A DNA stretch of 64,000 nt, from assembly GCF_028994805.1 (NCBI RefSeq), contig NZ_JAJQQP010000007.1:1-64000 (forward strand), read 5' to 3'. The position numbers were made by a program, and so were the translations under genes. The notes beneath the pieces are model-generated. The model was not told where the DNA came from. It did no database searches and saw only the letters and a list, made by a program, of their open reading frames with translations. Source of the DNA: Promicromonospora iranensis (GTDB lineage: Bacteria; Actinomycetota; Actinomycetes; Actinomycetales; Cellulomonadaceae). Of the stretch, positions 1 to 64,000 are shown in pieces. Each line of letters starts with the position of its first letter. Position 1 is the first letter of the stretch.

Positions 1-130
1 CGGTCAGCGAAGCCACACCCGACAAGGGTTAAAACTTTGGCATTGACTATCAAGCACACTGTTGAGTTCTCAAACAACCGACGCACACCGTCAGAACCAT
101 CATCCTGTGGATGCTGGCCCCATCCGGGGC
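1..130 (-). promoter_or_regulatory. rRNA operon leader (pre-16S region)
   Basis: Read on the minus strand, this stretch carries the block TTGAGAACTCAACAGTGTGC (about 57-76). That block is typical of actinobacterial pre-rRNA leaders and spacers, where it takes part in antitermination and RNase III processing. It is followed by an AT-richer run toward base 1. A GCCCC/GGGGC hairpin lies at about 116-130. The rRNA gene itself would lie left of base 1, so 16S is inferred from the leader position just below a promoter; a 23S leader is the alternative. Confidence 0.7.
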
Positions 131-139
131 AACCTCTTC

Positions 140-168
140 AACTTACCAGACCCGAACCCGCCTCGCAA
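140..168 (-). promoter_or_regulatory. rRNA operon promoter
   Basis: On the minus strand TTGCGA (163-168) and TAAGTT (140-145) are separated by exactly 17 nt, which is a good housekeeping-sigma promoter. Transcription would run into the rRNA leader at 1-130. No second promoter of similar quality was found upstream. Confidence 0.65.
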
Positions 169-587
169 ACTTGCTGGTCCTGATGGACCTGCATGCTCTG
201 CACGAGAGGATCCACATCTGATATCCCGCAGGGCGATGTGAACTGCCCTGCATCAGAGATGGGATCCAGCCCCGGCGCGGCCACCCGGGCCGTTTCCGGC
301 CCCGTGTCCGTCGGCCCGTCGGGCTGACATCCAGAACAGTACGTCAGGTGCTGGGGTGCGTCAAAGCCGAGGGCGGTGACGGCGGACACAGAGGTGCTGT
401 TCACCGGCTGTTTTTCCAAGAGGGCATCAGGTCCGAGGGGTGCGAAGCCCTGCCAGACGGCCTCTGACGCGCCCTGGTGCGGCAGATCAGCCGGGACCGG
501 ACCAAGAACTGCCCTCGTCGGCCATGTCTGCGTAATCTTTGGTTCAGATTTCGTCATCCCGGCGAACCGGCCGACGCAGCACCGCTC
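169..587. other. Gene-free stretch between rRNA promoter and pcaJ
   Basis: No convincing gene was found here. The short open frames lack ribosome-binding sites and recognisable protein features. The stretch probably holds upstream rRNA promoter elements and the end of the pca transcript. No clear terminator hairpin was seen. Confidence 0.5.
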
Positions 588-1274
588 CTAGACCGAGACG
601 GAGGCCAGGCTCAGGCCCAGCATCTCCTCGAGCTCCCGGTGCGCGACGCCGTACGACTCGACGAGGACCGCCTCGCCGTCGGACGCTGGACCGACGTCGA
701 TCACCGCGACGTCGCTGTAGATCCGGGACACGCAGCCGACCCCGGTGAGCGGGAGGGTGCACTCGCGGAGGAGCTTGGGCCGACCGTCCTTGGTCAGCAG
801 CCTCATCATGACCACGCTCCGCTTGGCACCCACCGCCAGATCCATCGCGCCCCCGACGGCCGGCACGGCGCCGGGCCGGCCGGTGGACCAGTTCGCGAGG
901 TCGCCCGACGTCGACACCTGGAACGCGCCCAGCACGCAGACGTCGATGTGGCCGCCGCGCATCATCGCGAACGAGTCCGCCTGGTGGAAGTACGAGGCGC
1001 CGGCGAGCTCGGTCACGGGGACCTTGCCCGCGTTGATCAGCTCCGGGTCCACGAGGTCCGCCCCGGGCGAGGGGCCCATGCCGAGCAACCCGTTCTCCGT
1101 GTGCAGGGTGATGCCCGAGCCGGCGGGCAGATGGTCGGCCACCAGCGTCGGCAGGCCGATACCCAGGTTCACGTACGAGCCGGGCCGGATGTCCGCAGCC
1201 ACGCGGGCCGCCATCTGCGCGGTGGACAGCGGCGTCGTACCGCGCGCTCCCGTCGGCATCGTCTCCGCGCTCAT
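588..1274 (-). CDS. pcaJ: 3-oxoadipate CoA-transferase, beta subunit
   Basis: A 228-residue family I CoA-transferase B subunit. With PcaI it moves CoA from succinyl-CoA to 3-oxoadipate in the cytoplasm, the next-to-last step of the beta-ketoadipate pathway. The TENGLLGMGP segment (about residues 60-69) holds the expected catalytic glutamate, and a GIGLPTLVADHLP motif lies near the N-terminus. The ATG at 1274 overlaps the pcaI stop (ATGA), which fixes the start and indicates translational coupling. The neighbouring thiolase and IclR regulator favour 3-oxoadipate over acetoacetate as substrate, but a succinyl-CoA:3-ketoacid transferase (ScoB) has the same fold and cannot be excluded. Confidence 0.85.
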   Translation of the reverse strand: MSAETMPTGARGTTPLSTAQMAARVAADIRPGSYVNLGIGLPTLVADHLPAGSGITLHTENGLLGMGPSPGADLVDPELINAGKVPVTELAGASYFHQADSFAMMRGGHIDVCVLGAFQVSTSGDLANWSTGRPGAVPAVGGAMDLAVGAKRSVVMMRLLTKDGRPKLLRECTLPLTGVGCVSRIYSDVAVIDVGPASDGEAVLVESYGVAHRELEEMLGLSLASVSV

Positions 1275-1984
1275 GACATGGCTCCTCGCTCCGAAGGCTG
1301 TGCGCCCGCGAGCACTGTCGCGCTGTCGATCGGCACCACCGCGTCGACATAGATACCAGGGGTCACCACTGTCTCGGGGTCGATCGATCCGATGGGCAGC
1401 ACCTCCGTCACCTGCACGACCGTTCGGTGCGCGGCGGTGGCCATGATCGGCCCGAAGTTCCTTGCCGTCTTGCGGTAGACCAGGTTGCCCGCAGCGTCGG
1501 CCCGGAATGCCTTGACGAGGGCGAGATCGGCGCGGAGCGGCGACTCGAAGACCATCGGGACGCCGTCGACCACGCGTGTCTCCTTGCCCTCGGCCAGCGG
1601 GGTGCCATAGCCGGTCGGTGTGAAGAAGCCGCCCAGGCCCGCGCCGGCCGCGCGGATGCGCTCGGCCAGATTGCCCTGAGGGACCAGCTCGAGCTCGATC
1701 CGGCCCGCGCGGTAGGCCTCGTCGAAGTGCCACGAGTCCAGCTGGCGGGGAAAGGAGCACACGATGCGGCGGACGCGTCCGCGGTGGATCAACCGTGCCA
1801 GGGCGTCCTCCCCGTTACCCGCGTTGTTGGAGACGACGACGAGATCGCCCGCCCCCTGTTCCAGGAGCGCCTCGATGAGCTCGACCGGCTGCCCGGCAGG
1901 CCCGAACCCACCGATCATCACGGTCGACCCGTCGGCGACGCCGCCCACGGCGTCGAGCGCGGTCTGCGGGAGCTGGACGGTCAT
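1271..1984 (-). CDS. pcaI: 3-oxoadipate CoA-transferase, alpha subunit
   Basis: A 237-residue family I CoA-transferase A subunit, partner of PcaJ. The GGFGPAGQPVELIEAL motif (about residues 21-36) and the VVSNNAGNG segment are typical of the CoA-binding subunit. The ATG at 1984 overlaps the thiolase stop, and its own stop overlaps the pcaJ start, so thiolase, A and B subunits form a tightly coupled operon. A longer in-frame extension upstream lies inside the thiolase gene and was discarded. ScoA is the alternative assignment. Confidence 0.85.
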   Translation of the reverse strand: MTVQLPQTALDAVGGVADGSTVMIGGFGPAGQPVELIEALLEQGAGDLVVVSNNAGNGEDALARLIHRGRVRRIVCSFPRQLDSWHFDEAYRAGRIELELVPQGNLAERIRAAGAGLGGFFTPTGYGTPLAEGKETRVVDGVPMVFESPLRADLALVKAFRADAAGNLVYRKTARNFGPIMATAAHRTVVQVTEVLPIGSIDPETVVTPGIYVDAVVPIDSATVLAGAQPSERGAMS

Positions 1985-3174
1985 GTTGCGGCTCGGACGT
2001 TCTCGAGCACCACGGCCATCCCCTGTCCGACGCCGATACAGATCGCCGCGACGCCCCAGCGTTGGTTCTCCGCGACCAGCCGGCGGGCGAGCGTTCCCAG
2101 GATCCGGGTGCCTGACGCGCCCAACGGATGGCCGAGCGCCGTCGCACCGCCCCATGCGTTGACGAGGTCGAGATCCACGCCCCAGGCGTCGACGCAGACG
2201 AGCGACTGCGCCGCGAACGCCTCGTTGAGCTCCACGGCGCCGACGTCGGACCAGGTGATGCCGCTCTTCGCCAGAGCCCGGTCGACGGCCTCGACCGGGG
2301 CGTACCCGAAGTACTGCGGTTCGTTGGCGACCGACGCACGGCCCGCGATGCGGGCGAGCGGTTCCAGGCCGGTGTGGCCGGCGGCCGCCTCCGAGCCGAT
2401 CAGGGCGGCGCTGGCGCCGTCCGTCAGCGGGGAGGCGTTCCCCGCGGTGATGGTGCCTCCCTCGGCACGGAACGACGGCTTCAGCGCGGCCAGCTTCTCC
2501 AGCGTGCCGCCCGGACGGACGGGCTCGTCCCGGCGCAGGTCGGTGTCAGGCAGCGCGGTGACCAGGTCGTCGTACCGACCTGCCTCCCATGCCTCGTGCG
2601 CCAGCCGGTGGCTGCGCAGGGCGAACTCGTCCTGACGCTCTCGCGTGACGCCGTATCTCTCGCGCAGGCGCTCCGTCCCCTCGCCGAGGGAGACGGTCCA
2701 GTCCGGTTGCATCCGCTCGTTGATCAGGCGCCAGCCCAGCGTCGTGGAGACGAGCTCTGCGCTTCCCGCCGGATAGGCACGCCCCGGCTTGGGCAGGACC
2801 CAGGGTGCGCGGCTCATCGACTCGACCCCGCCCGTGACGACGACCTCGGCGTCGCCCGACTCCACGGCGCGGGCCGCCTGGACGACGGCCTCGAGCGACG
2901 AGCCGCACAGTCGGTTCACCGTGGCCCCGGGAACCGTGACCGGCAGTCCGGCCAGCAGCACCGCCATGCGTGCCACGTTCCGGTTCTCCTCACCGGCGCC
3001 GTTCGCGTTGCCCAGGATCACGTCGTCGATCCGGGCGGGGTCGAGCTCGGGAGCCCGGCGTGTCTGCTCCGCCACGACGAAAGCGGCGAGATCGTCCGGG
3101 CGTACCTCCGCCAGAGCACCCCCGTACCGGCCGAAGGGGGTGCGCACCGCGTCGTAGACGTATGCGTGTCTCAT
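1981..3174 (-). CDS. pcaF: 3-oxoadipyl-CoA thiolase
   Basis: A 397-residue thiolase that would cleave 3-oxoadipyl-CoA to succinyl-CoA and acetyl-CoA, the last step of aromatic-acid breakdown through beta-ketoadipate. The nucleophilic cysteine is C90 in NRLCGSS. The second-half motifs GHPLGASGTRIL and CIGVGQGMAVV carry the catalytic His and Cys. The start MRHAYVYDAVRTPFGRYGG is typical of PcaF-like thiolases; the longer upstream frame adds residues not found in the family. The gene is first of the coupled pcaF-I-J set and lies 73 nt after pcaR. Substrate specificity is inferred from context. Confidence 0.85.
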   Translation of the reverse strand: MRHAYVYDAVRTPFGRYGGALAEVRPDDLAAFVVAEQTRRAPELDPARIDDVILGNANGAGEENRNVARMAVLLAGLPVTVPGATVNRLCGSSLEAVVQAARAVESGDAEVVVTGGVESMSRAPWVLPKPGRAYPAGSAELVSTTLGWRLINERMQPDWTVSLGEGTERLRERYGVTRERQDEFALRSHRLAHEAWEAGRYDDLVTALPDTDLRRDEPVRPGGTLEKLAALKPSFRAEGGTITAGNASPLTDGASAALIGSEAAAGHTGLEPLARIAGRASVANEPQYFGYAPVEAVDRALAKSGITWSDVGAVELNEAFAAQSLVCVDAWGVDLDLVNAWGGATALGHPLGASGTRILGTLARRLVAENQRWGVAAICIGVGQGMAVVLENVRAAT

Positions 3175-3247
3175 CGATCCAGACCCCTGCCTGTTCGCTG
3201 TGCGCACATCAGTTCCATAGGCGCACACTCACGCTAGCAGCCGGGGC

Positions 3248-4042
3248 TCAGGTCCGGGTGCGGGACAGGTCCGCCTCGATCTCGCGGGCAGCACGGAGCA
3301 GTGCCGGGACGAACTCGGAGGTCATCTCCTCGACAGGCCCTCTGCGGACGGGCGCGGAGACGTTCACGGCGGCGACGACCCGGCCGGTCCCGTCGCGCAG
3401 CGGAGCGGCGATCGACCGCAAACCCTCCTCCAGCTCCTGGTCGACGAGCGCCCAGCCCTGCTCCTTGACCGTGCCCAGCTCCGCACGCAGCTCGCCCTTG
3501 TCCGTGATCGTGCGGGAGGTGAGCGGAGCCAGGGTGGTGGCCGCGAGGAAGGCCTCGCGTTCACCGTCCGGTACGTGCGCCAGGACGGCACGGCCCATCG
3601 ACGTGGCGGCTGCCGGAAATCTGGTGCCGACCTGGATCGCCGCGGACATGATGCGGCGGGTCGCCACCCGGGCGACGTAAACGATGTCGGCGCCGTCGAG
3701 CACCGCCACCGACGACGACTCACCGACCTCCTCCACCAGCTGCTCCAGGTGAGGCTGAGCCACCTCGGGCAACGACAGGCTCGACAGGTACGCGTACCCG
3801 AGCTCCAGCACCTGGGGCCGCAGTGCGAACACGCGCCCGTCGGTCACGACGTACCCGAGCTCCACCAGGGTGTGCAGGAAGCGCCGTGCGGACGCCCGGC
3901 TCAGCTCGGCCTCGCGGGCGACCTCGCTCAGCGTCATCCGAGCGCGATCCGTGCCGAACGCGCGGATCACTGCCAGGCCACGTTCCAGGGACTGCACGAA
4001 CTCACCGGACCGAGCGCCGGCGTCCTGAACGATCTCGCTCAT
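3248..4042 (-). CDS. pcaR: IclR-family regulator, PcaR-like
   Basis: A 264-residue IclR-type transcription factor. A winged helix-turn-helix occupies about residues 15-80 (SLERGLAVIRAF, then LSEVAREAELSRASARRFLHTL), followed by an IclR effector domain (about 85-260). The N-terminal pattern matches the PcaR/PobR/CatR branch that controls protocatechuate and beta-ketoadipate genes and responds to pathway intermediates. The start at 4042 puts the usual short tail before the SLERGL motif. The gene is upstream of pcaF-I-J on the same strand, so it may be co-transcribed and self-regulating. Several inverted repeats upstream (4110-4303) are candidate operators. Confidence 0.85.
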   Translation of the reverse strand: MSEIVQDAGARSGEFVQSLERGLAVIRAFGTDRARMTLSEVAREAELSRASARRFLHTLVELGYVVTDGRVFALRPQVLELGYAYLSSLSLPEVAQPHLEQLVEEVGESSSVAVLDGADIVYVARVATRRIMSAAIQVGTRFPAAATSMGRAVLAHVPDGEREAFLAATTLAPLTSRTITDKGELRAELGTVKEQGWALVDQELEEGLRSIAAPLRDGTGRVVAAVNVSAPVRRGPVEEMTSEFVPALLRAAREIEADLSRTRT

Positions 4043-4109
4043 CCGAGTTCCTCCCTGCCAGTGCGCGTGTCCGCTTCGCATCCTCGACCGGGTCTCCGGC
4101 CGCTCCAGC

Positions 4110-4123
4110 TCGCACATGTGCGA
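4110..4123. promoter_or_regulatory. Palindrome, candidate PcaR operator
   Basis: A perfect 14-bp palindrome TCGCACATGTGCGA, 68 bp upstream of the pcaR start. IclR-type proteins bind palindromes of about this size near their own promoter, so autoregulation is plausible. Binding is inferred. Confidence 0.4.
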
Positions 4124-4170
4124 CCGGGGGTGCGTCACCTGGGCAGCACGCCCGCCCGGATCTTCCCCGG

Positions 4171-4210
4171 GGCCTACGTCGGAACGCATCGTTGAGCTCC
4201 GACGTCGGCC
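4171..4210. promoter_or_regulatory. Long inverted repeat upstream of pcaR
   Basis: Arms at 4171-4183 and 4198-4210 match at 12 of 13 positions around a 14-nt centre. It could be a second operator or an RNA hairpin. Confidence 0.35.
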
Positions 4211-4287
4211 CTGGTTGTACTCCGAACGGGTGTGCCGCACGTGAACGTAGCGAGAGCCGCAGGCCAGGTCAACAGTCGAGTGGTCTG

Positions 4288-4303
4288 GGTCACAACCGTG
4301 ACC
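4288..4303. promoter_or_regulatory. Inverted repeat GGTCAC-N4-GTGACC
   Basis: A perfect 6-bp inverted repeat with a 4-nt spacer, about 250 bp upstream of pcaR. It is a possible operator half-site pair; no regulator can be assigned. Confidence 0.3.
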
Positions 4304-4387
4304 ACATCGGGATCTGCTCGCCGCCCGCCTGGCTGCGCCACGAGGAGCACTGTGGGAAGCAGCCGCTGCGGTCGGGTCCCCGCAACG

Positions 4388-4427
4388 ACGAAGCCCCGGC
4401 CAGCGTTTCCGCTGACCGGGGCTTCGT
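4388..4427 (-). terminator. Hairpin downstream of the displaced tRNA-Arg 3' end
   Basis: Two 18-nt arms (one mismatch) around a TTTC loop sit directly beyond attL in the direction of tRNA transcription. A nearly identical hairpin follows the intact tRNA-Arg (17359-17398). This copy is probably the original chromosomal tRNA terminator, left behind when the element inserted. Confidence 0.7.
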
Positions 4428-4431
4428 GCCT

Positions 4432-4477
4432 GATGTGCGCCCGGAGGGATTCGAACCCCCAACCTTCTGATCCGTAG
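4432..4477. other. attL: tRNA-Arg 3' fragment
   Basis: Forty-six bases are identical to 17403-17448. They correspond on the minus strand to tRNA-Arg from the anticodon loop (CTACGGA) to its 3' end plus 4 nt. The wider 90-bp regions 4388-4477 and 17359-17448 match at 86 positions. The fragment lacks the 5' half and cannot make a tRNA. It marks the left end of the integrated element. Confidence 0.9.
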
Positions 4478-4607
4478 ATGCGTCCGGATCGAGATTCACC
4501 AGGAAGGCGGCTTGCCCAGGACTGCCGCCGCGTCCGCCATCGTTCGGTTACGTCCGGGGCTGACTGACTGGGTTGGGCCAGTGAATGGGGCCAGTGGAGT
4601 TGTGTGG

Positions 4608-4883
4608 CTACAGAAATAGCGACCAGATGCTCGCGACCGCGCCAGCCACCAGGCCGGTGCCAACGAAGCCGATGTCCCAGAGCAGGGAGCGGCGTTCAGC
4701 ATGCAGCGGCTCTCTGATGTCGTAGAGCATGTCTTCATAGGCCGTCGAGCTATGACCACGCCGTTCGATTGTTCGCTTGGCTTCATTGAGTCGGGACTGG
4801 ATGCGCCAGAGCAGCCGCCCGAACCCGATGATCGGCAACACGGCAGCCGCGACGATCAGCACGATGATCAGTGAAGTCTGCAC
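4608..4883 (-). CDS. Small two-TM membrane protein, unknown
   Basis: A 91-residue protein with an N-terminal membrane segment (about 4-22), a charged central part rich in Arg/Glu that could form a coiled coil (about 26-65) and a C-terminal membrane segment (about 69-90). The family is not recognised. The GTG start at 4883 is preceded by TAGGCT 6 nt upstream, so the transcript may be leaderless. It is AICE cargo at the left end, next to attL and downstream of the HAD gene. Its position suggests a host-benefit or maintenance role, but nothing in the sequence shows one. Confidence 0.55.
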   Translation of the reverse strand: MQTSLIIVLIVAAAVLPIIGFGRLLWRIQSRLNEAKRTIERRGHSSTAYEDMLYDIREPLHAERRSLLWDIGFVGTGLVAGAVASIWSLFL

Positions 4884-4934
4884 ATCGAGAGCCTAGCTAC
4901 ATGAGCAGCCCATGCATCGGAGGGGCGGCGCCAC

Positions 4935-5618
4935 CTAGCGGTTCGGACCTACGTTTGCCACAAGGCTGACGATGCTGTCGGTGACAGCGTCGGCACCCGC
5001 TTCGTGCAGCTCGGTCCCCCGCTGCTTCGTCTTGGCGTAGCCGATGGAGTGCACGCCGGTCGCTCTAGCGACCTCGATGTCAGACACGGAGTCTCCGATC
5101 AGAACTGTGCGGGAGGCACTAGACGCCACGGCCGCCAAGGCCAGCTCGACCGTGTGCGGGTGGGGCTTCATGAGGTCCGGGCGCATGAAGGGGCGTCCGA
5201 TGACGTCGCGTACGTACGCCGTGAGCTCGTGCCGCTGGAGGTAGTTGTGAATCGCGGATGCGTCGTTGTTACTCACGACGACCACCGGGGTCTTTGCGGC
5301 GTAGAGAGCAGCGAGGAGCGCGTGCGCACCCGGGGTTGGGATGCACGTCCGCGCTGAGCCCATTTCCGCGATCGTGCAGGCGTCGTCCACATCGGCGAGC
5401 GCGTCGGGTGCGTGGACGCCTGCCCATCGGACCAGTGCGAGGTGGTCCGATGTCTTGGCGAGCTCGCCGGGGGGCGTAAATCCATGAGCTTTGAGCGCTT
5501 CACGGGCAGCGTCTGCGGCGTACATGTTGGCCGGCGCAGGCATGAGCGGGGTGACCGGGCCGTCGAAGTCGAGAAGTACGGCGGCGGACTCATTGAGGAG
5601 TTGTGCGGCATCGATCAC
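4935..5618 (-). CDS. HAD-family hydrolase
   Basis: A 227-residue haloacid-dehalogenase-type phosphatase. Motif I is LLDFDGPVTPL near residue 15 (nucleophile Asp plus acid/base Asp), motif II is VVVSNND, and motif IV is LIGDSVSDIEVA. The substrate is unknown. The GTG at 5618 overlaps the stop of the GntR gene (GTGA) and has a GGAG 8 nt upstream, so translation is coupled to the regulator. HAD enzymes are found in the regulatory regions of several actinobacterial elements. It could modify a small effector sensed by the GntR protein; this is inference from coupling alone. Confidence 0.75.
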   Translation of the reverse strand: MIDAAQLLNESAAVLLDFDGPVTPLMPAPANMYAADAAREALKAHGFTPPGELAKTSDHLALVRWAGVHAPDALADVDDACTIAEMGSARTCIPTPGAHALLAALYAAKTPVVVVSNNDASAIHNYLQRHELTAYVRDVIGRPFMRPDLMKPHPHTVELALAAVASSASRTVLIGDSVSDIEVARATGVHSIGYAKTKQRGTELHEAGADAVTDSIVSLVANVGPNR

Positions 5619-6460
5619 GGCGTCAACTCCGTTGCCACGCTGTTCCAGACGCTGTCGAACCACTCTCGGACCTGCACGACGAAGGTTGATTCGATGGACT
5701 CGGGGTCTCCGTCGTCGGTGTAGTGGAAGAGGACAGCGTCCTTGCCCATCGGGTCAAAAATGCTGAGCTTGTCCCCGCTGACCCTGACGTCGTGTGTGAC
5801 CACGGGGTAGAAGCCGAAGAAGGCGACGTCGCCGTTGATGACGTATGCCTTGAACACGGGCGCGGAGCCGAACGAGCGGGTCTCGACCGTGACGGTCGGG
5901 ACGAGTTCGAGGTCCGCGAGCTCCAGCACCGAATCTCGAACGGCGCTGATGTGTCGGGTACCGATGTCTGCCATCCGTTGACGGGCGCGGGCGCTGTCGT
6001 CAACGTCGCCGCTCTCTGCGGCGGGCAGCGCGAGCGGTTGCCCCATGTCTGACACCAGCAGTCGGATGCGGATCGACTTGGGTGCGAGTCGGCCGGTCCG
6101 GATCTTGTCGAGCGGCTCCGCGATCGCTCCGTGAAGGGTCTCGGCCGTGTAGCCGACGAAGTCGATGCTGACGTCGTCTGCCTCGAATGCCTTTTCGAGG
6201 TGCGGCCGGAGTCCAACGGGGCGCTCCGTCCGCTCACGTGCGTACATCCCGCTCCCCTGGCGCGAGATGACGAGGCCGTCGTCCTTAAGGATGCGTAGCG
6301 CCTGCTGGACGGTCATGCGCGCGACGCCGTAGCGCTTCGCCAGCTCGTTCTGAGACGGGAGCTTGTCGCCGGGCGCGATGGTGCGCGTGAGGATCGCGGC
6401 GCGGAGCGCTGCCGCGACTTGCTGGTAGGGCGGGCGCGGGTCGTCAGGGTCGAGGCTCAT
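5615..6460 (-). CDS. GntR-family regulator of the AICE (KorSA-like)
   Basis: A 281-residue protein with an N-terminal GntR winged helix (about 8-75: PPYQQVAAALRAAI, then LPSQNELAKRYGVARMTVQQALRILKDDG in part) and a C-terminal domain unlike a standard UTRA domain. It reads divergently from the transfer and replication genes, as korSA does in pSAM2, where it represses element functions. The start at 6460 puts the usual short tail before PPYQQVA; a longer frame to 6520 would run into an operator. Two copies of TGGCTAGCCA lie between it and the + operon and are the expected binding sites. The effector is unknown. Confidence 0.8.
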   Translation of the reverse strand: MSLDPDDPRPPYQQVAAALRAAILTRTIAPGDKLPSQNELAKRYGVARMTVQQALRILKDDGLVISRQGSGMYARERTERPVGLRPHLEKAFEADDVSIDFVGYTAETLHGAIAEPLDKIRTGRLAPKSIRIRLLVSDMGQPLALPAAESGDVDDSARARQRMADIGTRHISAVRDSVLELADLELVPTVTVETRSFGSAPVFKAYVINGDVAFFGFYPVVTHDVRVSGDKLSIFDPMGKDAVLFHYTDDGDPESIESTFVVQVREWFDSVWNSVATELTP

Positions 6461-6593
6461 GCCCTCAACGGTACCCGCTTGGACAGCCAAGTCAGCCAAC
6501 TTTGATCTATCTGTTGACATGGCTAGCCAGCCTGTGCAAGTCTCCTGTCACGATCAGATGGCTAGCCAAGCTAGTCCACTCTAAGGAGACGAG
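6461..6593. promoter_or_regulatory. AICE divergent control region with twin operators
   Basis: Two identical perfect palindromes TGGCTAGCCA at 6520-6529 and 6559-6568 are separated by 39 bp centre to centre. Related half-sites (TTGGCTG on the minus strand) occur at about 6485-6502. A consensus -35 hexamer TTGACA (6514-6519) on the + strand abuts the first palindrome, so a bound repressor would block the transfer operon promoter. The layout fits autoregulation by the GntR protein. Confidence 0.65.
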
Positions 6594-6821
6594 ATGGCAC
6601 GGAGAACTGAGGACCTGGCCGCCGCAAGGCGGCTGCTGCTGGCGCTGTCCGAGGGCCTGGCCAAGGCCGGGCGGCTGCTCGTCGCGTCCGGCCTGGCCGA
6701 GGACGCCCGGGCCGTGGCGCGAATGCGGGCCGAGGTCGGGGGCATGCGCAAGCGCGTCCGCACTGTCCACAACGCCGCCATAGCCGCCGAGCGCGGAACC
6801 ACCGCAACGGAGGAGAACTGA
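6594..6821 (+). CDS. Small hypothetical AICE protein
   Basis: A 75-residue, Ala/Arg-rich, probably all-helical protein that starts the + strand transfer operon. It has a strong ribosome-binding site AAGGAG 7 nt before the ATG. Its stop overlaps the next start (TGATG). The family is not recognised. Small basic helical proteins are common at this place in AICEs, and it could bind DNA. Confidence 0.6.
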   Translation: MARRTEDLAAARRLLLALSEGLAKAGRLLVASGLAEDARAVARMRAEVGGMRKRVRTVHNAAIAAERGTTATEEN

Positions 6822-7114
6822 TGAGCACCTACACCGCCCTTGCCGCGTTCGACGACGAGCCCACGCCCGCCGAGCTCGCCGCCATCGACGCCGAGGCACC
6901 GGTCATCGCCGCCGAGCTCGACGTCGTCACCGCCGAGTGCCGCCTCGCCAGCTCGCCGGACGAGCTCGCGATCAAGGCGCACCGCCGGGCGGTCACCCGC
7001 CTCAACGTCGTGCTCCGCACGAACCGCACCACCACGGCCCCGGTGTACTCCGCCGGTAGCCCGCTCTCGACGGCCCGCCGGGTCGTCATCCGTCCCGCCA
7101 CCCGCACCGCCTGA
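6821..7114 (+). CDS. DUF6284-like small protein
   Basis: A 97-residue protein. The pattern near the N-terminus (FDDEPTPAELAAIDAEAPVIAAELDVV in part) resembles the DUF6284 proteins found in actinobacterial plasmids and AICEs, a family with no known function. Its start overlaps the previous stop, so the two are translationally coupled. The assignment rests on remembered pattern only. Confidence 0.6.
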   Translation: MSTYTALAAFDDEPTPAELAAIDAEAPVIAAELDVVTAECRLASSPDELAIKAHRRAVTRLNVVLRTNRTTTAPVYSAGSPLSTARRVVIRPATRTA

Positions 7115-7128
7115 CAAGGAGCTTCGCC

Positions 7129-7335
7129 ATGATCAACGTTTCCCTGCTGGTCGTCCTGCTCATCGCCGCCTGGATCGCCGTGAAGTACCTCAAAGTCAAG
7201 ATCGGCGGGCTGCTGCTCGGTGTGTGCGTGGGCCTGGCGCTGGCGTCCACGTCGTTCGGCATGTGGGGCACCGAGGCCCTGAACGAGCTACTCGTCAACA
7301 TGTTCTCGGGCGCCAACAACATGGTGGAGGGCTGA
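7129..7335 (+). CDS. Small membrane protein, Spd-like
   Basis: A 68-residue protein with two hydrophobic segments (about 4-18 and 25-43). The ribosome-binding site AAGGAG lies before the ATG. It stops 2 nt before the FtsK/TraB gene starts. Small membrane proteins of this sort act in intramycelial plasmid spread in Streptomyces (Spd), and a transfer-helper role is inferred from position. Confidence 0.55.
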   Translation: MINVSLLVVLLIAAWIAVKYLKVKIGGLLLGVCVGLALASTSFGMWGTEALNELLVNMFSGANNMVEG

Positions 7336-7337
7336 CC

Positions 7338-9557
7338 ATGACCACCCCGAACGAGCACATGCCCAGCACCCCGGATGACGGGCTGCCCGGCGCCGCCGAG
7401 CTCGAAGCCTGGATGCAGCTGACCGGCGACGAGACCGCGACCAAGCGGCTGGACCAGGGCGCTGCTCTGGTCCAGCCGGACGAGGACAACGCGCTTACCG
7501 GCGAGGTCATCGACGCCCCGAGCGTTCCCGAGGCCGACGCGGCGCCGCGTGCGCCGCGTGTGGTCGTGCACCGCGGGGACCACGAGCCCCTGACGGTGCT
7601 GCCCCAGTGGGCCAAGTCGCCCGAGGTGTTCCTCGCCGCCGTGCAGCGCGAGTCCAAGTTCGTGGCCTCGTGGGTCGGTCACCACGGGCTGCGCCTGCCG
7701 TTCGTGTACCTGCCCAAGTTCCTGGTCCGCGCCGGGGTCGGCCTGGGTGTGTGCGTGCGGGACCTGGCCCGGTGGGTGACCGACGCCGAGAACAAAGCCA
7801 CCCGCGCCGCCCTCATGGCCAGTGTGCGCGGCACTGCAGAGTGGAAGACGCTCCGCAAGGAGCACGCTGACGGCGTCCGCGCCCGCCTCGGTGGCCTCGC
7901 GGCTGCTGGGTTCACGTCCGGTGTCGCCGGGGTGACCCTGCACACCTACACCGGCTCCGAGGGCCTGACCGCCGCCGCCGTGGCGGTCGGTACGGCCGCC
8001 GTGACCGCGTTCGGTGTGATCGGCACCAAGCGCGTCGAGGCGCCCATCGTCGAGGCGCACGAGGGCGAGGTCCCCAAGCTCACGGTGGACGTCGTCTCGG
8101 ACGCCCTGCTCACCCTCGGTCTCGGTTCCATGGGCGAGGTCAAGGCGGGCCGCGCCGAGAACAAGGTCCTGCGGATCTTCCCCACCACGGGCGGCGTCGA
8201 GATTCACGTTGACCTCGTGCCCGGGGCGACCACGGCCATGGTGATCGAGCGCAAGGACCGCCTGGCCTCCGCGCTGCGCCGCCCGCTCGACACCGTGTGG
8301 CCGGAGAACAACCACAAGGCCAACCCCGGGCGCCTGAACCTCTACATCGCGGACAAGGCGCTCTCCGAGCGTCGCGACGTCGAGTGGAAGCTGCGCAACA
8401 AGGGCGAGACCAACGTGTTCGAGCCCTTCCCGATCGGTGAGGACCAGCGTGGCCGCCAGGTCTCGGTGAACCTCATGTACAACAACGTCGTCGTCGGTGG
8501 CCTGCCCGGCATGGGCAAGACCTACCTGCTCCGCGTCCTGATCCTGGGCGCGATGCTCGACCCGCGTACCGAGCTGCACATTCACGAGCTCAAGGGCACC
8601 GGTGACCTGCTGGCGTTCAAGCCCGTAGCCCACGTGTGCCAGTCCGGTGACGACCCCTCGGACTTCAAGGCACTGCGGGACGACCTGCGCAACGTCCGCG
8701 AGGAGGTGCGCCGCCGGTCCGCGTTCATCCGCTCGCTGCCGCGTGACCAGGTGCCCGAGTCCAAGGTCACCGACGAGCTGGCCAACCGGTACGGCATCAA
8801 GCCGCTGCTGTTCGTCATCGACGAGAGCCAGCTCGCGTTCAAGGACCCGACCTACGGCGGGGAGATTGCCGACCTGGTCGAGGACATCACCCGCCTGGGC
8901 CGTGCCCTGGCCATCCAGCTCATCCTGGCCACGCAGCGCCCGAACAAGGACGCGATCCCCACGGCCATTTCGGCGCTGATCAGCATCCGTATCTGCCTGC
9001 GGGTCGGTGACCAGACCACCAACGACATGGTCCTCGGCACGTCGATGTACCGGGCAGGGCACCGCGCCACGGACCTTGACCCCGAGGCCAAGGGCGTCGC
9101 GCTCATGGCGGGGGAGAAGGCGGACCCGCAGCTCGTGCGGGGTGCCAGCGTGGACGGGGCCGCCTCGGACAAGATCGTCGAGCGCTCCCGCGTCATCCGT
9201 GAGGCCAAGGGCCTGCTGACGGGCATGGCCGCTGGGGACATCCCCGCCGACCTGGACCACTCCACCGTGCTGGACCACCTGCTCGCCGTGTGGCCCGAGA
9301 ACGACCCCGAGTGGGCCAACGGGAAGATCTGGTCCGACGAGCTGGCCGCCCGCCTGGCCGAGCACAAGCCCACCCTCTACACGGGCTGGGACGCCGCACA
9401 GGTCAACGCCGCCGCCAAGCGCCACGGCGTCACCGCCAAGAACGTCAAGCACGGCACCGGCGCCAACAACGTCCGCAAGGGCCTCGTGCGCGCCGAGGTC
9501 GTCAAGGCCGTTGGCGACGTCATCGCACTGCCCGACACCACCACCGAGGAGGACTGA
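7338..9557 (+). CDS. FtsK/SpoIIIE-type DNA translocase, TraB-like transfer protein
   Basis: A 739-residue motor for conjugative transfer of double-stranded DNA. Hydrophobic segments lie in the N-terminal third (about residues 110-220), followed by an FtsK-like ATPase domain. Walker A is GGLPGMGKTY (about 385-394), Walker B is PLLFVIDESQLAF (about 490), and an LATQRP segment follows (about 530). A C-terminal region of about 120 residues could be the winged-helix part that reads clt repeats. In AICEs this single protein replaces a type IV secretion system. The ATG at 7338 follows the previous stop by 2 nt. The repeat block at 10291-10480 is a candidate recognition site. Confidence 0.88.
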   Translation: MTTPNEHMPSTPDDGLPGAAELEAWMQLTGDETATKRLDQGAALVQPDEDNALTGEVIDAPSVPEADAAPRAPRVVVHRGDHEPLTVLPQWAKSPEVFLAAVQRESKFVASWVGHHGLRLPFVYLPKFLVRAGVGLGVCVRDLARWVTDAENKATRAALMASVRGTAEWKTLRKEHADGVRARLGGLAAAGFTSGVAGVTLHTYTGSEGLTAAAVAVGTAAVTAFGVIGTKRVEAPIVEAHEGEVPKLTVDVVSDALLTLGLGSMGEVKAGRAENKVLRIFPTTGGVEIHVDLVPGATTAMVIERKDRLASALRRPLDTVWPENNHKANPGRLNLYIADKALSERRDVEWKLRNKGETNVFEPFPIGEDQRGRQVSVNLMYNNVVVGGLPGMGKTYLLRVLILGAMLDPRTELHIHELKGTGDLLAFKPVAHVCQSGDDPSDFKALRDDLRNVREEVRRRSAFIRSLPRDQVPESKVTDELANRYGIKPLLFVIDESQLAFKDPTYGGEIADLVEDITRLGRALAIQLILATQRPNKDAIPTAISALISIRICLRVGDQTTNDMVLGTSMYRAGHRATDLDPEAKGVALMAGEKADPQLVRGASVDGAASDKIVERSRVIREAKGLLTGMAAGDIPADLDHSTVLDHLLAVWPENDPEWANGKIWSDELAARLAEHKPTLYTGWDAAQVNAAAKRHGVTAKNVKHGTGANNVRKGLVRAEVVKAVGDVIALPDTTTEED

Positions 9558-9559
9558 CC

Positions 9560-10642
9560 ATGAGCACCACACACACCACGCCTGGCGGCTCCCGCCGCCT
9601 GGTCCTGACGCTCGCCGTCACGGTCGCGCTGCTGTGCACCGCCGTGGCCTACGAGGGCATGTACCAGTTCGGCCTGGACATGCTGGGCTGGTCGGTCGGA
9701 ACCGCCCTCGCGTTCGCGGGCATCTTCGAGCTGGCACAGCTCACCGTGGCGCTGCTGGCCCGCGAGGCCATCAAGGATGGCCGCCCCGCCGGCACTCTGC
9801 TCACGTTCACGTGGATGCTCGCTGGAGCGTCCGGGTTCCTGGCCGCGTGGCACGAGCTGGACGCCGGACACGGCATCGGCGCGGCCCTGTTCCGCATCGC
9901 CGCGCCGGTCCTGGCCGCCGGACTGTGGCACCTGGTCCTCCTGGGTGACCGCCACCTCGCCGCCGGGCGGTCCTGGGCGCAGATGCGGGCCGATGCCCGG
10001 ATGCACCGCCTGTTCCTGACCGTCGAGGACGCCGCCCGCGCCCACGAGACCGGCAAGGGCATCCAGCGTGCCGAGGCCGCTCGCCGCCGGGCACGCGCCG
10101 TCGCGCTGCGGACGGTTCCGCCGGAGGACATGCGCGCCAAGGCCACCGCGTGGCTCGGGTCGCTGTCCGCCGTCGCGGACGCCACGACCGACGTGGCCCG
10201 CATGCACCTGGAGACCAACGCCCGCGTCGCCGGTCTCGCACCGACCGCCACTCTGGTCCAGCCGGACTACGAGGCGCAGGCCGCCGAGTCGGTCCGGTCC
10301 GAGCTGGAAGCGATGACCGGTCCGGACCGGACCGCACGCCGGTCCCCGGTCCGGTCCGGCAACCGGTCCAAGCCGCGTCGGTCCGCTCTCCGGTCCGGTG
10401 CTGACCGGGCGGACCGGTCCGCCCGCCTGGCGATCGTGTCCGGTCTGCTGGACCAGGCTCCGGACGCGTCCGGTCCGGACGCACAGGCCGCCCTGGCCGC
10501 TGCCGGTCACGAGGTGAGCGACGGTTACGCCCGCAAGCTGCTGCGCGAGGCCCGCGCCACCACGCAGGACCGGACGCCCGACGAGGCACCGGCGATGGCT
10601 GCCGCCGTGGCGGACGCCGCGCCGGTTCTGGTGGAGGCCTGA
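9560..10642 (+). CDS. SpdB-like membrane protein (DUF2637 type)
   Basis: A 360-residue protein. Four hydrophobic segments in the first 130 residues match the DUF2637 pattern of actinobacterial plasmid spread proteins. A long charged C-terminal half follows, ending in a region (about 300-350) that resembles a short helix-turn-helix (AAGHEVSDGYARKLLREA). It probably works with the TraB-like pump in moving the element between cells or compartments. Residues about 245-300 are coded by an unusual run of CGG-TCC (Arg-Ser) codons, which may reflect a DNA-level signal. The start ATG lies 2 nt after the pump's stop. Confidence 0.75.
   Translation: MSTTHTTPGGSRRLVLTLAVTVALLCTAVAYEGMYQFGLDMLGWSVGTALAFAGIFELAQLTVALLAREAIKDGRPAGTLLTFTWMLAGASGFLAAWHELDAGHGIGAALFRIAAPVLAAGLWHLVLLGDRHLAAGRSWAQMRADARMHRLFLTVEDAARAHETGKGIQRAEAARRRARAVALRTVPPEDMRAKATAWLGSLSAVADATTDVARMHLETNARVAGLAPTATLVQPDYEAQAAESVRSELEAMTGPDRTARRSPVRSGNRSKPRRSALRSGADRADRSARLAIVSGLLDQAPDASGPDAQAALAAAGHEVSDGYARKLLREARATTQDRTPDEAPAMAAAVADAAPVLVEA
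10291..10480. repeat. GGTCCG-rich block inside spdB-like gene, candidate clt
   Basis: GGTCCG occurs nine times on the + strand in about 190 bp (first at 10291, last near 10471), with further GGTCC and GGACCG copies. In frame, Arg-Ser pairs are nearly always CGG-TCC here, although CGC is the usual Arg codon nearby. TraB pumps of Streptomyces elements bind short GC-rich octamers (TRS, for example GACCCGGA in pSVH1). This block has the right density and place, but the motif differs. Confidence 0.45.
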
Positions 10643-10643
10643 C

Positions 10644-10970
10644 ATGTCCCCGATCTTCCAGCGCGCCGCCCGGGAGTGGGCCGCGATGCGGTCCGAGTAC
10701 GGCGACTACCTGGAAGCCCACATCGCCGCCGCGTACCGCTCGACGAACGGTGTGCTGCTCAACGCCAGGGGTCGGGCCGCCGGGGTGAGTGAGGAACGGC
10801 TGTTCCTCGCCGGAGGTTCGTTCGCCGCCGCGTACGCCTCGCAGGAGCTGCGCGAGTTCTGGGCCACCACACCCCGGCTCACCGTCGAGGCATTCGAACG
10901 GGCCTGGGCCGAACGGCTCTGGGCCACCGAGGGAGAGGAACTGCCCGAGCACTGGCACACCGCCGCCTGA
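10644..10970 (+). CDS. Hypothetical AICE protein
   Basis: A 108-residue soluble protein that starts one base after the spdB-like stop. No family is recognised. It is probably helical, with many aromatic residues (four Trp, several Phe and Tyr). The tight spacing puts it in the transfer operon. Confidence 0.6.
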   Translation: MSPIFQRAAREWAAMRSEYGDYLEAHIAAAYRSTNGVLLNARGRAAGVSEERLFLAGGSFAAAYASQELREFWATTPRLTVEAFERAWAERLWATEGEELPEHWHTAA

Positions 10971-11005
10971 CCACCGCACCACCCCGCCCACTCGCAGGAG
11001 GAACC

Positions 11006-11380
11006 GTGAACCGCAACGACAACCTCAGCCCGACCGAGTACGCCGAGCTCGTGCGCGACGCCCGCGAGCTCGTGGCCGCCGTCGAGCGCGCCGTCCGCCG
11101 CACTGGAGCCGTGTTCGCCGCCGCTATGGGCCTCACCGTCGCCGCCACGGGCCTCGGGCTGGACCTGGTCGCCTCGCTCGCCGCCGTGGTCGCGGTCATC
11201 GCGTTCACCGCTGCGCTGGTCTCGCTCATGGCCCGAATCGCCCTCGGTCCGATGCCCGCCGAGGTAGCCACCACCACCACCCCCGCCGAGGCGGCGCCGA
11301 GCCTGGCGATCGGTAGCGCAGGCCCCGCTACCGGTAGCGGCCCCGCTACCGCCGAAAACGGCGTGATTCCAACGAAGTAG
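11006..11380 (+). CDS. Small membrane protein of the transfer operon
   Basis: A 124-residue protein with a GTG start and a strong AGGAGG site. A charged N-terminus (1-30) is followed by two hydrophobic segments (about 34-50 and 53-76) and a Thr/Ala/Gly-rich tail. The tail is coded by the GGTAGCG/CGCTACC repeats, so its sequence may be shaped by DNA-level constraint. The family is unknown. Confidence 0.6.
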   Translation: MNRNDNLSPTEYAELVRDARELVAAVERAVRRTGAVFAAAMGLTVAATGLGLDLVASLAAVVAVIAFTAALVSLMARIALGPMPAEVATTTTPAEAAPSLAIGSAGPATGSGPATAENGVIPTK

Positions 11381-11461
11381 CGGGGTAGCGCCCCCTCTCG
11401 GCGCACCCCGAAACCCCCACCTCACGCACTGCTGAGGGCACGGCGGGCCGCTACCGCTACC
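11312..11461. repeat. GGTAGCG array, candidate AICE replication origin
   Basis: Seven exact copies of GGTAGCG or its complement CGCTACC lie at 11312, 11326, 11333, 11344, 11384, 11449 and 11455, with one variant AGTAGCG at 11376. They span 150 bp, overlap the end of the preceding gene and end about 70 bp before the primase-polymerase gene. Two copies form a head-to-head palindrome (11326-11339). This looks like an iteron-type binding array for the replication proteins. Confidence 0.55.
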
Positions 11462-11471
11462 CGCCGTGCCC
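11436..11471. terminator. Hairpin before the replication genes
   Basis: A perfect 12-bp inverted repeat (11436-11447 and 11460-11471) with a 12-nt loop. No T-run follows, so it could be a weak terminator, an attenuator or part of the origin. Confidence 0.4.
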
Positions 11472-11532
11472 CTACCCCGCCCATGCCAAAAACAGGCCGC
11501 ACCCGGCCGACCACCGCGAAGGAGCACCCGTC

Positions 11533-12528
11533 ATGAGCACAGCACCACGCTGGACCAGCACGCACGCGGGCAGCACGCCGACCGAGCTCCACCAGGGCGC
11601 GCTACTGGCGACCGCCCTGGAGTACGCCAACCGGGGCTGGCACGTCTTCCCGCTCATCCCGGGCAGCAAGCGACCGGCGACGCCGCGCCATGCCGCCGCC
11701 GACTGCGACCACCGCGACCCGTGGTGCCGCAACGGACACACCGGGTGGGAGCAGCGCGCCACGACCAACCCCGACCGGATTACTCGAGCGTGGACCACCG
11801 CCCCGTACGGCATCGGGATCGCGTGCGGCCCCTCCGGGCTGCTGGTGATCGACACCGACACCCCCAAGCCCGGTGCCGCCCTCCCTGCGGTCGAGCTCCG
11901 GGGCGAGGCGACGTCGGGTGAGGGAGTGCTGATCGCTCTTGCCGAGGACTGTGGCGAGCCGGACGGGCTGCCGGAGACCTGGACCGTGGAGACACCGTCC
12001 GGCGGCGTCCACCGGTACTTCACGACCGCTCACCTCACGGAGTCGCTGGGCAACAGCGCCGGGCGCCTCGGGCCATGGATCGACACCCGAGGCGCGGGCG
12101 GGTACGTCGTCGCGCCGCCCACGGTGACCGGCGCCGGGCGCTACCTGGTCGGCCTGGACACCCAGCCCGAGCCCCTGCCCGCCTGGCTGGTCCAGCGCCT
12201 GACGACCCGTCCGGCCACACCGGTCGGCCCGCGCGAGCCGCGCCCCGTGACGCACCACTCCGCCTACCTGCGGTCGGTGCTGTCCAAGGAGGCACAGCAC
12301 GTCCGAGAGGCAGCCGAGGGCGGGCGCAACCACGCCCTGTTCATCGCCGCGTGCTGCCTCGGTGAGCTCGTCGCGGGCGGCTCGCTGACCGAGGCCGAGG
12401 CCTCCGGGGTCCTGCTGGACGCGTGCGCCGGCCACATCGCCGCCGGGGCGTTCACCGAGGCCGAGGCGTGGCAGACGATCCGCTCCGGCTTCCGTCGCGG
12501 GGCCGCCAAGCCCCGCACCGCCGCATGA
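11533..12528 (+). CDS. Bifunctional primase-polymerase (Prim-Pol), AICE replication
   Basis: A 331-residue protein. The N-terminal Prim-Pol domain (about 20-225) opens with the typical ALEYANRGWHVFPL. The metal site is VIDTDT (about residues 100-105), with TPSGGVHRYF and the late RGAGGYVVAPP motif (about 183-193). Such enzymes prime and extend DNA during replication of some AICEs and plasmids. A helical domain fills the C-terminus. AAGGAG lies before the ATG at 11533. The gene is followed 38 nt later by the ATPase, and the GGTAGCG array lies just upstream. Confidence 0.85.
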   Translation: MSTAPRWTSTHAGSTPTELHQGALLATALEYANRGWHVFPLIPGSKRPATPRHAAADCDHRDPWCRNGHTGWEQRATTNPDRITRAWTTAPYGIGIACGPSGLLVIDTDTPKPGAALPAVELRGEATSGEGVLIALAEDCGEPDGLPETWTVETPSGGVHRYFTTAHLTESLGNSAGRLGPWIDTRGAGGYVVAPPTVTGAGRYLVGLDTQPEPLPAWLVQRLTTRPATPVGPREPRPVTHHSAYLRSVLSKEAQHVREAAEGGRNHALFIAACCLGELVAGGSLTEAEASGVLLDACAGHIAAGAFTEAEAWQTIRSGFRRGAAKPRTAA

Positions 12529-12566
12529 CCGCCACCGACCACCGACGACCCGAGAGAGGACACCTG

Positions 12567-13850
12567 ATGACCGCCACGACCCCCGACCTCCACACCACAG
12601 AGTCCGGTGACCTGGACCCCGAGTCGGTGTTCTGGGAAGCCCGCCCCGAGCTCGCCGCCGTCCGCCAGACCGCCCGCGCCGCCATGGCCTCACCCTGGGC
12701 CGTCCTGGGCTGCGTGCTGGCCCGTGTGTCGCTCTCCGTGCCGCCCTCGGTCGTCATCCCGCCCTTGGGCAACGACCGCTCCGCAGTGGCGTCGCTGAAC
12801 GTGTTCGTGGGCCTGGTCGGCCCGTCCGGCACGGGCAAGGGCGTCGCCACCGCCGCCGCCGAGGACTTCCTCGCGACACCGCCGGGCGGTGGCCGCCTCA
12901 TCGAGAAGCTTCCCCTCGGCTCCGGTGAGGGCATCTCCCACACCCTCATCGACACCGACAGCGAGGGCGACGTCACCCCCTCTATCCGCTCCGTGTGGTT
13001 CGACGTCCCCGAGATTGACACCCTCACCGCCCTCATCGGTCGCCAGGCCTCTACGACGTCGTCCGAGCTGCGCAAGATGTTCTCCGGGGAAGGGCTGGGC
13101 TTCCAGAACTCCGACGCGGCGCGACGCAAGATCGTCCCCGCGCACTCTTACCGCGCCGCTCTCGTGGCTGGGGTGCAGCCGCTCAAGGCTGGACCGCTGC
13201 TGGACGACGCCGCCGGGGGCACGCCTCAGCGGTTCCTGTGGCTGCCCGCCACCGACCCAGGCGCGCCCGACGTCACCCCGCCCGCCCCGGAGCCCCTGTC
13301 CTGGTCCAGCCCGGTCCTGGCCACCGAGCACCGCCGCACGCCCCTGACCGTGGCCGCGTCGATCACGGCCATTCTCCGGAAGGAACGCCTCGACCGACTG
13401 CGCGAGGTAGTTACGGACGGGAACGGGCAGCAGTCCCTGGTCCGACTCAAGGTTGCTTCCCTGCTCGCACTGCTCGCCCGGCGCCTCGACGTCACCGAGG
13501 GTGACTGGCAGCTCGCGGACTACATCATGCACATCTCCGACCGCACCCGGACCCGGATGCGTGACGCGCTGCGCATCGAAGCTGCCCAGGCCGCACGTGC
13601 CCGGGCCGAGGCCCGCGCCGCGTTCGACGAGCACCAGGACGACGCCGCCGTGCACCGCACGGCAGACAAGATTCTGGCCAAGCTCACCACCGACCCGACC
13701 CCCGCCAGCACGGTCCGGGCGGCCCTCGGGAAGAACCTGCGCGAGTACATCGAGGCCGCCGTAGACAGCCTCATCCGACGCGGCCTGGTCGAGCGCCTGG
13801 ACGACGAGTACCAGGGCCGCCCTCGCATTCTGCTCCGCCTGCGGGCCTGA
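12567..13850 (+). CDS. Replication ATPase/helicase-like protein (DUF3987-like)
   Basis: A 427-residue protein with Walker A VGPSGTGKG (about residues 90-98) and an acidic WFDVPEIDTL segment as a possible Walker B (about 147-157). The C-terminal 60 residues look like a winged-helix DNA-binding part (SLIRRGLVERLDDEYQGRP in part). It resembles the helicase-like proteins paired with Prim-Pol in AICEs. The start at 12567 follows a GAGAGAGG site. With the primase-polymerase it forms the replication module; the helicase role is inferred from pairing. Confidence 0.7.
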   Translation: MTATTPDLHTTESGDLDPESVFWEARPELAAVRQTARAAMASPWAVLGCVLARVSLSVPPSVVIPPLGNDRSAVASLNVFVGLVGPSGTGKGVATAAAEDFLATPPGGGRLIEKLPLGSGEGISHTLIDTDSEGDVTPSIRSVWFDVPEIDTLTALIGRQASTTSSELRKMFSGEGLGFQNSDAARRKIVPAHSYRAALVAGVQPLKAGPLLDDAAGGTPQRFLWLPATDPGAPDVTPPAPEPLSWSSPVLATEHRRTPLTVAASITAILRKERLDRLREVVTDGNGQQSLVRLKVASLLALLARRLDVTEGDWQLADYIMHISDRTRTRMRDALRIEAAQAARARAEARAAFDEHQDDAAVHRTADKILAKLTTDPTPASTVRAALGKNLREYIEAAVDSLIRRGLVERLDDEYQGRPRILLRLRA

Positions 13851-13854
13851 CTCT

Positions 13855-13978
13855 CAGCCCTGGCATGTGCCAGGGCTGCCAAGGCTGGAAGTGCCGGGTC
13901 TGAAACCCCAGGTCAGGCCCCAAAAACCAGCCTTGGCAGGTCAGCCCTGGCAGTCCTGGCACATGCCAGGGCTGACCC
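13855..13978. repeat. Nested palindromes upstream of xis
   Basis: CCCTGGCA-TG-TGCCAGGG at 13858-13875 and CCTGGCACATGCCAGG at 13955-13970 flank a smaller inverted pair (GCCAAGGCTGG and CCAGCCTTGGC). The block CAGCCCTGGCA occurs in both halves. The set sits in the 178-nt gap between the ATPase and xis genes and may be a terminator, a control site for xis-int or a second replication site. Confidence 0.5.
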
Positions 13979-14028
13979 CCTCAGACCACGACCCGCAGCA
14001 CTCGCCCAACACACCAGGGAGAACCGTC

Positions 14029-14265
14029 ATGGCTACCGCCACAACAGCGCCGGTCTACTCCGAGGCCAGGCCCACCGTCACCGTCCTGCTGTACCGCGTC
14101 GAGGAAGCCGCCGAAGCCCTGTGCATCTCGCGCACCCAGGTCTTCGACCTGATCCGCCTCAACAAACTCACGAGCGTCAAGATCGGCCGCGCTCGTCGCA
14201 TCCCGGTATCGGCCGTAAACGAGTACGTCACCACCGCCATCGCAGAGGCCCAGGAGGCAACATGA
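14029..14265 (+). CDS. xis: Excisionase (helix-turn-helix, Xis-like)
   Basis: A 78-residue protein with a MerR/excisionase-type helix-turn-helix (about residues 20-70): YRVEEAAEALCISRTQVFDLIRLNKL in part, then SVKIGRARRIPVSAVNEYV. It directs the integrase toward excision. AGGGAG lies before the ATG, and its stop overlaps the int start (ATGA). A longer frame upstream crosses the palindrome block and was discarded. Confidence 0.85.
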   Translation: MATATTAPVYSEARPTVTVLLYRVEEAAEALCISRTQVFDLIRLNKLTSVKIGRARRIPVSAVNEYVTTAIAEAQEAT

Positions 14266-15434
14266 GCAAGCGCGCAAACGGAGAAGGTTCGATCGACCAG
14301 CGGGCAGACGGCATGTGGCGTGCTCGGGTCTACGTCCTGAACCCCGAGGGCAACAAGGTCCGCCGCCCCGTATACGGCAAGACTCGTGAGGCCGTCGCGG
14401 AGAAGCTCGTCGAGCTGCAGTCCCTCACCCAGAGGCACATTCCCGCCGCTCCGGTGAAGCACACGGTCCGGTCGTTCGGTGAGGAGTGGATCCGGCGCCT
14501 GCGTGACGACGAGAAGCGCAAGCCCGCGACGGTTGCGAACTACGAGTGGATCTTGAAGCAGTACGTATACGACGTCGTCGGGAAGGTGCGCCTGACCTCC
14601 CTCACCCCGAACCACGTCCGCAAGGTCATGACCACGACCGCTGCCCGGCGGCGGACCCGCAAGGACGGGCAGACGGGTGAGCCACTGTCGGCCCGGACAG
14701 TGCAGCTCACGCGGGCTGTGCTCCGCGCCCTGCTGGCCGAAGCCCAGCGCGACGAGCTGATCCACCGCAACGTGGCTGCACTGGTGAAAGGTCCGACCGT
14801 GACGCGGGACGAGGTCCAGCCCTGGACAGCGCAGGAGGTGGACACGTTCCTCAAGGTGGCAGGGGAACACCGGCTGGGCGCACTATTCTCGGTCGGCGTC
14901 GCCCTCGGGATGCGCAAGGGCGAGCTACTGGCGCTCCGGTGGGCAGACGTGGACCTCACGAACAGGACTCTGCGAGTCCGTTCAACGCTCCAGCGCCTCG
15001 GCAACGGCGAGGGCATCGTCAAGGGCCTTCCCAAGTCGAGCCGTAGCCGTCGCACGATCCCCCTGCCTCAAAAGTCCGTGGCCACACTGGTCAAGCACCA
15101 GGCGACCCAGAGGGGCGAGCGGGCAGCGGCGGGCGACGGCTGGCGGGAGCTGGACTTCGTGTTCACCACCCAGGATGGCAACCACGTCGAGCCGCGCTAC
15201 GTGAACACGCTGTTCGACAGCCTTCAGAAGCGCGCTGGCGTCCGCCGGATCCGGTTCCACGACCTGCGCCACACGTGCGCGTCGATGCTGCTCGGCCAGG
15301 GTGTTGCGCCAAGGACCGTGATGGAAGTGCTAGGGCATGCCCAGATGAGCATCACGACGGACCTGTACAGCCACGTCATGCCGACAACACTGCGCGAGGC
15401 CGCAGACGCCATGGACACTGTCCTCGGCATCTAG
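14262..15434 (+). CDS. int: Tyrosine site-specific integrase
   Basis: A 390-residue phage-type integrase. It has an N-terminal arm-binding part (GEGSIDQRADGMWRARVYV), a SAM-like core-binding domain (about 65-165) and a catalytic domain (about 185-385). The catalytic Arg is in GMRKGELLAL (about 216), HDLRH lies near 335, and the nucleophile Tyr is in TTDLYSHVM (about 368). It recombines attP with the tRNA-Arg gene. Coupled to xis by a 4-nt overlap. Unlike many AICEs, int is not next to the att site: about 1.9 kb of cargo lies between it and attR. Confidence 0.93.
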   Translation: MSKRANGEGSIDQRADGMWRARVYVLNPEGNKVRRPVYGKTREAVAEKLVELQSLTQRHIPAAPVKHTVRSFGEEWIRRLRDDEKRKPATVANYEWILKQYVYDVVGKVRLTSLTPNHVRKVMTTTAARRRTRKDGQTGEPLSARTVQLTRAVLRALLAEAQRDELIHRNVAALVKGPTVTRDEVQPWTAQEVDTFLKVAGEHRLGALFSVGVALGMRKGELLALRWADVDLTNRTLRVRSTLQRLGNGEGIVKGLPKSSRSRRTIPLPQKSVATLVKHQATQRGERAAAGDGWRELDFVFTTQDGNHVEPRYVNTLFDSLQKRAGVRRIRFHDLRHTCASMLLGQGVAPRTVMEVLGHAQMSITTDLYSHVMPTTLREAADAMDTVLGI

Positions 15435-15453
15435 TCCTGCGCCCCTTGTACTA

Positions 15454-15501
15454 CGGGTCGCGGGCGGTGCTCGGCCTTGGTCGAGCACCGCCCGCGACCC
15501 G
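15454..15501. terminator. Strong hairpin after int
   Basis: A perfect 20-bp stem (15454-15473 and 15482-15501) with an 8-nt loop, 20 nt after the int stop. It closes the xis-int transcript. Confidence 0.75.
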
Positions 15502-15641
15502 CTCCAGGTGGTACAGGTCGAGCCCCGCGTGGTCGGCGCGTGTTTCTGGATGGACGCTATTGAATGACTTGATCGGTGTTCGGACGACTGGGTGGTGCCC
15601 TCGTGGGACGATCGCGCCACGTTCTAGCGCGGAGGTGAGTC

Positions 15642-16172
15642 GTGAGCGAGACACTCTGGGGCGTCCTGATCGGTGCCGTCGTCGGTGTGGCATCGGCGGC
15701 CATCGGGCCGATGATGACCGCCCGCCATCAGCGAGCCACCACCAGGGCAGAGCGCGTGCACAAGGCGATCGGTGACGTCGAGGCGGCGCACGACGCCTGG
15801 ATGGCGATCGTCGCGGAGCGTGTGCACGACAGGGCCGAGGCTTGGGAGGCAGAGTTCACCGTCAGCGCTGCACTCCGGAGGTTGAGCACCGCGACGAGCA
15901 GCTACGTCCTCAGACGCGAGGCCGAACGGGCCACGGACGAGCTGGGCTACGTGACTGATGTGCTCGTGACGCCCGACGAGAACTACGCGCAGGCGTTCAC
16001 ACGGGCGACCTTCGCGTTCTCGAACACGTACGACGAAGCAATGCAGATCGCCGTGGAGATCGTGGACCCACCATTCCTGCCTGTGCGGGCATACCGCTGG
16101 GTCGCCCGCAGCGTACGGCAGCGAAGGTACTGGCTCAGGCAGAGGCAGATTGCTCGTGCTGGCGGCATGTAG
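15642..16172 (+). CDS. Hypothetical membrane-anchored AICE cargo protein
   Basis: A 176-residue protein. One hydrophobic segment at the N-terminus (about 6-24, WGVLIGAVVGVASAAIGPMM) is followed by a long helical cytoplasmic part with many Arg, Ala and Glu, and a basic C-terminus. Small single-TM helical proteins of this kind are common on actinobacterial elements and have no known role. The GTG start follows GGAGGTGA. It is isolated between the int terminator and two convergent cargo genes. Confidence 0.6.
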   Translation: MSETLWGVLIGAVVGVASAAIGPMMTARHQRATTRAERVHKAIGDVEAAHDAWMAIVAERVHDRAEAWEAEFTVSAALRRLSTATSSYVLRREAERATDELGYVTDVLVTPDENYAQAFTRATFAFSNTYDEAMQIAVEIVDPPFLPVRAYRWVARSVRQRRYWLRQRQIARAGGM

Positions 16173-16239
16173 GGCTAGGGATTCGAGGCGACGTGACGAG
16201 ACCCGGACATTCCGCCTGGGCGAAGCCAAGGCACGTGCT

Positions 16240-16968
16240 CTACACGGCTTCCCGAGACTTCTCAGGCTCGGGCCCTTCCTCCGTCGTCGCCGCCCCCGAC
16301 CCGGTCCCTGGCTCGGTCGTCATCGCTGGCTCGTAGGAGACCTTCATCCGGCGAATGTCTGAGCCAGGTAGCACTAGGTAGGTGGCCGTCACCGACTTCC
16401 GTTCCTCACCCACACGCTGAATCGAGAGGCCTGGCCCCGTAAGCGAGAGTTCCCGGTTGTCCATGGCCAAGTCGGTCGTGAAGTAGTGGACGTAGCCCCA
16501 CACCTTCACGCCATCCATGAGCTCAATGGAGAGCCAGGTTTCCTCGCCCTTGGGCCTCGACTCCAGGATCGCCAAGTGCCAAATGCTCGTCTTGGCGTGC
16601 TTGACCGACTGGTCGTCCACCCACACCGCTAGCGCGGTCGCCGAGAGCCATGCCAAGGCGCATGCGAGTCCGACCTCTAGGAGGACCGACGACACCACGA
16701 GCCACAGGTGCTCGCTCACGTATTCGCTGCCCGATTCCAACCAACCAGCAAGATCGACGACAGCCCTCGGCGCGACCGCGCTGGCCGCCGCGAGGATCAG
16801 AATCGAAGCGGTGGTGAATGCAAGGCTCGTGAGTGCAACGCGGCTGGCTTCGCGAAAGGCACTCTCCTCCAGAGCTGGCCTGGCTCGCTCCCGAAGGAGT
16901 TGAAAGAGCAGGCCCGGTGCCACCAACCCCAGGAATGCATAGACGGTGGCCAGGCTCTCAGGGACCAC
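16240..16968 (-). CDS. Membrane protein, DUF6338-like, AICE cargo
   Basis: A 242-residue protein. It has an N-terminal membrane segment (about 8-22), a second (about 42-66), a third (about 85-108) and then a soluble beta-rich domain (about 110-215). The pattern (short membrane start, LRERARPALEESAFREASRV, later ELSLTGPG) resembles DUF6338-type proteins, which have no known function. The GTG start is 3 nt after the stop of the small upstream gene and has a GAGG site 8 nt upstream, so the two are an operon. DUF6338-like proteins turn up on mobile elements; a defence or surface role is only a guess. Confidence 0.6.
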   Translation of the reverse strand: MVPESLATVYAFLGLVAPGLLFQLLRERARPALEESAFREASRVALTSLAFTTASILILAAASAVAPRAVVDLAGWLESGSEYVSEHLWLVVSSVLLEVGLACALAWLSATALAVWVDDQSVKHAKTSIWHLAILESRPKGEETWLSIELMDGVKVWGYVHYFTTDLAMDNRELSLTGPGLSIQRVGEERKSVTATYLVLPGSDIRRMKVSYEPAMTTEPGTGSGAATTEEGPEPEKSREAV

Positions 16969-16971
16969 CGG

Positions 16972-17157
16972 CTATACCTCGTCTTCGAACTTCCCCGGGT
17001 TCTGGCCGGAGCCGCCCGAGGCGGCATTGCGGATCTCCGTCGGCGGGCGGACCGGACCCCTGTCAAACTTCGCAGCTTCTTCGACCACGACCTTCGCTGC
17101 GTCCTCGGCACGCTTGGCTGCCGCCTCGGCCCTGGTTGCCGCTTCGTCCTTGTTCAT
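16972..17157 (-). CDS. Small Ala/Glu-rich helical protein
   Basis: A 61-residue protein whose first 30 residues form a repetitive Ala/Glu/Lys helix with coiled-coil character (EAATRAEAAAKRAEDAAK). A flexible tail follows. The site GAGGTGA lies 5 nt before the ATG. It is the first gene of a two-gene operon with the DUF6338-like protein and could be its partner or regulator. The family is unknown. Confidence 0.5.
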   Translation of the reverse strand: MNKDEAATRAEAAAKRAEDAAKVVVEEAAKFDRGPVRPPTEIRNAASGGSGQNPGKFEDEV

Positions 17158-17358
17158 CGGGAGTCACCTCATGAGTTGGGACGCGGGAGATTGTTCCCGC
17201 GTGTGCAGCTCATGTTTTCACTCCGACCAGGCACTGGCCTCCCAGGTCTGGGGTGACTTATCTGCCGGTCGCTGGTGCGGCGTCATGGCCGAGCCGAGTC
17301 CGGTTGGGCCACGGGATGGGGCCAGTGACAGCCGATCACACCTTCAAGGCCCTGCACG

Positions 17359-17398
17359 ACGAAGCCCCGGTCAGCGTTTCCGCTGACCGGGGCCTCGT
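17359..17398 (-). terminator. tRNA-Arg terminator carried by the element
   Basis: 18-nt arms (one mismatch) around a TTTC loop, 9 nt beyond the tRNA 3' end on the minus strand. It matches the hairpin at 4388-4427 with only a few base changes. As the 3' half of the intact tRNA comes from the element, this terminator is element-borne. Confidence 0.7.
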
Positions 17399-17402
17399 TC
17401 CG

Positions 17403-17448
17403 GATGTGCGCCCGGAGGGATTCGAACCCCCAACCTTCTGATCCGTAG
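17403..17448. other. attR: element-restored tRNA-Arg 3' half
   Basis: Identical over 46 bp to 4432-4477. The identity ends exactly at the 7-nt anticodon loop, the usual crossover region for tyrosine integrases in tRNA genes. It marks the right end of the AICE and completes the tRNA. Confidence 0.9.
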
Positions 17449-17479
17449 TCAGATGCTCTATCCGTTGAGCTACGGGCGC
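17407..17479 (-). tRNA. tRNA-Arg(ACG)
   Basis: A 73-nt cloverleaf on the minus strand: acceptor GCGCCCG/CGGGCGC with discriminator A, anticodon stem TCTGA/TCAGA, loop CTACGGA giving anticodon ACG, and T-loop TTCGAAT. CCA is not encoded. Its 3' half is supplied by the AICE. Confidence 0.96.
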
Positions 17480-17653
17480 TGGTCGTACCACTTCCTACCA
17501 GCCTGCCGTTCACACGGCCGACCGACGAGAACATTACCGCCTGTTCGGCGCGGGCCCAAACTCAAATCCGCGCTTCCCGAGGAGAACTCCGTCACAGCTC
17601 TCCGGAAGGCTCGAGCCACCGGGCGATCCGATGCTCCGAAGCCTTCCACAGAA

Positions 17654-17686
17654 AAGGCCCCGGGCGTCACGCGCGGCCGGGACCTT
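17654..17686 (-). terminator. Terminator of tRNA-Ser(GCT)
   Basis: A hairpin with a 10-bp stem (one mismatch), followed on the minus strand by a TTTT run, 5 nt beyond the tRNA. Confidence 0.65.
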
Positions 17687-17691
17687 CCTGG

Positions 17692-17780
17692 CGGAGACGG
17701 AGGGATTTGAACCCTCGAACGGGTTGCCCCGTTACCACCTTAGCAGGGTGGCGCACTAGACCTGACTATGCGACGTCTCC
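17692..17780 (-). tRNA. tRNA-Ser(GCT)
   Basis: An 89-nt class II tRNA on the minus strand: acceptor GGAGACG/CGTCTCC, anticodon stem CCACC/GGTGG, loop CTGCTAA giving anticodon GCT, a long variable arm (ACGGGGCAACCCGT) and T-loop TTCAAAT. CCA is not encoded. Confidence 0.96.
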
Positions 17781-18019
17781 TCGCGACGGCCCTTGCAGAG
17801 GCAGGGGTTTTGCCGCGCGGCCCAGGGTACCTGCCGTACGGCGGGCTGAGCAAAGTGGAGGGCCTCTCGACGCCCGAACCCCGCCCGCATCGCCGTCATC
17901 CCGCCAATTTTTTCATGTGCGGACACCGCCGACCAGGGTCGGCGGAGCACCCCCGCTCCCGCCGGACAGCATCGGCAGGCGTATTTCACCCAGCGTCAAT
18001 AGCGGGTACATTCGCGGTC

Positions 18020-19732
18020 ATGGACTACGACGTCTTGGTGATCGGGTCGGGCTTCGGCGGCAGCGTTGCCGCCCTCCGCCTCACCGAAAAGGGCTACCGG
18101 GTCGGTGTGCTCGAGGCGGGGCGCAGGTTCGAGGACCACGAGTTCGCCAAGAACTCCTGGCACCTCAAGCAGTTCCTCTGGGCGCCCGCGCTCGGCTGCT
18201 ACGGGATCCAGCGCGTGCGACTGCTGCGCAACGTGCTGTGCCTGACGGGCGCGGGCGTGGGCGGCGGGTCCCTGGTCTACGCCAACACCCTCTACCGGCC
18301 GCTCGACCCGTTCTACGCGGACCCTGCCTGGTCCCACATCACCGACTGGAAGACCGAGCTCGCCCCGTACTACGACCAGGCGGAGCGCATGCTCGGCGTC
18401 GTCCAGTACCACGGCCGGTCACCCGCCGACGAGATCATCCGGGGTGTCGCCGAGGACATGGGCGTCGGGCACACGTTCCGCCCCACCCGCGTGGGCGTGT
18501 ACTTCGGGCCCGGTGGCGCCGACGCGCCGTCCCCTGGGCAGTGCGCCGCCGACCCTTTCTTCGGTGGCGTGGGCCCCGAGCGCACCGGCTGCACCGAGTG
18601 CGGCGAGTGCATGACGGGCTGCCGGCACGGCGCCAAGAACACCCTGGTGAAGAACTACCTCTACCTCGCCGAGCAGGCCGGCGCCCAGGTGCACCCGCTG
18701 ACCACCGCGGGCGTCGTGCGCCCCCTGCCCGACGGCGGCTACGAGGTCCGGACACACCGCACCGGCAAGAAGTGGGCGGGCAAACGGACGTTCACCGCGC
18801 GGCAGGTGGTGTTCGGAGCCGGCACTCTCGGCACGCAACGCCTCCTGCACGCCATGAAGGACACCGGCACGTTGCCGCGGCTGTCGAGGCGGCTCGGGCA
18901 CCTCACCCGTACCAACTCCGAGGCGCTGCTCGGCGCGATGACCCACAAGGTCGGCACGACGGACTACTCGCGCGGCGTCGCCATCACCTCGTCGTTCTAC
19001 CCGAGCGAGAGCACCCACATCGAGCCGGTGCGCTACGGCCACGGCTCGAACGTCATGGCCGCGCTCCAGCACATCCTCGTCGACGGCGGACCGTTCCGGT
19101 TTGTCCGGTGGTTCGGCGAGATGGGCAAGAACCTCAAGTGGCTTCCCGTGCTGCTCGACTGGCGTCGCTGGTCGGAGCGGACAGTCATCGCCCTGGTCAT
19201 GCAGGCGCAGGACAACTCGTTGACCACGGTCACCAGGCGCGCGCTCTTCGGCCGGTTCATGACGTCCAGGCAGGGCACCGGCGCCCCCAACCCGAGCTGG
19301 ATACCCGAGGGCCACGAGGCGGTTCGCCGCATCGCCGCCACGATGGGCGACGACGGTGTCGACGGCATCGCCGGGGGCACCATCGGCGACCCGTTCAACA
19401 TCCCGCTGACCGCACACATCCTCGGCGGGTGCGCCATCGGGTCCGACGCCGAGAGCGGCGTCGTGGACCCGTACCTGCGGGTGTTCGGCCACGAGGGTCT
19501 GCACGTCATGGACGGCTCGGCGGTGACCGCGAACCTCGGGGTGAACCCGTCGCTCACCATCACCGCGCAGGCGGAGCGCGCCTGCGCGCTGTGGCCCAAC
19601 GCCGGCGAGCCGGACGCCCGTCCGGCCCTGGGGTCGACGTACACCCCCGTGCAGCCCGTGCGCCCGGTCGCACCCGTGGTGCCAGAGGCCGCGCCGGCCG
19701 CGCTGCGGCTGCCCATCGTGGGCATCACCTGA
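18020..19732 (+). CDS. GMC-type oxidoreductase (cholesterol oxidase-like)
   Basis: A 570-residue FAD enzyme without a signal peptide. The dinucleotide motif VIGSGFGGSVAALRL is at residues 6-20, GAGVGGGSLVYANTLYRP near 75-92, and the C-terminal GMC region (HILGGCAIG, then VMDGSAVTANLGVNPSLTITA in part) near 470-525. It resembles mycobacterial ChoD-like proteins, whose substrate (sterol or other alcohol) is uncertain. Residues C191, C194, C197 and C201 form a CxxCxxCxxxC set like a ferredoxin cluster site. The ATG is 7 nt after TACATT, so the mRNA may be leaderless. It stands alone between tRNA genes. Confidence 0.82.
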   Translation: MDYDVLVIGSGFGGSVAALRLTEKGYRVGVLEAGRRFEDHEFAKNSWHLKQFLWAPALGCYGIQRVRLLRNVLCLTGAGVGGGSLVYANTLYRPLDPFYADPAWSHITDWKTELAPYYDQAERMLGVVQYHGRSPADEIIRGVAEDMGVGHTFRPTRVGVYFGPGGADAPSPGQCAADPFFGGVGPERTGCTECGECMTGCRHGAKNTLVKNYLYLAEQAGAQVHPLTTAGVVRPLPDGGYEVRTHRTGKKWAGKRTFTARQVVFGAGTLGTQRLLHAMKDTGTLPRLSRRLGHLTRTNSEALLGAMTHKVGTTDYSRGVAITSSFYPSESTHIEPVRYGHGSNVMAALQHILVDGGPFRFVRWFGEMGKNLKWLPVLLDWRRWSERTVIALVMQAQDNSLTTVTRRALFGRFMTSRQGTGAPNPSWIPEGHEAVRRIAATMGDDGVDGIAGGTIGDPFNIPLTAHILGGCAIGSDAESGVVDPYLRVFGHEGLHVMDGSAVTANLGVNPSLTITAQAERACALWPNAGEPDARPALGSTYTPVQPVRPVAPVVPEAAPAALRLPIVGIT

Positions 19733-19752
19733 CCGCCGTCAGCAGTGCGGGA

Positions 19753-19795
19753 ACGGCAACGGCTGGAATCCGATCCGGATTCCAGCCGTTGCCGT
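19753..19795. terminator. Long hairpin between GMC oxidoreductase and tRNA-Ser
   Basis: A perfect 20-bp stem (19753-19772 and 19776-19795) with a 3-nt loop. It lies between convergent genes and can serve both strands. Confidence 0.8.
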
Positions 19796-19807
19796 CTTCA
19801 CCACGAG

Positions 19808-19892
19808 CGGAGGGCGAGGGATTCGAACCCCCGGTGCGTTGCCGCACAACGGTTTTCAAGACCGTCACATTAGGCCGCTCTGTCAGCCCTCC
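19808..19892 (-). tRNA. tRNA-Ser(TGA)
   Basis: An 85-nt class II tRNA on the minus strand: acceptor GGAGGGC/GCCCTCC, anticodon stem ACGGT/ACCGT, loop CTTGAAA giving anticodon TGA, a long variable arm and T-loop TTCGAAT. CCA is not encoded. Confidence 0.96.
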
Positions 19893-20017
19893 TCGTGCGC
19901 CGCGACGCACAGTGCACCAGGCACGGTGACGCGGCCACACAGTCTAACGCCTGCCGGAACAGCGACGGCGGGCCGCCCCCAGGGTGGCCCGCCGTCCGCG
20001 GAATGCTGCAGAGTGAC

Positions 20018-20848
20018 TCAGCCCTGCGCCTGTGCGCCGGAGCGGAGCTGACGCATCGCGAGCTGAACCAGCGCGATCAGCGTCTGCTTGGTCGCCGCAC
20101 GGGACCGTGCGTCCGTGTAGAGCATCGGGACGTGCGAGGGGATCTGCAGTGCTTCGCGCACGTCCTCGAGGCGGTGCTTGGCCACGCCGTCGAAGCAGTT
20201 GACGCCCACGACGAACGGGATGTTGCGCGACTCGAAGTAGTCGATCGCCGGGAAGCACTGCTCCAGGCGGTCGGTGTCGACCAGGACGACGGCGCCGATC
20301 GCGCCGCGCACCAGGTCGTCCCACATGAAGAGGAAGCGGTCCTGGCCCGGGGTGCCGAACAGGTACAGCCAGAGGTTGCCCGGGAGCTCGACACGGCCGA
20401 AGTCCATGGCCACCGTGGTGGTGGTCTTGCGGTCCGTGACGCCACCGGCGTCATCGACGCCGACCGAGTGCTCGGTCATGGCCGCCTCGGTGTTCAGCGG
20501 CTCGACGTCGGAGATCGACCCGATGAACGTCGTCTTGCCGACCGCGAAGCCACCGGCGACGACGATCTTGACGACCGTGGGCGCGGTGCGCTCGGCTGCG
20601 GGCTGAGAACCAGGAGCAGCCTGTGCGCCGGCGTTGCCGGTCGGAGCCTGCTGCATCACCGGCGGTGCGGGCTGTGCCTGCGCCGGACGGGACGCCTGTG
20701 CGGTAGGCGCCGGAGCACCGCCGCCGCCACCCAGCACGCTCTGGCGCGCAGGCGTGCTCGAGGAAGCGGTCGCGGTGCCGGCGTTACCCGACACCGGGGC
20801 CCAGTTGGGACCGCTGCGGGCCCCGCCGTCAGAGGGCGGAAATGCCAT
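20018..20848 (-). CDS. cvnD: Conservon GTPase CvnD
   Basis: A 276-residue protein. The first 85 residues are Pro/Gln/Ala-rich and probably disordered. The small Ras-like GTPase domain follows: P-loop GGFAVGKTTF (about 97-106), the switch region with DRKTTTTVAMDFG, and FGTPGQDRF (G3). NCFD is a degenerate G4, as is usual in this family. Conservons pair this GTPase with a sensor kinase-like protein, a roadblock protein and a DUF742 protein to form a membrane-bound switch. It is the last gene of cvnABCD and starts 20 nt inside cvnC. The long N-terminal extension is unusual for CvnD. Confidence 0.9.
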   Translation of the reverse strand: MAFPPSDGGARSGPNWAPVSGNAGTATASSSTPARQSVLGGGGGAPAPTAQASRPAQAQPAPPVMQQAPTGNAGAQAAPGSQPAAERTAPTVVKIVVAGGFAVGKTTFIGSISDVEPLNTEAAMTEHSVGVDDAGGVTDRKTTTTVAMDFGRVELPGNLWLYLFGTPGQDRFLFMWDDLVRGAIGAVVLVDTDRLEQCFPAIDYFESRNIPFVVGVNCFDGVAKHRLEDVREALQIPSHVPMLYTDARSRAATKQTLIALVQLAMRQLRSGAQAQG

Positions 20849-21239
20849 TCAGAACACTCTCCAAGACGCTCAGCGACAGGCCCGAGTTCGAGCTGCCGTG
20901 GCCTGTGTGGACGTTAACCGGTGTCGAGGTGTGCACAGTCACGTGCCCTTCCTCCTGCATGTCCGCCACAAGAATCCGGACGACACCCAGGGGCAGCCGC
21001 AGAAGGGCCGAGAGCTCGGCGATCGACACGTACGTGTGTGCGGCGTGCTGGAGGATCGCGCGCTTCTCGGGGGGCAACCCGAAGCTGCTGACCGCGCCGG
21101 GCAGAACCTCTACGAGGGCCTCGAGCGGCAGGTCGGACAGCTCCGACCGCACCCGGCCTCCGGTGACCGCGTAGGGGCGCACGGTAGACGTCTCACGGAC
21201 GTCCCCCTGCCCCTGGGAACCGTAAGGTGCGTACGTCAT
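20829..21239 (-). CDS. cvnC: Conservon DUF742 protein CvnC
   Basis: A 136-residue DUF742 protein. Recognisable parts are VRPYAVTGGR (about 20-29) and the helix-turn-helix-like stretch SIAELSALLRLPLGVVRILVADM (about 70-92, in part). It is thought to link the roadblock protein and the GTPase. GAGGA lies 7 nt before the ATG at 21239; an upstream in-frame extension overlaps cvnB and was discarded. Its end overlaps the cvnD start. Confidence 0.9.
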   Translation of the reverse strand: MTYAPYGSQGQGDVRETSTVRPYAVTGGRVRSELSDLPLEALVEVLPGAVSSFGLPPEKRAILQHAAHTYVSIAELSALLRLPLGVVRILVADMQEEGHVTVHTSTPVNVHTGHGSSNSGLSLSVLESVLNGISAL

Positions 21240-21249
21240 GGTCGAGTCC

Positions 21250-21699
21250 TCATCCCACGCTGGCGGCTCGGGTCTGCCCGTCGACCGGGAGGCTGCCACG
21301 CATCTCCGAGATCAGCTGCGGCGTGAGCGTGGCCTCGGTGCGCGACACCAGGAGAGCCATCTCGTAACCGATAAGACCGATGTCGCACGTAGCTTCCGCC
21401 ACCACGCCGAGCACAGACCCGTTCGAGACATTCATCAGGAAAAGGAAGCCGTTGTCCATCTCGATGATTGCCTGACGGACATTACCGCCGTTGAGCTGCC
21501 GAGAAGCTCCACGCGTAAGGCTTGACATACCCGAAACGATTGCCGCGAGCTGGTCACCGCTGGTGCGGTCCAGCTGGTCGGACATCGCCATGAGCAGGCC
21601 GTCCGCCGACACGACGAGCGTGTGCCGGCTGCCGGGAACGGTACGCACGAAGTTGTCGAGCAGCCACCCGAAATTCGTTGCTTCGGTGCTGAGGGTCAC
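21250..21699 (-). CDS. cvnB: Conservon roadblock/LC7 protein CvnB
   Basis: A 149-residue roadblock/LC7-domain protein (about residues 10-115). It shows the typical WLLDNFVRTVPGSRHTLVVSADGLLMA opening (in part) and a central VLGVVAEATCDIGLIGYEMALLV strand-helix (in part). Such proteins act as regulators of Ras-like GTPases, as MglB does for MglA. The GTG start follows AGGAGG. It sits between cvnA and cvnC. Confidence 0.9.
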   Translation of the reverse strand: MTLSTEATNFGWLLDNFVRTVPGSRHTLVVSADGLLMAMSDQLDRTSGDQLAAIVSGMSSLTRGASRQLNGGNVRQAIIEMDNGFLFLMNVSNGSVLGVVAEATCDIGLIGYEMALLVSRTEATLTPQLISEMRGSLPVDGQTRAASVG

Positions 21700-21737
21700 T
21701 CTCTGTTCCTCCTAGTCAGAATCCACAGACGCGCTTG

Positions 21738-24700
21738 TCACCGCGACTGCGGCGCTGAGTCAGGGACATGATTCACGGTCGAGGGTGCCCACGTCGAGTC
21801 CCCATCGGCCTTCCTGCCGTTCTCGTTCTCCGATCCACCCTCGTCCACGGATTCCGACCGGCCACGGGCGGTGGCCGACTGGAATGCCGAGAGCCGTGAG
21901 CGGAGCTGCTCGGGATCACGGTCAATGCGAGCTGAGAGACGCTCGACGGTGGGATCCGCCCCGGTGCCGGAGGCACCGCGCGTGCGGCGGGTCAGACCGC
22001 CTCCCACAACCTCGGTGTTGACGGCCGCCGGACGATACGAGTCGTTCTCTTTCGCATCATCTTCCTGAAAAGCCCCTCGGCGAAGGAGGCTCGTCATCTC
22101 CTCGTAGAGAACCGCCGAAGCGGTCCACTCCGATCGAGCCTCCACCGAGTCCCGCACGTACTCCGGGTCGAGCGGGTCCTTGCCGTCGCCGTCCGTGCCT
22201 GCGGCCCGCTTGGCGAGCGGCGCCGGCGAACCGTACGTCGGGTCGTACACAGCACCGGTCGGGTACGGCTCGCTGAACTCACGAGCGGGCGCCTCGAAGG
22301 ACTGCTGCGCGGTCGCCATCGGCACGGCCTGGGTGGCCGGCGCCGACGCGAACGAGGTGGGCGCCTGCTCGGGAGCCGACGCCGGGGCGGACGCAGCAGC
22401 GGCACGCGGCGCTGCGTCGACGAACGGGTTGTTGCCCTGGGCCGGGGCCTGAGCGGCCGTCTGTGCCTGCGTGGGCACGGGGACCGTGCCACCCGCCGGT
22501 GCGCTCGGCACCGCCGGCACGGCCGACGTCAGCGACTCCTGGACGGCCCGCTGGTAGCCCTCCTGGAAGCCCCGCTGGTAGGTCGGGTCTGCCGCGGGCC
22601 GCTGCTCCTGCTCCGGAGCCGCGCTCGGGAAGGTCCCGGTCATCGGGCCGGCCGGCTGCGGGGCCGGGGAGCTCTGCGGTGCCTTCGGCGCCTGGAAGTC
22701 CTGCGGCACGCGCGGTGCCGGGAAGTCCTGCGGGACACGCGGTGCCGGGAAGTCCTGCGGCGGGCCGCTCGGCGCCGAGAAGTTCGGCGCCTGGAAGCTC
22801 TGCGTCTCCACGTTCGGAGCACCGAACGGCACACCGCCGGCGGGGCCGCTCACGGTCTGGATCGGGCGCGACGCGGGACGCTCCTGCGGCTGGTAGGCGC
22901 GCAGCTCGCCGGTGGCGGGCTGGCCCGGCCGGCGACCGAACAGGCCACGCTTCTGCTGCGCCGGCTTGGCGCCCTGCTGGGTGCCCGACCCGGTCGAGCG
23001 ACGGCTCGGAAGATCCGCCATGAGCTCTTCGAACGCGGGCAGTGCCTCGAACGACGAGTCCGGACCCTGCGGTGCGTCTGCCCCGAAGCCCTGCGACTGC
23101 TCGTCGTCGCCCTGGTAGGGGTCGCCGTAGCCCCGTGACGGCTCGTCGTCGCCCTGGTACGGGCCGCCGAAGGCCCGGGCCGGTGCCTGTGCGGGAGGCG
23201 TCTGAGCGCCGCCACCGGCCGGGAACCGCATGACGTCGGTGTCCGACATCCCGGGCAGCGCGGCCGGGTCCTGCGTCACCGGGTCGAGCTGCAGCGACTG
23301 GGTACCGCCGCCGTCGACCGGATCGATGGTGCTCAGGGAGCGGAAGCTCGAGAAGAGAGCGCTGCGCTGGTCCACGTCCACCGCTGCCGGCGTCGTGTCC
23401 TCGAAGACCGGCGCGACCGGCTCCTCCGGCTGCGGTGCACGCTGGCGGCTCGGGAGCGAGCTGCCCTCGGACACGTTCGACGGCGGTGCCCACGCGTTGT
23501 CGTCGCCCTGGTACTCCTGCGGAAGCGACGGCGTCTGGATCTCCGGCAGGACGATCGAACCCGTGGGCGTCGTCTCGGCCATCGGCTGCGCGGCCGTCGA
23601 GCTGCGGCGTCGAGCCAGGCCGAGCGCCGTCGTACCGTCCGTCAGGGCGTTGATGTCGACCTTCTGCGCGACCGGGGCCGGCTGCGCCGCGAAGGCCGCG
23701 GCGGCGATCTGCGACGTGCCGGTCGGGACCGGCATGCCACCCTGCTGCGGGACGGAGGTGGTGGCCGGCGACGCCGCCGTTATGGCGGGCGAGCCGAAGC
23801 CGTTGGTGGGCGCACCCGCGCCGCGCATGGCACCGGTACCCGGACCGGTGGCCAGGCCACCGTTGAACTGCGAGGCGGCCGCCTGCGTGTTCGCCTCCAG
23901 CGGGTCCGTGGGCATCGGCAGCGGCATGGCGTTGTCCGGCATGAACAGCACCGCGGGGAAGCGGACGGTCACCTCGGTACCGGTGCCGCCCTCACCCACG
24001 CCGAACTCGACCTGGGCGCCGAGGCGGTCGGACAGACGACCGACCACGTAGAGGCCGAGGCGCTGGGCACCGACGGCGTCCGACGCGGCGTGGCTGAGCA
24101 CCTTGCGGTTCGCCTCGGCCACCTCGTCGGGGTTCATGCCCAGGCCGTGGTCGCGGACGACGACGGTGACGAACTGCTCGTCACGGGCCGTGGTCACCTC
24201 GACCGGCGTGTGCGGCTCGGAGAACATCGTCGCGTTCTCGAGGAGCTCGGCCAGCAGGTGCGCCGCGTTCAGCGCGTTGTGGCCCAGCATCATCGGGTCG
24301 ACCACGAGGTTCAGGCGCACCCGGTCGTACAGCTCGATCTCGGAGGACGCCGTACGGATGACGTCGGAGACCGGCATCGGCTGGCGGACACGGCGACCGG
24401 AGTCGATGCCCGCGAGCACCAGGAGGGACTCGGCGTTGCGGCGCATCCGGGTCGCGAGGTGGTCGAGGCGGAACAGGTTCGACAGCGTCGACGGGTCTTC
24501 CTCGGAACGCTCGAGGTCGTCGAGGAAGGCGAGCTGCCGGTTGAGCAGCACCTGGTCACGCCGGGCCACGTTGACGAACATCTCCGCGATGGAGCCACGA
24601 AGGGCTGCCTGTTCGCGGGCGACGTCGATGGTCGTTCTGTTGACGTCGTTGAAGGCGGCCGCCAGCTGGCCGATCTCGTCCGACGACTCGACGGAGATCG

Positions 24701-25910
24701 GGTCGAGGTCGATGCTCGGGCCCTGCCCGGGGACCGACACCTGCTCGACCAGGGTGGGGAGGCGGTCACGGACCACGCCGGCGGCCTGGGTCAGGCGGCG
24801 CAGCGGGGAGACCAGGCGGCGGGCGATGACGAGCGCCGTGATGATCGAGAAGCCGAGGGCCGCGATCGCGATGCCACCGGTGAGGTAGGCGCGGTTCGCG
24901 GCGACGTCGGCCTGCTCCTGCGCGAAGGCCGCGGCGTCCTCGCGGACCGCGTCACGGACGATGCGCCCCTCCTCGACCCACTTGGTCGACTCGTTCGCGA
25001 ACGCCTCGATCTGGGCCGGCTGGATCGAGGCGAGATCGCCGCGCGCCACGTAGCCGCGGACGGTGCCGTAGACGCCGTCCATGACCGGGGCCTGGTAGTC
25101 ACCGGGGATGCGGTCGTAGAGGTCCTGCGTCTCGTTCCACTGGCGGTCACCCAGGTTCACCAGGTCCGCCGCGCGCAGCGCCATGGTCCGAGAAGCCGCC
25201 TCGCCCTGCTCGTGCTGCGTGAAGATGCCGAGCGCCAGGGAGACGACCGGGCGCTCGTAGGTGTTCGTCAGCATGAGCTGGTCCATCGAGTGGTACGCCT
25301 CGAGACGGGTACCCAGCTCGCGGTCCTCGGACGTGTCCGCGATGGCGTCCATCACCTCGAGGGCACCGTCGATGTACCCGCCGTAGGCCCTGGTCGCCCT
25401 CTGCTCCGTGAGGCGCCCGGCAGCGACCTGCTCCTGCACGTCGGTGATGGCTGCGCGGTCCTCGATGGTCTGCGCGACGGCGTTCTTGACACGCTGGTCC
25501 AGCATCGAGATGTCGATGTCGAGCAGCGCCTCGTCGCGCTCGTCGAGTGCCTTGATCGTCTGCGCCTGGGCCGCCGGGGCCGCCCACTTCGGGGTGCCGT
25601 CCTCGTTGGTCGCCTGGGTGACGCCGTCCTCCTCCATCTCCGGCATCCCCTGCAGCAGCGCGACACGGGCCTGGTCTCCGGAAGGACCGTCGTCGACCAT
25701 CGCCACGATGTTGTATGCCCGTTCCTGCGCGAACGTCGTTCCTGCCACGTCCTGGTACTTCAGCGCGGCGACGAGATCACTCGTCTGCTGCGCGCGCATC
25801 GCGTCGACCACAGACAGGCCGATGATGTACGCCGCTGCGATGACCAGGACGATGGCAGGCGTGACCAGGGTCGCAAGAACTTTCCCGCGCACTCCCAACC
25901 TGCGGAACAT
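21738..25910 (-). CDS. cvnA: Conservon sensor kinase-like protein CvnA
   Basis: A 1390-residue membrane protein. TM1 is about 11-33, followed by an extracytoplasmic NIT-type sensor domain (about 40-335), TM2 (about 342-362) and HAMP (about 363-430). The histidine-kinase-like core has LDHLATRMRRNAE at about 480-492. The ATPase has LLENATMFSEPHTPV (N box, about 555) and RDHGLGMNP (G1, about 588), and ends near 665. The remaining 700 residues are Pro/Ala/Gln-rich and disordered, with three YQGDD motifs and three PQDFPAP-like repeats. GAGAGGT precedes the ATG. It is the first gene of cvnABCD. The tail is far longer than in the usual CvnA. Confidence 0.9.
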   Translation of the reverse strand: MFRRLGVRGKVLATLVTPAIVLVIAAAYIIGLSVVDAMRAQQTSDLVAALKYQDVAGTTFAQERAYNIVAMVDDGPSGDQARVALLQGMPEMEEDGVTQATNEDGTPKWAAPAAQAQTIKALDERDEALLDIDISMLDQRVKNAVAQTIEDRAAITDVQEQVAAGRLTEQRATRAYGGYIDGALEVMDAIADTSEDRELGTRLEAYHSMDQLMLTNTYERPVVSLALGIFTQHEQGEAASRTMALRAADLVNLGDRQWNETQDLYDRIPGDYQAPVMDGVYGTVRGYVARGDLASIQPAQIEAFANESTKWVEEGRIVRDAVREDAAAFAQEQADVAANRAYLTGGIAIAALGFSIITALVIARRLVSPLRRLTQAAGVVRDRLPTLVEQVSVPGQGPSIDLDPISVESSDEIGQLAAAFNDVNRTTIDVAREQAALRGSIAEMFVNVARRDQVLLNRQLAFLDDLERSEEDPSTLSNLFRLDHLATRMRRNAESLLVLAGIDSGRRVRQPMPVSDVIRTASSEIELYDRVRLNLVVDPMMLGHNALNAAHLLAELLENATMFSEPHTPVEVTTARDEQFVTVVVRDHGLGMNPDEVAEANRKVLSHAASDAVGAQRLGLYVVGRLSDRLGAQVEFGVGEGGTGTEVTVRFPAVLFMPDNAMPLPMPTDPLEANTQAAASQFNGGLATGPGTGAMRGAGAPTNGFGSPAITAASPATTSVPQQGGMPVPTGTSQIAAAAFAAQPAPVAQKVDINALTDGTTALGLARRRSSTAAQPMAETTPTGSIVLPEIQTPSLPQEYQGDDNAWAPPSNVSEGSSLPSRQRAPQPEEPVAPVFEDTTPAAVDVDQRSALFSSFRSLSTIDPVDGGGTQSLQLDPVTQDPAALPGMSDTDVMRFPAGGGAQTPPAQAPARAFGGPYQGDDEPSRGYGDPYQGDDEQSQGFGADAPQGPDSSFEALPAFEELMADLPSRRSTGSGTQQGAKPAQQKRGLFGRRPGQPATGELRAYQPQERPASRPIQTVSGPAGGVPFGAPNVETQSFQAPNFSAPSGPPQDFPAPRVPQDFPAPRVPQDFQAPKAPQSSPAPQPAGPMTGTFPSAAPEQEQRPAADPTYQRGFQEGYQRAVQESLTSAVPAVPSAPAGGTVPVPTQAQTAAQAPAQGNNPFVDAAPRAAAASAPASAPEQAPTSFASAPATQAVPMATAQQSFEAPAREFSEPYPTGAVYDPTYGSPAPLAKRAAGTDGDGKDPLDPEYVRDSVEARSEWTASAVLYEEMTSLLRRGAFQEDDAKENDSYRPAAVNTEVVGGGLTRRTRGASGTGADPTVERLSARIDRDPEQLRSRLSAFQSATARGRSESVDEGGSENENGRKADGDSTWAPSTVNHVPDSAPQSR

Positions 25911-26051
25911 GCGTACCTCTCTCCATCACTGATCCGGAAGGGGGTGGCGTGCGTGTGCCCGCCGAGCATCCCTCGGTGCTGCGTACAAGTTACCGGCACC
26001 TGGATTCCGCTGACGACCAACGTGGGCCGTACGGAAGTAGGCTTGATCGAT

Positions 26052-27029
26052 GTGCGAGCCGTCACGATATCTGGACCGGGCCCATCAGGGAAACTCTCCC
26101 TTTCCTCCCTGAATCCCCCGATTGCTGGCCAATGGGACGTGGTGATCACCGTCGCCGCTGCCGGCGTCAACCGTGCTGACCTGCTCCAACGCGCCGGATA
26201 CTACCCCCCTCCGCCGGGTGCGCCTGACTGGCCGGGTCTCGAGATATCAGGAACTGTGAAGCGTGTCGGACACGGCGTGTCGCGCTGGCGCGCCGGTGAC
26301 CGGGTCGTAGCGCTCCTCGAAGGAGGCGGTTATGCCGAGGAAGTCGTGGTCCGCGAGACGCAGGTGCTCCCGGTGCCCGACGGCATCGACCTGATCGACG
26401 CGGCCGCCCTTCCCGAGGCCGCGTGCACGGTCTGGAACAACCTCGTCGACGTCGGCCGGCTGCGCTCCGGCGAGTGGGTGCTGGTCCACGGCGGCTCGGG
26501 CGGCATCGGCAGCTTCGCGATCCAGGTCGCCACGGCGCTCGGTGCGCACGTCGCCACGACGGCCGGCGGTGCGGAGCGCACGGCACGGTGCGCGGAGCTC
26601 GGGGCGGACCTGGTCATCGACCACCGGGAGCAGGACTTCGTCGACGAGGTGCGACGAGCGACGGACGGCCGCGGGGCCGACGTCGTGCTCGACCTGCTCG
26701 GCGGCGGCGCACTGGGCGACAACGTCCGCGCGCTGGCCCGGGGCGGCCGCCTGGTCGTCATCGGCATGCAGCAGGGGCGGCGGGGCGAGCTCGACCTCAG
26801 TGACCTCCTCGCCCGGCGCGGAACCGTCACCGGGACGCTGCTGAGGTCGCGACCTGCGGACGAGAAGGCGCGCATCGTCGCCGATACCGAGCAGCACGTC
26901 TGGCCGCTGGTCGCGGACGGACGGGTCCGGCCGGTGGTGCATGCCCGCGTACCGTTCGCCGACGCCCAGTCCGCGCACGAGCTGCTCGAGTCGGGCGACG
27001 CCTTCGGCAAAGTCCTCCTGGTCCCCTGA
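26052..27029 (+). CDS. NAD(P)H:quinone oxidoreductase, zeta-crystallin-like
   Basis: A 325-residue medium-chain dehydrogenase/reductase of the quinone oxidoreductase branch. It has an N-terminal GroES-like domain (GVNRADLLQRAGYYPPPPG near 37-55) and a nucleotide-binding GGSGGIGSFAIQVA (about 145-158). It lacks structural-zinc cysteines, as the branch does. The GTG at 26052 (VRAVTISGPG) matches the family start and has TAGGCT-like sequence about 10 nt upstream; the open frame runs much further back but is antisense to cvnA. It is divergent from the conservon. Confidence 0.85.
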   Translation: MRAVTISGPGPSGKLSLSSLNPPIAGQWDVVITVAAAGVNRADLLQRAGYYPPPPGAPDWPGLEISGTVKRVGHGVSRWRAGDRVVALLEGGGYAEEVVVRETQVLPVPDGIDLIDAAALPEAACTVWNNLVDVGRLRSGEWVLVHGGSGGIGSFAIQVATALGAHVATTAGGAERTARCAELGADLVIDHREQDFVDEVRRATDGRGADVVLDLLGGGALGDNVRALARGGRLVVIGMQQGRRGELDLSDLLARRGTVTGTLLRSRPADEKARIVADTEQHVWPLVADGRVRPVVHARVPFADAQSAHELLESGDAFGKVLLVP

Positions 27030-27037
27030 TCATCCCG

Positions 27038-27053
27038 TGCCTATATATAGGCA
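27038..27053. promoter_or_regulatory. 16-bp palindrome before bpa
   Basis: A perfect palindrome TGCCTATATATAGGCA in GC-rich surroundings, about 70 nt before the bpa start. It may be an operator, and its TATATA core could also serve as a -10 box. Confidence 0.45.
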
Positions 27054-27123
27054 TGGTCGGCAATTTCGACCCCGGGCGGATGCTGCCATGCGGACGACAA
27101 GCAATCCGGGCAAGACTGGACCC

Positions 27124-27783
27124 ATGACCGACGAGCGAGCCAACCCCCCGTCAGACGAGCGACACGACGACAACCCCGACCACCGCGAGCGGTCCGGCCG
27201 CCCCGACGGGCCGTCCACCGTGCATCCCCAGGTGGTGACGCCCGACGGCGCCGCGGTGCGGTCGGACCGCAGTCCCGAGGGTTCTGCCGAGGAAGAGGTC
27301 GACGAGGCCGAGGCCGTCGTGGGCCAGGTGGAGGAGCCGGCCAAGGTCATGCGCATCGGCGGCATGGTCAAGCGGCTGCTCGACGAGGTACGCGACGCGC
27401 CGCTGGACGAGGCCGCCCGTACCCGCCTGGCCGAGATCCACGAGCGCTCGATCCGCGAGCTCGAGGACGGGCTCTCCCCCGACCTCGTCGACGAGCTGCA
27501 CCGGATCACGCTGCCGTTCTCCGACGAGTCCGCGCCGTCCGACGCCGAGCTCCGGGTCGCTCAGGCCCAGCTCGTGGGCTGGCTCGAGGGCCTGTTCCAC
27601 GGCATCCAGACGGCGCTCGTGGCGCAGCAGATGGCGGCGCAGGCGCAGCTCTCGCAGATGCGCCGTGCACTGCCGCCCGGCTCCGGGGCGTTCGGTCCAG
27701 GCGGCCCCGGCGGACCCACCATGCCGGGCGGCCACGAGGACGAGCCGGGTGGCGAGCGCCGGGCCCCCGGCCAGTACCTCTGA
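27124..27783 (+). CDS. bpa: Bacterial proteasome activator
   Basis: A 219-residue homologue of mycobacterial Bpa/PafE. The conserved core is PAKVMRIGGMVKRLLDEVR (about 77-95), then SIRELEDGLSP and QLVGWLEGLFHGIQTAL. The C-terminus ends in GQYL, the motif that docks on the 20S proteasome ring and opens its gate without ATP. The first 70 residues are acidic and disordered. The ATG at 27124 was chosen; another in-frame ATG lies 36 nt upstream. No proteasome genes are in this window. Confidence 0.9.
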   Translation: MTDERANPPSDERHDDNPDHRERSGRPDGPSTVHPQVVTPDGAAVRSDRSPEGSAEEEVDEAEAVVGQVEEPAKVMRIGGMVKRLLDEVRDAPLDEAARTRLAEIHERSIRELEDGLSPDLVDELHRITLPFSDESAPSDAELRVAQAQLVGWLEGLFHGIQTALVAQQMAAQAQLSQMRRALPPGSGAFGPGGPGGPTMPGGHEDEPGGERRAPGQYL

Positions 27784-27856
27784 CCTGCCCGTCGTGGCTC
27801 GCCCGCTGTGCCGCGCCTCCGCACGAGGCCGGCACAGCGGGTCAAGCCCTGGGCGC

Positions 27857-28975
27857 TCAGAGCTCGGAGGGATCTACCAGAAAGCCATCCTCGTCGGCGA
27901 TCTCGCCTCCTGCGGCGGCGTGGACGGCCCCGGCAAGCCGGGCCACCAGCTCCGCCGCGCGCTTCCGCGCGACTCGTAGCTCCATGGACGGGAACTCGCG
28001 CTGCGACTCCACCAGGTCGTGCGGCTCCCAGTGCACCCAGTAGCGCACCGCGCCCTGCTCCGCCCACGGCAGGCCGCGCAGCAGGCGCGGCAGCTTCTCC
28101 TCGCCGGAGATCTCCACCGCGACGATGCCGTCGACGTCGAGGTCGACGATCAGCCCGTACCCGTCGAGGATGCGCGGACCGGTGAGGGCCTTGATGTCGT
28201 AGTCGTCGGCGGCCGCGTGCAGCTTCTTGCGGAGCTCCGGGTCCAGGGGATCACCGGGGTAGAGCGGCTTGTCGGCGATACCCTGCGGCGGGCCGCCCCA
28301 CTCCTTGCCCTCCATGTGGAGGCGGGCACGCGGGTGAACCTTCTGCAGGATGGTGTGCGCGGCCTGCGGGTCGAGCCACACGTCCGAGTAGACGGTCATG
28401 TCGATGGCGGCACCGGCGTCCGGGGTGAGGACCACGCCGGCACCCGGCTGCGCCGTCGAGCCGCCCGGTGCGTCCCACATGCCGCCCACGTCCAGGCGGA
28501 GGGAACCACCCAGCCGGCGTGCCACCGCGACGAGCCACTCGACGAGCCGGCGCTCCTCACGCTCGGGCATGCCGGCGGCAAAGGCCCGCCCGATGCCGTC
28601 GCGGTCACCCGCGGGGAACGGCACCTCGCCACGCTCCCGGTGGCAGACGATGTCGAAGGCCATCGCGGCTCCCGGCGGGACACCGAGGTCAAAGCCTTCG
28701 CCAGCAGGCAGGTACGGGCCGTTCATCACGGCGTGCCGCGAGACCCGCAGCACCCCGACCTCCTTGCCCTGCGCGCGGCGCACCTGCGGCGCACCCGCCA
28801 CGTTGCCGGGAAGGATGCCCGCGGGGACGACGTCCCAGCGGGTCGCCGAGAAACGGGAGAGCGCGAGAACCTCGATCTCGTCCAGCTCCACGTCGCCGGG
28901 CACTGTCAGCACGTGCCGTGCCTGGTGCGCCTGCGCAGCCGTGCGCGGCAGGAGCGGGAGCTGAGGAGCGGCCAT
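27857..28975 (-). CDS. Conserved actinobacterial protein of unknown function (paralogue of 33742-34752)
   Basis: A 372-residue soluble protein of mixed alpha/beta character. The family is not recognised. A central segment, DRDGIGRAFAAGMPEREERR followed by LVEWLVAVARRLGG (about 160-195), closely parallels DRDGIARAFPHSLPQGAELR and IVQWMVAAARKSGG in the protein at 33742-34752. A C-terminal EDGFLVDPSEL parallels DEGGFIAAPEEL there. The two are therefore diverged paralogues. The ATG at 28975 leaves the shortest plausible N-terminus. It lies between bpa and dcd. Confidence 0.7.
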   Translation of the reverse strand: MAAPQLPLLPRTAAQAHQARHVLTVPGDVELDEIEVLALSRFSATRWDVVPAGILPGNVAGAPQVRRAQGKEVGVLRVSRHAVMNGPYLPAGEGFDLGVPPGAAMAFDIVCHRERGEVPFPAGDRDGIGRAFAAGMPEREERRLVEWLVAVARRLGGSLRLDVGGMWDAPGGSTAQPGAGVVLTPDAGAAIDMTVYSDVWLDPQAAHTILQKVHPRARLHMEGKEWGGPPQGIADKPLYPGDPLDPELRKKLHAAADDYDIKALTGPRILDGYGLIVDLDVDGIVAVEISGEEKLPRLLRGLPWAEQGAVRYWVHWEPHDLVESQREFPSMELRVARKRAAELVARLAGAVHAAAGGEIADEDGFLVDPSEL

Positions 28976-29077
28976 CGGGGTCCCTTCTGACGTGCCGGAG
29001 GATGCCCGGTCCGCGCCGGGCACCCGGGAGCCTACCGCTCGGCGAGCACCCGTCGAGGCGCTGCCCAGCCCCGGCGG

Positions 29078-29653
29078 TCAGACCGCGGTGCGGTGGAAGT
29101 TCTTCGACGAGCGGGACGCCGTCGGACCGCGCTGGCCCTGGTAGCGGGAGCCGTACAGATCCGACCCGTACGGGTGCTCCGACGCCGACGACAGGCGGAA
29201 GAAGCACATCTGCCCGATCTTCATGCCGGGCCACAGCTTGATCGGCAGCGTCGCGACGTTGCTCAGCTCCAGCGTCACGTGCCCGCTGAAACCGGGGTCG
29301 ATGAAGCCGGCCGTCGAGTGCGTCAGCAGGCCGAGCCGCCCGAGGGAGGACTTGCCCTCGAGGCGGGCGGCGACGTCGTCGGGCAGCGTGACCGCCTCGA
29401 AGGTGCTGCCCAGCACGAACTCGCCGGGGTGCAGCACGAATGCCTCGCCGCCGTCCGCCTCCACCAGGCGGGTGAGCTCCGGCTGGTCCGTCGCGGGGTC
29501 GATGAACGGGTACTTGTGGTTGTCGAAGAGCCGGAAGTACTTGTCGAGGCGCACGTCGATGCTCGACGGCTGCAGCATCGACGGTTCGTACGGGTCGAGG
29601 ACTACGCGGTCGGCCTCGAGCTCGGCACGGATGTCGCGGTCGGAGAGGAGCAC
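29078..29653 (-). CDS. dcd: dCTP deaminase (probably bifunctional, dUMP-forming)
   Basis: A 191-residue enzyme of the dUTPase superfamily that makes the deoxyuridine nucleotide for thymidylate synthesis. Motifs in order: [60 protein letters not shown] (in part) and a C-terminal [13 protein letters not shown]. Length and motifs match actinobacterial Dcd. The GTG at 29653 gives the family N-terminus. TACCGT lies 6 nt upstream, so the transcript may be leaderless. Confidence 0.92.
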
Positions 29654-29772
29654 CCGGATACGGTACTGGCCGCCACGGGACGATGCCGCCCCGTGGCCCG
29701 GCGACGCCGCGACGGGGCGTCCGCGCCGGGCCACCGGGCGACGGTCACCGGGTGCCGGTCACCGGGTGCCGG

Positions 29773-30228
29773 TCACCACTGCAGCGGCTTGTGCTTCGCG
29801 TCCACCGACCAGTAGCCCTTGCGCATCACGAGGTACAGGATCCCCTCGACGCCGCCCCAGATCGCCGGCACGAACCACGCGTTTCCCAGCGACACCGCCG
29901 TGATGAGCAGCATGATCCAGCCGAGACCCTTGTAGCCCAGGTAGAACCGGTGCGCGCCCACGACGCCCAGCAGGATCCCGAGGAGGCCCGCGGTGATCCG
30001 GGACTTGTGCCCCGGCACGTGCTCCACCGGCGGCGTGGGGCGGTCGTAGTCGTACTGCTGCTGGTAGTTCGCCGGACCGCCGCCCGGAATCTTGCCTCCG
30101 GGCGTCTTCATCGCGCGCGTCTCGCCGGGCGGCGGCGGGGGCTTCGACGGGCTCGGTGCGCGTGGTGGCAGCCGCTTCGTCTCCTGATAGATCGGCTCGG
30201 TGGGCTTCTCGCTGGGGTGCTCGCTCAC
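29773..30228 (-). CDS. TM2-domain membrane protein
   Basis: A 151-residue protein with a Pro-rich cytoplasmic N-terminus (1-72) and a TM2 domain (about 75-140): ITAGLLGILLGVVGAHRFYLG, a short GYKGLGW turn and a second membrane segment. TM2 proteins have no fixed function. It lies 119 nt upstream of dcd on the same strand and may share its transcript. Confidence 0.75.
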   Translation of the reverse strand: MSEHPSEKPTEPIYQETKRLPPRAPSPSKPPPPPGETRAMKTPGGKIPGGGPANYQQQYDYDRPTPPVEHVPGHKSRITAGLLGILLGVVGAHRFYLGYKGLGWIMLLITAVSLGNAWFVPAIWGGVEGILYLVMRKGYWSVDAKHKPLQW

Positions 30229-30382
30229 TGCTGCTCCGGCTGCTCGGCGACACTCGCTCCGTATCCGGTTCGGGCATCCGGGCGAGGTTGGGTATGATCG
30301 GTTCGCGCGCCAGGTTCACGGGCGCTGTTGCGGAACCCTAGCGGGATTCGCAAACAGCAGATACCCGGCAGAACCGGACGAT

Positions 30383-30456
30383 GCGGGTGTAGTTCAATGG
30401 TAGAACTTCAGCTTCCCAAGCTGATAGCGCGGGTTCGATTCCCGTCACCCGCTCCA
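30383..30456 (+). tRNA. tRNA-Gly(CCC) with encoded CCA
   Basis: A 71-nt cloverleaf plus CCA: acceptor GCGGGTG/CACCCGC, anticodon stem TCAGC/GCTGA, loop TTCCCAA giving anticodon CCC, T-loop TTCGATT. It is the only tRNA here with CCA in the DNA. Confidence 0.96.
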
Positions 30457-30462
30457 CAGGGC

Positions 30463-30502
30463 AACGCCCCAGGTCAGGATGCAGATCCCGACCTGGGGCG
30501 TT
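30463..30502 (+). terminator. tRNA-Gly terminator
   Basis: A perfect 13-bp stem (30463-30475 and 30490-30502) with a 14-nt loop, directly after the tRNA, followed by a short T-rich stretch. Confidence 0.8.
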
Positions 30503-30577
30503 CTTCGTCCGACCGGCGCCAGCCCAGCCCCGTACACGTTCCGTGCCCGCCGCGTGCCCCGTCTCGTCCGGCTCGGC

Positions 30578-30955
30578 TCAGGCCCGCGCGGTCCGCACGG
30601 GCGCCGTCAGATGCAGCGAGACCGCCAGGCCGCGCTCGGCCGAGGGCACCCAACCGCTCCAGCACCGCCACACCGGGGGCCCCTCGCCGTCGTGGTGTCC
30701 CACCCGTTCGGCCAGGTGGAGCATCGCCGCGAGGCGCACCGCGTCGGGCACCCGTGCGGCGACGACGTCGACGGTGAGCACGCCCACCACGTCGTCCTCC
30801 AGATCGAGGTGGTCCACCCCCGCCCGCACGTCCAGCGTGTGGATGTCGAAGATGTGCGCGATCAGCGCGGTGACCCCGACGAGCTCGGCGAGGTGCGCGC
30901 CCGGCATCGGACAGGCCTCGGCGGCCGGGCCTGCGTCGCAGGAGCCGTCGGTCAT
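30578..30955 (-). CDS. Hypothetical protein
   Basis: A 125-residue protein, second gene of a two-gene unit; its ATG overlaps the stop of the first gene (ATGA). The family is not recognised. The segment HLDLEDDVVGVLTVDVVAARVPDAVRLAAMLHL (about 47-80, in part) looks like a beta-alpha fold, and a late VWRCWSGWVPS is notable. The neighbouring GntR gene and operators suggest it is part of a mobile-element-like regulatory cassette. Confidence 0.6.
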   Translation of the reverse strand: MTDGSCDAGPAAEACPMPGAHLAELVGVTALIAHIFDIHTLDVRAGVDHLDLEDDVVGVLTVDVVAARVPDAVRLAAMLHLAERVGHHDGEGPPVWRCWSGWVPSAERGLAVSLHLTAPVRTARA

Positions 30956-31251
30956 GTCGGCCACGCCCGGATCGCCCGCGCCGTCCCCCGCAGCTCCGCG
31001 TAGACGAACATCTCCATGCCGTTCCAGCGTCCGGTCCACACCGTGAAGCCCGGCTTGGTCGCCGGGTAGTCCGTCGCGACGGTGATCCCGAGCTGCTCCG
31101 CGATCTCCGCCCCCTCGGCCAGCCGTGCCGGGTGCACGACCAGATGGTCGCGAAACACCTCGACCCACTTGATCCGTGCGTCCCCTACCTCCGCCAGCAG
31201 GTCCGCCGCACCGGCCGCGGAATCGGCCAGGCTGCCCGCTATCGTCGCCAT
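30952..31251 (-). CDS. Hypothetical protein
   Basis: A 99-residue protein, first gene of the pair, with a GGGAGAG site just before the ATG. The middle part (WVEVFRDHLVVHPARLAEGAEIAEQLGI in part) and the tail (TVWTGRWNGMEMFVYAELRG) suggest a small alpha/beta protein. The family is unknown. It is divergent from the GntR gene, and an inverted repeat GCGCCTA-N4-TAGGCGC lies 15 nt upstream of its start. Confidence 0.6.
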   Translation of the reverse strand: MATIAGSLADSAAGAADLLAEVGDARIKWVEVFRDHLVVHPARLAEGAEIAEQLGITVATDYPATKPGFTVWTGRWNGMEMFVYAELRGTARAIRAWPT

Positions 31252-31266
31252 CTCTCCCACCTCTCC

Positions 31267-31284
31267 GCGCCTACCTCTAGGCGC
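31267..31284. promoter_or_regulatory. Inverted repeat, candidate GntR operator 1
   Basis: A perfect 7-bp inverted repeat GCGCCTA-CCTC-TAGGCGC, 15 nt upstream of the small gene at 30952-31251. It lies in the divergent region shared with a GntR gene. Confidence 0.45.
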
Positions 31285-31337
31285 ATAGACAGCCTGTTGC
31301 GGGTGAACTGGGCACCGCAACCGCTACGCCGAAAAGT

Positions 31338-31349
31338 TGCGTATACGCA
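31338..31349. promoter_or_regulatory. Palindrome, candidate GntR operator 2
   Basis: A perfect 12-bp palindrome TGCGTATACGCA, 43 nt before the GntR start at 31392, in the same divergent region. Confidence 0.45.
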
Positions 31350-31391
31350 CTGGCTGCGGGTTAGGTGGGTTCCGTGTCTAGAGAGGGACGT

Positions 31392-32111
31392 GTGACTGCC
31401 GCAAGCATCGCCAAGGATCTTCGTGCCGCGATCCGCTCCGGGACCTACAAACCGGGCGACCGCCTTCCGAGCGAAGCAGCGCTCATGTCGAACTACGGCG
31501 TGGCGCGCATGACCGCGCGCCACGGCCTGTCGATGCTCAAGGACGAGGGGCTGACCGTGACCCGGCACGGCTCCGGCGTGTTCGTGCGCGCCTTCGAGCC
31601 GATCGTGCGGGACACCACCGGCGGCAAGGCCGACGAGTCCACCGTGACCGCCGAGGTCGACGAGACCAGCGCGGGGCTCGCCGTCCGCACCCTGGCCGTC
31701 ACCGCGGAGGCCGATCCACCCGAGAAGGTCCGGACGGCGCTCGGTCTCGCCGAGGGGGACAAGGTGACCGTGCGCGAGCGGCTGCACCTGCGCGAGCGCA
31801 AGCCCGTGCTGTTCGCCACGTCCTACCTGCCCGCGTCGATCGCGGCCGGGACACCGATCGCGGAGCAGCAGGTCGGGCCCGGCGGTACGCACGCGCGGCT
31901 CACCGAGGCCGGCCACGCGCCGGTGCGGTTCCGTGAGGACGTGGTGGGCCGGATGCCGACGATCGAGGAGATCGAGGAGTTGCGGATCGAGCCCGGCACG
32001 CCGGTGCTGGCCGTCACGCGCACCGCGTTCACGCAGGACGGCACCCCTGTCGAAGTGAGCCACGTGGTGCTCGACGCCGGCGAGTTCATGCTCCGGTACG
32101 ACATCGACTGA
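31392..32111 (+). CDS. GntR/HutC-family regulator
   Basis: A 239-residue regulator. The winged helix (about 3-70: IAKDLRAAIRSGTYKPGDRLPSEAALMSNYGVARMTARHGL in part) is followed by a UTRA ligand-binding domain (about 85-235) that ends in the typical VSHVVLDAGEFMLRYDI. The GTG at 31392 follows GAGAGGGA; an upstream GTG at 31365 is possible. It is similar in style to plasmid and AICE GntR regulators. It faces two small genes across a region with two palindromes, which it likely controls. The effector is unknown. Confidence 0.82.
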   Translation: MTAASIAKDLRAAIRSGTYKPGDRLPSEAALMSNYGVARMTARHGLSMLKDEGLTVTRHGSGVFVRAFEPIVRDTTGGKADESTVTAEVDETSAGLAVRTLAVTAEADPPEKVRTALGLAEGDKVTVRERLHLRERKPVLFATSYLPASIAAGTPIAEQQVGPGGTHARLTEAGHAPVRFREDVVGRMPTIEEIEELRIEPGTPVLAVTRTAFTQDGTPVEVSHVVLDAGEFMLRYDID

Positions 32112-32128
32112 ACACCGGCTGAGCCGAA

Positions 32129-32172
32129 CCGTCAGGCCTGGCCCGTCAGCTCCGGACCGTCAGGCCTGGCCC
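32129..32172. repeat. 16-bp direct repeat at the end of pirin
   Basis: Two copies of CCGTCAGGCCTGGCCC at 32129-32144 and 32157-32172. The second overlaps the pirin stop. A small duplication with no clear role. Confidence 0.6.
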
Positions 32173-33221
32173 GGCCGGGCCCGTGGCCTCAGGCGCAGGT
32201 CCGGCAGGGCGGGCGCACGCAGGGGCCCGCTCGGATAGCCCTGCACCTGGCCGAAACGACGCTCGGCGGCGCCGTCGGTGTATCCCGTGGCACCGGCCGA
32301 CCCTGAGCCGTCCCCCGGCCCGAGCTCGGCGACGAGGGCCATCCAGTCCTCACGAGCCCTGACGATGTCCTCGTGCGTGCGGCCCATGAAGTTCCACCAC
32401 ATGATGACGTCCTCGGCGAACGGCAGGCCGCCGATCAGGACCGCTCGCGCCGGCGCGCCCCCGGCGGCGCGCACGACGACGGTGGACCGCCCGGGCGCGA
32501 CGTAGCCGAGGCTGTACCGCGGCACCGCGGACCCCTCGAACGTCATGTCGCCGGAGTCCACGAGCAGAGCGTGCTCGTGCGCCGGGTCCACGTCGAGCCG
32601 AACCTCCGCACCCGGCTCCAGGTCGATCTGCGCCCCCACGAGCGGCGTGTACGTCGTCGCGGGCGAGTCCAGCTCCTCGCCCGCCACCGCCAGGCGTCCG
32701 ATGAACACCTGCACGACGGCGCCGTCGTGCCGTACGACCGGGAGGTCGCCATGGTGCTCGAAGTGCGGGTCGATCCCCAGGGCCGCCCCGGGCAGCGCCG
32801 TCCAGAGCTGCACACCGTGCAGCAGGGGCGGGCGCCCTTCCGCCGGCGACTCCTCCGAGTGCGAGATGCCCACCCCCGCCGTCATGAGGTTGAGCTCGCC
32901 CGGCCGGACCCTCTGCAGCGAGCCGACGGAGTCGCGGTGCAGGATCTCGCCCTCGAAGAGCCAGCTCACCGTCTGGAGCCCGGTGTGCGGGTGCGGCGGA
33001 ACCTGCATGCCGGCGCTGGACGAGACGTCGTCGGGGCCGTAGTGGTCGCTGAAGCACCATGCCCCCACGAGGGACCGGGCGCGCTGCGGGATGGTGCGCC
33101 GCACGTTCATCGCCCGCGGCCCGCCGAGCGGCACCTCGCGCGGCGCGAGGAGCTCGATGCCGTCGCCCTGCTCACCGGCGGTGCAGATCTGCTCGGCCGG
33201 CCGGGTCTCGAGGTTGCTCAT
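32160..33221 (-). CDS. Pirin family protein
   Basis: A 353-residue bicupin. The N-terminal cupin carries the metal-binding histidines in VPPHPHTGLQTVSWLFEGE (about 75-93) and in ISHSEES (about 118), with a nearby HGVQLW. The C-terminal cupin follows, ending with GLPFAEDVIMWWNFMGRTHED (in part). Some pirins act as quercetin 2,3-dioxygenases and others as redox regulators; the role here is not shown. The last 55 residues are low-complexity. The GTG/ATG context is clear, with the start at 33221. Confidence 0.88.
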   Translation of the reverse strand: MSNLETRPAEQICTAGEQGDGIELLAPREVPLGGPRAMNVRRTIPQRARSLVGAWCFSDHYGPDDVSSSAGMQVPPHPHTGLQTVSWLFEGEILHRDSVGSLQRVRPGELNLMTAGVGISHSEESPAEGRPPLLHGVQLWTALPGAALGIDPHFEHHGDLPVVRHDGAVVQVFIGRLAVAGEELDSPATTYTPLVGAQIDLEPGAEVRLDVDPAHEHALLVDSGDMTFEGSAVPRYSLGYVAPGRSTVVVRAAGGAPARAVLIGGLPFAEDVIMWWNFMGRTHEDIVRAREDWMALVAELGPGDGSGSAGATGYTDGAAERRFGQVQGYPSGPLRAPALPDLRLRPRARPGQA

Positions 33222-33272
33222 GCGCAGAGCCTAGATCCAGCCGTGGAGCCGGCCCAGCGCCCCCGGGGCGAG

Positions 33273-33306
33273 GCCAGGGCCCCCGGGGCAGGCCGGGGGC
33301 CCTGGC
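33273..33306. terminator. Strong GC hairpin upstream of pirin
   Basis: A perfect 14-bp stem (33273-33286 and 33293-33306) with a 6-nt loop, 52 nt before the pirin start. With no T-run it may be a terminator, a barrier or a leader structure. Confidence 0.5.
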
Positions 33307-33741
33307 GTAACCGCGCACCCGTGGTCCGCCTTCGGTGAGGACCAGAGCGCCGTGTCGACGTCACGGCCCCGAAGCACCCGTCAGACCCGGACCCTCAGGC
33401 CTGTTCTCCACGGACGTTCGGACGCGGGCGGTCTTCCGGCCCCGTACAAGAACCTGTGGCGTCATCCACAGCCCGTACCGCGGTACGGGACGTCCTGTCG
33501 TTCTCCGGTCAACCATGTGTCCGATGTCCGGGCCGGTCGGTACTGCTGCAGCGCACCGCATCTGCACCCGAATCGTCGAACCATTGCCACGTTTCTATCC
33601 GCGTGTCGCAGGGGCGGCAACCGCTCCACCGTTGTAATTTCCACCCGATCTTCGCCCACAGTTCTGTCCACAGGAAGAGCCCTGGAATTCCCGCACCGCC
33701 CACAGGGCTGTGTACAACATCTGTGGATAACTAAAAGGTGG
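33307..33741. other. Gene-free stretch with a DnaA-box cluster
   Basis: About 435 nt with no gene and locally lower GC. DnaA-box-like 9-mers lie at 33462-33470 (TCATCCACA), 33664-33672 (CTGTCCACA), 33709-33717 (minus, TTGTACACA) and 33722-33730 (minus, TTATCCACA, a perfect match), with weaker copies between. No dnaA or dnaN gene is near, so this is not oriC by context. It may titrate or reactivate DnaA. Confidence 0.5.
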
Positions 33742-34752
33742 TCACACCCAGGCTCGTGATCCGGGGGCGCCGCCCGCTGTCGGGTCGTTACGCCCCTCAA
33801 GCTCCTCCGGCGCGGCGATGAAGCCGCCCTCGTCCACGAGGATTCCCCCGATGCGGCTCTGGACCGCCACGGCGAGGCGGGCGAGCGAGGCGCGCATGCG
33901 GGCGCGGGCGATGACGTGCAGCCCGGACGCCTGCTCGAGCTCGAGCTCGTACGGGTCGGCAGGGACCCAGCTCATGCGATAGGCGAACGGCCCGTAGCTA
34001 CGCCAGTCCAGCGAGCCGAGTGCGCGCGGCACCCGGTCGACACGTTCCATGTCGACGACCAACGAACCGTCGTACGCGGTGCTGCCGGCGAGGGTGTAGC
34101 GCGGCGACCCGTCCGCCGTCGCCTGCTCGGCGGAGACGTCTGCGGTGGCGATGAGCGACCGCAGCATCGGCAGCACATCACCCGGCAGGAGGGCGTGTGC
34201 CGCGTAGAGCGCCAGGTTGACCGACGCTGCAGGGTCCGGGACCAGTGGCTGCCTGCCGTCCGCGAGCACGCCACCGCCCGACTTGCGGGCTGCCGCGACC
34301 ATCCACTGCACGATGCGCAGCTCCGCGCCCTGGGGCAGCGAGTGCGGGAAGGCGCGGGCGATGCCGTCCCGGTCGTCGTACGACGTCGGCGCGGCACCGC
34401 GGACGTCCCGCAGGCCGTCCGCACGGGACACCGAGTACGCCTCCGCCTTCGCCGCGGAGATCCGGAGCTCCGCGAGCTGCGCCTCGCCGACCTCGAACGG
34501 ACCGGTCACCACGTGGTCCTCGCCCAGCCGCATGACACCGGGGACGAGCGCGTCAGGTTGCGCCATGCCCCGGAACCGGGCACCGGCCATCCGTCGAGAG
34601 CTCGACGCGCGGGTCGGTTCTCGGAGCCACTCGACGTCCGAGAACCACGCGGCAGCAAGCTCGCTGACCGCGACGGGGCCGTTCGTACTGGGCAGGATCA
34701 GAATGTGACCCGAGGCGTGTTCCGCTGGAATCACACCCGCCAGAAATGTCAT
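33742..34752 (-). CDS. Conserved protein of unknown function (paralogue of 27857-28975)
   Basis: A 336-residue soluble protein. Its central DRDGIARAFPHSLPQGAELR and IVQWMVAAARKSGG (about 155-190) and its C-terminal DEGGFIAAPEELE align with the same places in the 27857-28975 protein. No motif reveals a function. The start at 34752 (MTFLAGVIPAEHASG) was chosen over an ATG at 34815 because the extra 21 residues lack family-like sequence. It lies between the DnaA-box stretch and tetR, from which it is divergent. Confidence 0.65.
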   Translation of the reverse strand: MTFLAGVIPAEHASGHILILPSTNGPVAVSELAAAWFSDVEWLREPTRASSSRRMAGARFRGMAQPDALVPGVMRLGEDHVVTGPFEVGEAQLAELRISAAKAEAYSVSRADGLRDVRGAAPTSYDDRDGIARAFPHSLPQGAELRIVQWMVAAARKSGGGVLADGRQPLVPDPAASVNLALYAAHALLPGDVLPMLRSLIATADVSAEQATADGSPRYTLAGSTAYDGSLVVDMERVDRVPRALGSLDWRSYGPFAYRMSWVPADPYELELEQASGLHVIARARMRASLARLAVAVQSRIGGILVDEGGFIAAPEELEGRNDPTAGGAPGSRAWV

Positions 34753-35077
34753 GCGCAGCACTTTACTGCCGGTCACTTTCCACCATGATGCAGGCATGTT
34801 ACAAAGAGGAAACACGCTCGTGACAAGAGGCGTAGGTCATTAAGCCACCTGACGATCATTATTTCGCCGGGACGCGACCTGTATGTTTTTGGATATTCAT
34901 TGGCGACTGAGTCTCAGTGCAACAGGGTGAATGTCGCGTCATTCGACGCTGCAAAGACCGTGTAGGCCGACTTAACGCCACCTTCGCCGTGCAGCCGGAC
35001 TCCGCCGTCGCGCCGCTCGCGGTGGGACCACGATCCGGCGTTCCAGTTACCTGACGACTCGTGCATATGATGTCAGC
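34753..35077. other. Divergent promoter region, AT-rich
   Basis: About 325 nt between the unknown-family gene and tetR with clearly lower GC than the surroundings (for example around 34850-34910). No gene was found. TATGAT lies 6 nt before the tetR ATG and can act as its -10 box. TetR operators are expected here, but no clean palindrome was found. Confidence 0.5.
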
Positions 35078-35689
35078 ATGCCCAAGATCATCGGCAAGAG
35101 CCTGCACGAGCACCGGCAGATGACCAGGCACAAGCTGTTCACCGCTCTGTCCACCCTCATGGCGGAGCGTGGGTTCGACACCATCACGCTGGCTGACATC
35201 GCCGCGGCGGCGCACGTCGGCCGGACTGCCGTCTACAACCACTTCCACGACAAGGAAGCGCTGCTCCTCGGGTTCATCACGCATGAGACCGAGCAGTACG
35301 CCCACACGCTGGAGCGCGCGCTCGACGGCGTGGACGACCCTGTGGAACAGCTGCGTACCTACATCCGCCAGCAGGCACAGCTCACCCGCGTCTTCCATCT
35401 CGCTCCCGGCCCGGACCTGCGTACGGTCCTGTCCCGCGCCACGCAGCAGCGCCTGCGCGAGCACGCCGACATCGTGGAGGCGATCCTCCGCCGGATCCTC
35501 ACCGCGGGCATCGATGCGGGCACCTTCCCGCCGCAGGACATCGATCCGACGGTGCACCTCGTCAACGCCTGCCTGTCCGGCCGTCTCATCCCCGACGAGC
35601 CCGCGGCTCGCGAACGCACCATCCGCGCCGCGGAGTCGTTCGTGCTGCGTGCGGTCGGCGCGCGCGTACCGGAGCCCGTCCCCGCCTGA
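35078..35689 (+). CDS. TetR-family regulator
   Basis: A 203-residue repressor. The TetR helix-turn-helix (about 17-63) has LMAERGFDTITLADIAAAAHVGRTAVYNHFHDKEALL (in part). The ligand domain (about 75-195) is helical, with a FHLAPGPDLRTVLSRATQQ stretch. The start ATG has TATGAT 6 nt upstream and may be leaderless. It is divergent from the unknown-family gene at 33742-34752, its most likely target; the ligand is unknown. Confidence 0.85.
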   Translation: MPKIIGKSLHEHRQMTRHKLFTALSTLMAERGFDTITLADIAAAAHVGRTAVYNHFHDKEALLLGFITHETEQYAHTLERALDGVDDPVEQLRTYIRQQAQLTRVFHLAPGPDLRTVLSRATQQRLREHADIVEAILRRILTAGIDAGTFPPQDIDPTVHLVNACLSGRLIPDEPAARERTIRAAESFVLRAVGARVPEPVPA

Positions 35690-35693
35690 CCCT

Positions 35694-35777
35694 CCTGGTC
35701 GTGGGCGCGGATCGTGGGCGCGATCATTGCGCTCTGGCGGGCGCGTCGTCGCAACGGTCGCGCCCACAACCAGGAAG
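35694..35777 (+). repeat. Dispersed palindromic element, copy A
   Basis: CCTGGTCGTGGGCGCG at the left and CGCGCCCACAACCAGG at the right form a long imperfect hairpin between convergent tetR and corA, so it also works as a terminator. Inside it, GTGGGCGCGATCATTGCGC (35714-35732) and the end CGCCCACAACC recur in reverse orientation at 47582-47641. Confidence 0.6.
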
Positions 35778-35783
35778 GGTGCT

Positions 35784-36920
35784 CTAGATCCAGCGCTTCC
35801 AGCGGAAGACGCCGAAGAGGCCGACGCTCACGGCCAGCATCGCGACGAGCGCCGCCGGGTAGCCATACGCCCAGTCGAGCTCCGGCATGACGTCGAAGTT
35901 CATGCCGTAGACGGTGCCGACGAGCGTCGGGGCGAACAGGATGGCCGCCCAGCCCGAGATCTTCTTGACCTCCTCGCCCTGCCGGATGCTGACCTCCGAC
36001 AGGTGCTTCATCTCCTCGTTCTGCCGCTGCGCGACGAGAGTGGCGGCCACGGTGAGGATGTCGCGCAGCGCGGCCCGGAAGACCTCGATACGGTCGGCCG
36101 CCTCGGTGAGGTGGTCCGCGATGTCGCGCAGGTAGGCCTGCAGCTCCGGGTCCACGCCGTACTTGTCGGCCCCCTTGGCGAGCGAGGCACAGAGGCTCTG
36201 CTCGGGCCGCACCGCGCGCTGGAAGTCGATGACCTCGCGGGACAGCTCGTAGATGCGCCGCGACACGTCAGGGGCGCCGCCCCAGACGTCGGACTCGATC
36301 TCGTCGATGTCGTGGTCGAGCCCCGCGACGACCGGCGCGTACCCGTCCACGACGCTGTCGAGGATCGCGTACAGGACGGCCTCCGGCCCGCGGGAGAGCA
36401 TCTCGCGGTCGGACTCCAGCTGGCGCCGCACGGCCGCCAGGTCGGGCGAGGCACCGTGCCGCACGGTCACGACGAAGTCGGGGCCCACGAAGACGTGCAG
36501 CTCGCCGAACTCGACCTCCTCGACGTCGTCGAGGTAGCGAGCCGCACGGAGCACCACGAAGAGGGTGTCGCCGTAGCGCTCGATCTTGGGCCGCTGGTGC
36601 GCCTGGATGGCGTCCTCGATCGCGAGGGGGTGCAGGTCGAACTCCCGCGCGAGCGACGTCAGCTCGGACTCGTCCGGCCGCTCCAGCCCGATCCAGGCCA
36701 TGCCGCCGGGCCGGGAGCGGAGCGCACTGAACGTCTCGGCGAGGTTGTCGTAGCCGGCGGTGCGGATGCCGTCGTCGTAGATCGCGGCGGCGACCACCGA
36801 CGAGCGGGGCGCGGGCGCGGCAGGACGCGGTGCGACGTCGGGCACGACGTCGACGGCACGACGCTGGCGCAGGGCGCCGAGCAGCGGGCGGGACGGGCGG
36901 GAGGGCAGGAACGTAGCCAT
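35784..36920 (-). CDS. corA: CorA-family magnesium/cobalt transporter
   Basis: A 378-residue channel. The soluble N-terminal domain (about 40-290) has the long stalk helices. TM1 (about 318-337) ends in the signature GMN motif within YGMNFDVMPEL, and TM2 (about 349-370) has the basic tail RWKRWI. The first 40 residues are Arg/Pro-rich. AGGAG lies 5 nt before the ATG. A 5' leader of about 250 nt carries a 13-codon reading frame with Glu-Pro-Pro, which suggests translation-based Mg control. Mg, Co or Zn specificity cannot be read from sequence. Confidence 0.9.
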   Translation of the reverse strand: MATFLPSRPSRPLLGALRQRRAVDVVPDVAPRPAAPAPRSSVVAAAIYDDGIRTAGYDNLAETFSALRSRPGGMAWIGLERPDESELTSLAREFDLHPLAIEDAIQAHQRPKIERYGDTLFVVLRAARYLDDVEEVEFGELHVFVGPDFVVTVRHGASPDLAAVRRQLESDREMLSRGPEAVLYAILDSVVDGYAPVVAGLDHDIDEIESDVWGGAPDVSRRIYELSREVIDFQRAVRPEQSLCASLAKGADKYGVDPELQAYLRDIADHLTEAADRIEVFRAALRDILTVAATLVAQRQNEEMKHLSEVSIRQGEEVKKISGWAAILFAPTLVGTVYGMNFDVMPELDWAYGYPAALVAMLAVSVGLFGVFRWKRWI

Positions 36921-37190
36921 GAGGACTCCTGGGGTCGAGCGCAGGAAAAGGACTGCGAACGGACACCGCAGCAGAGACGGCCGAACGACCGGTGGACCTC
37001 ACGCCCGAGAAGGGCGGAGCGCACCGGTGCGCGAGAACCCGCGAACACGCGGGAGGGGAACCGTCAGCTCAGCTGCGGTTCGGACTACTCGGAGGCTCGC
37101 TGCGGGTCATGCGCGCCACCTCCTTGGTCCCTGCGGCGGATCGCCGCGCCGTACGTTCTCGACAGTGGCCCAGTCTAGCCACGCCGAGGC
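36921..37190 (-). promoter_or_regulatory. corA leader region
   Basis: A candidate promoter TTCGAT-18 nt-TAGACT (TAGACT at 37172-37177) lies on the minus strand, giving a leader of about 250 nt. It contains the leader peptide (37069-37110). Several hairpins follow before corA, including CCCGCG/CGCGGG, CGCACCGGTGCG and GAACCG/CGGTTC, the last overlapping the end of the leader frame. Alternative pairing could couple ribosome movement to corA expression. I do not recognise an M-box or ykkC fold. Confidence 0.5.
37069..37110 (-). CDS. corA leader peptide (MTRSEPPSSPNRS)
   Basis: A 13-codon frame, too short for routine gene calling, with an ideal ribosome-binding site AAGGAGGT 7 nt before the ATG. 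It encodes Met-Thr-Arg-Ser-Glu-Pro-Pro-Ser-Ser-Pro-Asn-Arg-Ser. Runs of acidic residue plus prolines destabilise ribosomes at low Mg; this is how the enterobacterial MgtL leader peptide controls mgtA. The place upstream of a Mg transporter and the EPP motif suggest the same principle. The function is inferred. Confidence 0.55.
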   Translation of the reverse strand: MTRSEPPSSPNRS

Positions 37191-37230
37191 GCGGAATCGA
37201 ACCCTTTCGAGAGCAGGATCACACAACTCG

Positions 37231-38109
37231 TCACCAGGCGTCGTGGGGGCGGTGGTTCACTCCCGGCGGGGTGTGGAACTCCTGCGGCGTCGGCGACAGG
37301 TAGGCGCGCGCGAACTCCAGCGACGCGGCCAGGTCCTCGTGCCGCTCGGCGGCCGTGCGGGCCGCGCGGGTGGAGATCTCCACGCAGACGTCGCCGCTCC
37401 AGCGCCGCGCGACCAGCTCCTGGAGCACCTTCTCGGCCTGCATGCTGCCGCGGCCGGGAACCAGGTGCTCGTCCCGGGGGCCGTGGTTGCCGTCCGCGAG
37501 GTGCACGTGCCGCAGGCGGTCGCCGAACGTGTCCAGGAGCATCAGCGCGTCCTGCTGCGCCACGCTGGCGTGCGACAGGTCGAGGGTGACGGCGTCGTAG
37601 TCGTGCTCCGCCGGGTCCCAGCCGGGCAGGTACGCCTGGAACTCCCGCTTGCCACCGCGCCAGGGATACATGTTCTCGACGGCGATCGTGATGCCGGTCG
37701 TCTCGCTCAGCGCGCGCACCTGCTCCTGGAACTGCCGTGCGTACTTGTACTGCCAGCGGAACGGCGGGTGCACCACGACGGTGCCCGCCCCGAGCTCGAG
37801 CGCCATCTCCGCGGTGCGTTCGAGCTTCGCCACCGGGGACCGGCCCCAGACCCGCTGGCTCACCAGCAGCGTCGGTGCGTGCACCGAGCGCACGGGCATG
37901 CCCGTGTCGGCGGAGAGCTTGGCGAGGGAACGAGGGTTCTGTGTGACCTCCTCGGACCAGATCATGACCTCGACCCCGTCGTAGCCGAGCTCTGCGGCCG
38001 CCTCGAAGGCCAACGGCACACGGCGTGGGAAGACCGACGCCGTCGACAGCGTGACCTGCACCTCGGGTGCGGCCGGCTCGTGCGGTTCGGTCCGGATCGG
38101 TTCGGGCAT
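37231..38109 (-). CDS. Sugar phosphate isomerase/epimerase-like (TIM barrel)
   Basis: A 292-residue protein of the xylose isomerase-like AP-endonuclease 2 superfamily. The barrel pattern includes LSTASVFP, GYDGVEVMIWSEE, VRSVHAPTLL, TVVVHPPFRWQ, ITIAVENMYPW (metal Glu), VTLDLSHAS (metal Asp) and RHVHLADGN. The substrate is not known. The ATG at 38109 has AAGG 8 nt upstream. It lies downstream of ptsI on the same strand. Confidence 0.75.
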   Translation of the reverse strand: MPEPIRTEPHEPAAPEVQVTLSTASVFPRRVPLAFEAAAELGYDGVEVMIWSEEVTQNPRSLAKLSADTGMPVRSVHAPTLLVSQRVWGRSPVAKLERTAEMALELGAGTVVVHPPFRWQYKYARQFQEQVRALSETTGITIAVENMYPWRGGKREFQAYLPGWDPAEHDYDAVTLDLSHASVAQQDALMLLDTFGDRLRHVHLADGNHGPRDEHLVPGRGSMQAEKVLQELVARRWSGDVCVEISTRAARTAAERHEDLAASLEFARAYLSPTPQEFHTPPGVNHRPHDAW

Positions 38110-38167
38110 GCGGGCCACCTTAAAGCGCCTACGTGACTGTGATGTGACCAGTGGGTTCAGATGAGGT

Positions 38168-39817
38168 TCAAGCGAGCAGACGTTCTTGCACGACGGTGCG
38201 CGCCGCCTGCGCCGTCGAGCACCCGAGCACTGTCCGTGCCAGCTCCACGCACTCGTCGCGGGACACGCCTGCCAGGGTGCTCGCGACGTCGGCCAGCGCG
38301 CGGGGTGTCATGGACAGTGACGTTACGCCCAACCCCACCAGGACGGGGGCGAGCAACGGATCCGCCGCTGCCTCACCGCACACGCCCACGGGAGCACCAT
38401 GCATCGCACCGCCCTCACACGCCACCCGGACGAGCTCCAGGACGGCGGGCTGCCAGGGGGTCGACAGAGCGGCGACGCCGGCCAGGTCGCGGTCCGCGGC
38501 CATCGTGTACTGCGTGAGGTCGTTGGTGCCGAGGCTGGCGAAGGACACCTCCGCCAGCACGTGGCGCGCCTGGAGCGCGGCGGCGGGCGTCTCGATCATC
38601 ACACCCGACTGCTCCAGGCCGTGCGCCGAGCAGGCGGCCGCGAAGTCGCGCGCCTCGTCCACCGTGGCGACCATCGGCGCCATCACCCAGACCTCTGCCG
38701 ACTCGGCCGCAGCCGCCTGGGCGATCGCGTCCAGCTGGCGGTCCAGCACGTCGGGGTGTGCGACGGCGGTGCGCAGACCGCGCACCCCGAGCGCCGGGTT
38801 GTCCTCGTGGTCCGGGGTGAGGAAGCGGAGCGGCTTGTCCGCCCCGGCGTCGAGCGTGCGGACGACCACCCGACGGCCCGGGAAATGGGACAGGACCGCC
38901 CGGTATGCGGTCACCTGCTCCTCGATGCTGGGCTCCTCGCCCCGCCCGAGGAAGCAGAACTCCGTGCGGAACAGGCCGACGCCCCGTGCGCCGGCGGCCG
39001 CGGCGGCCGCGGCGGCCGCGGGGTCCGCGACGTTCGCCACCAGCTCCACCTCGGACCCGTCGCGGGTGACACCCCGGCCGTCGAAGGTGGCGTCGGTGAT
39101 CCGGCGCCGGGCGCCCTCCACGTCCGCCGGGGACGGGGTCCGCAGGACGGTGCCGACGGTGCCGTCGACCACCACCTCCTCGCCGTCGGTGAGGCTGCCC
39201 GCTCCGGGCAGCGCCACGACCGCCGGGATACCGAGGGCGCGCGCGAGGATCGCCATGTGCGAGGTCGGCCCGCCGCGCGCCGTGACGACCGCGGTCACCA
39301 CTGCCGGGTCGAGCATCGCGGTGTCCGCGGGTGCGAGGTCGCTCGCGACCAGCACGAACGGATGGCCGGGATCGGGGACGCCGGGCGGGGCCGCGCCCGT
39401 GAGGGCCGCGACGATACGGTCCCGGACGTCCCGCACGTCGCGGGCACGCTCCGACATGGGCGGGCCGAGCGCCTCGAGCTGCGTCGCCACCGAGCCCGCC
39501 GCGTCCCACACCGCGCGCTCGGGGGTGAGGCGGTCCTCCCGGACGCGACGTGCGGCGCCCGCGGCGAGGGTCGGGTCGGCGGCCATGACGGCGGTGACCG
39601 CGAGCACGTCCGCGGCGGTGCCCGAGGCTCGGCTCGCCCGCTCCGCCAGGTCGGCCTCCACCTGGGCGGCGGCCTCCTCGACCGCGCGAACGGCTGCGTC
39701 GGCCGAGCCCGACAGGCGGGTCGTCCTCGGCTCGGGTACGCGGGCCGGCATCCGGACCACCGGTCCCGCTGCGCGCCCCGGGCTCGCCGGAACCCCCGTG
39801 AGCCTCTCGCTCGTCAT
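38168..39817 (-). CDS. ptsI: PTS phosphoenolpyruvate-protein phosphotransferase (enzyme I)
   Basis: A 549-residue cytoplasmic enzyme that takes phosphate from PEP and passes it to HPr. The phospho-histidine is H187 in GGPTSHMAILAR. The PEP-binding barrel has GVGLFRTEFCFLGR (about 295), DAGADKPLRFL (about 345), LGTNDLTQYTMAADRD (about 440) and the catalytic cysteine in GVCGEAAADP (about 497). GAGGGAG lies 7 nt before the ATG. It is divergent from crr. HPr is not encoded nearby. Confidence 0.92.
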   Translation of the reverse strand: MTSERLTGVPASPGRAAGPVVRMPARVPEPRTTRLSGSADAAVRAVEEAAAQVEADLAERASRASGTAADVLAVTAVMAADPTLAAGAARRVREDRLTPERAVWDAAGSVATQLEALGPPMSERARDVRDVRDRIVAALTGAAPPGVPDPGHPFVLVASDLAPADTAMLDPAVVTAVVTARGGPTSHMAILARALGIPAVVALPGAGSLTDGEEVVVDGTVGTVLRTPSPADVEGARRRITDATFDGRGVTRDGSEVELVANVADPAAAAAAAAAGARGVGLFRTEFCFLGRGEEPSIEEQVTAYRAVLSHFPGRRVVVRTLDAGADKPLRFLTPDHEDNPALGVRGLRTAVAHPDVLDRQLDAIAQAAAAESAEVWVMAPMVATVDEARDFAAACSAHGLEQSGVMIETPAAALQARHVLAEVSFASLGTNDLTQYTMAADRDLAGVAALSTPWQPAVLELVRVACEGGAMHGAPVGVCGEAAADPLLAPVLVGLGVTSLSMTPRALADVASTLAGVSRDECVELARTVLGCSTAQAARTVVQERLLA

Positions 39818-40005
39818 CCGCACGCTCCCTCAGGCTCGTCGTCGAGTGCGCTGGGAACGTTACACGCGAGCGCTCCGACGAGCGAGGCTCTGCCCCCCGG
39901 TCGGACGGCCGGCTGCCTGGGAGGACAGCGCGGCGCGCGAGGGCGCGGGCGCGCCCAGGCAAAGGAGTGCCCTCGGAGGAGTCCGTGGTCTGACAAGATG
40001 ACCCC

Positions 40006-40521
40006 ATGGCCGAGGCCCTGATCGTCGGATCCCCCGTCGCCGGACGGGTGGTCGCGATGCGCGACGTGCCCGATCCGGTCTTCGCAGAGAGCATCGTCGG
40101 TCCTGGGCTCGCGATCGATCCGGACACCGGGCTCGGCGGGCGTGTGGTCGCGCCGTGCGCCGGGGTGGTGGTCAAGCTGCACCCGCACGCCTTCGTGCTG
40201 CTGGCCCCGCCCGCCGAGCCGACGGCGCCTCCTGAGCCATCAGCGCAGTCCGGGCCGGCGGCCGGCCGGGGTGTCCTGGTGCACCTCGGCATCGACACCG
40301 TCCAGCTCAAGGGCGCGGGATTCCGCCTGTTGGTCGCGGAGGGCAACACCGTGGTGGCCGGCCAGGAGCTCGTCGTCTGGTCCCCGACCGAGGTGTCCGA
40401 CGGCGGACGCTCGCCCCTCGTACCGGTCGTCGCCCTGGACCTCGGACCCCGCGGGCTCGAGGAGCTGGTCCGCCCGGGCGCGCGGGTACAGGCCGGTGAC
40501 CCGCTGTTCCGCCTGCCCTGA
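40006..40521 (+). CDS. crr: PTS glucose-type EIIA component
   Basis: A 171-residue EIIA(Glc)-type protein that receives phosphate from HPr. The two active-site histidines are H61 (LHPHAFVLL) and H93 (VHLGIDTVQLKG). In the usual family they are about 15 residues apart; here a Pro/Ala-rich insert of about 17 residues (roughly 68-86) separates them. The end GARVQAGDPLFRLP is typical. It is divergent from ptsI. CAAGAT lies 8 nt before the ATG, so the transcript may be leaderless. Confidence 0.88.
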   Translation: MAEALIVGSPVAGRVVAMRDVPDPVFAESIVGPGLAIDPDTGLGGRVVAPCAGVVVKLHPHAFVLLAPPAEPTAPPEPSAQSGPAAGRGVLVHLGIDTVQLKGAGFRLLVAEGNTVVAGQELVVWSPTEVSDGGRSPLVPVVALDLGPRGLEELVRPGARVQAGDPLFRLP

Positions 40522-40557
40522 CCGGGGTCCCGCTCCAGACGTCCTAGGGTCGGGGGC

Positions 40558-41202
40558 ATGGTGCGCACTGTGGTGTTCGACGTCGGTGAGACGCTCGTGG
40601 ACGAGTCCCGGATCTGGCTCCGCTGGGCCGAGCGGCTCGGCGTCCCGCCGCTCACGTTCCTCGGCCTGCTGGGCGGCTGCGCCGCCCTCGACCTGCTGCA
40701 CCAGGACGCGTTCGAGATGGTGCGCCCCGGGCTGGACGTCGAGGCGGAGATCGCCCGCTGGGCCCAGGACGACCCGGAGGGCCTGCGCAACGGGTTCGAC
40801 GCCGACGACCTGTACCCCGACGTCCGGCCCGCGCTGACGGCACTGCGGGAGGCAGGCTTCGACGTCGTCGTCGCGGGCAACCAGCCGCCCGAGGCACGCG
40901 CCGCGCTGGAGGCGATGAGTCTGCCCGCGAGCGCCATCCGGACCTCGGACGAATGGGGCGTGCAGAAGCCGGACCCGGAGTTCTTCGCGCGCGTCGCCGA
41001 GCTGTCGGGCGTGGCGCCGGAGGAGATCGCCTACGTCGGCGACCGGCTCGACAACGACGTGCTGCCCGCCGCCGAGGCAGGGATGCGGCCGATCCTGCTC
41101 CGGCGCGGGCCATGGGGCCATCTGCACGCGCTCCGCCCAGAAGCGGCGCGGGCGACGGTGATCGACTCGCTGAGCGAGCTGCCCGAGGTCCTGGCCGTCT
41201 GA
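40558..41202 (+). CDS. HAD-family hydrolase
   Basis: A 214-residue haloacid-dehalogenase-type protein with motif I VVFDVGETLVDE (Asp8), motif II VVVAGNQPP, a lysine in WGVQKPDPEFF and motif IV YVGDRLDNDVLPA. The second Asp of the usual DxD is replaced (DVGET), as in many members of the subgroup. The substrate is unknown. TAGGGT lies 7 nt before the ATG, a leaderless layout. It ends 1 nt from the convergent NHLRC2-like gene. Confidence 0.82.
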   Translation: MVRTVVFDVGETLVDESRIWLRWAERLGVPPLTFLGLLGGCAALDLLHQDAFEMVRPGLDVEAEIARWAQDDPEGLRNGFDADDLYPDVRPALTALREAGFDVVVAGNQPPEARAALEAMSLPASAIRTSDEWGVQKPDPEFFARVAELSGVAPEEIAYVGDRLDNDVLPAAEAGMRPILLRRGPWGHLHALRPEAARATVIDSLSELPEVLAV

Positions 41203-41203
41203 G

Positions 41204-43174
41204 TCAGCCGCGGAGCGGGAGCGTGAGTCCGGCGTCGCCGTCCGGCACCACGCGGACCGGGACGCCCCAGTCCTGCTGGGCCAGGTGGCAGGCCGGGAAC
41301 ACGTCGGGGTCCGGCTCGCCGTTCGGCAGGAGGGGAACCTCGTCGCACGACGCCGCCTTGGCGGTCACGTGCAGCACGCCCTCGGTCACCTCGGGGTTGA
41401 TCACGAGATCCCGGAACAGGTCGGTCCCGCTCCCCGCCCCGGCCAGCAGCAGCTCCGGTGGGGTGGCGCTGACCTGGAGCGACGTCGACGGGCCCCAGCG
41501 GTCGTCGAGCTTCTGACCGGGCGCGGGCACGAACGGCACGTCCAGCCGGAGCGGCCCGGCGCCGACGTCGGTGGCGGGCCGGGCGACCCGGTGCGCGCCG
41601 CCGTCGAGCACCTCGCCCGCCAGGCTCGCCGGGAGCGCCACCCGCGTGAGCCGGTGGGCCGCCGACTCCACGACGACCAGGTGCACGGCGTCGTCCGCGA
41701 CCTCGACGAGCACGTCCGACGGCTCCGCCAGGTCCTTGGCCAGGGTCGTCACCTCGGTGGTGGCGGGGTCGTACCGGCGCAGCGCGCCGTTGTACGTGTC
41801 GGCGACGACGACGGAGCCGTCGGGCAGCGTGGCCACCCCGAGCGGGTGCTGCAGCAGCGCCTGGTCGGCGGCGCCGTCGCGGTGACCGAAGTCGAAGAGG
41901 CCCTGGCCGACGGCGGTCCGCACGGTGGCCGACGGCGCGTCGCCGGCACCGTCGGACAGCACCACGCGGCGCAGCGACGAGGTCTCCGAGTCGGCGATCC
42001 AGAGGTGACCGTCCGGCCGGCCGTCGGCATCGACGGACGGCACGACGCCGGAGGTCTGGGCGAACCAGGCACCCTCGCCGGGGCCGTCCTCCAGCCCTTC
42101 GTTCATGGTGCCGGCGAGCAGGGCGGCCGAACCCTGCAGCAGATCGACCTCCCACAGGGTGTGGTTGCCCGCCATGGCGACGACGAACGCGCCGCGCACC
42201 GCCGACCACGCGACGTCCCACGGGGAGCTCAGCCGCAGGTCGAGCGGCGCGACGGCCGTGCCGGGCTCGTACGCCCGCGCCGGCTCGCCGTCCCGCCCGC
42301 GGACGTTCTCCTGGCCACCGACCATGAACTGCTCGCCGGTGCCGGCCACCGTCGTCACCACGCCGTCGGCGAGACGCACCCCGCGCAGGGCATGGTTGAC
42401 CGTGTCGGCGACCAGGACGTCGTACCCGAGGGGGGCGCGCAGCTCGTCGGGTACCAGGCAGAGCCCGTTCGGCTCGCTGAACCGCGCGTCGCCCGGCGCG
42501 CCGTCGACCAGCCCGCGCTCGCCGGAGCCGATCCGCCGCACGAGCGTCTCGCCGTCGGGGGCGAGCTCGGCGAGGGAGTGGTGCCCGGCGTCCGCGACGA
42601 GAAGGGTGCCGCCGGGCAGCGCGAGTGCCTTCGCGGGGAACCGCAGCGTGCCGGACGCCGGGGCGGGCGGCACGTACGGGCCGGAACCGCGGTGCAGCGT
42701 GCCCTTGGCCGCGTGCTCGCTGATCAGGTCGGTCACAAGCGCGGCGATCGCCGAGCCGTGCCCCTCGCCCGCCATCTGGGCCACGATGTACCCCTCGGGG
42801 TCGATGACCACGAGCGTGGGCCAGGCCCGCGCGGTGTAGGCGCCCCAGGTGACCAGCTCGGGGTCGTCCAGGACGGGGTGCCGCACGTCATACCGCTCGA
42901 CGGCGGCGGCGAGCGCGTCGGCATCGGCCTCGTGCTCGAACTTCGGTGAGTGCACGCCCACGATCACGAGCTCGTCGCGGTGCTGCTCCTCGATCTCGCG
43001 CAGCTCGTCGAGGACGTGCAGGCAGTTGATGCAGCAGAAGGTCCAGAAGTCGAGCACGACGACCTTGCCGCGCAGCTCGGAGAGGGTGACGGTACGGCCG
43101 CCGGTGTTCAACCAGCCACGCCCGACGAGCTCGGACGCGCGGACCCGAGGCAGGTTCTGGACTCCTGTGCTCAC
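41204..43174 (-). CDS. NHLRC2-like thioredoxin/NHL-repeat protein
   Basis: A 656-residue protein. The thioredoxin-like domain (about 10-165) has TFCCINCLHVLDEL (C47, C48, C51) as its active-site region. The NHL beta-propeller (about 180-500) contains repeated VLVADTVNHALR-like and VVVADTYNGALR-like blades. A beta-rich C-terminal domain (about 540-656) follows. The same domain order is found in animal NHLRC2 and many bacteria. The molecular role is not settled; redox function is suggested by the CCxxC site. The GTG at 43174 has GACAAT 6 nt upstream, suggesting a leaderless start. Confidence 0.82.
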   Translation of the reverse strand: MSTGVQNLPRVRASELVGRGWLNTGGRTVTLSELRGKVVVLDFWTFCCINCLHVLDELREIEEQHRDELVIVGVHSPKFEHEADADALAAAVERYDVRHPVLDDPELVTWGAYTARAWPTLVVIDPEGYIVAQMAGEGHGSAIAALVTDLISEHAAKGTLHRGSGPYVPPAPASGTLRFPAKALALPGGTLLVADAGHHSLAELAPDGETLVRRIGSGERGLVDGAPGDARFSEPNGLCLVPDELRAPLGYDVLVADTVNHALRGVRLADGVVTTVAGTGEQFMVGGQENVRGRDGEPARAYEPGTAVAPLDLRLSSPWDVAWSAVRGAFVVAMAGNHTLWEVDLLQGSAALLAGTMNEGLEDGPGEGAWFAQTSGVVPSVDADGRPDGHLWIADSETSSLRRVVLSDGAGDAPSATVRTAVGQGLFDFGHRDGAADQALLQHPLGVATLPDGSVVVADTYNGALRRYDPATTEVTTLAKDLAEPSDVLVEVADDAVHLVVVESAAHRLTRVALPASLAGEVLDGGAHRVARPATDVGAGPLRLDVPFVPAPGQKLDDRWGPSTSLQVSATPPELLLAGAGSGTDLFRDLVINPEVTEGVLHVTAKAASCDEVPLLPNGEPDPDVFPACHLAQQDWGVPVRVVPDGDAGLTLPLRG

Positions 43175-43184
43175 CGGCCCATTG

Positions 43185-43400
43185 TCACTCCCGGGGTGCG
43201 CTGTCCTTGCCGGTGTCCGGCCTGCGGGCACGCCACTGCGCGACCAGGGCCTTGTCGGCCCGCCGACGCGTGAGGTCACTCTTGCTGGAGTGCACGGCCG
43301 CCCGGTGCGCGAGCAGAGCAGCGCGGTCCCGCTCGAGGGCCCACATGAGCGCCTCGCGCACGTCGGCGCGCGTCACCCGCACGCTCCGCGTCTCGTCCAT
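43185..43400 (-). CDS. Small basic hypothetical protein
   Basis: A 71-residue helical, Arg/Ala-rich protein upstream of the NHLRC2-like gene on the same strand (10-nt gap). The family is not recognised. The start ATG (MDETRSVRVTRADVREAL) was preferred over one 12 nt further upstream; both are possible. Confidence 0.5.
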   Translation of the reverse strand: MDETRSVRVTRADVREALMWALERDRAALLAHRAAVHSSKSDLTRRRADKALVAQWRARRPDTGKDSAPRE

Positions 43401-43658
43401 CGTCCCGATCATTCTCGCCGTTCCGTGTCCTCCGGCGCCCCGAGCGGGCGCCGCAACGATTCAGGAGGTCATCCGAGGATGTTTTGTGACATCCCAGGTC
43501 TTCCTGGCTTTCACCCGGCCATGGTTGGGTGGAGCAGAGGAACGTACCGCGCAAACCTGGCGTTGCGATATCCGCCTATCGGATGACTTTCTGGGGCAGA
43601 CCGGCGTGTCGCCACCGTGGGTGCCGTGTGTGTTGGTGGGTGAGGAGAGGATCAGGGC

Positions 43659-44732
43659 ATGGACCGCGACCAGGCCAGGAAGATGAAGGAGCAGCTCGCA
43701 GCCTTCGCCCGAGAGCTCGCAGAGAAGCATGGAGTCGTGGCGACACCGCGGTCGCTGGGTGGGCAGACGGTGTCGGAGGCTGCCGACGTCGTACGCGCTC
43801 CTACGCTCGCCCTCGGCCTCGTGCCTCAGGCCGAGGGTGGCTTCGGCATCGCCGTCCGCTACCGTCTCGGGGTCCCGCGGGCCCGCTCGATCGTGCGCAA
43901 GGTCTCGGCGGAGGTGGGACCCGACGTCGACGTACGGCGCACCGGGCGCATCCGCCCCGTGAGCGAGCTGGGTCCGCGCCCGCCCGCACCGACGTCGCAG
44001 GCCGACGGCGACACGGACCGGCGCCGCCCGCTGCGCCCCGGCATCTCCATCGGCCACGTGGGGGTCACGGCGGGCACCCTCGGGGCGTTCGTGACCCGCG
44101 CGAACGCGCGCGGCGGCAGCCACGCCAGGGACGGCCAGCTGTACGCGCTGTCGAACTACCACGTGCTGGCCGGCTCTCCCGAGGCCCGGCCGGGCGACGT
44201 CGTCCTGCAGCCGGGACCCGCCGACGGCGGCCTGGCGCCGGGCGACCGGATCGGTGAGCTGACACAGGTCGTGGACCTGGACGCGGTCGAGCCCGCCGTC
44301 ACGGACGCCGCGATCGCGCGCCTCGACCGGGTCCCGATCGACTTCGAGTACCCCGTGGGGCGCGTGGTCAAGACGGCGCGTGCGCTCGGCGGCGAGATCG
44401 TCGGCAAGGTGGGCCGCACGACGTCGGTCACGCGTGGCCGGGTCACCGCGATCGAGCTCGACGACGTCATCGTGGGCTACGAGGATCTCGGCGCGCTCAG
44501 CTTCGACGACCAGATCGAGATCGAGAGCCTCGACGACGGCCCGTTCTCGCGGGGCGGCGACTCGGGCGCCCTCGTGTACCGGCAGGACGGCGTGGCGCTC
44601 GGCCTCCTGTTCGCCGGGTCGGAGTCCGGCGGGCACAGCGGCAAGGGACTCACGTACGCCAACCCGATCGACCATGTGCTCGAGATCCTGGGGGTCGAGC
44701 TGGCCCGCGAGCAGCCACGCGCGTTCGAGTGA
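43659..44732 (+). CDS. NAL1-like trypsin-fold serine protease
   Basis: A 357-residue protein without a signal peptide. The N-terminal domain (about 1-110) carries a GFGIAVRYRLGVPRARS strand pattern like the small domain that precedes NAL1-type proteases. The trypsin-like domain (about 125-350) has a plausible triad: H168 (LSNYHVLAG), D216 (VTDAAIARL) and S302 (RGGDSGALVY). The substrate is unknown. GAGGAGAGG lies before the ATG. A small protein resembling the N-terminal domain is encoded 250 nt downstream, which suggests a protease and inhibitor or chaperone pair. Confidence 0.78.
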   Translation: MDRDQARKMKEQLAAFARELAEKHGVVATPRSLGGQTVSEAADVVRAPTLALGLVPQAEGGFGIAVRYRLGVPRARSIVRKVSAEVGPDVDVRRTGRIRPVSELGPRPPAPTSQADGDTDRRRPLRPGISIGHVGVTAGTLGAFVTRANARGGSHARDGQLYALSNYHVLAGSPEARPGDVVLQPGPADGGLAPGDRIGELTQVVDLDAVEPAVTDAAIARLDRVPIDFEYPVGRVVKTARALGGEIVGKVGRTTSVTRGRVTAIELDDVIVGYEDLGALSFDDQIEIESLDDGPFSRGGDSGALVYRQDGVALGLLFAGSESGGHSGKGLTYANPIDHVLEILGVELAREQPRAFE

Positions 44733-44984
44733 GTCGTGCGCCGGTCCGGGCGCTGACGGCACGCGGTCGAGTGCCGTTCGGTGTGCGCACCAGCGTTTCC
44801 CGCGCCGGGCGTGTCGTCCCCGGCGTCTGGGACGTGGGCGTGTCCGTCCGGCGCGTCGCGGCCCGGAAACCCGCCTGACCTGCGAAGCCACCTGCGGCCG
44901 CTCGGAGCGACGTTCGGCCGTCCCCGAAGCACGTGCGAGGGGGTAGACACGGGGGACACAATGGATGACCAGGAGGTGATCGGG

Positions 44985-45329
44985 ATGGCAACACTCGACG
45001 AGGCTCGGTCGGCAAAAGCCGCATTGCGGGAAAAAGTGACCGGGTTCGACGGTGTGATCGGCGTTGGCGTCGCCCCTGAGTTCACGACGTCCCTCGGACA
45101 GCCCCTGCGTGAGTACCCCGCACGGAAGCACGCAGAGCCCGGCACGTCCGGTGGATCACCGGTCGAGGTGCTCGCCGAGGAGGTCTCGGTCGAGCAGGTG
45201 ACAGGGCCCGGCGGAAGCTGGGTGCTTCAGGTCAACGTGACAGACCCCGGCCTCGTGGACAAGGTGCCCGAGGAGATCAACGACGTAGCGGTACGCGTGC
45301 GCGTCGTGGGCGCCGTCCGGGCGGGCTGA
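44985..45329 (+). CDS. Small protein resembling the NAL1-type protease N-domain
   Basis: A 114-residue protein. VIGVGVAPEFTTSLG (about 22-36) and the closing VPEEINDVAVRVRVVGAVRAG match the pattern of the N-terminal region that precedes NAL1-like proteases (GVGVG...VPEEI.GVPVRV...G.IRA). The ATG at 44985 has an exceptionally complete ribosome-binding site, AGGAGGTGATC; an ATG 24 nt upstream is possible but lacks one. It follows the protease gene and may regulate or fold it. This is inferred. Confidence 0.62.
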   Translation: MATLDEARSAKAALREKVTGFDGVIGVGVAPEFTTSLGQPLREYPARKHAEPGTSGGSPVEVLAEEVSVEQVTGPGGSWVLQVNVTDPGLVDKVPEEINDVAVRVRVVGAVRAG

Positions 45330-45386
45330 GAGCAGCAGCCGAGGCAGAGCGCCGTGGCGGCGCTCCACCTCAGCACGACCGCTCGC

Positions 45387-47555
<2,169 letters not shown>

Positions 47556-47579
47556 GCGCCACACCTATCACGCCCAGCC

Positions 47580-47645
47580 CTGGGTTGTGGGCGTAATTTT
47601 TGCGGCTGTGCGCCCGTTGTCGGCGCAATGATCGCGCCCACAGCC
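47580..47645 (-). repeat. Dispersed palindromic element, copy B
   Basis: Read on the minus strand, it opens with GTGGGCGCGATCATTGCGC (47641 to 47623), identical to 19 nt of copy A at 35714-35732, and ends with CGCCCACAACC as copy A does. The middle differs. It lies between two minus-strand genes. Confidence 0.6.
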
Positions 47646-47657
47646 CAGCGAGGGGGA

Positions 47658-49697
47658 TCAGGAGTCGGCCTGCTTGGCCGCCTTCTCGGCGAGCATCTTG
47701 TTGTACGCCTCGAGCTCGGCGTCGCCGTCCCGCTCGGCCTTGCGGTCGTTCCGCTTGGCCTCGCGGGCGTCGGACCGTGCCCAGGAGATCGCCACGCCGA
47801 CCGCGAGCAGCAGGGTCGGCAGCTCGCCGATGCCCCAGGCGACGGCGCCACCCTTCTGCTGGTCCTCGATGGCGCTGGGCCCCCAGGGACGGCCCATGAG
47901 CCCGAACCAGTCGGGCACGAGCAGGGCGGTGCCGGAGGTGAGCGTGACGCCGAAGAACGCGTGGAACGCCATCGTGGCGAACAGGAGGACGAGCCGCAGC
48001 GGGTACCCGGGGCGGGACGGCCCGGGGTCGACGCCGATCAGGGCGTTCGCGAAGAGGTACCCGACGAGCGTGAAGTGGGCGATCATCCACAGGTGGCCCG
48101 CGTAGGTGGTCAGCGCGAGCTCGAAGAGGGGCGTGAAGTAGAAGACGATCATCCCGCCCGCGAAGAGGACGGCGGCGACCACCGGGTTCGCCATGAACCG
48201 GCCGATCGCGGAGTGCACCAGTGCCAGCACCCACTCGCGCGGCCCGCGGGAGTCGTCCTTGCGTGCGGGCACGGCCCTGGCGAGCAGGGTGACCGGTGCG
48301 GCCAGCACGAGGAACAGCGGCACCACCATCGCGAGGACCATGTGCTGCACCATGTGGGCGCTGAACAGGACGTGTCCGTAGGCGGCCGCGCCGCCGTTGG
48401 TGGCCCAGAACAGCACCACGATGCCGAGGCACCACGAGATGGTGCGGCCGACGGGCCAGGCGTCCCCGCGACGCCGCAGCCGCAGCGTCCACCGCACGTA
48501 GACGAGAACGGCGGCAGCGCACGCGAACGCGACGATGACGTCCCACTGGAACTCGGTGAACCAGCGCAGCATGGTGGGCTCGGGCGGCAGGGGATGGCCG
48601 GTGACGAGCTCGGCGGGGGTCGGGTCGGCGATGGCCTCGTCGGGCACCGGCGGCGCGGTGGAGCCGAGGGCGACCGCCACGCCCGAGACGGCCCCCATCA
48701 CCCCGACCTCCACGGCGGCGAGCCGCCAGAACAGGCCGATCGCCGCGTTCCTGGTGGTGGTCACGGCGGAGAGCCGGGCGACGACGGTGCTGCGGTGCAG
48801 GTAGCCGAGGCTGCCGAGGACGATCAGCAGCGCGGTCTTGACCACGAGGAGGATCCCGTAGTCGGTGCCCAGCCCGTCGAGGGAGCCGATCCGGATCCAC
48901 CCGCTGACGAGGCCGGAGACCGCCACGGCGGCGAAGCACCAGAACGCGATCTCCGAGTAGCGCCGGATCACGTCGGCGGTGGCCGCGTACCGCAGACCGA
49001 CGAACACGATGGCCGCCAGCCCGCCGATCCAGAGGGCCGCACCCCCGAGGTGCAGGAAGAGGGCGGAGATCGCGACGTCATGGCTCGCGGCGCCGGCCGC
49101 GTGGCCCGTCGAGGACTGCATGCCGAGAGCGACCAGCGGCAGCGCGCTGGTGCACAGCGCGCCCACCGGACCACGGACCAGCAGCGCGACGGCCGCCGTC
49201 AGCGCGGCGACGACGACGATCCCGAGGTAGGTGCGCCCGACGGAGATGGTCGTGACGTACTCCATCAGGGCAGGGCCGAACCCCGGCGCGTCGAGGGGCA
49301 GGTAGGTGGACCACGAGAACCGCAGCACGAGCTGGACCAGCGCCGCGAGCGTCCACACACCGGCGGAGACGCCCGCGACCCCGAGAGCCCGGTCCACCAG
49401 CGGGCCGCGCGGCAGCACGAAGGCCGCCAGCGCGAGGGCGCCGACGGTCAGCGCCACCGCCAGCTCGGTGGTGACCGTCGCGACCGGCATGCCCCAGCGC
49501 ACGAGGACACCCGGGTCGGCGAAGTTGGCGAACGCCGTGAAGGCACCGGAGAACGCGCCCGCGGCGAAGAGGGCAGCCAGCGCCACGAGCGCCGCTGCCG
49601 GCAGGGCGGCGACGAGCCACGAAGGGCTCGTCGGGCCGGTCGCGGGGCTCGTCCGGGCAGTTCTGCTGGCCTTGTTCCGGGCGTCGGTCGGGGTCAC
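47658..49697 (-). CDS. Bifunctional CopD/CtaG-type copper membrane protein
   Basis: A 679-residue membrane protein with about 15 hydrophobic segments. The first half (about 25-350) matches CopD-type copper resistance domains (DVAISALFLHLGGAALWIGGLA near 215-236, in part). The second half (about 400-640) matches the CtaG cytochrome c oxidase assembly family (FSAHMVQHMVLAMVVPLFLVL, GHLWMIAHFTLVGYLF, FHAFFGVTL). This fusion is common in actinobacteria and links copper import to oxidase assembly. The GTG at 49697 is 7 nt after TAGGCT, suggesting a leaderless start. Confidence 0.88.
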   Translation of the reverse strand: MTPTDARNKASRTARTSPATGPTSPSWLVAALPAAALVALAALFAAGAFSGAFTAFANFADPGVLVRWGMPVATVTTELAVALTVGALALAAFVLPRGPLVDRALGVAGVSAGVWTLAALVQLVLRFSWSTYLPLDAPGFGPALMEYVTTISVGRTYLGIVVVAALTAAVALLVRGPVGALCTSALPLVALGMQSSTGHAAGAASHDVAISALFLHLGGAALWIGGLAAIVFVGLRYAATADVIRRYSEIAFWCFAAVAVSGLVSGWIRIGSLDGLGTDYGILLVVKTALLIVLGSLGYLHRSTVVARLSAVTTTRNAAIGLFWRLAAVEVGVMGAVSGVAVALGSTAPPVPDEAIADPTPAELVTGHPLPPEPTMLRWFTEFQWDVIVAFACAAAVLVYVRWTLRLRRRGDAWPVGRTISWCLGIVVLFWATNGGAAAYGHVLFSAHMVQHMVLAMVVPLFLVLAAPVTLLARAVPARKDDSRGPREWVLALVHSAIGRFMANPVVAAVLFAGGMIVFYFTPLFELALTTYAGHLWMIAHFTLVGYLFANALIGVDPGPSRPGYPLRLVLLFATMAFHAFFGVTLTSGTALLVPDWFGLMGRPWGPSAIEDQQKGGAVAWGIGELPTLLLAVGVAISWARSDAREAKRNDRKAERDGDAELEAYNKMLAEKAAKQADS

Positions 49698-49855
49698 GCG
49701 GTCCAGCCTAGGCGCGACGCGACGCGGTTCCGACCGTCTGCGGGTGTCCGGTTGACCACGCCGCAAGCATCCCCGAACCGGGCATTTCGACGGCGTCCAC
49801 GAAAAATTCGGCCGGATTATGCACCAAACCCAACCCTTTAGCCCTCTTCTGCGTT

Positions 49856-50137
49856 GTGACCAGTGTGGACCTCGCGAACATCATCACCGAGACCGACGAC
49901 TCCGTGCCGTGCTCGGAACAGCCCGAGCTCTGGTTCGCGGAACATCCCGCGGACCTCGAAGAGGCGAAGCGCGCGTGCGCGGTCTGCCCGCTGAAGGCCC
50001 AGTGCCTCGCGGGCGCGCTCGCCCGCCGCGAGCCGTGGGGTGTCTGGGGCGGAGAGATCGTCGTGGACGGCACCGTGCGGAGCCGCAAGCGGCGGCGCGG
50101 CCGGCCCCGGTCGATCGGCGGCATGCGCGTGGCGTGA
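49856..50137 (+). CDS. whiB7: WhiB-family iron-sulfur regulator, WhiB7-like
   Basis: A 93-residue protein with the four cluster cysteines: one in VPCSEQPELWF, two in CAVC and one in QCLAGAL. The sigma-contact turn GVWGGE follows. The C-terminal AT-hook RKRRRGRPRSI is characteristic of WhiB7, the activator of intrinsic antibiotic resistance. The GTG start gives the usual short N-terminus. An AAAAATT run at 49802-49808 could be the AT-rich WhiB7 site above its own promoter. WhiB6-like alternatives lack this hook. Confidence 0.85.
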   Translation: MTSVDLANIITETDDSVPCSEQPELWFAEHPADLEEAKRACAVCPLKAQCLAGALARREPWGVWGGEIVVDGTVRSRKRRRGRPRSIGGMRVA

Positions 50138-50202
50138 GGGCCACGTGACACAGGACCTTGCCTGAGGCACGGCGATCGAGTCCATTCGCCGTGAGATACC
50201 GA

Positions 50203-50259
50203 GGCAGTGCGCTCTCCGCACCGAGGATCTCCCAGACGGATCCGGACGAGCGCACTGCC
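50203..50259. repeat. Spaced inverted repeat between whiB7 and E2 genes
   Basis: Perfect 12-nt arms GGCAGTGCGCTC (50203-50214) and GAGCGCACTGCC (50248-50259) with a 33-nt centre, in the gene-free stretch 50138-50348. It may be an RNA structure at the end of the whiB7 transcript. Confidence 0.5.
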
Positions 50260-50272
50260 CCGGTCGCTACAT

Positions 50273-50316
50273 GAGTCAGACCCCCAGGTCACCTTGGTGA
50301 CCTGGGGGTCTGACTC
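50273..50316. terminator. Bidirectional terminator hairpin
   Basis: 21-nt perfect arms (50273-50293 and 50296-50316), between the convergent whiB7 and E2 genes. It can serve both strands. Confidence 0.85.
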
Positions 50317-50348
50317 GTTACCGGACCCTGTCGCTCAGCCCCTGTCGC

Positions 50349-51836
50349 TCAGCCCCAGACGAGGCCGTGGGCGGGCTCCTCGAGCACGCGTGCGACGTCC
50401 TTGATGAACCTCGCGCCCAGCTCGCCGTCGGCCAGCCGGTGGTCGAAGCTGAAGCTCAGCTGCGTCACCCACCGCGGCTTCACCTTGCCCTTGTGCACCC
50501 ACGGCTGCTTGCGGATCGCGCCGAAGGCGAGGATCCCCGCCTCCCCCGGGTTGAGGATCGGCGTCCCCGTGTCGATCCCGAAGACGCCCAGGTTGGTGAT
50601 CGTGATGGTGCCGTCGGACATGTCGGTGACCGACGTGCGTCCGGCCCGCGCCGTCGCCGTCAGCCCGGCGAGCGCCTTCGCGATGCCGAGCAGGTCGAGC
50701 GTGTGCGCGTCCTTGATGTTCGGCACCACGAGCCCGCGCGGCGTCGCCGCGGCGATGCCCAGGTTCACGTAGTGCTTGTAGACGATCTCCTGCGCCGTGT
50801 CGTCCCACGAGGCGTTGATCTGCGGGTGCCGCTTCACCGCGAGCAGCACCGCCTTGGCCGCGATCAGCAGGGGCGTCACCTTGACGTCCGTGAAGTCGCG
50901 GTCCTCCTTGAGCGCCGCCACGAGCTTCATCGTCTTCGTGACGTCGACGGTGTGCAGGACGGTCACGTGCGGCGCGGTGAAGGCACTGGCCACCATGGCC
51001 TCGGCGGTGCGCTTGCGCACCGACCGCACCGGGACGCGCGTCTGGCGCCCGTCCGGTGAGACCACGCCCGAGGCGAGCCACGGCTCGTCGTCCGGGTAGT
51101 CGGTCAGCGTCCGCACCGACGAGCGCTCGGCGTGGGAGACCACGTCCTCACGCGTCACGATGCCGCCCGGACCCGACGCGTGCACGCCCGCCAGGTCCAC
51201 CCCCAGGTCCTTGGCCAGCTTGCGGACCGGCGGCTTGGCGAGCACCCGGGCCCGCGCGGCGGTGGTGGTCCCGGTGTCCGACGCCGGAGCCGGCGTGGCC
51301 GGCCGGGGCGCGGCGGGTGCCGGGGTCCTGACCGGCTGAGCCACCGGCGCGGGCGCTGCCTGCACGCGGGGCTCGACGGCCTCGACCACCGCCGTCGCGG
51401 CCGGAGCCGCCTGGTGCCGACGACGCCGTCCGCTCGCCTTGGCCTCGGCGGTGCCGTAACCGACGAGCACCGACCCGGAGCTCTCGTCCTGAGCGTCCCC
51501 AGCTGCGGACGCACCCCCCGGACCGGCGTCGGGGCCGGCCGGCGTGGCCGTGCCGTTCTGGGTCGACCCGGCGGGGCCGGCCGCGCCGTCGGGCACCGTG
51601 ATCTCGATGATCGGGGTGCCGACGTCCACGGTGGTGCCCGGCTCCACGAGCAGGGCGGCGACCGTCCCGGTCCATGGCGACGGCAGCTCGACGAGCGACT
51701 TCGCCGTCTCGATCTCGACGATCGTCTGGTTCACCTCGACCGAGTCGCCGACGGCGACCTGCCACTCGACGATCTCGGCCTCGGTGAGGCCCTCTCCGAC
51801 GTCGGGGAGCGGGAACCTCTGGTTCTTCAAGCTCAC
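50349..51836 (-). CDS. bkdC: 2-oxoacid dehydrogenase E2 (dihydrolipoamide acyltransferase)
   Basis: A 495-residue E2 subunit. One lipoyl domain (about 6-85) carries the lipoylated K46 in EIETAKSLVE. An Ala/Pro-rich linker and an E3-binding domain (about 205-240, KPPVRKLAKDLGVDLAGV in part) follow. The acyltransferase domain (about 265-495) has the catalytic His and Asp in SFSFDHRLADG. It passes the acyl group to CoA in branched-chain or pyruvate dehydrogenase complexes. It is last of E1alpha-E1beta-E2, 29 nt after E1beta. Substrate class is inferred from the E1 type. Confidence 0.88.
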   Translation of the reverse strand: MSLKNQRFPLPDVGEGLTEAEIVEWQVAVGDSVEVNQTIVEIETAKSLVELPSPWTGTVAALLVEPGTTVDVGTPIIEITVPDGAAGPAGSTQNGTATPAGPDAGPGGASAAGDAQDESSGSVLVGYGTAEAKASGRRRRHQAAPAATAVVEAVEPRVQAAPAPVAQPVRTPAPAAPRPATPAPASDTGTTTAARARVLAKPPVRKLAKDLGVDLAGVHASGPGGIVTREDVVSHAERSSVRTLTDYPDDEPWLASGVVSPDGRQTRVPVRSVRKRTAEAMVASAFTAPHVTVLHTVDVTKTMKLVAALKEDRDFTDVKVTPLLIAAKAVLLAVKRHPQINASWDDTAQEIVYKHYVNLGIAAATPRGLVVPNIKDAHTLDLLGIAKALAGLTATARAGRTSVTDMSDGTITITNLGVFGIDTGTPILNPGEAGILAFGAIRKQPWVHKGKVKPRWVTQLSFSFDHRLADGELGARFIKDVARVLEEPAHGLVWG

Positions 51837-51865
51837 TCTCGGCTCACTCTCTGCTCACTCCTGAG

Positions 51866-52906
51866 TCAGTGCGCGAAGGCACGGTCGACGGCGTCGAGCA
51901 CGCGGTCCACGCTCGGCAGGTACTCGTGCTCGTGCTTCGCCACCGGGTACGGGGTGTGGAAGCCGCCCACGCGGAGCACGGGCGCCTCGAGAGCATAGAA
52001 GCACTCCTCCGTGACGCGGGCGGCGATCTCGGCGCCCGCGCCGAAGAACACCGGCGCCTCGTGGATGACCACGCAGCGGCCGGTCTTGCGCACGCTCGCC
52101 ACCACCGCGGCGGTGTCGATCGGCGAGATGGCGCGCAGGTCGAGCACCTCGGCGGACCGGCCCTCCTCCGCGAGCGCTTCAGCGGTCTTGACCGCCGTCG
52201 TGACGGACGGCCCGTACGCGACGAGCGTGACGTCGGTGCCCTGGCGGATCACCTGGGCCGTGTTGAGCGTGTCCGTCCCGACCGGAGCCTCGAGGTCGAC
52301 CGGGCCCTTGCCCCAGTAGCGGCTCTTGGGCTCGAAGAACAGCACGGGATCCGGGGAGGCGATGGCCTCCTGGATCATCGTGTAGGCGTCCTGCGGGCTG
52401 CTCGGCGAGACGACGCGCAGACCGGCGGTGTGCGCGAAGAGCGCCTCCGGGCTCTCGCCGTGGTGCTCCACGCCGCCGATGCCGCCGCCGTAGGGGATGC
52501 GGATCACGACGGGCATCTGCACCGCGCCGCGTGTGCGGTTGTGGATCTTCGACAGCTGCGTGGTGATCTGGTTGAACGCCGGGAAGACGAACCCGTCGAA
52601 CTGGATCTCGCAGACCGGCCGGTAGCCGCGCATGGCCAGCCCGATGGCCGTGCCGACGATGCCGGACTCCGCCAGCGGCGTGTCCACCACCCGCTGCTCA
52701 CCGAACTCCGCCTGCAGGCCGTCGGTCACGCGGAAGACGCCGCCCAGCGGGCCGATGTCCTCCCCCATGAGCATGACCTTGTCGTCGTGCCGCATCGCGG
52801 CGCGCAGGCCCTCGTTGATCGCCTTGCTGAACGAGAGCGTCCGGGTGCTCGACGCAGGCTCCGAGGCGCTGGCTGTGGTGTGCGTACGTTCCGCCATGGT
52901 TGTCAT
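51866..52906 (-). CDS. bkdB: 2-oxoacid dehydrogenase E1 beta subunit
   Basis: A 346-residue transketolase-like subunit with the pyrimidine-binding domain (LSFSKAINEGLRAAM, then VMLMGEDIGPLGGVFRVTDGL in part) and a C-terminal domain (EVLDLRAISPIDTAAVVASVRKTGR in part). It forms the E1 heterotetramer with the alpha subunit. GGGAGG lies 6 nt before the ATG, which overlaps the alpha stop (ATGA). A 20-residue flexible N-terminus precedes the domain. Confidence 0.9.
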   Translation of the reverse strand: MTTMAERTHTTASASEPASSTRTLSFSKAINEGLRAAMRHDDKVMLMGEDIGPLGGVFRVTDGLQAEFGEQRVVDTPLAESGIVGTAIGLAMRGYRPVCEIQFDGFVFPAFNQITTQLSKIHNRTRGAVQMPVVIRIPYGGGIGGVEHHGESPEALFAHTAGLRVVSPSSPQDAYTMIQEAIASPDPVLFFEPKSRYWGKGPVDLEAPVGTDTLNTAQVIRQGTDVTLVAYGPSVTTAVKTAEALAEEGRSAEVLDLRAISPIDTAAVVASVRKTGRCVVIHEAPVFFGAGAEIAARVTEECFYALEAPVLRVGGFHTPYPVAKHEHEYLPSVDRVLDAVDRAFAH

Positions 52907-54072
52907 CGTGCGCCTCCCTGCGCTGAGTCCGCGATCGCATACTGCGAGGCCGGCGGGTCGCCGGCTTCGTAGGCCTCGTACCAGGCTCGTTCTGCGGCGA
53001 CGACGCCGTGCGGTGTCGCGTAGACGTCGTCGAAGGTGCTGGCGACCGCCGATCCGCCGTCGAGGGCGCGGACGCCGTCGCGCAGCTGTGCGCCCAGCTC
53101 GTCACCCTCTGCCTTGATCTCGGCGTCGAAGTCCGCGTCGAGCGCGCCCTCTGCCCGCAGCAGTGCGGCGAGACGGTCGATCGGGTCGCGCCGGCGCCAC
53201 TGCTCCTCCTGCTCGGAGGTGCGGTAGCGGGTCGGGTCGTCCGACGTCGTGTGGGCGCCCATGCGGTACGTGAACGCCTCGATGAAGCTCGGGCCCTGGC
53301 CCGTCCGGGCCCGCTCGAGCGCCTCCTGCGTCGCGGCGTAGACGGCGAGCACGTCGTTGCCGTCGACCCGCAGGCTGGGCAGGCCGAACGCCTCGCCCCG
53401 CTTGTACAGCGGGATCTTCGTCTGCCGGGAGGTCGGCTCGGAGATGGCCCACTGGTTGTTCTGCAGGAAGAACACGACCGGTGCGTCGTTCACCGCGGCG
53501 TAGATCATCGCCTCGTTGACGTCGCCCTGCGAGGTGGCGCCGTCACCGAAGTAGGTGATCACCGCGGTGCCGTCGTTCTTGTCGTGCGGGGTGCCGTCAC
53601 GCTGGACGCCCATGGCGTAGCCGGTGGCGTGCAGGGTGTGCGCGCCGATCACGATCGTGTACACGCTGGTGTTGTGCTCGGTCGGGTTCCACCCACCGTG
53701 GTCGGAACCACGGAAGAACCGCAGCCGGTCGACGGGGTCCAGGCCCCGGACGTGCAGCACACCGTGCTCCCGGTAGGACGGGAACACGTAGTCCTGCGGC
53801 CGCAGCGCGTGCGCGCTGCCGACCTGCGCGGCCTCCTGGCCACGAGCGGGTGCGAACAGGGCGAGCTCGCCCTGGCGCTGGAGCGAGGTCGCTTCGTCGT
53901 CGAAGCGACGCGTCAGGACCATGTCGCGGTACATGCCGCGGAGGTCTTCCGCGGTCAGGGCAGCGGCTCGGTCGCGATACCCCTTGGTACCGCGCGTCGT
54001 GACGCGGTTCCCTTGGGGGTCGAGCAGCTGCAACGTCGGGATCGCCTCGTTGGAGCCGTTGGTCGTAGTCAC
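52903..54072 (-). CDS. bkdA: 2-oxoacid dehydrogenase E1 alpha subunit
   Basis: A 389-residue thiamine-diphosphate subunit. The TPP motif begins with GDGATSQGDVNEAM (about 177-190) and ends with NNQWAIS (about 208). Further features are LFAPARGQEAAQVGSAHAL and the phosphorylation-loop region TYRMGAHTTSDDPTRYR. It decarboxylates branched-chain 2-oxoacids or pyruvate. GGAGGAAGC precedes the GTG at 54072. It is the first gene of a three-gene operon; E3 is not in the window. A 50-bp dyad lies 110 nt upstream. Confidence 0.9.
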   Translation of the reverse strand: MTTTNGSNEAIPTLQLLDPQGNRVTTRGTKGYRDRAAALTAEDLRGMYRDMVLTRRFDDEATSLQRQGELALFAPARGQEAAQVGSAHALRPQDYVFPSYREHGVLHVRGLDPVDRLRFFRGSDHGGWNPTEHNTSVYTIVIGAHTLHATGYAMGVQRDGTPHDKNDGTAVITYFGDGATSQGDVNEAMIYAAVNDAPVVFFLQNNQWAISEPTSRQTKIPLYKRGEAFGLPSLRVDGNDVLAVYAATQEALERARTGQGPSFIEAFTYRMGAHTTSDDPTRYRTSEQEEQWRRRDPIDRLAALLRAEGALDADFDAEIKAEGDELGAQLRDGVRALDGGSAVASTFDDVYATPHGVVAAERAWYEAYEAGDPPASQYAIADSAQGGAR

Positions 54073-54375
54073 GCTTCCTCCTTCAACTGCGGACGCGAGC
54101 GCCCGCTGTTGCGGAGACGCCCGGTCCGTTCCGGGGACCTTTCCATCCTGGCACGGGTCCAGCCGGAAATTTGGCCGATCCGCAACCTACGCTCTCGTAG
54201 CCTACGCAAGCGTAGGCTACGGCTCCGTAGGTTGGTCTGCCGCGATGTCGCCCAATCTCCCGGGGGGCCGTTTGTCGGAATCCACCAAGCCGCGCGACGC
54301 AGTCTCGACGCACACCTGTCAGGACCCTCCGCGCGGCGCCTCCGTCTCGGCTGGCCCCAGGCCGATACTGAGCCG
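54073..54375. other. Divergent control region of E1alpha and esterase genes
   Basis: About 300 nt without genes. It holds the large dyad at 54184-54233, and TAGGTT hexamers lie at both outer edges of the dyad, one facing each way. GATACT at 54364-54369 lies 6 nt before the esterase GTG. Confidence 0.6.
54184..54233. promoter_or_regulatory. 50-bp dyad with four CCTACG/CGTAGG half-sites
   Basis: AACCTACG (54184-54191), 4 nt, CGTAGCCTACGC (54196-54207), AA, GCGTAGGCTACG (54210-54221), 4 nt, CGTAGGTT (54226-54233). The whole is a symmetric operator-like structure between divergent genes. Two dimers of a TetR- or Lrp-type regulator could bind it. Confidence 0.7.
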
Positions 54376-55374
54376 GTGTACCCGCCGTACGACAGCTGGT
54401 TCCCGGACGCGCCGATCGACGGCACCTACGGGCACGACAAGGACGCCCTGCTCGCGATCGAGCCCGTCCCGCCGCCACCGGGCTTCGGCGACCTCTGGCG
54501 AGGCTGGTTCACGGCCTCCCGCGCGGTCCGTCCCGAGCCGCGCCTGACGGCGCTCGGCAGGCGGGACGGGCACGACCTCTACGAGCTCGAGCACACGGGT
54601 GCCGACGGGCTACGGCTGCGCGGCTGGCTCGCCCTGCCGTCCGACGGCGCGGCCCGGGTCGGCGTCGTGCACAGCCACGGGTACGGCGGCCGGGAGGCGC
54701 CCAGCTTCGACCGTGTGCCCGACGACGCCGCCGTCGTCTTCCCGGTGGCCCGCGGGCTCGGAGCACTCAACGCCGGGGTCGGGGCCCCGGACACGGCGGA
54801 CGAGCACGTGCTGCACGGCATCGGCTCCGTGGACACCTACTCGCTGGGCCGGTGCGCCGTCGACCTGTGGCACGCGGCCGACGCCCTCGTGGAGGTTGCC
54901 GGCGACCTGCCCCTGTACTACGTGGGCGAGAGCTTCGGCGGCATCGGCGCGCTGGCAGTGCCGTGGGACCGGCGGTTCGTGGGCGCGACCCTGGTGGTGC
55001 CGAGCTTCGGGCAGTACGACGTGCGGCTCGACGTGGCGTGTGCGGGCAGCGGTGCGGCAGTGCGCCGGTACGTCGCCGAGCACCCGGAGGCCCGGGACGT
55101 GCTGCGCTACTTCGACACGTCGACGGCGGCCGCGTTCCTCCGCGTGCCCGTCCGCTGCGAGTGCGCCCTCTGGGACGCGTCGGTGCCCGCACCCGGGCAG
55201 TTCGCCGTGGCGAACGCGGTGGCGGCCGCGGCGCGGGCCGACCACCGGACCGGTGCCGAGCTGGAGCTGGAGGTGCTTCCGGCGGGGCACGCCGAGTACC
55301 CGGGCCAGGACGCCGACCAGGCCCGGGCCGCCGCCGCGACGCGGGCGCACATCGCACGCTGCCTGGCGCGCTGA
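54376..55374 (+). CDS. AXE1-type acetyl esterase / cephalosporin-C deacetylase-like hydrolase
   Basis: A 332-residue alpha/beta hydrolase. The nucleophile Ser is in YVGESFGGIGALA (about 180), a likely acid Asp is in CALWDASVPAPG (about 268), and the His is in AGHAEYPGQ (about 303). The opening PFDSWFPDAPIDGTYGHDK-like region is typical of acetyl xylan esterases of this family, with VGVVHSHGYGGRE as the oxyanion region. The GTG at 54376 has GATACT 6 nt upstream, a leaderless layout; the open frame extends back antisense to E1alpha but is not coding. The natural substrate is unknown. Confidence 0.75.
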   Translation: MYPPYDSWFPDAPIDGTYGHDKDALLAIEPVPPPPGFGDLWRGWFTASRAVRPEPRLTALGRRDGHDLYELEHTGADGLRLRGWLALPSDGAARVGVVHSHGYGGREAPSFDRVPDDAAVVFPVARGLGALNAGVGAPDTADEHVLHGIGSVDTYSLGRCAVDLWHAADALVEVAGDLPLYYVGESFGGIGALAVPWDRRFVGATLVVPSFGQYDVRLDVACAGSGAAVRRYVAEHPEARDVLRYFDTSTAAAFLRVPVRCECALWDASVPAPGQFAVANAVAAAARADHRTGAELELEVLPAGHAEYPGQDADQARAAAATRAHIARCLAR

Positions 55375-55417
55375 CAGCGCCCCGCTAGGCAGGGCGGGGT
55401 GGGGCGGGCCAGGCTTC

Positions 55418-55483
55418 GTGGTCGGTAGAAGGTCAGGTAGTCGGTCGCTCCGAATACCGATCACCTGACGTTCTGCCGACCAC
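55418..55483. terminator. Long imperfect hairpin between convergent genes
   Basis: 28-nt arms (55418-55445 and 55456-55483) pair at 24 positions around a 10-nt loop, between the esterase and the aminotransferase. It probably ends both transcripts and has the look of a REP-like element. Confidence 0.65.
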
Positions 55484-55485
55484 CG

Positions 55486-56580
55486 TCAGCGTTGGCGCCA
55501 GCCCGCGGCGACCGCCAGGAAGGCGTCGTTCGCCTCCGGGTCGCCGATGCTCACGCGGATCCCGTGGCCGGCGAACGGGCGCACCAGGACCCCGGCGTCC
55601 TTCGCCTCGGCGGCGCGCTCCATGGTCGCCTCGCCCAGGTCGAACCACACGAAGTTCGCGTGCGTCTCGGGTAGCACCCAGCCCTGACCGCGCAGGCTCT
55701 CCACGACGCGAGCGCGCTCGCCGACCAGCGCCTCGACGTGCTCCGTCAGCTGGCCCTGCGCCTCCGGCTCCAGCGTCGTCAGCGCGGCGGCCTGGGCGAC
55801 GAGCGAGACGCCGAACGGTGTGGACACGGAACGGATCCCGGCGACGAGGCGCGGCTCGCCGATCGCGTAGCCGATGCGGAGCCCGGCCAGGCCGTGCGCC
55901 TTGGACAGGGTGCGCAGCAGCAGCACGTTCGAGTGGCGCCGGAACACGTCGAGGCCGACCGGCGCCTCCGGGTCCCGCACGAACTCGAGGTACGCCTCGT
56001 CCAGCACGACGAGCACGTTCTTCGGCACCTCCGCCAGGAACGTCTCCAGCTCGCCCGCGTGCACGGCCGGGCCGGTCGGGTTGTTGGGCGTGCAGACCAG
56101 CACCACGCGAGTGCGCGGCGTGACCGCGGCAGCCATCGCCGGCAGGTCGAGCCGCCCGGTGCCGTCCTCGAGCGGCACGGTCACGACGCTGCCGCCGGAC
56201 ACCGCCGCCGCGATGGGGTAGGCCTCGAACGAGCGCCACGGGAACACGATCTCGTCCCCGTGGTCCACGACGGCGTTCAGCACGTGCGACAGGAGCGCCA
56301 CCGACCCGTTGCCGACCACGACGTTCTCGGCCGCGACACCGCTGTGTGCCGCGAGCGCGCCGACGAGCTCGTCGGCGTAGATGTCGGGATACCGGTTGAC
56401 CTCGGCCGCTGCACGCGTGATGGCGGCCTGGACGGACGGCAGCGGCGCGTACGGGTTCTCGTTCGACGAGAGCTTCCATGCCGGGGCGCTCGACCCGGCG
56501 CGCGCACCGGGAACGTAGGCGGGCAGGGCCGACACGGCAGGCCGGAGCGGTACTGATGCTTCATCCACGGGGGTCAGCAT
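55486..56580 (-). CDS. hisC: Histidinol-phosphate/aromatic aminotransferase
   Basis: A 364-residue class II, PLP-dependent aminotransferase. WKLSSNENPYAP (about 34-45), VGNGSVALL (about 88), CTPNNPTGP (about 155) and LDEAYLEF mark the fold. The PLP lysine is in RTLSKAHGLAGLRIGYA (about K227). It transaminates histidinol phosphate or, as in many actinobacteria with a second hisC, aromatic 2-oxoacids such as phenylpyruvate (Pat). No other his genes are nearby, which favours the aromatic role. The ATG is at 56580, 14 nt from the divergent holin-like gene. Confidence 0.85.
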   Translation of the reverse strand: MLTPVDEASVPLRPAVSALPAYVPGARAGSSAPAWKLSSNENPYAPLPSVQAAITRAAAEVNRYPDIYADELVGALAAHSGVAAENVVVGNGSVALLSHVLNAVVDHGDEIVFPWRSFEAYPIAAAVSGGSVVTVPLEDGTGRLDLPAMAAAVTPRTRVVLVCTPNNPTGPAVHAGELETFLAEVPKNVLVVLDEAYLEFVRDPEAPVGLDVFRRHSNVLLLRTLSKAHGLAGLRIGYAIGEPRLVAGIRSVSTPFGVSLVAQAAALTTLEPEAQGQLTEHVEALVGERARVVESLRGQGWVLPETHANFVWFDLGEATMERAAEAKDAGVLVRPFAGHGIRVSIGDPEANDAFLAVAAGWRQR

Positions 56581-56594
56581 GCCACGATGACCAG

Positions 56595-57002
56595 ATGAAG
56601 CTCGTGGCGCGCATCCTCATCACCGCACTCGCAATAGGGCTGTCGGCCCTGATCCTCGGCTCCCACATGAACATCGTCAGCAACGACACCACGCTCGGCG
56701 CGATCCTCGCCACCGTGGTGGTGGCGGTGGTCTACGGCCTGGTCCACATGGTCGTGAAGCCGATCGTCCAGCTCATCTCCCTCCCGCTCTACATCCTCAC
56801 GCTCGGCCTGGTGTCGTTCCTGATCAACGCGCTCATGCTGTGGATCACGACGCTCATCACCAACCAGACGTGGTTCTCCGACACGCCCAACTGGGGCCTC
56901 GAGGTGAACGGCGGCTTCTGGTGGTTCGTGCTCGCGGCGCTGGTGATCTCGGTGGTGCAGACGATCCTGCTGGCAGTCCTGCCCAACAAGGTCACCGACT
57001 GA
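56595..57002 (+). CDS. Phage-holin-family (4_2-like) membrane protein
   Basis: A 135-residue protein with four membrane segments (about 4-22, 35-53, 58-85 and 106-130). The pattern matches the chromosomal holin-like family common in bacteria; no lysis role is implied. CACGAT lies 6 nt before the ATG. It overlaps the end of the convergent lipase-like gene by 11 nt. Confidence 0.75.
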   Translation: MKLVARILITALAIGLSALILGSHMNIVSNDTTLGAILATVVVAVVYGLVHMVVKPIVQLISLPLYILTLGLVSFLINALMLWITTLITNQTWFSDTPNWGLEVNGGFWWFVLAALVISVVQTILLAVLPNKVTD

Positions 57003-58545
57003 CGCGCTCGAACCGGTAGTACCGGGTCTCCGCCGCCGCACCACCCAGGCGCGGGCCGATCCGGTCCGCCACCTCGGTGACCCGGGGATCGCCGAGCCCG
57101 ACCGCGAGGTCGAGCGTTCGGACGTGCGTGGTGATCGAGTGCGCCTGCACCACGTCGCCGGACGCCGTCCGGTCGCCGGGGTCGGTCGAGTCCCGCAACG
57201 ACCGGACCACCGTGACACGGTCGCGGGTGCGGGGATTCTCCGCGGCGGAGCGCCCGTCCGTGTTCGAGACCAGCTCCTCCGGGGTCTCCAGGTGCAGCGC
57301 GGGGACGCCGGGCGGTGCCGCCAGCAGACCCGTGGGCGAGCCGGCGGTGACGAGGCCTCCGACCCGGTAGCGCTCGGCGAAGCCCGCTCGTGAGGCGAGC
57401 GCCACGGCCGCGATCCCGCCCAGGCTGTGTCCCACGAGGGTCACCGGCTCGTCCGGCCCGACGCCGGAGTCGACGAGCGCACGCTCGACGGCCGCGGTGG
57501 CACCGTCGGCCTGGCCCGCCATGAGCTCCACGTCGGTCCGCCCGTCCCAGGGATGGGCCGCCGGCAGTGCCGACTGGGTTCCGGGGATCAGCACGGTCCA
57601 GGACACCTGGCCGCCCTCCCCCACCACCTTCTGCACCGCCACCGTTGCCGCGGGGGCGCCGCCTGTGGCCGGGTAGAGGTCGTCGATCCTGCTCAGCGCC
57701 TCCTGGACCGACGACGCGCCGTGGCCGGACCAGGCAGGAAGCCCGCCGCTCGCGAAGTCGCCGGGGCCGAGGCGCACGACCCGGAGCCCGTCGTCGTCGT
57801 TCCCGAGAACGGGTGCCTCGCGGGCCACGTGCGCAAGGACCGCGGCTCCTCCGGCCACCCCTGAGCGCCCCTCGGCGCGCCCGGCCTGGGCCAGGCCCAC
57901 GCCGCCGCCCGCACCGGCGAACACCTCGTCGGAGAACGGCCCGACTCCGCGCGTCGCACCCGACGCGGCCCAGCCCGCCACTGCCCCGGAGGCGCCGCTG
58001 GTGAGGGTCCCCCCGACCAGGCGCCCGCCGATCTCGGCGCCGCCCACGACCCCGACACCCACGAGACCCGCCCAGCCCAGGCTGCCCAGCGCCGCCCCCG
58101 TACCGAAGGCCCCGGCCGTGATCAGGGCGCCGACCGCCCGCTCCGCCGTCGACTCCGCCTCCTCGTACAGGCCGGCTGCCCGGAGCAGGCGCCAGCCGAG
58201 GAGGTCGCACAGGTCGGCACGTGCGACGAGGGATCGCGCCGCCTCGTGCGCCGCCGCCTCCAGCGCCCGGACGGCCGGGCCCAGCGGGGCCACGCCGCCC
58301 AGGCCGCCGTCGAGCCAGGGCACGCCGGGGGACGTTCCGAGGAGCCCTGGCACGACGATGCTCCCGCTCGCCGCCAGGCACTGCGCCGCGGCGGCCCGCA
58401 GCTCGTCGGCGGCACCCGCCACCCGGGCGGCCGCTCGGCGCACCGAGTCCGACTCGACGCTGGTGGCGCCCCCTCCCCCATAGATCACGACGGTGTCCGA
58501 CGGCGCGCGCGGACCAGCGGGCTGTGCGGGCCAGGGCATCATCAT
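56992..58545 (-). CDS. Alpha/beta hydrolase (lipase-like) with WXG-like N-terminus
   Basis: A 517-residue protein. The N-terminal helical domain (about 30-150, SVRRAAARVAGAADELRAAAAQC in part) resembles WXG100/LXG-type heads. A Gly/Ala-rich hydrophobic stretch follows (about 155-215). The C-terminal hydrolase domain (about 290-500) has VTLVGHSLGGIAAVAL with the nucleophile Ser (about 367). There is no Sec signal. The ATG at 58545 overlaps the stop of the small upstream gene (ATGA). The pair looks like a type VII-type cargo or effector with its partner, but no secretion genes are in this window. Confidence 0.68.
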   Translation of the reverse strand: MMMPWPAQPAGPRAPSDTVVIYGGGGATSVESDSVRRAAARVAGAADELRAAAAQCLAASGSIVVPGLLGTSPGVPWLDGGLGGVAPLGPAVRALEAAAHEAARSLVARADLCDLLGWRLLRAAGLYEEAESTAERAVGALITAGAFGTGAALGSLGWAGLVGVGVVGGAEIGGRLVGGTLTSGASGAVAGWAASGATRGVGPFSDEVFAGAGGGVGLAQAGRAEGRSGVAGGAAVLAHVAREAPVLGNDDDGLRVVRLGPGDFASGGLPAWSGHGASSVQEALSRIDDLYPATGGAPAATVAVQKVVGEGGQVSWTVLIPGTQSALPAAHPWDGRTDVELMAGQADGATAAVERALVDSGVGPDEPVTLVGHSLGGIAAVALASRAGFAERYRVGGLVTAGSPTGLLAAPPGVPALHLETPEELVSNTDGRSAAENPRTRDRVTVVRSLRDSTDPGDRTASGDVVQAHSITTHVRTLDLAVGLGDPRVTEVADRIGPRLGGAAAETRYYRFERVSR

Positions 58546-58796
58546 CCGAGCCCGCCCGCGGCGCGGAGGGCCTCTGCCCGCTGTACCACGTCCTTCAGCA
58601 GCAGGAGGTCGCGCGCGACGGCGAGCGCCGCCTCGGCCACCTCTGCCCGGTACAGCTCCGCAGCAGGTGCCTCCCACTCCACCTCGACGGCGGCCCGCAG
58701 CTGCTCGATCCCCCGGACCACCAGCTCCAGGGCCGCCGCGAGCGCCGTCGTCGGCTCCCCTGGTCCGGGTACGGGCGCCCCGCACGCACGCGTCAT
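58542..58796 (-). CDS. Small WXG100-like helical protein
   Basis: An 84-residue protein predicted as two helices joined at VEWEAPAAELYRAEV (about 40-54), which resembles the WxG turn of ESAT-6-like proteins. The helices (ALAAALELVVRGIEQL and AALAVARDLLLLKDVVQ) fit a hairpin. It is translationally coupled to the lipase-like gene and probably forms a complex with its N-terminal domain. The missing Gly of WxG makes the call tentative. Confidence 0.55.
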   Translation of the reverse strand: MTRACGAPVPGPGEPTTALAAALELVVRGIEQLRAAVEVEWEAPAAELYRAEVAEAALAVARDLLLLKDVVQRAEALRAAGGLG

Positions 58797-59022
58797 CGTC
58801 TCTTCCTCGCCGCTCGTCCTGCTGTGCCCATCCGCCGGCTCCCCTCTGCTGTCTCCTGGTGACCACGACGCTAGGTGCGGTCCGGGCGTCGGCGTCGGCC
58901 GGTGGGGTTCGACTGTGCACAGCGCCCCGAAACGGCCGGCTGTGGTCGGGCTCCCGCGGCGCGGCGCCGTCCTGCGGGTCTGTGCGGGTCTCCCGCGGAA
59001 CTCCCGTGGGAGAATGGAGGAC

Positions 59023-60510
59023 GTGCCTGAGACGACCGCGCCTGCCGCCAGCCCTGCCCGCCCTGCCACCCGCGTCACTCTCGCGGAGGTGAGCCCGGCC
59101 ATCGCGCTCGGACCGCTCGACGGCCGGTACCGCAAGGCCGTCGCCCCGCTCGTGGACCACCTGAGCGAGGCCGCGCTGAACCGCGAGCGCATCCACGTCG
59201 AGGTGGAGTGGCTCATCACGCTGTGCAACGGCGCGCCTGGCGTCGAGGCGCCCGTGGTCCCGGGTGCGCCGACGCTGTCCTCGCAGGAGATCGACTACCT
59301 CCGCGCGATCCCCGCGACGTTCGGCGCGGACGAGATCGCCGAGCTGGCCGAGATCGAGCGCGAGACCGTGCACGACGTCAAGGCTGTCGAGTACTTCATC
59401 AAGCGGCGCATCGCCGCCGCTCCGGAGGCGTTGGGCTCGACCAGCCTCCCGGCCGCCAGCGAGCTGGTGCACTTCGCGTGCACGAGCGAGGACATCAACA
59501 ACCTCTCGTACGCGCTGATGGTGCGGGGCGCGGTCCGCGATGCCTGGCTCCCGGCCGCGAACGCCGTCGTCGACCAGCTGGCGGGCATGGCGCGCGAGCA
59601 CGCCGCGGTGCCCCTGCTGAGCCGCACGCACGGGCAGCCGGCGACGCCGACCACGCTGGGCAAGGAGCTCGCCGTGCTGGCGCACCGCCTGCGCCGTCAG
59701 CTCCGCCGCATCGAGGGCGCCGAGTTCCTGGGCAAGCTGAACGGCGCCACCGGCACCTACGGGGCGCACACCGTCGCCGTCCCGGCCGCCGACTGGCCCG
59801 CGGTGTCGAAGGCGTTCGTCGAGGGTCTCGGGCTGGACTGGAACCCGCTGACCACGCAGATCGAGTCGCACGACTGGCAGGCGGAGGTCTACGCCGACGT
59901 CGCCCGCTTCAACCGGATCCTGCACAACCTCGCCACCGACGTGTGGACGTACATCTCGCTCGGGTTCTTCACGCAGATCCCGGTCGCGGGCGCCACGGGC
60001 TCGTCCACGATGCCGCACAAGGTGAACCCGATCCGGTTCGAGAACGCCGAGGCCAACCTCGAGATCTCGTGCTCGCTCCTGGACACCCTCTCGGCCACGC
60101 TCGTGACGAGCCGTCTGCAGCGTGACCTCACCGACTCGACGACGCAGCGGAACATCGGTCCCGCGTTCGGGCACAGCTTGCTCGCCATCGACAACGTGGC
60201 ACGGGGTCTGGACCGGCTCGCCGTCAACGAGACGCTGCTGCGTGAGGACCTCGACGCCAACTGGGAGGTGCTGGGCGAGCCCGTCCAGTCGGCGATGCGC
60301 GCGGCGTCCGTCGCGGGCGTGCCCGGCATGGAGAACCCGTACGAGCGCCTCAAGGACCTCACGCGCGGCCAGCGGGTGGACGGCGCGCGCATGCGCGAGT
60401 TCGTGGCAGGCCTCGGTCTGCCCGACGACGTCGCCGCCCGCCTCGCCGCGCTGACCCCCGCCACGTACACGGGGCTGGCCGAGCAGCTGGTGAAGGACTA
60501 CCTGGACTGA
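59023..60510 (+). CDS. purB: Adenylosuccinate lyase
   Basis: A 495-residue enzyme of the fumarase/aspartase superfamily that acts twice in purine synthesis. ALGPLDGRYRKAV (about 28-40), FACTSEDINNLSYALM (about 150-165), LLSRTHGQPATPTTLGKE (about 190-207) and the signature GSSTMPHKVNPIRFENAE (about 325-342) are all present. The length fits the E. coli-like long type with an extra 20-residue start. The GTG at 59023 has GAGAAT 7 nt upstream, a leaderless layout; an ATG at 59014 is possible. Its 3' end is part of a tandem duplication. Confidence 0.92.
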   Translation: MPETTAPAASPARPATRVTLAEVSPAIALGPLDGRYRKAVAPLVDHLSEAALNRERIHVEVEWLITLCNGAPGVEAPVVPGAPTLSSQEIDYLRAIPATFGADEIAELAEIERETVHDVKAVEYFIKRRIAAAPEALGSTSLPAASELVHFACTSEDINNLSYALMVRGAVRDAWLPAANAVVDQLAGMAREHAAVPLLSRTHGQPATPTTLGKELAVLAHRLRRQLRRIEGAEFLGKLNGATGTYGAHTVAVPAADWPAVSKAFVEGLGLDWNPLTTQIESHDWQAEVYADVARFNRILHNLATDVWTYISLGFFTQIPVAGATGSSTMPHKVNPIRFENAEANLEISCSLLDTLSATLVTSRLQRDLTDSTTQRNIGPAFGHSLLAIDNVARGLDRLAVNETLLREDLDANWEVLGEPVQSAMRAASVAGVPGMENPYERLKDLTRGQRVDGARMREFVAGLGLPDDVAARLAALTPATYTGLAEQLVKDYLD

Positions 60511-60645
60511 GGCGGAGGTGCAGCGCAGGGTGGGGGCCGAGGAACGAGGCACCCGCCCGGAGCGGAACCGCAGTCTCAGGCCACACAGGTCTGGACTGAG
60601 GCGGAGGTGCAGCGCAGGGTGGGGGCCGAGGAACGAGGCACCCGC
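60502..60645. repeat. 55-bp direct repeat duplicating the purB end
   Basis: 60502-60556 and 60591-60645 are identical over 55 bp, with an 89-bp period. The first copy starts in the last two codons and stop of purB, so the second carries a copy of that codon-stop stretch outside the gene. Confidence 0.85.
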
Positions 60646-60663
60646 GACCCGGCCGCTGTCCTG

Positions 60664-62280
60664 CTACTCCAGGAAGATCCCGTTGCCCGGCCCGACGGGC
60701 AGGTCGGCGAAGAAGAACACCGACAGGACGGCCGCCCACACCAGCCAGAACGCCACGGTGAAGGGCAGCAGCCGCGCCATCACCGTGCCGAGGCCGGCGC
60801 CGGGTTCCCAGCGGCGCAGGAACGTGAGCAGCACGATCATGTACGGGTTGAGCGGCGTGATGATCTGTGTGGCCGAGTCGCCGACGCGGAACGCCGCCTG
60901 CACGAACCCGGGCTCGTAGCCGATGAGCGCGAACATCGGCACGAACACCGCCGCCATGATGGTCCACAGCGACGAGCCGGAGATGATGAACAGGTTCAGC
61001 AGCGAGGCGAGCACGAGGAAGCCGATGATGGCCCCGTAGCCGGTCAGGCCGCTCGACTCGAGTCCCTCGGCGCCCGCCACGGCGATCCACTGGCCGACGC
61101 CGGACCAGTTGAACAGCGCGATGAACTGGCCGAGCACGAACGCCAGCACCAGGAACCCCGCCATGTCCTTGATGGACTGCTCCAGCAGCCGCGGGATGTC
61201 CTTCATCGACGTGATGGCTCTGGTCACCACGCCGTACACGACCCCGGGCACCAGGAACAGCACGAAGATCACGAAGGTGATCGAACTGAGCAGTGGTGAC
61301 TCGGGCAGGAACCCGCCGTCCTCGTTGCGCCACGGTGAGCCGGGCACGAGGAACGCGACCGCGAGCACCGCGGCTACCAGCAGCAGCGCACCGACGGCGA
61401 ACTGCAGCCCGCGACGCTCGATCGCCGAGAGGTCCGCCGACTCGACGGCGCCCACGGGCTCTCCCTCAGCGTGGGCCCCCGGCGTGGTCCTGCCGGCATT
61501 GGGCACCACCGTGCCGGTGAACCGCGCCTCGTCGACAGCAACACCCTGCCGGACCAGGCGTGGCTCCAGGACCTTGTCGATCAGGAACCCGGCGAGCACG
61601 GACAGCAGGAACGCCGAGACGACGTTGAAGTACCAGTTGGACACCGGGTTCACCGGGTCGCCCGGGTTGGGCAGGATCTGCGTCACCGACACGGTGATGC
61701 CGGCGAACAGGGCGTCCAGGCTGGTCACGGCGAAGTTCGTGGAGTAGCCGGCACCAGCGGCGGCGAAGCCGCCGAGCAGGCCCGCCACCGGGTGCCTGCC
61801 GGCAGCCTTGAACACCATCGCGGCGAGCGGCGGGATGACGATGAAGGCGCTGTCGGACATGACGCTGCCCCCGACCCCCACGAGACCGACGGCGTAGGGC
61901 AGCGCCCACCGCGGCGCGGAACCGAAGACCGCCCGGACGCCCGCGGCGAGGAGGCCCGTCTTCTCCGCCACACCGACCGCGAGCCAGATGGTCAGGACCG
62001 TCGTCAGGGGCGGAAAGCCGATGTAGTTGACGCCGATGTTCTCGGTGAACCAGGTCAGGCCCTCGGGCGTGAACAGGCCCTGGATCTCGGTGACCTCCTC
62101 GGCGCCTGGCACCTGCACGGTCACGTCGGCGAGCGCCATGAACGTCGAGACGAGCGCGATCGCCAGGAAGAGGATGAGGAAGAGCGTGAAGGGCTCGGGC
62201 AGCCTGTTGCCGACCCGCTCCACGGCGCCCAGGAATCTGTCGGCCCGCGACGGGCGGACGGGCGGTGCTGCGGTGCTCAT
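60664..62280 (-). CDS. abgT: AbgT-family transporter
   Basis: A 538-residue membrane protein with about 12 segments. FLGAVERVGNRLPEPFTLF at the start, GVGGSVMSDSAFIVIPPLAA (about 145) and ISGSSLWTIMAAVFVPMF (about 430) are family marks. AbgT proteins move p-aminobenzoyl-glutamate or act as sulfonamide exporters. GGGAGA lies before the ATG at 62280. It is divergent from an M20 amidohydrolase, the usual partner for p-aminobenzoyl-glutamate use. Confidence 0.88.
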   Translation of the reverse strand: MSTAAPPVRPSRADRFLGAVERVGNRLPEPFTLFLILFLAIALVSTFMALADVTVQVPGAEEVTEIQGLFTPEGLTWFTENIGVNYIGFPPLTTVLTIWLAVGVAEKTGLLAAGVRAVFGSAPRWALPYAVGLVGVGGSVMSDSAFIVIPPLAAMVFKAAGRHPVAGLLGGFAAAGAGYSTNFAVTSLDALFAGITVSVTQILPNPGDPVNPVSNWYFNVVSAFLLSVLAGFLIDKVLEPRLVRQGVAVDEARFTGTVVPNAGRTTPGAHAEGEPVGAVESADLSAIERRGLQFAVGALLLVAAVLAVAFLVPGSPWRNEDGGFLPESPLLSSITFVIFVLFLVPGVVYGVVTRAITSMKDIPRLLEQSIKDMAGFLVLAFVLGQFIALFNWSGVGQWIAVAGAEGLESSGLTGYGAIIGFLVLASLLNLFIISGSSLWTIMAAVFVPMFALIGYEPGFVQAAFRVGDSATQIITPLNPYMIVLLTFLRRWEPGAGLGTVMARLLPFTVAFWLVWAAVLSVFFFADLPVGPGNGIFLE

Positions 62281-62392
62281 GCGGTCTCCCTTGGCTCTGG
62301 CGTCGTGGCTCCGGCGTCGGTCGGGCAGCCTAGGGTCGCAATCTAGAGGGTGATTTTTCGGCCGGGTAACGACCTTCCATACGATGGACCGC

Positions 62393-63763
62393 ATGAGCCG
62401 CTCCACCCCGCCCAGCACCGCATACCTGGACCACCTGGTCGCCGAGACCGCCGGGCGGCGGGAGGCACTGGCCGGCGCGGCCTCGGTGGGCGGCACCGGC
62501 GTCCCCGGCAGACCCGGAGCGGCGCTGACCGACGGCGGTGCGCCCGCCGACCTGGTCGCCGCCGTCGAGCGGGCGGCCGACCGGCTCGAGCCGGAGCTCG
62601 CCGAGATCGTGCGCCGCCTGCACGCCCACCCCGAGCCGGCCTTCGAGGAGCACCGCAGCGCGGCGACGCTGGTGGAGGTGCTGGCCCGGCACGGTGTCGA
62701 GGCTCAGCTCGGCGTGCACGGCGTGCCGACCGCGTTCCGCGCGGAGGCCGGCGACCCCGCCGGGCCGACCATCGCGATCTGCGCGGAGTACGACGCGCTG
62801 CCCGGCATCGGCCACGCGTGCGGCCACAACGTCATCGCGGCGTCCGGCGTCGGGGCGTTCCTCGCCCTGCACGAGGTCATGACCTCCGGTGCGGCCCCCG
62901 CCGGACGAGTCGTGCTGCTCGGCACGCCCGCTGAGGAGGGGCACACCGGCAAGGAGGTCCTGGCACGCAACGGAGCCCTGGAGGGGATCGACGCCACGAT
63001 CATGGTGCACCCGTACGGGCTCGACGTCGCCGACCAGGTCTGGCTCGGCCGCCGTCTCCTGACGTGGACCTTCACCGGGCGACCCGCGCACGCCTCCGCC
63101 CAGCCGTACATGGGCCGTAACGCCCTCGACGCCGCCAGCCTCGCCTACCAGGGCATCGGCCTGCTGCGGCAGCAGATGCCGCCGGTGGACCGGGTGCACG
63201 CGACGATCGCGGAGGGCGGCACCCGGCCGAGCATCATCACGGAGCGCGCGGTCGTGCACCTGTACGCGCGGTCCAAGTACGCCGACACCCTGCGCGACCT
63301 GTCGCGCCGCCTGGACGACATCGCGCACGGAGCAGCGCGCATGACCGGTACCGACGTGGAGATCACCTGGGACGACGGGGCTCATCCGAGCCTGCCGGTA
63401 CGCACCAACCGGCGGCTCACCGACCGGTGGGTCTCCGCCCAGCGCCGCCGCGGACGTGATCCGCTGCCTGCCGGCGTGCTGTCCGAGACACTTGCTGCGT
63501 CCACCGACTTCGGCAACTTCTCCTTCCGCATTCCCGGCATCCATCCGCTCGTGCAGGTCTCCGACCCGGACGTCGCTCTGCACACCGCCGAGTTCGCCAC
63601 CGCCGCGGCGAGCCCCGCGGCGGTGTCCGCGGCGGTCGACAGTGCGGCCGGCCTCGCGTCGACGGCCCTGGACTATCTGTACGACGCCGACCTGCGTGCC
63701 GCCGTTCACACGGAGTTCGCCGAGGAGGGCGGCGCCGTCGACGTGCCGGCGTACTTCGACTGA
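62393..63763 (+). CDS. M20-family amidohydrolase (AbgB-like)
   Basis: A 456-residue metallopeptidase-type enzyme. Metal ligands lie in AEYDALPGIGHACGHN (about 130-145), LGTPAEEG (about 178) and MVHPYG (about 205). A dimerisation domain (about 215-325) is inserted, and the last ligand is in the late IHPLVQVS region. It probably cleaves p-aminobenzoyl-glutamate or another N-acyl amino acid brought in by the divergent AbgT transporter. TACGAT lies 7 nt before the ATG at 62393, so the transcript may be leaderless; an ATG 9 nt upstream is possible. The first 55 residues are an extension. Confidence 0.85.
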   Translation: MSRSTPPSTAYLDHLVAETAGRREALAGAASVGGTGVPGRPGAALTDGGAPADLVAAVERAADRLEPELAEIVRRLHAHPEPAFEEHRSAATLVEVLARHGVEAQLGVHGVPTAFRAEAGDPAGPTIAICAEYDALPGIGHACGHNVIAASGVGAFLALHEVMTSGAAPAGRVVLLGTPAEEGHTGKEVLARNGALEGIDATIMVHPYGLDVADQVWLGRRLLTWTFTGRPAHASAQPYMGRNALDAASLAYQGIGLLRQQMPPVDRVHATIAEGGTRPSIITERAVVHLYARSKYADTLRDLSRRLDDIAHGAARMTGTDVEITWDDGAHPSLPVRTNRRLTDRWVSAQRRRGRDPLPAGVLSETLAASTDFGNFSFRIPGIHPLVQVSDPDVALHTAEFATAAASPAAVSAAVDSAAGLASTALDYLYDADLRAAVHTEFAEEGGAVDVPAYFD

Positions 63764-63837
63764 CGCCGGGGCCGCGCCGGCCAGCGGCCGGCCAAAAAAG
63801 GCGGGCCTGATGCGGGAGGCGACCTTATGGTCGGGCC

Positions 63838-64000
63838 ATGACGACGCCGGAGATCGCCCCCATCGACACCTGGCTCGCCGTCACGCGGGAGGACGGCGAG
63901 ACCGTGGGCTACCTCGAACCCGTGACCGACGACTACTCCGACGTGATCCCGCGCAACCGGCTCGGCCACGCCGTCGGCGAGGTGTGCGACTACCACGTGG
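63838..64000 (+). CDS. Conserved hypothetical protein, 5' part only
   Basis: 54 codons are in view before the window ends (MTTPEIAPIDTWLAVTREDG, then ETVGYLEPVTDDYSDVIPRN). The pattern resembles a small uncharacterised actinobacterial protein seen beside other housekeeping genes. TATGGT lies 6 nt before the ATG, suggesting a leaderless start. Confidence 0.6.
   Translation, partial: MTTPEIAPIDTWLAVTREDGETVGYLEPVTDDYSDVIPRNRLGHAVGEVCDYHV

Follow-up and report, generated by a model that had tools for sequence, protein, structure and literature searches.

A predicted leader reading frame with conserved proline codons precedes Mg2+ importer genes of three families in actinobacteria

Is a short reading frame ahead of a corA gene in a high-GC Gram-positive bacterium a leader that senses Mg2+ through the ribosome and, if so, which of its features would do the sensing? 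The locus that raises this question lies in the window analyzed here, a stretch of 64,000 nucleotides from Promicromonospora iranensis, where the initial annotation had proposed a Glu-Pro-Pro leader peptide with possible Mg-sensing destabilization of the ribosome. The frame, MTRSEPPSSPNRS, occupies 37110..37069 on the minus strand, with 13 codons from the ATG at 37110 to the TGA at 37071..37069, and reads ATG ACC CGC AGC GAG CCT CCG AGT AGT CCG AAC CGC AGC TGA. It stands behind the strong Shine-Dalgarno (SD) sequence AAGGAGGT (37118..37125, minus), which is also the 5' arm of a hairpin and is conserved in an alignment of 32 sequences (A2). From the leader stop it is 148 nt to the start of corA (35784..36920, minus; ATG at 36920, SD AGGAG at 36926..36930, minus), whose 378-residue product is a CorA-type Mg2+ transporter (Pfam PF01544, E 1.5e-62) with its nearest relatives, 94-96% identical, in Promicromonospora. 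A hairpin, AACCG-CAGCUGAGCUGA-CGGUU, spans the leader stop codon (37059..37080, minus) in the sequence and in alignments. The frame with its strong SD, this hairpin and the identity of the downstream gene were all borne out as first described.

Further elements are predicted on the same strand. The core codons GAG CCT CCG AGT (Glu-Pro-Pro-Ser; 37087..37098, minus), delimited by codon counts and by the codon usage of CorA genes, contain the stretch CCUCC, which is complementary to the SD; the start codon falls in the loop that separates the two. This SD arm, loop and CCUCC arm form a conserved region at 37083..37131 (minus) that is matched by R2, our leader model with structure, at E 5.5e-13, and a possible lower helix would join GGAC (37130-37127) to GUCC (37085-37082, minus), as a pairing test on the leaders suggests. 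Between the leader and corA, the sequence and an alignment point to a hairpin CCCGCG-UGUU-CGCGGG (37038..37053, minus), and a weak terminator-like hairpin followed by CCUUUUCC lies at 36952..36972 (minus), approximately 30 nt before corA; one such structure was found against a shuffled mean of 0.2, and it aligns in five Promicromonospora loci with a shorter loop in L004. Upstream, TAGACT (37172..37177, minus) is a possible, weak -10 box for the leader; in 17 of 24 loci of the family a TA[GA][AG][CA]T box lies at a distance of 61-116 nt upstream of the motif, and a sigma-70 scan found no promoter-like site. Of two other candidate outputs, pairing between the Pro codons and the corA SD was rejected, own partners scoring no better than swapped ones (P 0.23, 48 loci); for Rho, the region from leader to gene shows no excess of C over G (mean best 0.128 in 43 loci, against 0.182 within CorA), composition being a weak proxy for such sites.

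Conservation of the Glu-Pro-Pro frame among corA relatives was one check proposed with the initial annotation. We took the best 80 of 539 confirmed CorA relatives from named genomes and looked upstream of each for a frame of at most 45 codons with an SD and with [E/D/Q]-P-[P/S] 2-6 codons from the start, whatever the codon of the first proline (Pro1). Such a leader precedes 53 of the 80 genes. It was found in none of the control regions: the antisense strand of the same upstream region (0/80), the inside of CorA (0/80), the antisense strand of CorA (0/80) and the region 550-1000 nt upstream of CorA (0/79, since the contig of L055 begins there and its windows are short). The same holds before CorA genes of a second subfamily (0/20), where a looser acid-only test gave one match (L210, GDPSS). 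The carriers, named by their record titles, include Promicromonospora, Antribacter, Myceligenerans, Isoptericola, Cellulomonas, Xylanimicrobium, Arthrobacter, Kineococcus, Kribbella, Aeromicrobium, Nocardioides, Micromonospora, Blastococcus, Modestobacter, Klenkia, Marinactinospora and Thermobifida. Of 29 non-redundant sites from named genomes, chosen by nucleotide motif only, 28 have, 6-18 nt ahead of the motif, a start codon (ATG or GTG) that is preceded by an SD, counting in-frame starts only. Two loci, one from Streptomyces hainanensis (L025) and L065, have a leader peptide by eye and failed the SD rule; they are excluded from the 53. In a sample that partly overlaps the 80, the top 50 CorA loci from 197 genomes of the class, the leader is present in 21: the P. 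iranensis locus, 19 of 29 further loci and one of 20 loci fetched by position (L181).

The Kitasatospora and Streptomyces loci among the 80 have no leader by this test. Of 25 corA loci viewed, 11 from these genera that lack the Pro-Pro-Ser leader (L044, L046-L049, L054, L056, L057, L064, L068 and L070) share another conserved short frame, M-E-[C/R]-S-S-x-G-R-S-R-P, behind GGAGGTGAGA. In a Frankia locus (L060 and L162, probably one locus counted twice), corA is preceded by yet another short frame, MSPGHSPRLSWAGSATPAA, behind a strong SD.

Searches that ignored the neighboring genes gave a broader picture of the targets. They used R2 and a sequence-only leader model, R1, and all E-value cut-offs were chosen after the lists had been seen. 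The P. iranensis genome contains a single leader-model match at E <= 0.1, with E 2.7e-13. R1 gave 19 matches at E <= 1e-4 in the 197 genomes, of which 17, that of P. iranensis included, have CorA downstream and two have MgtE (Pfam PF01769, PF03448 and CBS); in the 11 loci that follow (L101-L111), CorA is absent. Some R1 match at E <= 0.1 occurs in 148 of the 197 genomes, and we take weak matches to be mostly chance. The family to which the MgtE cases belong gave, in 121 genomes, 11 matches at E <= 5e-4: seven before MgtE, two of them already seen in the 197 genomes, and four before CorA. Phylum-wide, in 296 genomes, all five R2 matches at E <= 1e-8, again including P. iranensis, precede CorA or MgtE; at E <= 0.003 there are 30 matches, seven of which precede CorA, MgtE, NRMT (the magnesium-type NRAMP) or CBS-NRMT and 23 of which do not, with leader-like frames in two of the latter (L225, MRDSDPPSRG; L236, MSGEPPSRPF). 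At the level of the order (149 genomes, several also in the named set), the seven matches at E <= 3e-8, P. iranensis among them, precede CorA, and the remaining 18 of 25 have neither CorA, MgtE nor NRMT/CBS downstream.

Some of these loci have features of their own. In L225 1522-1866 and L108 1534-1855 (reverse complement), the leader VRDSDPPSRGRA.RQPR lies approximately 180-200 nt before a conserved hydrophobic ORF of 28 residues (MSRYVAPLSFTLAAVWVAVVFVLAGGGH in L225); no known importer is found there, and the product may be a small membrane protein with a part in Mg2+ homeostasis. In six loci (L083, L096, L211, L212, L213 and L216), pairing is possible between the 3' portion of the leader frame (CCGCGCGGCGCC) and sequence resembling GGCGCCUCGCGG that separates the leader from mgtE; it could be a switch helix.

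A third importer family came from a second class of the phylum, in which 198 genomes gave 28 matches at E <= 0.003. Ten new loci (L273, L275-L278, L282, L285, L287, L291 and L292), and also L233, have a protein with MgtE_N and CBS domains downstream, and in L229 an NRAMP protein directly follows the leader. Among the other 16 matches, 14 of which were examined, no importer was shown, and one (L280) has a leader-like frame at a contig end. L274, a strong match (7.9e-8), has no tested importer downstream and resembles the start of a longer protein. In longer stretches around 12 loci picked for having the leader, the order is leader, CBS gene and NRAMP gene in 11 and leader and NRAMP gene in one. 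The NRAMP protein of L229 (Pfam PF01566) has as its best solved relative 7qia (E 2.4e-52; next best 9e-14), and this structure is EleNRMT, a characterized Mg2+ transporter to which MgtE and CorA are called unrelated (PMC8806188). CorA, MgtE and NRMT, three unrelated importer families linked by Mg2+, thus share the leader. This ties the conserved leader ORF to Mg2+ import more strongly and more widely than first proposed.

The leader is by no means obligatory at such genes, and its absence from 27 of 80 CorA loci, 29 of 50 CorA loci of the class, 16 of 18 MgtE loci examined (two have it) and 29 of 30 NRMT loci is evidence against a shared switch. The last figure refers to the best 30 NRMT loci of a protein search in 246 genomes, judged by the peptide test, and the sole clear leader among them, L295, is in the same place as L229. 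Two other NRMT loci, L297 1156-1192 (+) and L300 2698-2734 (-), have a G-rich tract followed by CUG AAA CCC CCN AGU ACC; if CUG served as the start, the peptide would be x-K-P-P-S-T. Their model E-values are 0.0019 and 0.0092.

The most strictly kept features of the leader are codons. In the 53 leaders, which are related yet cover approximately 20 genus-level groups, the residue before Pro1 is Glu in 41, Asp in eight and Gln in four (L041, L066, L071 and L078). Gln also occurs in L165-L167, L181, L214, L217-L219, L223 and L276, and the Gln leaders include those of Thermobifida (MSQPPSTN), Marinactinospora and Nocardioides. An acidic residue is thus common but not required, and most leaders have one acidic residue rather than an EPDP series. 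Pro1, on the other hand, is encoded by CCU in 28, CCC in 24, CCA in one (L041) and CCG in none, i.e., CCC or CCU in 52 of 53. The next position is CCN in 42 leaders and UCC in the 11 of Kribbella, giving Pro-Pro and Pro-Ser, respectively, and the following Ser codon is AGU in all 42 Pro-Pro-Ser leaders, with AGA in its place in Kribbella. Codon usage in the CorA genes themselves, counted over the 80 loci, is different: CCG makes up 50.1% and CCU 2.7% of Pro codons and AGU 1.8% of Ser codons. One leader outside the 53 reads EPPG (L143). Loci of the second class were left out of these counts because the search model behind them had been built from CC[C/U] leaders. The codons (CCC or CCU for Pro1, AGU for Ser) are therefore kept more strictly than the acid.

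Published work bears on this choice of codons. Diproline is formed more slowly at CCC and CCU than at CCA or CCG; before C or U, CCC and CCU also slip +1, and in that context E. coli avoids them as the first codon of a proline pair (PMC8129111). Decoding of CC[C/U] needs m1G37 of tRNAPro, which is made by TrmD in a strictly Mg2+-dependent reaction; Salmonella mgtL carries CC[C/U] codons, and mgtA responds less to Mg2+ in a trmD mutant (reviewed in PMC6335274). Glu, Gln, Asp, Lys and Arg before PPP are all strong stalls in E. coli (PMC4176338), which would explain why Glu, Asp and Gln form a group without regard to charge, although those data concern PPP and not PP; the residues flanking the motif fit the strong stallers so defined.

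We hypothesize that the leader is a cis-acting translated attenuator of Mg2+ importer genes, in which the signal is the speed of reading CC[C/U]-[C/U]CN and low Mg2+ turns the importer on; we give this a probability of roughly one half. We infer its translation, the pause, the Mg2+ response and its sign, the switch from leader to transporter and the output, which may be termination or translation. The ribosome would initiate at a strong SD, one that can be sequestered by a hairpin, and within 3-6 codons slow down at [E/D/Q]-P-P-S, whose Pro1 codon, CCC or CCU, has C or U after it. After slow or aborted reading the hairpin across the stop codon would be free to form, and full reading would melt it; by our reckoning of the geometry, a ribosome paused at the Pro codons would leave most of this hairpin free and one at the stop codon would cover it. 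The two hairpin states would then give more or less transporter mRNA or translation. Mg2+ could enter, e.g., through the Mg2+-dependent methylation of tRNAPro G37 by TrmD, through the stability of the paused ribosome or through both, so that low Mg2+ would slow the leader and turn the importer on. A translation-speed attenuator with a slow CC[C/U]-[C/U]CN pair is the most economical and the most likely reading of the locus. The position of the leader before importers suggests that many lineages of the phylum use such an attenuator as a shared, ribosome-read Mg2+ switch.

More tentatively, and at less than even odds, this may be a phylum-wide codon-specific Mg2+ sensor that evolved independently of mgtL, in which the reading of CC[C/U]-[C/U]CN-AGU, through TrmD methylation or the stability of the paused ribosome, would decide the expression of CorA, MgtE or NRMT with need of neither the acid nor a metal-binding riboswitch. 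The conservation of AGU is unaccounted for by a tRNAPro model.

The mechanism favored by the initial annotation, MgtL-like intrinsic destabilization in which an acidic residue next to an N-terminal proline drops ribosomes at low Mg2+, now seems to us unlikely. Enterobacterial mgtL works by acidic-proline destabilization of the ribosome, and changing Glu2 and Asp4 of E. coli MgtL to Gln and Asn is reported to leave no detectable mgtA fusion (PMC11282234); Salmonella mgtQ requires Asp2 and Glu5 (PMC8092293). Glu or Asp is also present in 49 of the 53 leaders, at most six codons from the start by the test rule. However, Gln replaces the acid in several lineages, a single acidic residue is the rule, the codons are the stricter constraint, and the change between Glu and Gln tracks hairpin pairing: in the four Gln leaders of alignment A2, the first base of CAA or CAG enters a G-C pair (columns 18-35) that in Glu leaders is often C-G or U-G, so that the choice may follow pairing in part. 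Of the original proposal, then, the conserved leader ORF of Mg2+ importers was supported, and the acidic residue as a destabilizer of the ribosome was not supported as stated; acidic-proline destabilization is one candidate among several, with another better supported. Because nature has swapped the acid for Gln and kept the codons, the leader could help to separate acidic-proline destabilization from codon-specific reading of proline in mgtL itself.

We give a similarly low probability to a reading in which the locus is mainly an RNA switch. The SD hairpin, which Mg2+ might stabilize or a factor bind, would control initiation on the leader, and the peptide would be incidental. The hairpin, whose tests bear on the attenuator as well, is less firmly established by sequence than the reading frame and its codons. 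Swapping in the SD regions of other loci weakens pairing with the motif (P 0.0055, 51 loci). In the 32 sequences of A2, the two-helix hairpin has 14 double-change cells against 6.2 when shuffled, a count reached in none of 500 shuffles; all five inner pairs show double changes, and slid structures score lower. The inner helix surpasses swapped partners (P 0.0015, 41 sequences), the lower helix around the SD hairpin gives P 0.0044 (52 leaders), and folding energies are low (mean z -0.51, P 0.0045, 43 sequences). The conserved AGU and an A adjoin the CCUCC arm in A2. Covariation was counted on a trimmed alignment and the permutation tests leave shared ancestry in; the cells-paired figure leans toward the proposed hairpin, since the structure was written from single folds. 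RNAalifold returned no consensus structure and no pairs from a first, loose alignment, and in the outer helix covariation is absent at the three positions tested, two at its edge and one pair in its middle (P 0.56, 0.36 and 0.26). Against the RNA switch, the motif is in frame with a start at 28 of 29 sites, and the Pro1 wobble base is C or U, yet this C stays unpaired with the A of GGAGG, an A-C mismatch found in the SD arm of 12 of 41 leaders. No Rfam family fits either: the whole window at gathering thresholds gave four tRNAs and no Mg2+ family, positions 36850-37300 at E <= 1 gave nothing, and 10 leader loci at gathering gave nothing.

Elsewhere in the leader RNA, the stop-spanning hairpin aligns in Promicromonospora and in Isoptericola/Myceligenerans, with A-U in L018 where the others have G-C (by eye). 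Kribbella shows a covarying outer stem around the entire SD hairpin, GCGAGAUC / GAUCUCGC or GCGAGACC / GGUCUCGC, in ten aligned loci between L029 and L052.

The two remaining explanations are far less probable. In the first, a +1 frameshift at CC[C/U]-[C/U] would fuse the leader to the transporter or carry ribosomes through the leader region, the motif being a +1-prone sequon (PMC8129111, PMC6335274). Fusion to CorA was rejected, since the distance from motif to corA within Promicromonospora is 183, 184, 183, 179, 179 and 180 nt and the frame relation is therefore not kept. Long +1 frames are common (median 168 codons, 51 loci), but at high GC such alternative frames are expected. In the second, the leader would sense proline or charged tRNAPro and Mg2+ genes would respond through the link between Mg2+ and translation, which is hard to credit: Pro codons are the conserved sense codons and Salmonella mgt leaders reportedly respond to proline, but there are two Pro codons only and the strong targets seen are Mg2+ importers.

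An attenuator read by the ribosome at its proline codons remains our preferred reading. The leader offers a cheap marker of Mg2+ importers among CorA, MgtE and NRAMP paralogues. No earlier description of the leader was found in open-access titles and abstract openings or in passages of PMC11109978 and PMC11550727. Mg2+-sensing leader peptides are known from enterobacteria, and a high-GC Gram-positive phylum would here show the same logic arising again.

Several known systems resemble this leader in part. In the actinobacterial ilvB1 and whiB7 uORFs, the state of leader translation sets expression of the next gene (PMC13236596), as proposed here; their signals, however, are amino acids or drug-stalled ribosomes and not Mg2+. 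The M-box (ykoK) riboswitch likewise controls Mg2+ genes in cis, in Mycobacterium tuberculosis together with a conserved uORF that has a conserved proline and with an exchange between SD and anti-SD (PMC12810186), whereas the target genes differ and no Rfam M-box was found in the window or in the 10 leader loci. Salmonella and E. coli CorL is a uORF in the corA leader in which a helix can cover the leader SD (PMC11552253); its conserved N-terminal region is reported there to have a single proline, and the actinobacterial leader, unlike CorL, also stands before other importer families. MgtL of enterobacterial mgtA is also a short translated leader of a Mg2+ importer, with early CC[C/U] proline codons by acidic residues and hairpins around the ORF, and both the SD-preceded importer-leader ORF and the CC[C/U] codons (52/53) recur here. 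MgtL has EPDP where the actinobacterial leader, which gave no match in Rfam, has [E/D/Q]PPS, and we do not class the leader as MgtL because its acid, when tested as a feature, proved replaceable by Gln. The target of MgtL is a P-type ATPase, whereas the targets here are CorA, MgtE and NRMT in actinobacteria, for which we propose that the leader would work like mgtL or corL.
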